DNA of 32,110 nt from Lachnospiraceae bacterium (GTDB lineage Bacteria; Bacillota; Clostridia; Lachnospirales; Lachnospiraceae): assembly GCA_016291405.1 (NCBI GenBank), contig JAEEXG010000026.1, forward strand, positions 1 to 32,110, given 5' to 3'. The translations under genes and the position numbers were made by a program. The notes under the pieces are model-generated. The model did no database searches and was not told the origin of the DNA. It worked only from the letters and a program-made list of their open reading frames with translations. The stretch's first letter is position 1, and every line of letters begins with the position of its first letter. This document shows positions 1 to 32,110 of this stretch, piece after piece.

Positions 1-939
1 AGCAGCATATTCAATCTGGCCAAGGTTTAACTTATATAAGCAAGCAAGGGCTCCCGCAGCCATTGAGCAGGCGCTTCCGATTTCTGCCTGGCAACCGCAC
101 TCGGCGCCTGAAATACTTGCATTTGTCCTAATAACGTTTCCCATAAGACCGGCTACGCTTAAAGCATCTATAATCTCATCTTCGGGAAAGCCTTTATCGT
201 GCCTCATGTAATATAAAACAGCGGGGATAACGCCGCAGCTTCCGCAGGTGGGAGCCGTCACCACAAGGCCTTCATCAGCATTTTCTTCGCTGCAGGCATA
301 GGCATAGGCCGAAATCTTTCTGTTCATTGTTACATCGGGGCTCTCATTATAGCATCGCCTTTCGTTTAAAAGCTTTGCTTTTCTTGTAATCTTTAAGCCT
401 CCGGGAAGCTCGCCTTCTTTTAAAAGGCCTCTTTCAACTTCCGATTCCATGGCGTGCCAGATTTCTTTTAAAAAGTCTTTTATTTCTTCGCCTTCAGCCT
501 TATACACAAACTCAGGTAAGCTGAGACCTTCTTCTTTGCAGGTCTTTAACATGCCCGTAAAGTTTTTCTGAGGATAGATTTCAACAAAGTCGTCTCCGTC
601 GTTATTTTCAAATCTGATGGAGCCGCCACCGATAGAATAAATGGTTGATTCATCTATCACTTTTCCTGATTTGTAAGCCTTAAACACCATGGTGTTTGGA
701 TGCTTTAAGTCTGTTTTTTCTCTGTCAATTTCAATGACAATATCTTCGATTGCAGACTTAATGGCTTTGGCCGTTGAATGTCCTTCACCTGTGCAGGCTA
801 AAGATCCGTATAAGCACACGGAAAAAGAATCCGCATCCTTATGCTTGTTTTTATAAATCTTTGCGGCTCTGTAAGGACCTACAGTATGTGAACTTGAAGG
901 TCCGTGTCCGACTTTGTATACGCTTTTAATGCTTCTCAT
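1..939 (-). CDS. sdaA: L-serine dehydratase (L-serine ammonia-lyase), 3' end cut off by window edge
   Basis: Deaminates L-serine to pyruvate and ammonia in the cytosol using an oxygen-sensitive [4Fe-4S] cluster. The 313 codons visible start at ATG 939, preceded by a GGGAGAAG ribosome site, and stay open to base 1. The protein begins almost directly with the GPSSSHTVGP motif (about residues 13-22) of the beta domain. The alpha-domain signatures follow, including TAPTCGSCGVIPAVLYY with clustered Cys residues, and then SGAECGCQAEIG. Beta and alpha parts are therefore fused in one chain, as in SdaA, rather than split into SdaAA/SdaAB. The C-terminus, about 90 or more residues, lies outside the window. 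It starts 18 nt after the gatD-like stop, so it is probably co-transcribed with murT-gatD; a shared function with them is not obvious. Confidence 0.93.
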   Translation of the reverse strand, partial: MRSIKSVYKVGHGPSSSHTVGPYRAAKIYKNKHKDADSFSVCLYGSLACTGEGHSTAKAIKSAIEDIVIEIDREKTDLKHPNTMVFKAYKSGKVIDESTIYSIGGGSIRFENNDGDDFVEIYPQKNFTGMLKTCKEEGLSLPEFVYKAEGEEIKDFLKEIWHAMESEVERGLLKEGELPGGLKITRKAKLLNERRCYNESPDVTMNRKISAYAYACSEENADEGLVVTAPTCGSCGVIPAVLYYMRHDKGFPEDEIIDALSVAGLMGNVIRTNASISGAECGCQAEIGSACSMAAGALACLYKLNLGQIEYAA

Positions 940-957
940 AACTTCTCCCTTTTTTGA

Positions 958-1683
958 CTAAATAATTGGAAAGTCAAATTCCTTGTATTCTTTTAATCTT
1001 CTATCATATGCCGCTATGATAGTGTCTTTAAAGGCAAGTGTGGGTTCTTTTACCCCCATTAACTTTAGTACATATTCTGTAAAATAGGGGTTTTGAATCA
1101 ATATAGGACCGAGCAAGTAGGTGCCAAAGAAATTGTTTTTTCTCACTCCTTCAAACTCGTTACCCGGGCAGAGGCCGTCTCCTCTTTCTACCTTAAAGAA
1201 ATATCCCTTTGAGTTGTCTCCATATGAATGGGTAAACTGGTTTTTGTATCCAACAATTGTGATGCCATCCATGTCTCCCATTACATGACGGTTATAGCGG
1301 TTAAACATCTTTCTTTTTGCCACAAAATCAAAGATATTTAAGCAGGGAATCTTGCTTCCGTCTTCATTTTCAATTTCTTTATAAAATACTTCAGCGGCAT
1401 TTCCTGTTAAAAGAAACACAACGCCGTCGTTAATAAGCTCTTCTAAGCGCTCCTTATAAGGCTTTAACCTGTCAATTACAAGTTCCTGTGCGTGCTCCGA
1501 CATAGGTCCCATGTAGATTAATGAAGGTTTCTTGCTTACAAAGGAAGGCTCTTCGTTAAGATAGTCTTCCACAAACTCAGCATCGGGAAGGCACTTTTTT
1601 AAATAGCGTACATTTCCCGTATCACCGTATAAGTTTGCTATTTCAGGGAAAAGCTCTTCAATGATAATCTTTTCGTTTTCCAT
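958..1683 (-). CDS. GatD-like class I glutamine amidotransferase homologue lacking catalytic Cys and His
   Basis: Homologous by motif to GatD, the glutaminase partner of MurT in lipid II isoglutaminyl synthase. Shared landmarks are ANLYGDTGNVRYL (about 17-28), IYMGPMSEHAQ (56-66), and FFGTYLLGPILIQNP (185-199). In GatD the nucleophile sits in a TICGGYQ-type elbow and the His in GTYLHGP. Here the elbow reads LLTGNAAEVF (91-100), with no Cys, and the His position is Leu191 (GTYLLGP). So the glutaminase dyad is missing as read, although the reading frame is intact and full length (241 aa versus about 243 in S. aureus). It begins 1 nt after the murT stop, with a GGGGAGGAGG ribosome site inside the murT end. 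It could be a structural or regulatory partner of MurT, or an amine-channelling subunit with another donor. Family assignment is firm; activity is inferred to be absent. Confidence 0.8.
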   Translation of the reverse strand: MENEKIIIEELFPEIANLYGDTGNVRYLKKCLPDAEFVEDYLNEEPSFVSKKPSLIYMGPMSEHAQELVIDRLKPYKERLEELINDGVVFLLTGNAAEVFYKEIENEDGSKIPCLNIFDFVAKRKMFNRYNRHVMGDMDGITIVGYKNQFTHSYGDNSKGYFFKVERGDGLCPGNEFEGVRKNNFFGTYLLGPILIQNPYFTEYVLKLMGVKEPTLAFKDTIIAAYDRRLKEYKEFDFPII

Positions 1684-1684
1684 A

Positions 1685-3058
1685 TTAAGCCTCCTCCCCG
1701 AAATGTTTATTAAGTAAGTCTTTTATTTTAGCTACCACCCTTTTATCAACTTCAGGCTTCCAGTGCTGATGAAGCACAAAGATTGTATCTGTGTTTTCAA
1801 ATTCAAGGTAATCGGGAGCTTCCATATCCTGCATATCGATAATAATCTTTTCTTCAGGCACACCCGCCATTAAAAGTCGCATCTTTTGGTCTAAAGAACG
1901 AGAACCCGGGATTATGATGTGCTTAATAAGGTCTGAATTTAACTTTTCATAGTCGCAATCATAAATCCAGCACATGCTCTCTTTTGGAGTCTCATCGTCA
2001 AGTAAGAACAATACTTCCTTTCTTCCCGGTTCTTTTGACACATAGTCAAAGACAACCGAACAAGCGATAGGGTTATGCTCTTTTGCCATCATATCAACAA
2101 CATCGATGTTTCCCACTCTAAACTTTGTGTATCTATAGTCGGGAAGAGAAATCTTTTTAAGGCTTTCTCTTATTTTGTCTGCGCTTATGCCTACTTCTCT
2201 AAGTAAAGCCGTGATTGTAAGCTGGTTATAAATGTTGAAAATGCTGTTGTTTAAAAGCTCGTACTCTTCTTTTGCATTCTTTTCATATATAACCATTGTG
2301 TTTTTATCAAAGTTAACTTCCGCATCATAATCAGGCTTAGGGGATGAGAATCCGCATTTAGGGCAATGAGCCTTACCGATTTGATGATAGCGCACATACT
2401 CGTATTCAAGCTTTGTGGCGCACTTAGGGCAGATCTGACAGTCATTTACAATGTTTTCACACTTTTCAGTGTCAGAAGGAAGTCTTCTGATAGAATAGTA
2501 AATTCTGGGATTTTCAGGTGCTACGCTTCCTGAAATCAAGTCATCCGCATTTAAGATTAACTTGGTTTCTTTTTGCATGTTATCAGAAACGATTTTCTGA
2601 ATGTATTCAGGACTTCCGTTACGCAAGATTGAATCCCTGAAAAGGTTTGTGCAAATAACATATTCAGGCTTTAAATAAGGATATATATGCATTGAGCTTC
2701 GCTCATCTATTTCAAGAACCGCCCAGTCGTTTTTAGACTTACCGGTAATGGTAGAGTTAGCGATTAAAGCACTGGCAACGCCCTCTCTCATATTTGAACC
2801 CAAACGGTTGTTAGTTGTTTTGTGGCCGCAAGCTTCAAGCATGTCCACAAGCAAGTTAGAAACGGTGGTCTTTCCGTTTGTGCCTGTAACGCCGATTGTG
2901 TGCTTTGGCTTATCCATAAGTTCAATAAAATTAGGGCAAAGCTTAATTGCAAACTTGCCCGGTAAATGTGCCGCGTTCTTTCCAAGCGCCTTCATAGATA
3001 AGCGCATTATTTTAACTGTCCATAAAGAAAAGTAAAATCTGATGTTTTTCTTAGCCAT
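1685..3058 (-). CDS. murT: MurT-type Mur ligase (lipid II isoglutaminyl synthase ligase subunit)
   Basis: Mur-ligase family ATP enzyme that, with GatD, amidates the alpha-carboxyl of D-Glu in lipid II on the cytoplasmic membrane face. The protein (457 aa) has an N-terminal hydrophobic stretch (about 8-20), the ATP loop GTNGKTT (59-65), and the MurT-specific Cys ribbon with CPKC pairs at 210/213 and 232/235. A C-terminal ligase domain carries LLDDETP and WIYDCD (364-369). The Asp of WIYD is a plausible equivalent of the Asp that completes the GatD triad, but I could not align it rigorously. I chose ATG 3058 rather than the in-frame GTG at 3100 because AGAGGA lies 8 nt before it and the GTG has no ribosome site. 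It is translationally coupled to the gatD-like gene. A promoter candidate sits at 3091-3119. Confidence 0.9.
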   Translation of the reverse strand: MAKKNIRFYFSLWTVKIMRLSMKALGKNAAHLPGKFAIKLCPNFIELMDKPKHTIGVTGTNGKTTVSNLLVDMLEACGHKTTNNRLGSNMREGVASALIANSTITGKSKNDWAVLEIDERSSMHIYPYLKPEYVICTNLFRDSILRNGSPEYIQKIVSDNMQKETKLILNADDLISGSVAPENPRIYYSIRRLPSDTEKCENIVNDCQICPKCATKLEYEYVRYHQIGKAHCPKCGFSSPKPDYDAEVNFDKNTMVIYEKNAKEEYELLNNSIFNIYNQLTITALLREVGISADKIRESLKKISLPDYRYTKFRVGNIDVVDMMAKEHNPIACSVVFDYVSKEPGRKEVLFLLDDETPKESMCWIYDCDYEKLNSDLIKHIIIPGSRSLDQKMRLLMAGVPEEKIIIDMQDMEAPDYLEFENTDTIFVLHQHWKPEVDKRVVAKIKDLLNKHFGEEA

Positions 3059-3090
3059 CTTTATTTCCTCTAATAAAATTTTCCTGACTA

Positions 3091-3119
3091 ATCGTAGCAC
3101 AAAATAAGACAGGCTACAA
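3091..3119 (-). promoter_or_regulatory. Candidate sigma-A promoter of murT
   Basis: On the minus strand TTGTAG (3114-3119), a 17-nt spacer and TACGAT (3091-3096) lie between the terminator of the upstream small gene and the murT start. The spacing is ideal and the hexamers are moderate matches. It would give a leader of about 25-30 nt. Predicted from sequence only. Confidence 0.5.
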
Positions 3120-3150
3120 TTAAAAAAGGGCAGGTCTTTCGACCTGCCGT
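3120..3150 (-). terminator. Rho-independent terminator after the 111-aa gene
   Basis: GGCAGGTC and GACCTGCC form a perfect 8-bp stem (3129-3136 with 3141-3148) around a TTTC loop. On the minus strand it is followed by a run of six T. It lies 11 bases past the stop of the small gene and separates it from murT. Confidence 0.85.
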
Positions 3151-3158
3151 ACTTTTCT

Positions 3159-3494
3159 TTATGCTGTTGCTACTCTTAAAAATTTAGGAAGGCACCAGAT
3201 AACGCGATAAGCGATTCTTCTTACAAGTGAATCTCCGTTGTCTTCAAGGTCTACACCGTCTTCAACGCTTCTGTACACTGACTTAAATGCTCTCATCTTG
3301 CGTAAGATTGCGGGAATCAAAGGGAAGTTATAATAAATGTAAGCGTGTGCGAAGATTTCAACAGACAGCTGCATCTTGCTCATTCCTGTAATTGTTTCAT
3401 CATCTATAATTTTAAGTGCAAGTTCCTTGCAGTAATTTCTGTTGTAAAGGTTTTCTACCATGGGGATGTTTAAGTATTTTTTCTTTGTATTCAT
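3159..3494 (-). CDS. Small basic protein of unknown function
   Basis: A 111-residue protein that I do not recognise. It starts at ATG 3494 with a good AAGGAGA ribosome site, ends before a strong terminator, and has codon use like its neighbours, so it is very probably a real gene. There is no signal peptide. The C-terminal third is rich in Arg and hydrophobic residues (RRIAYRVIWCLPKFLRVATA), which may form an amphipathic helix; the middle (about 47-68) is aromatic and hydrophobic. It lies 101 bases downstream of the response regulator and 24 bases downstream of a near-palindromic site (3515-3534), so it may have its own regulated promoter. No function can be assigned. Confidence 0.65.
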   Translation of the reverse strand: MNTKKKYLNIPMVENLYNRNYCKELALKIIDDETITGMSKMQLSVEIFAHAYIYYNFPLIPAILRKMRAFKSVYRSVEDGVDLEDNGDSLVRRIAYRVIWCLPKFLRVATA

Positions 3495-3514
3495 AAGTGC
3501 TGTCTCCTTTGCTT

Positions 3515-3534
3515 TATCTTATGTACTTATGATA
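3515..3534. promoter_or_regulatory. 20-bp dyad, possible operator
   Basis: The sequence tatcttatgtacttatgata matches its own reverse complement at 16 of 20 bases, with pattern TATCnTAnGTACnTAnGATA. It lies just upstream of the ribosome site of the 111-aa gene and overlaps a TATCAT that could be a -10 element. Binding of a dimeric regulator is an inference. Confidence 0.35.
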
Positions 3535-3595
3535 CAAATTAATCTTCTTACACTCCATCGAATCTGCTTACATATTTCTTTCAAAAATGTCACAA

Positions 3596-4279
3596 TTATC
3601 TACACTTATCAACTATCTGCTCAAAGCCTATGGTTTTAAGCTCTTTTATGACTTCTTTTATGCTTCTCATGCCAAACTTTTTAAGTATGGAATGAATCTG
3701 GCTTTTGATTGTGACGGTTGAAACATATCTTATTTCCGAAATCTGCTTATAAGTCATTCCCATGTATAAGCTTTTAAGGACTTCAAACTCCGAGTTTGAA
3801 AGCTTTGTAAGAATATTCATAAAGTAAATTAAGCTTTGCTTTTGCTCTTTTACATGGCTTAACTCTTCTATTATTTTTTCAGCATACTGAGGTCTTAAAA
3901 TAAGCTGATTTTTATATACATTTCTGATTGAATTAAGCACCTGGCTTATGGAGTCTGTCTTAATGATATAGTCCATAACCCCTGCGCAGTAAGCCGCAAA
4001 TAAAAGGTCGTCATCTTCAAGTATGGTTAGGATTATTATCTTTGTGTCCGTATGCTTTTTTAAAATCTTAGTGGCAGCATCGATTCCTGCGGTTCGAGTC
4101 TCCATCTGAATATCCATTAGGATAATGTCCGGAGCATTTTCATCTGCAAAGTTTATTGCATCAATTCCCGATGCCACGCAGCCCACCACTTCCATGTCAG
4201 GCTCTCTTGACAATATATTCGCAAAATAATCTCTTATCTCCCTGTTATCGTCAGCTATCAGGATTTTGATTTTTTCCAT
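3596..4279 (-). CDS. NarL/FixJ-family response regulator
   Basis: A 227-residue cytosolic DNA-binding response regulator. The receiver domain (about 4-122) has the acidic pair DD (10-11), the phospho-acceptor Asp56 in IILMDIQ, the Thr switch (ILT, about 85) and Lys107 in IIKTDS. A LuxR-type helix-turn-helix follows (about 160-225), with LSNSEFEVLKSLYMGMTYKQ and the recognition segment VSTVTIKSQIHSILKKFG. It overlaps the preceding histidine kinase gene by 29 nt, so the two form a cognate pair with coupled translation. Targets are not shown by sequence. The divergently oriented sugar ABC transporter at 6091 and the unknown gene just downstream are the nearest candidates. Confidence 0.9.
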   Translation of the reverse strand: MEKIKILIADDNREIRDYFANILSREPDMEVVGCVASGIDAINFADENAPDIILMDIQMETRTAGIDAATKILKKHTDTKIIILTILEDDDLLFAAYCAGVMDYIIKTDSISQVLNSIRNVYKNQLILRPQYAEKIIEELSHVKEQKQSLIYFMNILTKLSNSEFEVLKSLYMGMTYKQISEIRYVSTVTIKSQIHSILKKFGMRSIKEVIKELKTIGFEQIVDKCR

Positions 4280-5825
4280 TATCGTTTCTTCTCCTTGGTA
4301 AGAGTATTTCTACCAGTGCATATTTTTTACCGGGAACTTTGCTTCCCCTTATCTTCATTTGCCCAAGCTGGGTGCTTATAACTCTGAAGGCATAGGGAAG
4401 GCCGATACCCCAGTTGGTGTTCTTTGATTTTGTTGAAACAAAAGGCATCATGTATTTCTTTACGCTTCTTTTATCAAGCCCTGTCCCGTTATCGTAAAGT
4501 GACCAGTAAACCCACTCTTTACTTGCATCTATTGTGATTTCGATTTTTTTATCATCGGTTTCTGCCATAGCCAATGAATCAAGAGAATTCATTATCAGAT
4601 TAGAAAGTGCATGCTTTGTGTGATAGGGATCTAAGGTACAAAGAACATCGAAGGGACAATAGTTTTTAATTAGCGATACACCCTCGGGGATATTGGCACT
4701 GCTAATTGCTTCATCGGTTATTTTCTTTATATCTACGGCATTTTTCTTTATGTTGCTAAGTAGCTTAATAGAATTTAATGACTCTGAAAGAGTAGTCATT
4801 TGCTTATTGGAAATATCCACAATTCTTTGTAACTTTTCTTTTCCTTCCACACTTCCATAATCGGATAAAGCCTCGTTTGCAAGGATGTTTACAGAGAACA
4901 TAAGGTTCTTTTCCGAATGAAAAAAGTCTTTAAGATTATAGTTTAAGTTATCTATCTGCTTTTTTAAAATTCTGTTTTGTGAGTAAGACACAAGGTCAAG
5001 GTCAAAGAAACCGTTTATGCTAAGCACTATAAAAATAAGCATTGCCAAAGCAAATAATGGATAAACGCTTAAGTATAGATTGGGGATTTTGTTAATCTTA
5101 TTAAAGAACCAGAATCCGTTTTTAAACACGTCCTTTGTGGTGTTTTTAAAGATTCCCAAAAAGAGGAAGTAATAAAAGCACACATTTGTAACGGTAACGC
5201 TTGATACAAGGATAATTACGGTGTTTGTAAAGCAGGTAACGTTTTTCTTTATGACATTTAGTAAAAAAAGTACCAGTGGATAAAACATAAACAAAGCTAT
5301 CACTACGCAAAATGTCACATGAATGACTGATAAGCACACTTCCACGCTTTTTCTTGAAGCGGGAGCTACCCTATAATATAAAAGGTATGCTTTGTAGGCA
5401 GTTTTGTTACTGTAAAAGAAAAAGTACAAAAGGCAAAGAACAAGGCCGACACCTCTTGAAATCCAGGTTTCAAAGGCAGGTTTCTTTCTTTTTCCCTGCT
5501 TTATGTTTGTACGTATTATATCTATTAAGGCTGAGATTCCGATAAGGTAAATCACAACCCCTAAGTTTCTTAGGGTCTGGATGATGCCCATGGGAAGCTT
5601 AATGTTTCTTCCTATGGTCCTGTATAAGTAAATATCAAAGTCTCTGAATGGAAGGTACAAAGGGGGATCATAGCTTGATGATGAATAGTATTGAAACAAT
5701 ACGGAAAGTGTGGCAAGCACCACCCCGAAAATAATGAAAAACATGGGAAGGCCGTATCTTGAATGCGGCACTAAAAAGATAAGTACAATTGCGCTTATTA
5801 TAAGTAGTAAAACACTTATGGCCAT
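4251..5825 (-). CDS. Polytopic sensor histidine kinase
   Basis: A 524-residue membrane histidine kinase. About seven or eight hydrophobic segments fill residues 1-275, with no obvious large extracellular domain, so it probably senses something within or at the membrane. The likely phospho-acceptor is His303 in FFHSEKNLMFSVN. The ATPase domain shows an N box (NLIMNSLDS, about 409-417), G1 (DNGTGLD, 445-451) and G2 (NWGIGLPYAF, about 471-480). The H-box is not the ELHD type normally seen with NarL-type regulators, which makes the pairing with the overlapping regulator unusual. The start at 5825 has a GAAGGTG ribosome site close to the ATG. The signal sensed is unknown. Confidence 0.85.
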   Translation of the reverse strand: MAISVLLLIISAIVLIFLVPHSRYGLPMFFIIFGVVLATLSVLFQYYSSSSYDPPLYLPFRDFDIYLYRTIGRNIKLPMGIIQTLRNLGVVIYLIGISALIDIIRTNIKQGKRKKPAFETWISRGVGLVLCLLYFFFYSNKTAYKAYLLYYRVAPASRKSVEVCLSVIHVTFCVVIALFMFYPLVLFLLNVIKKNVTCFTNTVIILVSSVTVTNVCFYYFLFLGIFKNTTKDVFKNGFWFFNKINKIPNLYLSVYPLFALAMLIFIVLSINGFFDLDLVSYSQNRILKKQIDNLNYNLKDFFHSEKNLMFSVNILANEALSDYGSVEGKEKLQRIVDISNKQMTTLSESLNSIKLLSNIKKNAVDIKKITDEAISSANIPEGVSLIKNYCPFDVLCTLDPYHTKHALSNLIMNSLDSLAMAETDDKKIEITIDASKEWVYWSLYDNGTGLDKRSVKKYMMPFVSTKSKNTNWGIGLPYAFRVISTQLGQMKIRGSKVPGKKYALVEILLPRRRNDNGKNQNPDS

Positions 5826-6090
5826 AAAACACCTTCTTAAAGCTTACTCTTTATTTTCCCCCGAAAACAAACCCATAAAGCCAAATTTATTATAATAAGT
5901 AATCTAAAATACGCAGACTATATTATACTACAGCTTCAAATTGTTAAAAAGGTGTAAAAAATTTCATCTTTTATAGGCTCTAAAGCCCCTTTTTCCTATA
6001 AATGGTGTATGGTTTTTCTGCCTACTTTATTACGAATTTTGAAAATATAATGAAAGCGTAAAAAACTTTTATTCTTTTTGGGAGGTAAAC
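5826..6090. other. Divergent intergenic region between kinase and sugar transporter
   Basis: A 265-base AT-rich stretch separating the minus-strand kinase gene from the plus-strand binding-protein gene. It must hold both promoters. The clearest signals are a TATAAT with a following cre-like half site (6046-6064) toward the plus-strand operon, and a short GGCT-ctaa-AGCC hairpin before a CCTTTTT run near 5975-5995 that is too weak to call a terminator. I see no gene in it. Confidence 0.5.
6046..6064 (+). promoter_or_regulatory. Candidate -10 box with overlapping cre-like half site
   Basis: TATAAT (6046-6051) is a consensus -10 element 39 bases before the binding-protein start; no good -35 is visible at 17 nt. 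The overlapping TGAAAGCGTAAAAA (6051-6064) matches the first half of the CcpA cre consensus TGWAANCGNTNWCA but not the last bases. Catabolite control of a sugar importer would make sense, but the site is imperfect. Confidence 0.35.
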
Positions 6091-7530
6091 ATGAAAAGAA
6101 AAATTGTAGCATTATTGCTTGCTGCTTCTCTTTGCGCAATGGGCCTTTCAGGATGCGGTTCAACTTCTTCCGAACCTGAATCTCAACCCGCTGCTGCAAG
6201 CGAAACAACAACAGAAACAGCTTCTACAACAGAAGAAGCTTCACCCGCATCAGAGATGCAGGTAGTAACAGTCTGGTCTGACAGTGCTCACTCAAAGACA
6301 ATGAGAGATGCTCAGATTGAAGAATTTAACAACACAATCGGTAAAGAAAAGGGTATCAAGATTGAATACACCGTTTATGGTTCCGACTACGCAGACACAA
6401 TCAACGTAGCTTTAATGGCTAACGACGGTCCCGATCTTTTCAGCCCTTCATCAAACACCTTCGCTCAGTACGTAACAGCAGGTTATGCGGTTCCCATTTC
6501 TGATCTTCCCGGAAGCGAATCATTACTTGGAAAATACGATCAGAAGGACCTTATTGTAGGTGATCAGGTATTTAACGATAAAATCTACACTCTTCCTTAC
6601 AGCATCGAGTCTTACAAGATGATCATCAACAGAGACCTCTTTGATAAGGCAGGCATTAAAGATGCTCCCAAGACCTGGGATGAAGTAAGAGAAGACGCAA
6701 AGCTTATTACAGAAGCAAGTAACGGAGAAGCATACGGTTACTTCCTTGCTCTTCAGAGCGGTTGGACTCTTGACCACTACATCTACAGCGTATCAGCAGC
6801 TTCTTTGGGACACTTTGGATACGATGCAGTAACAGGTTCTTACAGATATTCAGACGGTCTTCCCATTATTGAAAACATTATGGGAATGATTGATGACGGA
6901 AGCGTATTCCCCGGATACGAAAACATGGACGCAGATACAGCAAGAGCTCAGTTTGCTGCAGGTCATGTAGGTATCGTTATGGCAGCTTCTTTCGACGTAG
7001 CAGTTTACACAGAACAGTTCCCCGCAGTTTGCAACTGGGAAGTATGCGATCCCCCTGCAATCAAGGATACAGGTTATGAATACAAAGAAATGACAAGAGC
7101 CGTAAACATCTTAGGCGTTGCTAAAAAGGCACTTGAATCAAAGGATCCTTCAAAGATTGCTACTGTACTTGAATTCTTCTATGCAGATGAAAACCTTGCT
7201 CCCATGTATGAACAGGGTATGTACATTCCTTACAGAGGCTCTGTAATAGGTCTTTCAAAAGACTCTGCTATCAAGGGTTGGAAGGAATTCTCTACATTTA
7301 AGGATAACCAGTTCATTTTAAGAATGTCCGATCCTAAGGGCGTTATCTCTTACGAAGGATTATCAGCAAGAGAAACATTGGCTAAGCTTTTATCAGGTGG
7401 TTTCTCAGAAGATGCAGCTACCGTATTAAAGGATCTTGACGATCGTTTGAACGGAGGCCTTGCAAACTTGGATGAAGAAGTTCGTAAAGAATACATAGCA
7501 GGTGACGGCTATAAAGTTACAAGAGACTAA
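6091..7530 (+). CDS. Sugar ABC transporter substrate-binding lipoprotein
   Basis: Extracytoplasmic binding protein for a carbohydrate importer (CUT1-like, MalE superfamily), 479 aa. A lipoprotein signal ends at LSGCGS with Cys22 as the lipidation site, followed by a Ser/Thr/Glu linker to about residue 50. The mature part starts with VVTVWSDS, and has a hinge-like segment IEYTVYGSDYADTINVALMANDGPDLF, LPYSIESYKMIINRDLFDKAG and KTWDEVREDAKLI typical of the family. The start ATG has a strong GGGAGG site 7 nt before it. It is the first gene of a plus-strand run with two permeases. A hairpin after the stop probably lowers read-through so that the binding protein is made in excess. The actual sugar cannot be told from sequence. 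Confidence 0.92.
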   Translation: MKRKIVALLLAASLCAMGLSGCGSTSSEPESQPAAASETTTETASTTEEASPASEMQVVTVWSDSAHSKTMRDAQIEEFNNTIGKEKGIKIEYTVYGSDYADTINVALMANDGPDLFSPSSNTFAQYVTAGYAVPISDLPGSESLLGKYDQKDLIVGDQVFNDKIYTLPYSIESYKMIINRDLFDKAGIKDAPKTWDEVREDAKLITEASNGEAYGYFLALQSGWTLDHYIYSVSAASLGHFGYDAVTGSYRYSDGLPIIENIMGMIDDGSVFPGYENMDADTARAQFAAGHVGIVMAASFDVAVYTEQFPAVCNWEVCDPPAIKDTGYEYKEMTRAVNILGVAKKALESKDPSKIATVLEFFYADENLAPMYEQGMYIPYRGSVIGLSKDSAIKGWKEFSTFKDNQFILRMSDPKGVISYEGLSARETLAKLLSGGFSEDAATVLKDLDDRLNGGLANLDEEVRKEYIAGDGYKVTRD

Positions 7531-7540
7531 TTAAGCAAAG

Positions 7541-7595
7541 AGTGTGCATCCGTAGTAAGCATGCCACGGATGCACGCTTTTATGTTTATTTTTAA
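7541..7595 (+). terminator. Intercistronic hairpin (partial terminator) between binding protein and permease
   Basis: GTGCATCCGT (7544-7553) pairs perfectly with ACGGATGCAC (7566-7575), and the stem extends outward by three more pairs including one G-U. The T-rich TTTTATGTTTATTTTTA follows. Lying between co-oriented genes of one transporter, it is best read as a leaky terminator or RNA-stabilising stem that sets more binding protein than permease. Confidence 0.75.
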
Positions 7596-7606
7596 GGAGT
7601 TTATAT

Positions 7607-8542
7607 ATGAGCAAACAAAATGAAACCGGAGGAAAAGTAAGGGTTAAAAGAATTAGCAAAGACAACATGCAGGCCTTTTTGATGATTTTGCCTTTCTTAA
7701 TCGGCTTCATAATCTTTTCCTATGTCCCAATCGTCTATATTCTTCGCTATGCCTTTACTAATTACACAGGCTTTGGCGATGCAAAATTTACCGGACTTGC
7801 AAATTTCGTAAGAATCTTTCAAAGAGAGCCTGACTTTTGGATGTCTTTGGTTAATACGGTGGTTTTATCTCTTGGTAAGCTTGCCGTAGAAATCCCCTTG
7901 GCTTTACTTTTGGCTGTATTTTTAAATAAAAAATTAAAGGGGGTTTCTTTCTTTAGAGTAACCCTTTTCATGCCCGCCATTATATCAGCAGCAATCATAG
8001 GACTTATCTTCTCTTTGCTGTTTGCATCATATAACGGCATGATAAACTCAATGCTTCAGAATTTAGGCATTATCACAAAGCCCATTAACTGGTTTAACAC
8101 TAAATCAAAGGCCATGCTTATTTTGGGAATCGCTTCCGTTTGGCAAAATTACGGAATCAACATGATTTTCTTCCTTATGGCTTTACAAAGTATTCCAAAA
8201 GAGCTTTATGAATGTGCCGCAATCGACGGAGCTACGGGACCTAAGTGTTTCTTTAAAATCACTCTTCCCATGATTGCACCGATTTTCCAGTCAATCCTTC
8301 TTATGGCAATCGTAGGAAGCCTTAAGGTTTGTGACCTTGTTATTTCATGTACAAACGGTCAGCCCGGAGGCACCACTGAAGTGGTAATGACTTATATTTA
8401 TAAATCCTTCTTCGGAAAGAGCGGACGAAATATCGAAATAGGCTATGCTTCGGCAATGGCTCTTATTACCGCCATCTTCCTTGGCATTGTGACCATCATT
8501 TACTTAAAGGCCACAAAGAAGCTTAAGGAATTGGAAGGCTAG
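7607..8542 (+). CDS. Sugar ABC transporter permease (MalF-like)
   Basis: Integral membrane subunit of a CUT1-type importer, 311 aa with six predicted membrane segments, the first at about 25-48 (MILPFLIGFIIFSYVPIVYILRY). The cytoplasmic coupling loop has the EAA motif YECAAIDGATGPKCFFKITLPM (about 205-226), which contacts the ATPase. It begins 76 bases after the binding-protein stop with an AAGGAG ribosome site and is followed by the second permease after 9 bases. It forms the pore with that partner. No ATPase gene is in the cluster, so a shared MsmX-type ATPase from elsewhere is implied. Confidence 0.93.
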   Translation: MSKQNETGGKVRVKRISKDNMQAFLMILPFLIGFIIFSYVPIVYILRYAFTNYTGFGDAKFTGLANFVRIFQREPDFWMSLVNTVVLSLGKLAVEIPLALLLAVFLNKKLKGVSFFRVTLFMPAIISAAIIGLIFSLLFASYNGMINSMLQNLGIITKPINWFNTKSKAMLILGIASVWQNYGINMIFFLMALQSIPKELYECAAIDGATGPKCFFKITLPMIAPIFQSILLMAIVGSLKVCDLVISCTNGQPGGTTEVVMTYIYKSFFGKSGRNIEIGYASAMALITAIFLGIVTIIYLKATKKLKELEG

Positions 8543-8551
8543 GAGGCAGGT

Positions 8552-9400
8552 ATGATAAAAGCAAAAAGAAACCTTTCTAATTCAATTATTTACATATTTT
8601 TGGCTATATTCTTTGTAATAAGCTTTTTCCCCGTGTTTTTTACCTTCATGTCTTCCTTTAAAAGCAACATGGAAGTGCTTACTACGGGTAACACTTTATT
8701 TCCTAAGCATTTCGTGTTTGAAAACTACAAAAAGGCCTGGGAGCTTGCAGACTTTTCCACTTACACAAAAAACAGCGTGTTTCTTTCTTTTTTCTGTGTA
8801 ATAGGCTCCATCCTTTCAAGCACAATCTGCGGATATGCTTTTTCAAGAGGTAAATTTAAGGGCAAGGAATTAATCTTTTACTTTATGATTTCTTCAATGT
8901 TTGTATCCCTTGGTACCCTTACTCTCTACCCTCTTTTGATGATTATGAAATTTGTAAATTTAAATAAATCTCTTTGGGGCGTAATAATAATCAGAGTATT
9001 TGGTATGAACGTAACAAATCTCTTTATTGCAAGAGGCTTTGTGACATCCATTCCAACAGAAATCGATGAAGCTGCAAAGATAGACGGTTGCTCGTTTTTT
9101 GGAATTTACAGACGTATTATTTTCCCGTTATGTAAACCACTCGTGGGAACGGTTGCCATCCTTTCCTTCAGAAGTTCATGGAACGATTACATGCTTCCCA
9201 TGGTATTTACAATGACGGATCCTAAGAGAATGCCTTTGGTTGTAGGTATTATGCATCTTAAGTCATCAGGCTCCACTGCTTCCGCATGGAACTTAATGCT
9301 TGCAGGTACAGCTATTTCCCTTATACCTATGATCATAATCTACATAGTGTTTAACCGATTGTTTATTTCCGGTATGACTGCCGGCGCGGTTAAAGGCTAA
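8552..9400 (+). CDS. Sugar ABC transporter permease (MalG-like)
   Basis: Second membrane subunit of the same importer, 282 aa, six predicted membrane segments with the first at about 10-30. The EAA loop reads IDEAAKIDGCSFFGIYRRII (about 171-190), in the usual place for MalG-type proteins. It also has the N-terminal FKSNMEV segment (after TFMSS) common to this subfamily. It starts 9 bases after the first permease with a GGAGGCAGG ribosome site, so the two are co-translated. It is the last gene of the plus-strand unit and is followed by a strong terminator. Confidence 0.93.
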   Translation: MIKAKRNLSNSIIYIFLAIFFVISFFPVFFTFMSSFKSNMEVLTTGNTLFPKHFVFENYKKAWELADFSTYTKNSVFLSFFCVIGSILSSTICGYAFSRGKFKGKELIFYFMISSMFVSLGTLTLYPLLMIMKFVNLNKSLWGVIIIRVFGMNVTNLFIARGFVTSIPTEIDEAAKIDGCSFFGIYRRIIFPLCKPLVGTVAILSFRSSWNDYMLPMVFTMTDPKRMPLVVGIMHLKSSGSTASAWNLMLAGTAISLIPMIIIYIVFNRLFISGMTAGAVKG

Positions 9401-9432
9401 AGCGCATATTAAACTTCCCCTCAATATAAAGT

Positions 9433-9480
9433 GAAAAGCGGGTGTGATGACTTCCTCCACACTCGCTTTTCTATTTGTTT
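9433..9480 (+). terminator. Terminator after the sugar transporter operon
   Basis: GAAAAGCGGGTGTG (9433-9446) pairs with CACACTCGCTTTTC (9458-9471) with one G-U, making a 14-bp stem. A T-rich run (TATTTGTTTCTTTATTT) follows on the plus strand. It may also serve the converging minus-strand PHP gene that ends at 9483. Confidence 0.85.
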
Positions 9481-9482
9481 CT

Positions 9483-10262
9483 TTATTTACAATTTCTTAT
9501 TGTCACTATATTGTTGTTTGTTACCTTTATATTGCATTCCTTTAAAAACTCGCTCATACCGGGAACGTGCTCAGCTTGTTTAAGCTGTTCAGGGGCGTGA
9601 GCATCACATCCTAAAACGATGTGGGGATTATACTCTTTGGTAAGTTCAAAGAAACGCTTCGAAGGATAGTGACGTCCTTCTATAAAGCCTAAGAAGTTTA
9701 CTTCCAAAGGAATGTTTAAATCAAGAGAAGCTTCAAATATTCTTCTCATATGCTTTTGATAAATGTCATCGGGGCCGGCGAAATTAAACAAATCAGGATG
9801 AGCTAAGTAGGTAAATAAGCCTGTCTTCATGCCCTCGATTGTAAAATCAACGTATTCTTTTAACTTTTCCTCAGACTCATTGGGACGCCCTACATATATT
9901 CCCTCAACTTCGTCTTTAACAAAGTGCTGTCCCTGAATGATGTAATCAAGGGGATATTGTCTAAGCTCTTTTAAAAGTGCGTCAAAATACTTTAATGTGT
10001 ACTCTACTTCATATCCGATCAAAATCTGAATTTGATCTTTATACTCTTCTTTTAATTTAACAAGGGTATCTGTATAATCGCCGATTTGGTCCATATCCAT
10101 TCTTATACCTGATGTAAATCCCTTGGGATATGGCTGCGGCGTGTGGTCTGAAAAGCCCAGTGTCTTAAAGCCTTCCTTTATTGCCGCTTCTATGTACTCA
10201 CGCTCTGTGCCTTTAGCGTGCTTGCACCTTACGGTATGTGTGTGATAGTTAGCTAACATCAT
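9483..10262 (-). CDS. PHP-family histidinol-phosphatase-like phosphoesterase
   Basis: A 259-residue cytosolic metal-dependent phosphoesterase of the PHP superfamily, closest by motif to the HisJ/HisK group that removes phosphate from L-histidinol phosphate. Metal-ligand motifs are NYHTHT (5-10) with a following CKHAKGTEREY, FSDHTPQPYP (37-46), GYEVEY (82-87), IQGQHF (108-113), YLAHPDLF (about 152-159), EVNFLG and VLGCDAHAP (about 215-225). The whole set of His/Asp/Glu ligands appears to be present. Two adjacent ATGs open the frame; AAGGAAGG precedes both. No other his genes are nearby, so the histidine role is a family-based assignment, and a different phosphate ester is possible. Confidence 0.82.
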   Translation of the reverse strand: MMLANYHTHTVRCKHAKGTEREYIEAAIKEGFKTLGFSDHTPQPYPKGFTSGIRMDMDQIGDYTDTLVKLKEEYKDQIQILIGYEVEYTLKYFDALLKELRQYPLDYIIQGQHFVKDEVEGIYVGRPNESEEKLKEYVDFTIEGMKTGLFTYLAHPDLFNFAGPDDIYQKHMRRIFEASLDLNIPLEVNFLGFIEGRHYPSKRFFELTKEYNPHIVLGCDAHAPEQLKQAEHVPGMSEFLKECNIKVTNNNIVTIRNCK

Positions 10263-10378
10263 TTACGGTCACCTTCCTTTATAGTTTAGTGCCTTTTCCT
10301 AAATCTTTAGTCTAAAACATTCTCTATGCTACATCTAAATAGTGAAAGAAACAAGGTTGATTTTTCTTACACCCAAAA

Positions 10379-10410
10379 GAAAGCCCGATACCTTTTAGTA
10401 TCGGGCTTTT
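10379..10410. terminator. Terminator between ZIP gene end and PHP gene start
   Basis: AAGCCCGATAC (10381-10391) and GTATCGGGCTT (10398-10408) form a perfect 11-bp stem with a 6-base loop. T-runs lie on both sides (TTTCTTTTGG on the minus strand, TTTTATTA on the plus strand). It ends the minus-strand ZIP gene two bases after its stop. Confidence 0.88.
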
Positions 10411-10412
10411 TA

Positions 10413-11189
10413 TTATCCTAGTGCTACGTCTAATGCCATCATAAGTGTAAATCCCACGGCAAACATTATTACTCCGACGTTAGAGTGCTCTCCTTCCGCC
10501 ATTTCGGGAACAAGTTCTTCCACAACCACATACATCATGGCGCCTGCCGCAAATGAAAGTAAGTAAGGAAGCATGGTGCCTATTGCTCTTGTTGCAAGAA
10601 TTGTAACAACGGCTGCCACAGGCTCAACAGCCCCTGATAAAGTGCCAAGCCAAAATGCCCTTCCCTTAGATGTGCCTTCTGCTCTAAGGGGCATTGATAT
10701 AATGGCGCCTTCAGGGAAGTTCTGAATGGCGATACCTATTGCCAAAGCTAAGGCCGCTCCTGCGGTAATGTCTGATGTTCCTGAAAGAAAAGCCGCGTAA
10801 ACAACACCTATAGCCATGCCTTCCGGAATATTGTGAAGTGTAACCGCAAGCACCATCATAGTGGTTCTTTTTAAAGAACTGCTTGGGCCTTCCTGCTTTT
10901 CAGCATAAATGTGAAGGTGAGGTGTTACACAGTCAAGTAAAAGTAAGAATGCAATACCAATCCAAAAGCCAATAACTGCGGGAATAAAAGATAATTTTCC
11001 CATACCGGCGGATTGCTCCATTGCTGGAATAATAAGGCTCCAAATAGATGCGGCCACCATAACGCCTGCCGCAAATCCTGAAAGAGCTCTCTCTAAGCTC
11101 TTTTTTAATTCGCCCCTCATTAAGAACACACAGGCTGAGCCAAGTGTGGTGCCTATAAAGGGGATAGATAATCCTAATACAGTGTTCAT
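10413..11189 (-). CDS. ZIP-family divalent metal ion transporter
   Basis: A 258-residue polytopic membrane protein of the ZIP (ZupT-like) family, which brings Zn2+, Fe2+ or Mn2+ into the cytosol. About eight membrane segments are visible. Membrane segment 4 carries HNIPEGMAIGV and segment 5 carries NFPEGAIISMP, the paired metal-site motifs. In segment 5 the usual His before the NxPEG-type motif is replaced by QNFPEG, as in many bacterial members. The loop before segment 4 has a His-containing stretch (CVTPHLHIYAEK). It is transcribed alone from a good promoter (11291-11319) with a DtxR/MntR-like dyad just after the expected start of transcription, which points to iron or manganese control. 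Exact metal not known. Confidence 0.9.
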   Translation of the reverse strand: MNTVLGLSIPFIGTTLGSACVFLMRGELKKSLERALSGFAAGVMVAASIWSLIIPAMEQSAGMGKLSFIPAVIGFWIGIAFLLLLDCVTPHLHIYAEKQEGPSSSLKRTTMMVLAVTLHNIPEGMAIGVVYAAFLSGTSDITAGAALALAIGIAIQNFPEGAIISMPLRAEGTSKGRAFWLGTLSGAVEPVAAVVTILATRAIGTMLPYLLSFAAGAMMYVVVEELVPEMAEGEHSNVGVIMFAVGFTLMMALDVALG

Positions 11190-11260
11190 ATTAATCTCCT
11201 TAGTATTCTAAACAGAACATTGGTAATAATGCCAGATGCCTGTATAATCTATTATTCTAT

Positions 11261-11280
11261 GAGTTAGCCTATGCTTACTC
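11261..11280. promoter_or_regulatory. DtxR/MntR-like operator upstream of the ZIP gene
   Basis: GAGTTAGCCTATGCTTACTC is a 20-bp dyad with 16 positions equal to its reverse complement. It matches the DtxR/IdeR consensus TTAGGTTAGGCTAACCTAA (central base S) at 13 of 19 positions, including the core GTTAGCCTA. It spans about +4 to +23 relative to the start predicted from the -10 at 11291-11296, an effective repressor location. Assignment to an iron- or manganese-dependent repressor is inference. Confidence 0.5.
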
Positions 11281-11290
11281 TTCTGACACT

Positions 11291-11319
11291 AAGATAGTAA
11301 ATCAAACACTAATTGTCAA
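11291..11319 (-). promoter_or_regulatory. Sigma-A promoter of the ZIP gene
   Basis: A consensus TTGACA -35 (11314-11319), a 17-nt spacer and TATCTT -10 (11291-11296) on the minus strand. The expected start is near 11284, giving a leader of about 95 nt that contains the 20-bp dyad. Confidence 0.65.
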
Positions 11320-11337
11320 TGAAACAAATGCCTAATT

Positions 11338-12108
11338 TTAGTTCATTGCTTCCTTCATTTCTCTTACATATTTTCCTATTACACTTGGAGCTTCGGCCTC
11401 GTTTTCATGTAAGAGCTTAATGATCTTAGATCCCACAATTACTCCGTCCGAGCTTTTTGACATTTCTTTAGCCTGATCCGGCGTCTGAATGCCAAAGCCT
11501 ATTGCACAGGGCACATCGGTTTCTTCTTTTATACTTTTAACGATGGAAGATATATCCGTTGTGATGCTGCTTCTTACCCCCGTAACACCAAGGCTTGAAA
11601 CCACGTAGATAAAGCCCTTTGCTTCTTTTGCTATCATCTTAATTCGCTCATTTGATGTGGGGGCGATTAAGTATATAAAGTCAATTCCGTACTTTTCACA
11701 GTAAGGCAGAAACTCTTCTCTTTCTTCGAAAGGCACATCGGGAACTATGATTGCATCGATTCCAACTTCCTTACACTTAGAAATGAATTTTTCGCTTCCG
11801 TAAGAAAAGATTACGTTTGCATAAGTCATATATACCAAAGAAACATTAACGAGTGAGCGTATTTTCTTTGTAAACTCAAATACCTTGTCTGTATTTATGC
11901 CGCCTTTAAGGGCGCGCAAGTTTGCTTCCTGAATAACGGGGCCTTCGGCTGTAGGGTCTGAAAAGGGTATTCCAAGCTCGATTATGTCGGCTCCGTTTTT
12001 AGCCATTTCTATAATAATCTTTTCCGTAGTATCTAAATCGGGGTCTCCCAAAGTAATAAAGGGAATGAAGGCTTTGCCGTTTTTAAATGCTTCACTTATT
12101 CTACTCAT
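11338..12108 (-). CDS. trpA: Tryptophan synthase alpha subunit
   Basis: Cleaves indole-3-glycerol phosphate to indole and glyceraldehyde 3-phosphate and passes indole to TrpB. A 256-residue TIM barrel with FITLGDPD (17-24), the catalytic Glu44 in ELGIPFSDP, and the phosphate-site Gly motifs GFGI and GVIVGSKI near the C-terminus. The second catalytic acid, Asp60 of the E. coli enzyme in ADGP, is Glu55 here (TAEGP). It overlaps the trpB end by 8 nt and is the last gene of the operon. No clear terminator follows; the next base run before the ZIP promoter has only a short weak dyad around the stop. Confidence 0.97.
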
Positions 12109-13285
12109 TTATATCCTCCCCTCTGTAGCGGGCAATTGCCGCACAGTCTTTGTCTCCTCTACCTGAAACCGTAACCACAATAATCTTATCTTTAGAAAGT
12201 GTGGGGGCAAGCTTCATGGCATAAGAAAGAGCGTGGGATGATTCGATTGCGGGGATGATTCCTTCCGTCCTTGCAAGGTATTCAAAGGCATTTACCGCTT
12301 CTTCGTCTGTAACCGCAACATACTCTGCTCTCTTTATATCATGTAAGTATGCATGCTCCGGTCCTATTCCCGGGTAGTCAAGGCCTGCGGAAATAGAATA
12401 TACAGGGGCAATCTGTCCGTCTTTATCCTGGCAAAAATAAGACTTCATGCCGTGGAAGATTCCAAGTCTTCCTGTGTTAATCGTAGCCGCAGTTTCAAAG
12501 GTATCGATTCCTCTTCCCGCAGCTTCACATCCTATAAGGCGCACGTCTTTATCTTCAATAAAGTTATAAAAGCTTCCGATGGCATTTGAACCTCCGCCTA
12601 CGCAAGCAATTACAGCATCGGGAAGACGGCCTTCTTTTTTAAGCATTTCTTCTTTTATTTCCTTTGAAATAACAGCCTGAAAGTCTCTTACAATTGTAGG
12701 GAAGGGATGAGGACCCATTACAGAGCCAAGGCAATAATGGGTGTCGCTTATTCTTGAAGTCCACTCACGCATGGCTTCGGAAACCGCATCCTTTAAAGTA
12801 GCCGTGCCTGTTTTTACGGGGATAACTGTAGCTCCAAGCAATCTCATTCTGTATACGTTTAAGGCCTGGCGCTTTGTGTCTTCTTCCCCCATAAAGACCA
12901 CACATTCCATGTTCATTAATGCTGCTGCCGTAGCCGTTGCAACGCCGTGCTGACCGGCTCCCGTTTCAGCTATTAATCTGGTCTTTCCCATTTTCTTTGC
13001 AAGCAAAGCCTGGCCCAAAACGTTGTTTATTTTATGAGCTCCCGTGTGGTTTAAATCTTCTCTTTTAAGATAGATTTTTGCGCCACCTAAGTCCTTTGTC
13101 ATCTTTTCAGCATAATATAATCTTGAAGGTCTTCCCGCATATTCATTTAATAAAAACTCTAATTCCTTGTTAAACTCAGGATCGTTTTTATAGTGATTGT
13201 ATGCTTCTTCAAGTTCATTTACGGCATTCATTAATGTTTCGGGAATGTACTGCCCTCCGTGAACTCCAAATCTACCCTTGCTCAT
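12101..13285 (-). CDS. trpB: Tryptophan synthase beta subunit
   Basis: Pyridoxal-phosphate enzyme that joins indole and L-serine to make L-tryptophan; works as the alpha2-beta2 complex with TrpA. 394 residues, the usual length for TrpB1. Key motifs: GQYIPETLM near the N-terminus, the Schiff-base Lys85 in [20 protein letters not shown] (the Glu that activates indole), and the phosphate-binding loop [10 protein letters not shown] (about 230-239). The C-terminal GRGDKD motif (about 378-383) is intact. It starts in a 4-nt overlap with the trpF stop and has a GGGAGGAAG ribosome site. This is the TrpA-coupled TrpB1 type. Confidence 0.98.
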
Positions 13286-13902
13286 TTGCTTCCTCCCTTT
13301 TGCGTGTTTCTGACTGCATTAACCGCTTTAATTATCTTTTCTTTGTCTTTACGTTTATCCGTCTCAACTCCCGAAGATATGTCTACACAGTAGGGAGTAA
13401 ATTTACTTACGGCCTCCTCTATGTTTTCGGGGGTTAAGCCTCCCGCCAAAATAAACTCTCTTCTAAAGTGGGTAATTAAGCTCCAGTCAAAGCATTCCCC
13501 GGTTCCGTACCCGTTATCAAGAATTACCATATCCGCCAAAGAAGAGTTTGCCTTAACCAAGTCCTCTTCGCTTCTGACTTTAAAAGCTTTCCAAACTGGG
13601 ATGTCGGTACTCTCCTTTAAAACCTCTATATAGTCATTATCTTCGTGACCGTGAAGCTGAATTACATTTAAATTCAATAGCTTTGATGCTTTTATTACTT
13701 CCTTTAAATCTTCATCCACAAACACCCCTACGGCTTTTATGGAAGGATCAAGGTTTTTTCTTAATTCAACCGCCCTTTCAGGCTCAATGTATCTGTGGCT
13801 CTTTTTAAAGTTTAGGATGAAGCCTGCGTAATCGGGCTTCGCTTGGTTTACATAATCTATATCCTCCGGTCTAAACAAACCGCAAATTTTTATCTTTGTC
13901 AT
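13282..13902 (-). CDS. trpF: Phosphoribosylanthranilate isomerase
   Basis: Converts N-(5-phosphoribosyl)anthranilate to the carboxyphenylamino-deoxyribulose phosphate by an Amadori rearrangement. 206-residue TIM barrel with the catalytic Cys in [11 protein letters not shown] (5-15), the QLHGHED strand, AGGLTPENI phosphate loop and the general acid Asp in VDISSGVE near the C-terminus. Start and stop both lie in 4-nt overlaps, with trpC before and trpB after. It is a stand-alone gene, not fused to trpC as in enterobacteria. Confidence 0.97.
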
Positions 13903-14684
13903 TTTGCCGCTCCTTTAATTTTCTTTATTAAAAGTGCCTTATCATCGCTTCTCATTAAAAATTCACCTATTAAAAGGGCATCCGCTCCGGCTTCTTTTAA
14001 CATCTTTGCATCGTCTAAAGAAGCTATTCCGCTCTCCGCTACGTATATTACATTTTCAGGAATTAGTTCTCTTAATCTCTTTGCATTGTTTAAATCAACG
14101 CTAAAATCCTTAAGGTTTCGATTGTTTACCCCAAGTATTTTGGCTCCGGCTGAAAGCGCTGTCTTTATTTCCTCTTCATCGTGGGTCTCAACCAATGCGC
14201 TTAAGCCAAGGGAAGCGGCTAAGTTAATATACTTTTCCAAGGTTTCTTTGTTAAGTAAAGAAACTATAAGCAAGATGCAATTTGCTCCAAGTAGCTTAGC
14301 CTGATAAATCTGGTATTCATCAACCACAAAATCTTTTCTAAGCATGGGAAGTGAAACCTTTTTTCTTATGTCTTTAAAGATTTCATCACTTCCTAAAAAC
14401 CACTTAGGCTCCGTTAAGCAAGAAATTGCATCCGCTTTTCCTTTTTCATATTCTTTTGCTATCTTTAAATAATTAAACTCAGGGTCAATTATGCCTTTTG
14501 AAGGAGAAGCCTTTTTAATTTCGCATATAAGTGAAATCCCGGGCCTTTTAAGGGCTTCTTCAAAAGGAAAATCACCCTTTGGCAGGTTTTCGGTCAAAGA
14601 TTTTAAGCGATCTAAGCTCATAGTTTCTTTGTCCTTTAAAACCCTTATCATTGCGTATTTTGAGATTTCACTTAATATGCTCAT
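13899..14684 (-). CDS. trpC: Indole-3-glycerol phosphate synthase
   Basis: Ring-closing decarboxylase that makes indole-3-glycerol phosphate. 261 residues with the family motifs CEIKKASPSKGII (about 54-66, catalytic Lys), MLRKDFVVDEYQIYQAK (second Lys), VETHDEEE (Glu), GVNNRNL and the AESGI phosphate segment. It begins 10 bases after trpD with an AGGAG ribosome site; its stop overlaps the trpF start. Confidence 0.97.
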   Translation of the reverse strand: MSILSEISKYAMIRVLKDKETMSLDRLKSLTENLPKGDFPFEEALKRPGISLICEIKKASPSKGIIDPEFNYLKIAKEYEKGKADAISCLTEPKWFLGSDEIFKDIRKKVSLPMLRKDFVVDEYQIYQAKLLGANCILLIVSLLNKETLEKYINLAASLGLSALVETHDEEEIKTALSAGAKILGVNNRNLKDFSVDLNNAKRLRELIPENVIYVAESGIASLDDAKMLKEAGADALLIGEFLMRSDDKALLIKKIKGAAK

Positions 14685-14694
14685 TTTTATTCTC

Positions 14695-15714
14695 CTATTT
14701 GTTACTTACTTCAATGAATCTGTTTAAAGTTTTAAGTGCAAGGCCCGAATCAATAAGCTTTGCGGCAAGCTTAACGCCGTCTTTCATGGTTTCTGCTTTT
14801 CCTGCGATGTACAAAGAAGCACCTGCGTTTAACAAAACCGCATCTCTCTTAGGGCCCTTTTCTCCGTTTAAAATCTTAAGAGTGATGTCTGCGTTTTCTT
14901 TGGGTGAGCCACCCTTTAAGTCTTCTTTGGTGCAAAAATCAAATCCGAAATCCTTAGGGGAAATGGTGTAAGTCTTATACCATCCATCCTTTATTTCACA
15001 AACCTTTGTGGGAGCGCTTAAAGAAATTTCATCAAGCTTGTCCGTTCCGTAAACAACCATTCCGCGCTTAACGCCAAGGCCTATAAGAACCTGAGCAAGA
15101 GGCTCCACAAGATAATCATCGTATACGCCAAGAAGCTGCATTGTGGGCTTTGCGGGGTTTGTTAAAGGTCCCAAAATGTTAAATACGGTTCTAAATCCAA
15201 GTTCTTTTCTGATAGGGCCTACATACTTCATTGAAGAATGATACTTTTGAGCAAAGAAGAAACACATTCCAACTTCGTTTAAAAGCTCAACACATTTTTC
15301 GGGGCTTTGCTCAATGTTTACTCCCAATGCTTCAAGGCAATCGGCAGTACCGCATTTTGAAGAAGCTGCGCGGTTACCGTGCTTTGCTACCTTCACGCCG
15401 CCTGCAGCAGCTACTAACGCAGAAGTAGTTGAAATGTTAAAGCTGTGAGCGCCGTCTCCGCCCGTTCCCACAATTTCAAAAACATCACATCCTGCATCCA
15501 CCTGAGTGGCATGTTCTCTCATGGCAGCGGCACAACCTGCTATTTCATCAGTTGTTTCCGCTCTTGCACTCTTTGTTGATAAAGCCGCTAAAAAAGCCGC
15601 ATTCTGAGTGGCAGAAGTTTCGCCGTTCATGATTTCGTTCATAACGCCGTATGCTTCGTAGTAAGTCAAATCCCCTTTGTTCACGATTTTTTGAATTGCG
15701 TCCTTAATCATCAC
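14695..15714 (-). CDS. trpD: Anthranilate phosphoribosyltransferase
   Basis: Transfers the phosphoribosyl group of PRPP to anthranilate. 339 residues, normal length for a stand-alone TrpD. The PRPP and anthranilate loops are clear: [14 protein letters not shown] (about 84-97), [23 protein letters not shown] (about 110-130), and [26 protein letters not shown] with the anthranilate-channel residues. The Mg2+ acidic pair is in [10 protein letters not shown]. It opens with two adjacent ATGs, the first overlapping the trpG stop by 4 nt. Confidence 0.97.
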
Positions 15715-16283
15715 ATTTCTCCTTTTAAAAAGTTTTTTATCATTATCTTTCCGCTTGGTGTCATTATTGATTCGGGGTGAAATTGCACTCCGTAAATGGG
15801 ATAGGTTTCATGGGCTACAGCCATCACTTCTCCGTCATCCGCTCTTGCCGTTATCTTTAATTCTTTTGGAAGGGTTTCTTCCTTCACACTTAAAGAGTGA
15901 TATCTTGCTACTTTAGTTTCTTTAAAGCATCCCTTAAACAATTTGCAGTTTAAGTCAAGTGTAGTGGGGGACTGCTTTCCGTGCATAAGTGTTTTGGCAT
16001 GTGTGACTGTTGCATTAAAGGCTAAGCATATTGCCTGGTGTCCGAGGCATACCCCAAGGATTGGTGTTTTGTCTCCCAGTTTCTTTATTACATCAACTAT
16101 TACCCCTGCATCTTCCGGGCGTCCGGGGCCCGGGGAAATAATTATCTTTGAAGGATTTAAAGCCTTGATTTCTTCTACGCTTAGCTCATCGTTTCTTATT
16201 ACTTTTATGTCTTTTTCAAATTCGCCTATGTATTGATAGAGGTTATATGAAAAGCTGTCGTAATTATCGATTAAAAGAATCAT
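15711..16283 (-). CDS. trpG: Anthranilate synthase glutamine amidotransferase subunit
   Basis: Class I glutaminase that supplies ammonia to TrpE. 190 residues starting [18 protein letters not shown]; the nucleophile is Cys79 in GVCLGHQA and the His-Glu pair is in QFHPESIMT (about 168-176). Both catalytic residues are present. I chose ATG 16283 over an upstream in-frame ATG at 16343. The shorter start fits the family N-terminus, has a GGGGAGGG ribosome site, and forms a typical ATGA overlap with the trpE stop. It may also serve folate synthesis as PabA if no other copy exists. Confidence 0.97.
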
Positions 16284-17758
16284 AAGTCGCCCTCCCCTGC
16301 TTTTTCCAAAGCCTTGATAACGGCTTTTGCTTTGTTTAAGCATTCTTCAAATTCTTTGTTTGGATCTGAATCCGCCACAATGCCGGCGCCGCTTCTAACA
16401 AATACCTTTTCGTTTTTCTTGTAAGCAATTCTTATGGCAATGCAGGTATCCATGTTGCCGGTAAAGTCTATGTAACCGATTGCCCCACCGTAGATGCCTC
16501 GCTTATCGTTTTCAAGCTCTGCTATAAGCTGACAGGCTCTTATCTTTGGAGCACCTGAGAGAGTCCCTGCGGGAAGCACGCTCTCTATGGCACTTAGAGC
16601 GTCTTTATCTTTTCTTATTACGGAGCGAACGCTTGAGCCTATATGCATTACGTGAGAGAATCTTTCGATTGAATGAAGCTTTTCAACTTCCACGCTTCCA
16701 AACTCGCTTATTTTTCCAAGGTCGTTTCTTCCTAAATCAACCAGCATGTTGTGCTCGGCAAGTTCTTTTTCATCGGCTAGAAGCTCTTTTTCAAGGCTTA
16801 GGTCTTCTTCCTTTGTGGCGCCTCTTTTCCTTGTGCCTGCCAAGGGGAAGGTGTGAAGCACTCCGTCTTCAAGCTTAACTAAGGTTTCAGGCGAAGCCCC
16901 TGCCACTTCCACATCCGTTCCCGAAAAATAAAACATGTAAGGAGAAGGATTGAGGGTACGAAGAACCCTGTATGTATCAAAAAGGCTTCCCTCGAAAGGA
17001 GCTTCCAATCTGTTTGATAAAACTATCTGGAAAATGTCGCCTTCAAATATGTGGTTTTTAGCCTTTGTAACCATGTCGCAGAACTCGTTCTTTTCAAACA
17101 ATGGTTTAACGGCGCCTGTGAGCTTTCCTTTAGTGTTTGTATCTTTTTCGCCGTTCTTTAAAAGATCAAGCATTTCTTTAAGGGACTGCTTTGCTTTTTC
17201 ATAATTTTCTTCGATGTTATCTAGCTTCATGTTTGCGATAAGGATTATCTTTTGCTTTATATTGTCAAAGCAGATTACCTTATCAAAAAGCATTAAATCC
17301 ACGTCCTTAAATGCTTCTTCATCGCGCTTACCGCTTGTAACGGTGGGCTCTGAGTAGGTTATGTAATCGTATGAAAAATACCCAACAAGGCCTCCCGTAA
17401 ATGTAGGAAGATAATCAAGCCTAGGGCTTTTATATTCTTTTAAAATGTCTCTTAAGTAATCGGACGGATTCTTACACTTAAGGGTCACATCTCCGATTTC
17501 CCTTGATTCTTTTAAGACACCGCCCACGCAATCAATGCTAAGTTTTGGCTCATATCCTAAGAATGTATACCTGCCCCAGGTTTCATCCGCCACCGCAGAT
17601 TCAAGCATGAAGCAATGCTTTGATGCTTTCTTAAGTATCTTCACCGCCTCTATTGGGGTGATAAAATCCGATAAAATCTCAAGACTTACAGGAACTACGG
17701 AGTAGTCGCCCTTTCCCTTTATTTCTTTGACTTCTTCCAAAGTAGGTAATGTGTGCAT
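16280..17758 (-). CDS. trpE: Anthranilate synthase component I
   Basis: Makes anthranilate from chorismate with ammonia from TrpG. 492 residues. The N-terminal domain has the tryptophan feedback segment CFMLESAVADETWGRYTFLG (about 48-68, LxxS-type). The chorismate domain shows IFQIVLSNRL, NPSPYMFYFSG, EVAGASPETLVKL, TFPLAGTRKRG, ELAEHNMLVDLGRNDLG, LPAGTLSGAPKIRA and IAIRIAYKK, with all expected Mg2+ Glu positions apparently kept. It starts at ATG 17758 with an AGGGAGGAAA ribosome site and is the first gene of the operon, downstream of the T-box and a second folded leader segment. Feedback by tryptophan is expected from family knowledge. Confidence 0.97.
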   Translation of the reverse strand: MHTLPTLEEVKEIKGKGDYSVVPVSLEILSDFITPIEAVKILKKASKHCFMLESAVADETWGRYTFLGYEPKLSIDCVGGVLKESREIGDVTLKCKNPSDYLRDILKEYKSPRLDYLPTFTGGLVGYFSYDYITYSEPTVTSGKRDEEAFKDVDLMLFDKVICFDNIKQKIILIANMKLDNIEENYEKAKQSLKEMLDLLKNGEKDTNTKGKLTGAVKPLFEKNEFCDMVTKAKNHIFEGDIFQIVLSNRLEAPFEGSLFDTYRVLRTLNPSPYMFYFSGTDVEVAGASPETLVKLEDGVLHTFPLAGTRKRGATKEEDLSLEKELLADEKELAEHNMLVDLGRNDLGKISEFGSVEVEKLHSIERFSHVMHIGSSVRSVIRKDKDALSAIESVLPAGTLSGAPKIRACQLIAELENDKRGIYGGAIGYIDFTGNMDTCIAIRIAYKKNEKVFVRSGAGIVADSDPNKEFEECLNKAKAVIKALEKAGEGDL

Positions 17759-17782
17759 GTGGATTTCCTCCCTTTATTCTTT

Positions 17783-17962
17783 CTATTCGAAGCCCTCTAC
17801 TCAATTCGTAATCCGCTCCTTCGGAGCTTCTCCGCGCTTCGCGCTACGATTACTCATTTACGTAGAGTTCCTGCTTCGCAGGTCCCTTCAGCAATCGCAT
17901 GTCCGGTTTATCGTGCAAGCACGTAACCCGAACCTGCGATTGTCGAAGTTGCCTTCGAATAG
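17783..17962 (-). other. Large multi-stem structured element in the trp leader, between T-box and trpE
   Basis: A perfect 10-bp outer inverted repeat, ctattcgaag (17783-17792) with cttcgaatag (17953-17962), encloses a series of perfect stems. These are GTAATC 17808-17813 with GATTAC 17848-17853, closing gctcc-ttc-ggagc (17815-17827) and gcgc-ttc-gcgc (17834-17844); cctgc-ttc-gcagg (17870-17882); and caatcgca 17892-17899 with tgcgattg 17935-17942, closing cgtgc-aa-gcacg (17912-17923). The whole is a closed multi-branch structure, locally GC-rich, lying downstream of the T-box terminator so it is transcribed only on read-through. It ends 11 nt before the trpE ribosome site. Not a tRNA. Origin and role unknown; it may be an RNA stabiliser, a second control device or a small inserted element. 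Confidence 0.6.
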
Positions 17963-17976
17963 CAACATTTTTTCGC

Positions 17977-18016
17977 CAAAAAAAAATCCTTGACAGAGTT
18001 TTACTTCTGTCAAGGA
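17977..18016 (-). terminator. T-box regulatory terminator
   Basis: A 12-bp stem (17987-17998 with 18005-18016, one G-U) and a 6-base loop, followed on the minus strand by a run of nine T. It is mutually exclusive with the T-box antiterminator just upstream and is the switch point of the leader. Confidence 0.92.
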
Positions 18017-18273
18017 CGAATGAGTTTACTTTTACACTATCCGCGGTGCCACCTTGAATTCGCATTTTGAATGCGCGCTTAGCGAAATACCAACATATTT
18101 CCGGCAATTATACGCCTGCCTACAGCGTCGCAGAATACTCAGGAATCTCCCTTTGACTGCGCCCTCAGCGGTCCATTTGATAACTTGTTTCTTTCCCGGC
18201 TCTCACCCTCCCGGAATCTCTGTAAAGGCATCATTACCTTTATCTCCGCGTCAACGGTTTAATGTATTAAATT
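17977..18273 (-). promoter_or_regulatory. Tryptophan-specific T-box riboswitch leader of the trp operon
   Basis: Reads uncharged tRNA-Trp and allows read-through into trpEGDCFBA when tryptophan is short. The antiterminator consensus AAGGTGGCACCGCGG is at 18041-18055 (minus strand). Its T-box TGGC (18048-18051) would pair with the GCCA end of tRNA-Trp. Stem I shows the AG-bulge-type GGGTGAGAGCC and a specifier loop where TGG (18173-18175) is followed by A and then CCGC, which closes against GCGG near the stem base. The terminator stem, TCCTTGACAGA-type arms at 17987-17998 and 18005-18016, is followed by nine T on the minus strand (17978-17986). Both the codon (Trp) and the discriminator-reading base agree. 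Confidence 0.93.
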
Positions 18274-18279
18274 GATAAC

Positions 18280-18308
18280 ACTATAACATCGTCACTTTCA
18301 TGTGTCAA
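18280..18308 (-). promoter_or_regulatory. Sigma-A promoter of the trp operon
   Basis: Perfect TTGACA (18303-18308), a 17-nt spacer and TATAGT (18280-18285) on the minus strand. The expected start, about 18273, begins the T-box leader 80-100 bases before the specifier codon, as usual for this leader class. Confidence 0.88.
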
Positions 18309-18331
18309 CAGGGAATTTGTTTCTTTAAGAA

Positions 18332-18505
18332 AACTGCCTGAGAATATACTCATCCCCAAAAACGAAGCAACGCTCCACCGAACTATTCCACGAAAAACTA
18401 AGACGCGAAGAATGTTCTTCGCGCCTAAGATTTTCGGGAAGGATTTCGGTTTCGCTAAAAACGCTTCTGAATTGTTTTTGGGGATGTGTATATTCTCAAG
18501 CAGTT
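18332..18505. repeat. 174-bp large imperfect palindrome upstream of the trp promoter
   Basis: The 31-base left arm (18333-18363) and right arm (18474-18504) are reverse complements at 29 of 31 positions, and one more pair extends outside. Within, an apical stem pairs 18391-18411 with 18416-18436 at 18 of 21 positions around a 4-base loop, and shorter stems such as GAAGC with GCTTC lie between. The whole element can fold into one long interrupted hairpin. It sits between the ybaK stop (18533) and the trp -35 (18308). No open reading frame or target-site duplication is evident. It could act as a giant terminator for ybaK, a MITE-like relic, or a cruciform. Confidence 0.75.
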
Positions 18506-18532
18506 AATTAAGTAAATACAATATCATGGGAA

Positions 18533-19006
18533 TCATATTATGTCTGATACGGTGATATTGGCAGTTTTTATCAAATCGGAAGGTGCAAGTTCGATTTGAA
18601 AGCCTACTTTACCGGCGCTTACAAAGATGTGCTCATTACTTGTTGCGGTTTCGTGAATGAAGGTTTTAAACTGTTTCTTCATGCCGATTGGTGAGCATCC
18701 GCCGTGAACGTAACCGGTGAGTGGCAAAAGTTCCTTCTGCTTTATCATATCGATAGATTTCTCGCCTGCTGCCTTTGCCGCTTTCTTTAAATCTAATTCC
18801 TCTTTTACAGGAACAACAAAAACATAGTGTTCTCCTGTTTTCCCAACTGTTACAAGTGTTTTAAAAACACAATCTGCCGGCTCATTTAAAATCTTCGCTA
18901 TATCTTCTCCTGTTAATGTAGGGTCTGCATCATAAGAATGTAATTCATACACTATTTTCTTTTGGTCTAACACTCTGCAAACGTTTGTCTTCTCTATGCC
19001 TTTCAT
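18533..19006 (-). CDS. ybaK: YbaK/EbsC-family aminoacyl-tRNA deacylase
   Basis: Cytosolic editing enzyme that hydrolyses Cys-tRNA-Pro (YbaK type) made by prolyl-tRNA synthetase error. 157 residues from ATG 19006. Motifs: HSYDADPTLTGEDIAKIL, CVFKTLVTVG with the invariant Lys, FVVPVKEELDLKKAAKAAG, LTGYVHGGCSPIGMKKQ and the C-terminal SAGKVGFQIELAPSDLI. I prefer ATG 19006 over the in-frame ATG at 19021. GGGAGAGG sits just before 19006, and the family starts close to this Met. It begins 2 bases after the stop of the methyltransferase fusion, so the two are co-translated. Confidence 0.92.
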   Translation of the reverse strand: MKGIEKTNVCRVLDQKKIVYELHSYDADPTLTGEDIAKILNEPADCVFKTLVTVGKTGEHYVFVVPVKEELDLKKAAKAAGEKSIDMIKQKELLPLTGYVHGGCSPIGMKKQFKTFIHETATSNEHIFVSAGKVGFQIELAPSDLIKTANITVSDII

Positions 19007-19008
19007 AT

Positions 19009-19635
19009 CTACCTCTCCCATTGATACTTGGATAAGTCCACTTTATTTCCGATGACTTTTACGCCTTCTTTTTCAAGCCTTTCCTTTTGGATATTAACGC
19101 CACCAAACACAAAGGCCTCGGCAAGTTCTCCTTTAGAGTTTACCACTCTATGGCAAGGAATTGTGGAAGGATCGGGATTTTTATGAAGAGCATTTCCCAC
19201 GGCTCTGGACATTTTTTCGTTTCCGGCTTCTTTTGCAATCTGAGCGTACGTGGCAACTTTTCCCTTTGGAATGCGCCTTACTGCATCATAGATGCGCTTA
19301 CTGGGGCTATCGGATATTAAAAGATAACTTTCTTCAATCATCATTTTGATATCATCATCCGGTATGCTTCCATCCAAAATCACCGTGTTCCAGTGCTCTT
19401 TATTTTGATGGTATCCGGGAAGAACCGACTTGTATTTATCCCTCCAAAAGAAGGCCTTAATTGGGTCAACTTTAACATTTATGTGGATTTTTCCATCCAT
19501 TTCATAGGTCCAAAGAAAGGCTTTCTTATTGCCTTTGTACCTTATAAGTTGCCAGTTAAGATCATGAAATGGTGCATCCTGATATACATCTTCAAATGTC
19601 AAACCAAACTTAAGTGCTTCTTCTCTTGTTTTCAT
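19009..19635 (-). CDS. YjbR (MmcQ)-like domain fused to O6-alkylguanine-DNA methyltransferase domain
   Basis: A two-domain protein of 208 residues. The N-terminal part (about 1-105) is a YjbR/MmcQ-like fold: TREEALKFGLTFEDVYQDAPF, LIRYKGNKKAFLW, INVKVDPIKAFFWRDKY, PGYHQNKEHWNTVILDGSIPDDDI. The C-terminal part (about 112-197) is the DNA-binding and active-site domain of Ogt/MGMT. It has Tyr128 (VATYAQIA), Arg144 (MSRAVGNAL) and the acceptor Cys161 in IPCHRVV, so alkyl transfer should be possible. The usual N-terminal Ada_C/RNase H-like domain of MGMT is absent, replaced by YjbR. It starts 23 bases after the glycosidase-like gene with a GGAG site. The role of the YjbR domain is unknown. Confidence 0.88.
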   Translation of the reverse strand: MKTREEALKFGLTFEDVYQDAPFHDLNWQLIRYKGNKKAFLWTYEMDGKIHINVKVDPIKAFFWRDKYKSVLPGYHQNKEHWNTVILDGSIPDDDIKMMIEESYLLISDSPSKRIYDAVRRIPKGKVATYAQIAKEAGNEKMSRAVGNALHKNPDPSTIPCHRVVNSKGELAEAFVFGGVNIQKERLEKEGVKVIGNKVDLSKYQWER

Positions 19636-19658
19636 AATTCTCCTACAAAATGGACCAC

Positions 19659-21389
19659 TTATTCCCAGGCGAATTTTTCAAAGACTCCGGGGGTAAGCAA
19701 AACCTTGGCTGAGTAGAATTCGTGTGACTTAAAATCTTCTGAAACTACTTCTTTTGTAACCTCGATTTTTTTGCCTGTTGTGAGGTTTCTAAGGGCTTTT
19801 ACCTTTTTATCAGTATGAACCGTCACATAGTCTGTATGCAAGTCTTTCTTTACGTAGCGATACATGATAAAGCTTCCGTCTTCGTATTCAAAGAAAGAAA
19901 AATGCTTTCCGGTAACGTATGTTTCATCAAATAAGGCTCGCTTAATAACATCGATTGCTTCAGCAGGCATTTCGTAAAGGTCCGAAGGGTTCTTGGGAAC
20001 CGCGAATATGTATAGATTTCCCTTTTCAAAGCTAGAGCGCAAGAAAAGAGAATGATGCACATCTTTATCTCCGCCGTTTAAAAGGGACCAGCTATCGTTG
20101 TTAAAGTGGCTTAAAATCGGGAATAATATGGGCTTTTGGTGCTCATAGTATCCGCCTTCGTCTCCCGTAACCTGATATCTTGTAACAGTAAAATCCCCTG
20201 CCTCAAGAGTGGCCTGAGTAAGACCTTCTTTTCTTAATTCATCCCCTTTAAGGAAAAAGAAACCTGTTGTGATAACGGCCTTACCTCCGCGCCTTACATA
20301 TTCTTTAAGCTTTTTAACAATATCCTTATCCTTTGCGGCATCGGATGTTAAAAGAACACTTTTTGCTTTTTCATTAAAGAAAGGTGAACTTTCAATGTTA
20401 AGCCCAAGCATTCCAAGGCGCATTTCAACATGGTTTTGATTTCCCGATTCAAAGGGTATGTATGTGTGTACGCCCTTTGGAGCACCTGTGCCTTTAAGCA
20501 TCTTATCTATTTTATTTAATTGAAGACCCATGGGGCTCACAAAGTAGTTGTCGATTAAATCGCTCCACTGAAAGAGCATGATTTCTTTAGCCTTAGAAAA
20601 TGCGGTTAAATAAGCCTGCTCCAAATATCTGTCTGCCGACCAGCATTGATAGGTATCAAGCCAGCCTCCGCCGTTTCTGTTAGGCCAGGCATTTTCCATG
20701 TATCTAACAAGGCTGTAGCTTAAATATTCAGGCAAATGCTGGTCTGTATACATGGGGCTTCTGGTTTCTGTGCCTGTATATGTGGCATCAAATATTTTGC
20801 TTTGCTCATTGGGAACATAACCTGCTGCGTGATAAGATTCTCTCCAGTTAGGATATTTAATTATCACATTTATCTTTGGATTAACCTTCTTTGCAGGGTC
20901 TACAATAATGTTTTTTGAAACATCAAGCATAAGCTTTTTCCTGAATGTAACCCAGTCATCATTTCCCTTTTCTTTTACGCACCTTTCGCAGGTACAATTT
21001 GTAAAATAAAAATCATCTAAAATAAGCTCATCAAAGATACCTGCCGTAAACTCAACGATTTCTTTTAACCTGTTTCTCATGGCAGGGTCTGTATAGCAAA
21101 AGGTTTCAAAAAGTCTGGATTTTCCCGGTTCAGCCCCTTTAAAATCAGGGATTGTGGTGGTGATACCTCCCGATACTTTTACACCCTTACTCTCTAAAAA
21201 GCCCTTTATCATTAAAAGCTTTTCTTTATCTACGTCGCACTCTCCCCTGTGGGTTTCAAGATAAACCTTATCAAGGCCCACATATTTTTCCAAAAAAGAA
21301 TATTCCCTTGAAAGCTTGGCCTTTGTAAAAGAAGCCGCCACCTGCGCGGGAATATAAACAACAGTCTCAAAATTTTCAAAATGTCTCAT
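19659..21389 (-). CDS. Glycoside hydrolase-like TIM-barrel protein, function unknown
   Basis: A 576-residue cytosolic protein without signal peptide. I read it as a glycosidase-like TIM barrel (about 1-320): VVYIPAQVAAS start strand, then FDELILDDFYFTNCTCERCVK (about 138-158) with paired acids and a CxCxxC cluster, NVIIKYPNWRES, and IMLFQWSDLIDNYF. A flavodoxin/GATase-like segment follows (about 340-420: SVLLTSDAAKDKDIVKKLKE, RRGGKAVITTGFFF), as in GH42-type enzymes. A beta-rich tail ends it (about 500-576: RNLTTGKKIEVTKE). Catalytic residues cannot be assigned with confidence. It lies after the terminator of the ABC importer, with a GGAGGG site. It precedes the methyltransferase fusion by 23 bases. 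The family name is not recognised; it could act on an intracellular glycoside brought in by the importer. Confidence 0.7.
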   Translation of the reverse strand: MRHFENFETVVYIPAQVAASFTKAKLSREYSFLEKYVGLDKVYLETHRGECDVDKEKLLMIKGFLESKGVKVSGGITTTIPDFKGAEPGKSRLFETFCYTDPAMRNRLKEIVEFTAGIFDELILDDFYFTNCTCERCVKEKGNDDWVTFRKKLMLDVSKNIIVDPAKKVNPKINVIIKYPNWRESYHAAGYVPNEQSKIFDATYTGTETRSPMYTDQHLPEYLSYSLVRYMENAWPNRNGGGWLDTYQCWSADRYLEQAYLTAFSKAKEIMLFQWSDLIDNYFVSPMGLQLNKIDKMLKGTGAPKGVHTYIPFESGNQNHVEMRLGMLGLNIESSPFFNEKAKSVLLTSDAAKDKDIVKKLKEYVRRGGKAVITTGFFFLKGDELRKEGLTQATLEAGDFTVTRYQVTGDEGGYYEHQKPILFPILSHFNNDSWSLLNGGDKDVHHSLFLRSSFEKGNLYIFAVPKNPSDLYEMPAEAIDVIKRALFDETYVTGKHFSFFEYEDGSFIMYRYVKKDLHTDYVTVHTDKKVKALRNLTTGKKIEVTKEVVSEDFKSHEFYSAKVLLTPGVFEKFAWE

Positions 21390-21506
21390 AGTTAACCCTC
21401 CGAATACTTTTGTATCTACAGAAAGTTTACCATCTAAAAATGCGCGATTAAATAAATAATGCTCTTCATTTTATATAAATATCTTGCAAAGGCGATAAAA
21501 AACGAC

Positions 21507-21535
21507 AAAAAGAGCAGGAATAACCTGCTCTTTTT
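21507..21535 (-). terminator. Terminator after the ABC importer operon
   Basis: AAAAAGAGCAGG (21507-21518) and CCTGCTCTTTTT (21524-21535) form a perfect 12-bp stem with a 5-base loop, with T-runs (TTTTTGTCGTTTTTT) after it on the minus strand. It separates the ATPase gene from the glycosidase-like gene. Confidence 0.9.
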
Positions 21536-21553
21536 GCTGTAAAATTAACCCTT

Positions 21554-22615
21554 TTACAAAGCATATAAAGTGTTGTCTTCGAAGTTAAGGAATGCTTCGT
21601 CGCCAACCTTATATATCTTGGAATTCTTGGGGTTATACTCCTGAATCTTAACCAATGTATCCCCAATCAATACATGGTAATCCTGGTAAGCACCCATAAA
21701 GCATGAATACATTACCTTACCCTTAATGCTTCCCTTATCTGAAAGTGAAGCGCCTTCGGGGCGAAGAACTACGTTACATTCAGCGCCTGCCTGCATTGAG
21801 CCTGTGGCGCATTTAACGTCTGAACCGTTTATTTCAACTACGTCCTGAGCCTTAACTTTTCCCTTTAAGAAATTGGCTTCACCGATAAAGTCTGCAACAA
21901 ACTTATTATTGGGATAGTAATAAGCTTCCTGAGGTGTGGAAATCTGTTCCACATTACCCTTGTTCATGATGATTACCTTATCGGAAATCGCCATGGCTTC
22001 TGATTGATCGTGAGTTACATAGATAGCGGTAATTCCTGCTTCCTGCTGGATTCTTCTGATTTCTGTTCTCATGGAAACTCTTAACTTAGCATCAAGGTTT
22101 GATAAGGGTTCATCAAATAGAAGGACACCGGGCTCAATAACCAAAGCTCTTGCTAAAGCTACTCTTTGCTGCTGACCTCCCGATAACTGGTTGGTCATAC
22201 GGTTTTCCATGCCCTCTAAGCCAACAAGTGCCAAAATATCCGTAACCTTTTTCTTTATTACGTTTTTATCCATCTTTCTAAGCTTAAGACCGTAAGCTAC
22301 GTTATCAAAGATGTTATAGTGAGGTAAAAGCGCATAGCTTTGGAAAACCATGGCTGTATCTCTTTTGTTGGGAGTTAAAGCATTAATAGGCTCATTTCCC
22401 AAATAAATCTCACCTTCATCCGGGCTTTCAAATCCCGCAATCATTCTAAGTGTGGTGGTCTTACCGCATCCGGAAGGTCCAAGAAGTGTTACAAAGCTTC
22501 CGGGCTCAATTTCCAAGTTGGCATCTTTAACTGCGTAAAAGTCTTTGCCTGTCTTTGGATCTTTATAAATTTTTGATATGTGATCGAGGCGTACGCCCTT
22601 TTTTTCTTTTGCCAT
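21554..22615 (-). CDS. ABC importer ATPase (FbpC/PotA/AfuC-like)
   Basis: Cytosolic ATPase of the importer whose permease and binding protein lie upstream; 353 residues. Walker A GPSGCGKTTT (about 46-55), Q-loop VFQSYALLPH, signature LSGGQQQRVALARAL (about 143-157), Walker B VLLFDEPLSNLDA and the switch His in TAIYVTHDQSEA are all intact. The C-terminal third (about 250-350) is a TOBE domain (VVLRPEGASL, CFMGAYQDYHVLIGDTLVKIQEY), typical of the MOI/CUT/FeT group. It starts 13 bases after the permease with a GGAGAC site and ends before a strong terminator. Confidence 0.95.
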   Translation of the reverse strand: MAKEKKGVRLDHISKIYKDPKTGKDFYAVKDANLEIEPGSFVTLLGPSGCGKTTTLRMIAGFESPDEGEIYLGNEPINALTPNKRDTAMVFQSYALLPHYNIFDNVAYGLKLRKMDKNVIKKKVTDILALVGLEGMENRMTNQLSGGQQQRVALARALVIEPGVLLFDEPLSNLDAKLRVSMRTEIRRIQQEAGITAIYVTHDQSEAMAISDKVIIMNKGNVEQISTPQEAYYYPNNKFVADFIGEANFLKGKVKAQDVVEINGSDVKCATGSMQAGAECNVVLRPEGASLSDKGSIKGKVMYSCFMGAYQDYHVLIGDTLVKIQEYNPKNSKIYKVGDEAFLNFEDNTLYAL

Positions 22616-22628
22616 TTATGTGTCTCCT

Positions 22629-24341
22629 TTAATCCTCTGTTTTGATGCGACGACTGGTACCAAAATGCTTGATGATAAAGTTCATCAAAAGCACCGAACC
22701 GTAAGTGATAAGTATCAATATTGAGGCAAACGCACATGCAATACCGTAAGAACCCTTTTCGGCAAATTCGTTGATTTGCACCGTGATAAGAAGGTATGAA
22801 GGCGTAACCAATAAAATGATTGCACTGATTGCCGTTATGCTTCGTACAAAGGATGTAACAAAGCCGCTTAAGAAACTGTCTTTTATAAGCGGAAGCGTAA
22901 CCGTCATAAATACTTTAAAACTATCTGCCCCCATATCATATGCGGATTCTTCAATGCTTTTATCAATCTGCCTTAAAGCCGAAATACCGCTTCTTGTACC
23001 TGTAGGAAGGCTTCGAACCACAAATACGATAACAAGGATTGCTCCTGTTCCGTATAAGCCCTGAAGGAATCCGCTTCCAAATAAGCCGCCTGAAAAGCCT
23101 CTTATGTATCCTATACCAAGAACGGTTCCGGGAACCGCCATGGCAAGCATTGAAACCGCTTCGATAAAGCCTTTTCCCTTAAACTTTCTTTTAACTACAA
23201 GGTAAGAAATTATCATGGATAAAAGTGCCGTTATAGGCGCTGATATCAAGGATAAAATGAAACTGTCCTTAAAGGCCTTAAAGCCTTTGTATTTAACAAA
23301 TACCTGCTTAAACCATTTAAATGTCAGATGGAAATCATATCCCCAGGTTTTAAACATTGCTCCGAAAGGAACACATATATACATAATGATTACAAACAAA
23401 GCAAGAGCTGAGCAGATGATTGAAAGAGGAATTGTTACGCTCTTATCGGTAATAAGCATTCTTTCTCTTGATGCTTTACCTGAAAGAGTGGCTGTACTCT
23501 TTCTTTCAAGGTAATACTTTTGAACCACAAACATAAGTAAGGTGATTGCCAAAAGTATAACTGCCATAGCGGCCGCACCCTGTTTATCGTATGCACCGGT
23601 AATCTGTAAGTAGATTGTGGTTGCAAGTGTGTCGTAGGAACCACCGATAATCATGGGGTTTGCAAAGTCTGCAATAGATTCGATAAATGTTACCAAGAAA
23701 GCATTTCCAAGGCCCGGAAGAATCAAAGGAAGGGTAACTGTCATAAATACTTTTGATCTTGAAGCACCCATATCTCTTGCCGCTTCTTCAAGGGATGGAT
23801 CTATATTCTTTAAAAGACCTTTGAGCATCATATAGCAAACGGGGAAAAAGGTAAGTGTCTGAACGATTGTAATTCCCCAGAAGCCATATACGCTGTTATC
23901 ATAAATTTTCAAAAGAAATCTTGTGATGATACCTGCTTTACCAAAAAGCATAATCATCGAAAGAGATAAAACGAAGGGAGGTGAAACTACGGGAAGCATT
24001 GAAACTACCTTAAAAAGCCCCTCCATGAATTTAGTTCTAAGTTTTACATAAACCTCAACATAAGCGAATAATAAGCCGATTAGGGCGGATGCTATACCCA
24101 CCACAAAACCGACCTTAAGTGTGTTGGTGATGGCTCTTCTGAAATTTGCAAGATCCATTACTCGCTTAAAGGTACTGAGTGTAACACCGGATTCATTGAT
24201 AAATGAATCCACCAACAATATAGCAAGCGGATAAAGGATAAAAACTGTCAAAAAAACAATCAAAAGCACAATGGTGGTGACCATAATGGGGTCGCCCATA
24301 AGCTTCTTTCTGTCAAGGCTGGCACTTTGACTCTTTGCCAT
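22629..24341 (-). CDS. ABC importer permease with two fused membrane domains (FbpB/AfuB-like)
   Basis: A 570-residue protein made of two tandem permease domains, each with about six membrane segments and one EAA loop: LEEAARDMGASRSKVFMTV TL (about 183-203) in the first half and IEESAYDMGADSFKVFMTV in the second (about 465-483). Thus one chain forms the whole pore, as in ferric-ion, thiamine, phosphoglycerate/hexose-phosphate and phosphonate importers. N-terminal segment about 17-40 is the first membrane helix. An imperfect hairpin lies between the binding-protein stop and this start. Substrate cannot be told from the permease alone. Confidence 0.93.
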   Translation of the reverse strand: MAKSQSASLDRKKLMGDPIMVTTIVLLIVFLTVFILYPLAILLVDSFINESGVTLSTFKRVMDLANFRRAITNTLKVGFVVGIASALIGLLFAYVEVYVKLRTKFMEGLFKVVSMLPVVSPPFVLSLSMIMLFGKAGIITRFLLKIYDNSVYGFWGITIVQTLTFFPVCYMMLKGLLKNIDPSLEEAARDMGASRSKVFMTVTLPLILPGLGNAFLVTFIESIADFANPMIIGGSYDTLATTIYLQITGAYDKQGAAAMAVILLAITLLMFVVQKYYLERKSTATLSGKASRERMLITDKSVTIPLSIICSALALFVIIMYICVPFGAMFKTWGYDFHLTFKWFKQVFVKYKGFKAFKDSFILSLISAPITALLSMIISYLVVKRKFKGKGFIEAVSMLAMAVPGTVLGIGYIRGFSGGLFGSGFLQGLYGTGAILVIVFVVRSLPTGTRSGISALRQIDKSIEESAYDMGADSFKVFMTVTLPLIKDSFLSGFVTSFVRSITAISAIILLVTPSYLLITVQINEFAEKGSYGIACAFASILILITYGSVLLMNFIIKHFGTSRRIKTED

Positions 24342-24369
24342 TTTGCATGTCCTCCTTGTATTTTAAGAA

Positions 24370-24405
24370 AAGGAGCGGATACCTTTTCGCATCCGCTCCG
24401 TAATC
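24370..24405 (-). terminator. Intercistronic hairpin between binding protein and permease
   Basis: GGAGCGGAT (24372-24380) pairs perfectly with ATCCGCTCC (24391-24399) around a 10-base loop, and TTTTCTTAAAA follows on the minus strand. As with the sugar operon, it probably lets through only part of the transcripts, favouring the binding protein. Confidence 0.75.
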
Positions 24406-24414
24406 ACTAAATAA

Positions 24415-25578
24415 TTATTCTGTCTTGAAACGATCGTCTGCAGCAGAACCTAATGCGGTCATAACTTCTTCTACGTATTTTGTGGTGTTTTCTTTTGCAT
24501 CTTCGAAGTCATACTTCATAACGTTTTCAGGGTCAAGACCAAACTGAGCTGCGATTTCGGGCTGCTTAGCATTGTCGATAACCAAGAACTGGTATGAACC
24601 GTTATCAGCTGCAAGTTCAACACATTCAGGGCTTAATGCATATTCAATCCAAAGTTTTGCTGCATTTTCATGCTTACATCCCTTAAAGATTGCTGTTGCA
24701 CCGATTTCGAATGATGTTCCTGATGAAGGAATGATAAGGCCTACGTTGCCGTATCCGTTATCAACGATCTGAGTGATACCATCATGTAAGAAACCGATAC
24801 CAACTACACATTCACCTGTACCTACGTTCTTAGAAGGGCCTGAACCTGACTTTGTGTAAACTTCTACGTTCTTATCAAGTTCGCAAAGGTATTTGATACC
24901 TTCATCGTGACCGTACTTCTGGATCATTGTGTTAACAACGAGCTTTGCTGTACCTGCTGTATTGTAGTTTGAAAGCCATACAAGACCTTTGTACTTTTCA
25001 TCAACAAGGTCAACCCAATCCTTGGGCTCGTCGATTCCCATACGGGAAAGTTCGTCTTTGTTTACCATGAATCCTAAGATTCCCTTGTAGATGCCGTACC
25101 AGTTGCCATCTGCATCACGATACATATCGCTTAAAAGGTGGCTTGCATTCTGTGCTTCATAAGGTAACAATAAACCTTCTTTTGCTGCTACGTTGTAGGG
25201 GTCTGTTGTACCACCGAACCAAACGTCGCCTGAAGGGTTACCGTTTTCTTCTTCAATCTTACTCTGAACTTCACCTGTGGAAAGACGCTGATACTGAACG
25301 TTGATTCCGTAAAGTTCTTTAAAGTGGTCACATGCTGCTGCAAGATATTCTTCTTCGCATGAACCGTATACAACGAGTTCACCTTCTGCCTTAGCTGCTT
25401 CGATGAGTTCGTCCATAGGGTCGGCAGCTGCTTCTTCAACAGGTGCCTCTGTGCTTGTTACTTCTGTTTCTGTTTTGGTTTCGGGTGTGCTAGCGGGAGC
25501 GGGAGCTGTTTCTGAACCGCATCCAACCATTCCGAGTGTCATGATTCCTGCCAAAACAATTGCTAATTGCTTTTTCAT
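24415..25578 (-). CDS. Extracytoplasmic substrate-binding lipoprotein (AfuA/FbpA/PhnS superfamily)
   Basis: Binding protein of the importer, 387 residues. Lipoprotein signal MKKQLAIVLAGIMTLGMVGC with Cys20, then a Pro/Thr/Glu linker to about residue 55. The mature part has LVVYGSCEEEYLAA, DVWFGGTTDPYNVAAKEG, GILGFMVNKDELSRMG, WLSNYNTAGTAKLVV and YTKSGSGPSKNVGTGECVVG. In ferric-ion FbpA proteins a Tyr-Tyr pair near this last region holds iron; here the matching segment is IGFLHDGIT. This favours an organic anion such as a sugar phosphate or phosphonate over Fe3+, an inference. GGAAAGGAGAAGG precedes the ATG. It is first of the three transport genes, downstream of the AraC-type regulator. Confidence 0.88.
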   Translation of the reverse strand: MKKQLAIVLAGIMTLGMVGCGSETAPAPASTPETKTETEVTSTEAPVEEAAADPMDELIEAAKAEGELVVYGSCEEEYLAAACDHFKELYGINVQYQRLSTGEVQSKIEEENGNPSGDVWFGGTTDPYNVAAKEGLLLPYEAQNASHLLSDMYRDADGNWYGIYKGILGFMVNKDELSRMGIDEPKDWVDLVDEKYKGLVWLSNYNTAGTAKLVVNTMIQKYGHDEGIKYLCELDKNVEVYTKSGSGPSKNVGTGECVVGIGFLHDGITQIVDNGYGNVGLIIPSSGTSFEIGATAIFKGCKHENAAKLWIEYALSPECVELAADNGSYQFLVIDNAKQPEIAAQFGLDPENVMKYDFEDAKENTTKYVEEVMTALGSAADDRFKTE

Positions 25579-25595
25579 AAAATCCTTCTCCTTTC

Positions 25596-25612
25596 CAAAT
25601 GAAAAACATTTG
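25596..25612. promoter_or_regulatory. Small leader hairpin before the binding-protein ribosome site
   Basis: CAAATG and CATTTG (25596-25601, 25607-25612) are exact inverted copies around AAAAA, immediately before the GGAAAGGAGAAGG ribosome site. It may stabilise the mRNA 5' end. In the 110-base gap before it I see AT-rich DNA, a TATAGT possible -10 near 25641-25650, and no convincing -35. Confidence 0.3.
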
Positions 25613-25688
25613 ATAAGTAAAGGATAAAATATTAAAGAAATTAACTATACCCATTTTTCTATTTTTTTATCGTGATTTCTGAACAAGG

Positions 25689-26450
25689 TTAGTTCAAAAA
25701 ATCAGAGGGTGAAGAATCGGTATAGCGCTTAAATACTGAGTTAAAGTGCTTATAATCCGTAAATCCCGTCATGTCGGAGACTTCATAAATTTTGTACTTT
25801 CCAGTTTGTAAAAGCTTTACCGCCTGAGAGACTCTGTATTTATTTAAAAAGTCAAGATAGCTTGTGCCGGTTGCTTCTTTAAACTTTCTTGATAGGTAGC
25901 TTGCGGATACCCCAAGCTTAGAAGAAAAGGCCTCGATGCTAATTTTATCCGCAAAGTTTTCTTTGGTTTCATTAATCACATATTGAACATACTCGTTGTC
26001 TTTATCGCCCTTAATAAACACGTTTTCAGGGTTTTCCATTTCTTTTTTCTTTTCTATAAACTGTTCGTACCCATGCTCAATCTTGATTTCTTCAATTATC
26101 TTTTTTACGCTTACTCTTAATTCATCTTCATCAACAGGCTTCATAAGATAAGCAGAAACGCTTAAATCTATGGCCTTCTTTGCATAGTCAAAATCCGCGT
26201 AACTTGTAAGGATTATAGTTTTAAAAGAAACCTCCTTTAAGGCTTCTTTTACCATATCTATTCCGTTCATAACAGGCATCATAATATCCGCAAGCACTAT
26301 GTCGGGCTTAAGATTTTTAATCTCAGTAAGCCCTTCTTTTCCGTTTGCCGCTTCCCCCACAATGGTACAGTCCATGGAAGTCCAGTCCATTGTGTAGGCA
26401 ATGCCCTTTCTAATAATATCTTCATCCTCAACAATCAATACTCTGTACAT
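25689..26450 (-). CDS. AraC-type response regulator (YesN/PgtA-like role)
   Basis: A 253-residue cytosolic regulator. The receiver domain (1-120) has VEDED (8-12), phospho-acceptor Asp55 in VLADIMMPVMNG, Thr/Ser switch LTSYADFDYA and Lys104 in YLMKPVDED. The C-terminal AraC double helix-turn-helix (about 155-253) shows FSSKLGVSASYLSRKFKEAT, SYLDFLNKYRVSQAVKLL and DMTGFTDYKHFNSVFKRYTD. It starts 9 bases after the kinase stop and is followed after 110 bases by the transporter genes on the same strand. This layout predicts that it activates the importer. Confidence 0.93.
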   Translation of the reverse strand: MYRVLIVEDEDIIRKGIAYTMDWTSMDCTIVGEAANGKEGLTEIKNLKPDIVLADIMMPVMNGIDMVKEALKEVSFKTIILTSYADFDYAKKAIDLSVSAYLMKPVDEDELRVSVKKIIEEIKIEHGYEQFIEKKKEMENPENVFIKGDKDNEYVQYVINETKENFADKISIEAFSSKLGVSASYLSRKFKEATGTSYLDFLNKYRVSQAVKLLQTGKYKIYEVSDMTGFTDYKHFNSVFKRYTDSSPSDFLN

Positions 26451-26459
26451 ACTTTCCCC

Positions 26460-28121
26460 TTAAGTAAGTTTCTTTGGAAGCACTATCCTTACAGTGCATC
26501 CTTCATTTATTTTAGAATCAATGCTAAGGCCGTAATCTCCTTTATACATTAGCTTCACTCTTCTGTGGATATTAAATAATCCGTAGTGGTTTGATTCGTT
26601 TGTATCTTTATCAAGGCTTTCTTTGATTTCTGTAAGCCTTTCTTCATCAATTCCCGCTCCGTCGTCTTCGCACACAAACACAAGCTTATCCGCCATCTGA
26701 TATCCTCTTATTTTAACGGATAACTTCTCTCTTCCTTCAAAGCCGTACTTTATGGCGTTTTCCAAAATAGGCTGTAAAAGAAGCTTTGGAATAAGACATT
26801 CCTTAATGTCGTCTCCTACGTTAATTTCGTATTTAAAGCGCTTGTTAAAGCGAATCTGAAGGATGTTTAAGTAATACTGAAGTGCATCCAAATCTTCAAA
26901 AAGAGGCACTTCCTGTCGCATATCCTTTATTGTATAGCGTAATATTCCTGACAAAGAAACTATCATCTTATCGGCTTTAGCCGCATCAATCTTTGCCATA
27001 AACCTTATATTGTCTAAGGTGTTAAACAAAAAGTGAGGGTTTAACTGGCTTTCTAACTGCTTTAACTGAGAAAATGCTGCATTGGTGGCAAGCTCCTTGT
27101 TTTTCTCAATCTGGTCTTTTAGACCGTTAAGCATTTCGTTAAAGTCGCTTCCGATTGTCTTAAATTCCTTTGAAGAATCGGTGTTTAAAGAAACGTTAAA
27201 ATCCCCGTTTGAAACAGCTTCAAAAGCAGTCTCTATTTTCTTTATATCCTGAGTGTACTTTTCAGAGTTTTTATCCGTACTTCTGTAGGTAATAAGGACA
27301 ATACCCATAAACACAAAGACGATAACGCCGATTAAAAGCATAATGATTCTTATGTTGTGGCTCATATCGTCTACGGTGTAAATGGTTAGACCCTTATTTG
27401 TAACGGACTTACATAAATAATATAGCCCGTTATTTTGCTTTATATATCCGGATTCCTTATTATAAACATCAAGGATCTTTCCGTAAGAATCTTCAAGCTT
27501 TTTGGTGTTACTTGCATATATCCATCCGTTTTTGTCGGTGATTGCCAAAAACCTTTCTTTAACTCCCGCCATGGAAGATATAACGTCTCCCGGAACTATA
27601 TAGACTATGGCACATTTAAGAGTGTCTCCGTCATAAACGCCTCGGCCTATACACAGGCTTTTTTCTGTTAAAACAGTCTGGGTGCTTCCTTGGTTTTCTT
27701 TAATGGCATACCATATTCCCCAGTCCGAATACTGCTTTCCCGTTAAGAAAAATGGAACGGTATTCTTACTTGAAAACAAGACTTCTCTATCAGGCGATAG
27801 GATGATTAAATTTCCGATTTCTCCAAATTCTGCGCACCTTGTGTATATATGCTTAAAGGTCTCGTCTTTAGAAACGTTATAACCGTTATTTACATAGGAT
27901 TTTTCAACATCATCAACCATCTGATAATAGATATTTACTATCCTTGTAAGCTCCTCCGCCGTTTGCCTATTGTCCTTTTGATTTAAATAAGCCATGGAAT
28001 AAGTCCATGAAAATCCTATAATAACAAGCACCACAACAGCAGCCGCCACAACCGGCACCAGGGAGTATCTTATAAAGGTTCTTCTTATACTTTCGCGGAA
28101 AGAAACTGTTTCTTTATTCAT
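26460..28121 (-). CDS. YesM/LytS-type sensor histidine kinase with extracellular Cache-like domain
   Basis: A 553-residue membrane kinase. Two membrane helices (about 18-41 and 258-282) flank an extracellular domain of roughly 215 residues with Cache-like features (LIILSPDREVLFSSK, FLAITDKNGWIYAS). A HAMP domain follows (about 284-340), then a His_kinase domain with phospho-acceptor His363 in QLNPHFLFNTLDN, and an ATPase domain with N box QPILENAIKYGFEG, G1 DDGAGID and YGLFNIHRRV. It overlaps the end of the binding-protein gene before it by 8 nt. Pairs with the AraC-type regulator. Partnership with the anchored binding protein resembles PgtB-PgtC. Confidence 0.93.
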   Translation of the reverse strand: MNKETVSFRESIRRTFIRYSLVPVVAAAVVVLVIIGFSWTYSMAYLNQKDNRQTAEELTRIVNIYYQMVDDVEKSYVNNGYNVSKDETFKHIYTRCAEFGEIGNLIILSPDREVLFSSKNTVPFFLTGKQYSDWGIWYAIKENQGSTQTVLTEKSLCIGRGVYDGDTLKCAIVYIVPGDVISSMAGVKERFLAITDKNGWIYASNTKKLEDSYGKILDVYNKESGYIKQNNGLYYLCKSVTNKGLTIYTVDDMSHNIRIIMLLIGVIVFVFMGIVLITYRSTDKNSEKYTQDIKKIETAFEAVSNGDFNVSLNTDSSKEFKTIGSDFNEMLNGLKDQIEKNKELATNAAFSQLKQLESQLNPHFLFNTLDNIRFMAKIDAAKADKMIVSLSGILRYTIKDMRQEVPLFEDLDALQYYLNILQIRFNKRFKYEINVGDDIKECLIPKLLLQPILENAIKYGFEGREKLSVKIRGYQMADKLVFVCEDDGAGIDEERLTEIKESLDKDTNESNHYGLFNIHRRVKLMYKGDYGLSIDSKINEGCTVRIVLPKKLT

Positions 28122-29160
28122 TGTTTACCTCCTTAAAAAGAAGGCTGAAATTCTCTATCCACTTATCTTTGCAGGAAATAACCTTATCTTTGTCTACTTC
28201 AATGCTGTTTATATCTTCATAGGGAATAACAAGGCCTGATTCGGGCACGTCTTTACGCACGCTTCTTCTTCCAAGATTTGCCGCAATAAACTGCTGCGCA
28301 TTCTGACCCGTCATAAAATCTGCAAAAGCCTTTGCGGTTTCTTTGTGCTTGGAAGCTTTATTAATGTATATTCCGTCAGGAGTAGACACTACTCCTTCAT
28401 CCATATAAATAATGCTTATGTGCTTATCGCTTTTAAGCATGGTGACTGCCGCCTCTTCAAAAGTAAGGCCCACCATGTACTCTCCGTTTGCAACCCCTTC
28501 ATAAACCGCGGAGGAAGAATCAAGAAGGTTTCCGTCTAAGTTTTCAATAAACTTTTCAACGTATTCAAAGCCTGCTTCCGGGTCTTTTTCTCCCATGGCA
28601 TAAAGCATATTTACAAGGTGCTCAAAGGAAGAAGAAGATTTTTTAGGATCTGCAAATGCAATGTGGCCTTTTAATTCTTCATTTAAAAGGTCTTTATACC
28701 CCGTAATCTTAATATCTCCGATAATGTCGTTATTAATCATTATGACGCTTGGAACCAATGTAAAGCATGTAATGGTATCATCGGTACCTGCAAACTTATC
28801 TTTAAAGTATTCCTTGTTTTCACACTTATATTCATCAAAATAATCTTCATAAGGGCCAACCGTCAAAATCGATCCGCCCCACAAAACATCCACATTTTCA
28901 TCGCTTGTGATTCTCTTTAAAGAAGCCGTTGTGCCAAGGCTTATAACCTCGGTATTAATCCCCGTCTCATTCTCAAATTCCTTTATAAGCGGAATAATAA
29001 ATGCCGTCGGGTGCGGCGACACCACCACAAGTTCCGGCTCTGCCTTCTCGCCCGTGTTCAACGTTATGTAAACCGAGAACAACACCGCGAAGAGCAAGGT
29101 TACTGCCGGAAGCAAAAATATGGCTCTATGATTTTTAAAGATGTCGATTATTTTTTTCAT
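28114..29160 (-). CDS. Membrane-anchored extracellular binding protein, PgtC-like sensor partner
   Basis: A 348-residue binding protein of the same superfamily as the transport lipoprotein. One hydrophobic anchor (about 13-33) without a Cys lipobox, then ELVVVSPHPTAFIIPLIKEFENETG, EVISLGTTASLKRI, VLWGGSILTVGPYEDYF, HIAFADPKKSSSSFEHLVNMLYAMG and GYMVGLTFEEAAV-type segments (read as GEYMVGLTFEEAA). The frame stays open upstream to 29361, but that extension runs through a palindrome and a terminator, so I chose ATG 29160, where a normal anchor begins. The ribosome site is weak (GAAAG). It overlaps the kinase start by 8 nt. The role is inferred: ligand sensing for the kinase, as PgtC does in phosphoglycerate uptake. 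Confidence 0.85.
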   Translation of the reverse strand: MKKIIDIFKNHRAIFLLPAVTLLFAVLFSVYITLNTGEKAEPELVVVSPHPTAFIIPLIKEFENETGINTEVISLGTTASLKRITSDENVDVLWGGSILTVGPYEDYFDEYKCENKEYFKDKFAGTDDTITCFTLVPSVIMINNDIIGDIKITGYKDLLNEELKGHIAFADPKKSSSSFEHLVNMLYAMGEKDPEAGFEYVEKFIENLDGNLLDSSSAVYEGVANGEYMVGLTFEEAAVTMLKSDKHISIIYMDEGVVSTPDGIYINKASKHKETAKAFADFMTGQNAQQFIAANLGRRSVRKDVPESGLVIPYEDINSIEVDKDKVISCKDKWIENFSLLFKEVNNE

Positions 29161-29169
29161 ACAACTTTC

Positions 29170-29198
29170 ATTATGATTTATGTGGAGTGAAAAATCAA
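29170..29198 (-). promoter_or_regulatory. Candidate promoter of the sensor operon, very close to the start codon
   Basis: TTGATT (29193-29198), 17 nt and CATAAT (29170-29175) on the minus strand. A start 7 nt further would fall about 3 bases before ATG 29160, so the transcript could be almost leaderless. The -35 abuts the large palindrome. Uncertain. Confidence 0.4.
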
Positions 29199-29344
29199 TT
29201 GGGGGGCGCCCGACTAAATACGTATCCGTCTCACCCCGCTCTCGCTTCTGTCCTCGCGTAGCGGATGCTAGGCTCGAAAATACCTCGCCAAGCACCGACG
29301 CTGTGGAGAGGTTCCCCGGATAGTATTTAGTCGTGCGCCCCCAA
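29199..29344. repeat. 146-bp large imperfect palindrome upstream of the PgtC-like gene
   Basis: The left arm, 29199-29221, and right arm, 29323-29344, are inverted copies over 22-23 bases with one bulged G and one mismatch; pairing continues to 29228 and 29317 after a 1-base bulge. The GC-rich interior holds smaller stems (CCGCT with AGCGG, CCTC with GAGG). It is not similar in sequence to the palindromes at 17783 or 18332, but has the same build. It sits between the diguanylate cyclase terminator and the sensor operon promoter. Role unknown; possible MITE-like or structured RNA. Confidence 0.75.
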
Positions 29345-29349
29345 AATAA

Positions 29350-29383
29350 TAGCCTCCACATCAGTTGAGGTGGAGGCTTTTTT
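29350..29383. terminator. Terminator after the diguanylate cyclase gene
   Basis: GCCTCCAC (29352-29359) and GTGGAGGC (29370-29377) form a perfect 8-bp stem. The minus-strand tail TATTATTTT follows the cyclase gene; the plus-strand side has seven T, so it may work both ways. Confidence 0.8.
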
Positions 29384-30853
29384 CTAGTCGGTGCGGTTGG
29401 CTTTCATATCCTTCTTTCGTTGGTACATGGCTTCGTCTGCTCGCTTGAATACATCTTCATAGGTTAAGTCTAAGGCGCCGTCAAAGAGGGCGTAGCCGAT
29501 GGCGGCGGAAGTTTTTTCCCAGGGTTTCAAGGTGGCATCGGCTTGAAGGTCGTCTAACTTGTTGTTAAAGACCTCTATGAGGAAGTCGATGTTTTTGTAG
29601 TCTTCTCCTCGTAGGATTGCCACAAATTCATCGCCCCCGAATCTAAATACAGGGGAATGGTCAAATACAGTGCAGACAATTCTGCAAAGGTTTTGAATAG
29701 CGACGTTTCCTTTTTCGTGGCCGTACTCGTCGTTAATTTTCTTTAAGTAGTTTAAGTCTACCATCACAACGCCGAATTTATCGTTTCCGGCCTGCATGTC
29801 TGAAACAATCTTCTCAACTTCCTTGTCGTAGGCCGTTTTGTTTCTAATGCCTGTAAGGGCATCCTTTGTGGCCATTTCGCTAAACTGCATGGCCTTTTTC
29901 TTTGAGTCTACCAAGTCCTTTTTTAAGTTTGAAACCTGCCTTGAAGATTCAAGAAGGTTTTCTACGTAGTTTCTCATGTTTATAGACATGGAAGATAAAG
30001 TGTTTGATAAAGACTCAAGTTCGTCTCCCGTATGAATCTGAGGAAGATCCATAACCAATACATCAGGGTCGTTTTGATTGTGACTCTTTTCTTCAAACTC
30101 ACTGGCGGCAGCTTCTATTGCGCTTAAAGGATCGATAATTCGTCTTCTTAGCCACAAAAGTGTGAAAGTAATAAAGGCTATGCAAAGGATGGAGCCTGCA
30201 AATAAAATAATCTTTATAAATTCAGTTTTCGCATTTTCTATATAGGCTAAAGAAAGTCCTGCGGAAATCTGGGCCACAGGATCTCCCTTGTCGTTTCTTA
30301 TTGTTTTTGCTGCGGCATATGTTGCTCCAAAATCCGTGGTTCCCTTTGTGAATGAAATTTCGGTTGCCTGATAAAAGTTTTGGTACAAAACAGGAAGAAG
30401 TTCGGGAGGCATCATGGCTCCGAATCTGTCTCCAAGCTGAGGCACAGGAATGTCGTTTAAAAGCTCTCCGTTTCTTTCTGCTTCGTTTAATCCCGATACC
30501 ACCTGCATTACATCGTAGGTATCGCCTTCCAAAACAGGCTTTGAGATTACAAGATGGTCAAGCTCATAGTGCTCTCTTACATCGTTCATAAACTCAGTCA
30601 ATGCTTCAAATTTTTCTGACTTTGTCTGAGTCTTTATACACTCATCCAAATCATCCACATCGATCTGAGATATGGTAAGTTCCAAAACATCCGTTAGGTT
30701 TAGCTCGTACTGGCCCATCATCTTCTTTTCAAACACAAAGAAACCGATGATTCCCATAATCACGCATAAAACCACAGTGAAAAACAGACACATCCAAAGA
30801 ACGTGCCTGCTTAAAGGGTTTTTATATTTTACTTTTATAGCTTCATCTGCCAT
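29384..30853 (-). CDS. Membrane diguanylate cyclase (GGDEF)
   Basis: Makes the second messenger cyclic di-GMP from GTP. 489 residues: membrane helix about 17-41, an extracellular sensor region of about 165 residues (Cache-like, ending DPVAQISAGLSLAYIE), second helix about 212-235, a HAMP segment (about 237-305), a short coiled coil, and a GGDEF domain (about 325-489). It has ATKDALTGIRNKTAYD and the active-site FRFGGDEFVAIL with all catalytic residues. The RxxD inhibitory site five residues before GGDEF is absent (FDHSPVF), so product inhibition at that site is not expected. AGGGG ribosome site before ATG 30853. It stands 77 bases after sufU with its own terminator, so it is probably a separate unit. 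Confidence 0.93.
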   Translation of the reverse strand: MADEAIKVKYKNPLSRHVLWMCLFFTVVLCVIMGIIGFFVFEKKMMGQYELNLTDVLELTISQIDVDDLDECIKTQTKSEKFEALTEFMNDVREHYELDHLVISKPVLEGDTYDVMQVVSGLNEAERNGELLNDIPVPQLGDRFGAMMPPELLPVLYQNFYQATEISFTKGTTDFGATYAAAKTIRNDKGDPVAQISAGLSLAYIENAKTEFIKIILFAGSILCIAFITFTLLWLRRRIIDPLSAIEAAASEFEEKSHNQNDPDVLVMDLPQIHTGDELESLSNTLSSMSINMRNYVENLLESSRQVSNLKKDLVDSKKKAMQFSEMATKDALTGIRNKTAYDKEVEKIVSDMQAGNDKFGVVMVDLNYLKKINDEYGHEKGNVAIQNLCRIVCTVFDHSPVFRFGGDEFVAILRGEDYKNIDFLIEVFNNKLDDLQADATLKPWEKTSAAIGYALFDGALDLTYEDVFKRADEAMYQRKKDMKANRTD

Positions 30854-30930
30854 ATCTATCCCCTCTTAAGCCATGAATTTATGTAAAACACTATAAATAT
30901 GATAGATAAAGCAAATTAACGCATCGTAAA

Positions 30931-31359
30931 CTAGTAATCGACTCCGAGGGCTTCTTTTAAGGTGTGCCACGCTAAAACCGCGCACTTAACTCTTGCCGGC
31001 ATATGAGCGATATCTCTTAAAGCAGAAGCTTCATCAAGGCTTTCTATTTCTTCTTCCGTAGCCTCTCCCTTAATCATTTTCATAAAGAGTTCACCCATTT
31101 TAAGGGCATCTTCTGTCTTCATGCCTATAATCTGATCAAGCATAATGTCTGCGGAAGCCTGGGAAATGGCGCATCCGTCTCCCACAAAGCCGCCGTCTTC
31201 TATCACTCCGTCCTTAACCTTAAGCTTTAAAAAAATGTCGTCTCCGCAGCTTGGGTTTACGCCTTCAAGCACGATATCGGGGTTTTCAATATCATGCTTA
31301 TGAAGAGGGCTAATGTTATGCTCTGTAAGTATTTCGTTATAAAAATTTCTATTTTCCAT
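30931..31359 (-). CDS. sufU: SufU-type Fe-S cluster assembly protein
   Basis: Zinc-dependent sulfur acceptor and partner of SufS in Fe-S cluster assembly of Gram-positive bacteria. 142 residues with the Zn ligands and acceptor Cys in NPSCGDD (about 35-41), GDGCAISQAS (about 60-69) and RVKCAVLAW (about 123-131). The SufU-type insertion between the second and third Cys (EEEIESLDEASALRDIAH) sets it apart from IscU. It overlaps the sufS end by 11 nt, so translation is coupled. Confidence 0.93.
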   Translation of the reverse strand: MENRNFYNEILTEHNISPLHKHDIENPDIVLEGVNPSCGDDIFLKLKVKDGVIEDGGFVGDGCAISQASADIMLDQIIGMKTEDALKMGELFMKMIKGEATEEEIESLDEASALRDIAHMPARVKCAVLAWHTLKEALGVDY

Positions 31360-32110
31360 AGCCCATTTTCTCCCTTATTTTTGAAAGGCTTAAAACAAAA
31401 GCATCAATTTCTTCTTCTGTGTTATAAAACATGAAGCTTGCTCTTGTGCAGGAATTTACACCTAAATGCTTAAGCAAAGGCTGAGCACAGTGGTGCCCCG
31501 CTCTAACACATATTCCCTCTGAAGAAAGAATTTCCGAAACATCGTGGGGATGTACGTTATCAATGGTAAAAGAAACTATTCCGTGGTGATTCTTATAATC
31601 ATCTGAACCTAAAATATGCACATGAGGGATAGCGCTAAGCTTATCTATCGCCCGTTTGGTAAGTGCATCTTCTCTTTTAATAATTTCATCAAATCCGATG
31701 CTTTCAATGTAATCGATGGCGGCTTTAAGGCCTACGGCCCCGGCTGCATTAACGGTTCCCGCTTCAAACTTTTGAGGGCCTTCTGCATATGTAACCTTTT
31801 CAAGGGTTACAGACTCTATCATTTCACCCCCTGTTAAAAATGGAGGCATCTTTTTAAGTATGTTTTCTTTAACATATAAAACACCGATTCCCATAGGGCC
31901 TAAGAGCTTATGTCCCGAAAATGCCAGGAAATCTGCATCAAGGCTTTGCACATCAACAGGCATGTGAGGAGCGGACTGGGCTGCATCAATAACTGCTACG
32001 CCTCCCATTTCATGCACTCTTTTAATAACCTTTTCAACAGGATTAAGGCATCCTAATACATTGGAAATCTGGCCAATTGCTACAAGCTTAGTGTTTTTGG
32101 TAATAGCTTC
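31349..32110 (-). CDS. sufS: SufS cysteine desulfurase, N-terminal part outside the window
   Basis: Pyridoxal-phosphate enzyme that takes sulfur from L-cysteine and passes it to SufU. The 253 codons seen are open to the window edge; the Met at 32017 is internal, since family sequence (KLVAIGQISNVLG) lies before it. Visible motifs: AVIDAAQSAPH with the cofactor Asp, FSGHKLLGPMGIGVLY with the Schiff-base Lys, and the short active-site loop RAGHHCAQP with the catalytic Cys, which marks group II (SufS/CsdA) enzymes. The first roughly 150 residues are missing. Next gene is sufU. Confidence 0.95.
   Translation of the reverse strand, partial: EAITKNTKLVAIGQISNVLGCLNPVEKVIKRVHEMGGVAVIDAAQSAPHMPVDVQSLDADFLAFSGHKLLGPMGIGVLYVKENILKKMPPFLTGGEMIESVTLEKVTYAEGPQKFEAGTVNAAGAVGLKAAIDYIESIGFDEIIKREDALTKRAIDKLSAIPHVHILGSDDYKNHHGIVSFTIDNVHPHDVSEILSSEGICVRAGHHCAQPLLKHLGVNSCTRASFMFYNTEEEIDAFVLSLSKIREKMGYGK

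Follow-up and report, generated by a model that had tools for sequence, protein, structure and literature searches.

A GatD-like subunit lacking its glutaminase residues is maintained beside a MurT-like ligase in a Lachnospiraceae bacterium and related Clostridia

In a Lachnospiraceae bacterium, the GatD-like partner of the Mur ligase MurT has lost both the nucleophilic cysteine and the catalytic histidine of the canonical glutaminase. A first-pass annotation of the same DNA had proposed that a GatD which, from its residues, would be devoid of glutaminase chemistry is being maintained beside the ligase, and our analysis supports this core reading. We lean, a little beyond an even chance, towards regarding the pair as an old branch of the MurT/GatD family in which the glutaminase would have been abandoned and the ligase kept, with a nucleophile that is no longer derived from glutamine. 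Many gut and acetogenic Clostridia carry such a relative of MurT/GatD, whose GatD half is conserved in spite of its lost catalytic residues and which would probably attach to the cell wall a group other than ammonia released from glutamine. The consequences put forward in the first-pass annotation, i.e. free ammonia, another amine, a different modification of D-Glu or an allosteric cap, are all retained below as alternatives of unequal likelihood.

The locus and the missing catalytic triad

The window designates hereafter the whole stretch of DNA analysed, i.e. 32,110 nucleotides (contig JAEEXG010000026.1 of assembly GCA_016291405.1). Its features of interest are the following:

1..939, minus strand: L-serine dehydratase gene sdaA, running off the contig (open reading frame; 18 nt downstream of the gatD-like gene)
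958..1683, minus strand: GatD-like subunit without Cys and His, 241 aa (open reading frame; Pfam GATase_3; alignment with S. aureus GatD)
1111..1113, minus strand: codon of Leu191, at the position of His189 of S. aureus GatD (alignments)
1402..1404, minus strand: codon of Gly94, at the position of the nucleophile Cys94 of S. aureus GatD (alignments)
1685..3100, minus strand: MurT-like Mur ligase, 471 aa, GTG start as listed, with P-loop and Cys4 ribbon (open reading frame, MurT_C, 7q8e)
1976..1978, minus strand: codon of MurT Ser375, at the position of Asp349 of S. aureus MurT, the third triad residue (alignment)
2606..2638, minus strand: MurT gate loop RDSILRNGSPE, canonical RDQLDRYGE (alignment)
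3129..3148, minus strand: terminator-like hairpin immediately upstream of murT (consensus match only)

The murT-like and gatD-like genes are both on the minus strand and separated by 1 nt, as first annotated. Their products exceed the Pfam cut-offs, with 30.9 bits against 27 for GATase_3 and 77.5 bits against 25 for MurT_C; as to MurT membership, MurT_C, the Mur ligase middle domain and an adjoining gatD are all present. The similarity to the S. aureus proteins is clear for both (phmmer E about 3e-15 with GatD, 5n9m/6gs2; E 6e-53 with MurT, 7q8e). The NCBIfam GatD equivalogs gave 67 and 59 bits for cut-offs of 450 and 400, four controls with intact Cys and His also remaining below (180–261 bits). 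As for the GATase_3 family search, it found HisH and missed the gatD-like gene of the window, so that its result was set aside.

As previously noticed, the two catalytic residues of the subunit are gone: phmmer places Cys94 of S. aureus GatD on Gly94 and His189 on Leu191. A replacement cysteine was looked for near the elbow and is absent, positions 93–98 being TGN[AS]xE in the majority of rows. In our alignment A1, Cys is missing from position 94 and His from position 191 in all 16 sequences. We then compared 96 window-type sequences, fragments included and partly picked by a His-less pattern, with four canonical ones. In this Cys/His-less type, 92 of 93 sequences have Gly at position 94 and none has Cys, while position 191 is Ile, Leu, Val or Thr in 96 of 96 and never His. 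That the other fold motifs are kept is true only in part: NLYGD, Arg129 and GTYxxGP remain, but the oxyanion GGG is replaced by GPM in the window (G[PT]M in the majority of the 96 rows) and GFENH by GYKNQ. Gaps set aside, new near-invariant residues appear at Asn95 (92/93), Glu98 (93/93), Arg129 (94/94), Lys147 (93/95) and Gln149 (92/95); those referred to below as pocket residues are putative, being assigned by homologous position.

Two other class-I glutamine amidotransferases were taken as controls. TrpG, encoded in the window, has intact GVCLGHQ and HPES motifs, and HisH of the host genome intact GICLGLQ and HPE, which indicates that the triad loss is specific to the GatD-like protein and is neither a genome-wide nor a sequencing artefact. 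The trpG gene belongs to a set of trp operon genes at 11338–17758 on the minus strand, where TrpE, TrpG, TrpD and TrpB were recognised. A second, intact gatD was also looked for in the host: the sole MurT_C match of the genome is that of the window, and no second match to the canonical GatD profile was found. The only other GatD match of the host genome is a fragment at a contig end (C42:1-246). It is 99% identical, has sdaA after it, and is in our view the continuation of the window locus.

The loss extends to the ligase, a point absent from the first-pass annotation. The third triad residue, Asp349 of S. aureus MurT, is Ser375 in the window; among 92 MurTs of this type the position is Asn in 84, Ser in 4, another residue in 4 and never Asp. 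In the literature, D349N abolishes or severely reduces the activity in S. aureus (PMC6113224), and D355A, the equivalent change in S. pneumoniae MurT, only reduces it (PMC6085368). By contrast with these losses, the residues of the ATP site (P-loop Lys77, Glu130, Asp132, Glu133 and Arg323) are kept in 92 of 92 MurTs, that of the window included. The gate loop is rewritten from RDQLDRYGE to, mostly, RDSxxRN[AG]H, with Asn161 in 89 and His163 in 85 of the 92 sequences, and the canonical KNP motif has two extra residues ahead of its Asn. At position 163 the window has Ser instead, which counts against the explanation that we favour. This loop was described as a possible path for ammonia, and MurT as lacking the His that other Mur ligases have in their loop (PMC6085368); the His of the Cys-less type arises near the site of this Mur-ligase His, in a different register.

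Such changes bear on the possibility that the subunit is a non-catalytic cap or a sensor, gating a MurT with an unrelated donor once a ligand is bound in the rebuilt pocket of GatD. The near-invariant new residues at pocket positions speak in its favour, as does Arg129, which phmmer aligns with the glutamine-capturing Arg128 (MAFFT sets them one column apart). The rewriting of the donor side of MurT would however be left unexplained, and we consider a cap or sensor improbable.

Conservation, descent and distribution of the Cys/His-less pair

Between the window and its nearest species (G016), dN/dS is 0.04 for gatD and 0.04 for murT. A GatD match was found in 22 of the 60 relatives searched (the window genome included). 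The window type accounts for 18 of them, including the fragments of G012 and G033, which do not cover the Cys region, and the canonical type for 4. We also scanned contigs of named genomes with the 16 GatDs of A1: 429 of 451 stretches were confirmed, giving 80 loci, mostly titled Clostridia and biased towards the Cys/His-less type since one of the two peptide patterns used picks His-less sequences. In 80 of these 80 loci murT lies immediately upstream on the same strand, the frames overlapping or being at most 327 nt apart. In L034 and L049, MurT and the GatD-like protein form a single open frame. The AlphaFold model of the L049 fusion (75 rows; pLDDT 87, pTM 0.78) was compared by Foldseek to known structures; S. 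aureus MurT was the match for its MurT part (E 5e-27), 5n9m_A that for its GatD part (TM 0.84 by target), a value which concerns the fusion and not the window protein. The fold is thus predicted to be retained in this natural fusion. Another frame of 822 aa, L165 (G425), is an apparent MurT-GatD fusion in which Cys and His are present and the MurT part is unusual. L134 (G060) is a Cys/His-less GatD in a frame of 310 aa, with an acidic, Ala-rich insertion, about 40 residues long, ahead of its GFKSQF motif.

Purifying selection, clade-wide fixation, the constant upstream murT and the two fusions are in agreement with the proposal that a GatD without glutaminase chemistry is kept beside MurT. One might have regarded the subunit as a pseudogene or a relic being lost, all the more that three genomes of the same genus, 96–99% complete (G001, G003 and G013), have no GatD match, and that scattered, independent losses, partial or full, occur in canonical lineages (L191, L239, L240, L248). 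The pair is however not decaying, given its dN/dS, the changes shared by its relatives as new clade-wide motifs and the two gene fusions; a relic is already contradicted by these data and we give it hardly any credit.

The MurT sequences were compared in two trees. In a first tree of 66 chosen rows, five loci with a partial or missing MurT being left out, one branch (SH-aLRT 98) separates 15 MurTs whose partners have Cys and His from 51 whose partners lack both. In a second one, of 70 rows hand-picked from about 200 pairs, midpoint-rooted and with the MurT loop columns included, a branch with SH-aLRT 99 sets apart 40 of 41 Cys/His-less rows, on the side that includes Acetobacterium woodii and Eubacterium limosum. 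The exception, L248, is Cys/His-less with a canonical loop, stands among canonical rows and apparently lost these residues on its own and at a later date. Partial losses (L191, L239, L240) are found elsewhere in this tree; with L248 and L156, they make scattered losses of Cys and/or His in otherwise canonical pairs. Adjoining the Cys-less clade, L151 and L249 have kept Cys and His in GatD while their MurT loop is already RNGE, so that they are possible intermediates.

Among 198 pairs with readable residues—related rows, partly selected by pattern, and an Asp column that depends on the alignment—129 lack both Cys and His, 65 have both and 4 have one. Asn occupies the loop position in 122 of the 129 pairs lacking both, and the MurT Asp is missing in 122; it is kept in 63 of the 65 pairs with Cys and His. 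Its retention in 7 of the 129 Cys/His-less pairs, in this larger alignment, counts against our preferred explanation.

The class-level draw comprises 393 genomes, of which 208 match. At least 39 Cys/His-less genomes were verified by sequence, 29 at 111 bits or more, counting that of the window, and 10 from the Eubacteriaceae group, a lower bound because the 208 matching genomes were only partly fetched. In a phylum-level draw, 110 of 299 genomes match, a few of them from the class of the window; 40 pairs were retrieved from outside this class, and 39 of them keep Cys and His.

A profile of canonical GatD (A4) was run on 56 genomes having a Cys-less pair; as a control, Cys-less GatDs score at most 202 bits with it, and eight independent genomes taken as canonical, six of them verified by sequence, 271–371 bits. 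A canonical GatD occurs beside a Cys-less pair in one of the 56 genomes only, G342 (335 vs 86 bits). Its two pairs are on different contigs, L284 with ICGGYQ, SHGA and RYGE, L283 with IGGSGS, ALGP and RNGE. The other second matches to A4 are frames of 484–553 aa (CobQ-like by their length), fragments, or second Cys-less pairs. The latter are found in G296 (L129 and L180) and G372 (L131 and L181), each with two different Cys-less pairs, one of Eubacteriaceae type. The canonical and Cys-less kinds thus mostly replace each other and may coexist; their coexistence in G342 argues for different functions. With L283 and L284, this genome is the best natural test of separate functions.

The nucleophile and a candidate role in peptidoglycan

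In the mechanism that we propose, MurT, with its ATP and Mg residues, would activate a carboxylate as an acyl-phosphate, the acceptor being presumably, by homology, the alpha-carboxyl of D-Glu in the lipid-linked peptidoglycan precursor. The GatD-like subunit stays with MurT, as linkage and fusion show, and would dock on it as an obligatory partner, either structural or shaping the nucleophile site; an amine not made from glutamine would then attack the acyl-phosphate. Most likely, if with somewhat less than an even chance, this nucleophile would be an amine or an amino acid taken straight from the cytosol. We prefer it to free ammonia because the donor side of MurT and the GatD pocket have been rebuilt and fixed in a subclade-specific manner. 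Neither MurT nor GatD of S. aureus is active alone, and S. aureus MurT can replace MurE in vitro by adding L-Lys, data not shown in that source (PMC3266927).

Alternatively, D-isoGln might still be made, MurT taking NH3/NH4+ from the ammonia-rich cytosol of a gut anaerobe and GatD being only a coupling cap, in the manner of the ammonia-dependent carbamoyl phosphate synthetase I. The C94G mutant of S. aureus GatD, i.e. the very substitution of the window, has lost the glutamine-dependent activity and keeps an NH3-dependent amidation of lipid II at pH 8.5; at pH 7.5, however, this mutant pair is inactive with NH3 or NH4Cl (PMC3266927). A switch to free ammonia alone would moreover not obviously need the rewriting of the donor-side loop of MurT, and the gate loop, the Asp349 site and the GatD pocket are all rewritten clade-specifically. 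Next in the operon of the window species comes a serine dehydratase, which releases NH3. Nevertheless, sdaA was seen after gatD in just two cases, the window species (with the C42 fragment) and G016, amounting to 1 of the 80 database loci, some flanks being short; as it is no conserved neighbour, the serine dehydratase of the operon was rejected as a general local source of ammonia. All in all, amidation from free ammonia appears to us rather unlikely, if the most serious of the rivals. The adjacency itself (window 1–939 on the minus strand, C42 of the host genome G000, and L026) may be a coincidence.

No conserved neighbourhood naming the donor was found in the 80 loci, and no amine-specific gene is linked. 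Downstream frames cluster with representatives of rlmN, PP2C and PASTA-kinase in 26, 26 and 25 of the 80 loci respectively; in 16 loci of other subclades the adjoining frames, judged by eye, are different.

The Eubacteriaceae group (f71) is represented by 11 genomes in the class draw. Nine have the Cys-less pair only, and these, verified by sequence, share VTGT[ST], FTNTLGP and the loop TNLQKDQVQRNGDP; G342 has both kinds and G402 the canonical one only. The Cys-less pair as sole version in all Eubacteriaceae is thereby ruled out. G402 counts against our favoured explanation and G342 for it, and since the second offsets the first, our weighting of the readings was kept as before. G137 is Acetobacterium woodii, its RnfC agreeing at 443 of 443 residues with PDB 9eri_C, which comes from this organism; G387 is Eubacterium limosum ATCC 8486, a member of the Cys-less clade. 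Type-B peptidoglycan is cross-linked via the alpha-carboxyl of D-Glu, and A. woodii is said to be of type B (Kandler and Schoberth; Guinand). For Eubacterium, a review gives types A and B2alpha (PMC11382707), and in E. limosum the constituents of the wall include Ala, Glu, Lys, Orn and Ser (PMC4791908). If type B holds, an assignment made in part from a review table, amidation of D-Glu would block the carboxyl needed for the bridge, which argues against free ammonia; where the Cys-less pair is the only one of MurT/GatD type seen, it would need another job. In Eubacteriaceae it is therefore a candidate, open to testing, for the ligase of the type-B bridge. Among the matches listed in the open-licence literature, none names such a ligase.

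Going further, and only as a tentative and rather doubtful generalisation, the whole Cys/His-less clade might consist of ligases adding amines or amino acids to the D-Glu alpha-carboxyl, with subclade-specific donor pockets: they would start the type-B bridge in Acetobacterium and Eubacterium and add a substituent that nobody looked for in Lachnospiraceae and relatives. Against the explanation that we favour, many members have an mDAP-type MurE motif and no known alpha-substituent of D-Glu. For 13 Cys-less genomes shown, the MurE motif is DNPR in 7, DNPA in 2 and another one in 4. The full-length MurE of the host (L266, G000) has EDAR in the place of DNPR. With the motifs so mixed, the stem diamino acid was set aside as a correlate.

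S. aureus and S. pneumoniae cannot do without the amidation of D-Glu by MurT/GatD, which was proposed as a drug target (PMC3266927, PMC6085368). Its operon was counted as widespread in Clostridia, with the Cys-less type not set apart (PMC6085368), and no description of a Cys-less GatD or of a non-glutamine MurT was found among the matches listed in the open-licence literature. Homology would assign glutamine-dependent amidation to these Clostridia; their residues say that it should not depend on glutamine. Should the donor prove to be an amino acid or a diamine, many gut bacteria would bear an unrecognised modification on D-Glu, the very residue by which NOD2, a receptor of the host, senses them, and acetogens with genetic tools would offer a candidate enzyme for the type-B cross-bridge.

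Comparison with known systems

The Cys-less pair shares with MurT/GatD of S. aureus and S. pneumoniae the gene order, the folds and the ATP site. The Cys4 ribbon of S. aureus MurT is found in the window MurT and the GatD C-terminal helix in the L049 model, while the aromatic contact Tyr of S. aureus MurT corresponds to Tyr380 here (91/92). Unlike these canonical pairs, it has neither the Cys and His of GatD, nor the Asp349 of MurT, nor the GGG oxyanion loop; the MurT loop RDQLDRYGE has mostly given way to RDSxxRN[AG]H, with two more residues before the Asn of KNP.

Carbamoyl phosphate synthetase I is ammonia-dependent and retains a dead glutaminase domain. In both systems, a class-I amidotransferase partner has lost its nucleophile and is retained all the same; here, however, three triad positions and the synthetase side are changed, and this in a whole bacterial clade. 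With MurE and the other Mur ligases, the pair has in common the core of an acyl-phosphate ligase, but MurT is without the UDP-binding N-terminal domain and is paired with a GatD-type partner. Finally, in Negativicutes polyamines are found on the alpha-carboxyl of D-Glu (PMC10628300); with the enzymes responsible, as with those of the type-B bridge, the Cys-less pair would have this same carboxyl as its acceptor.
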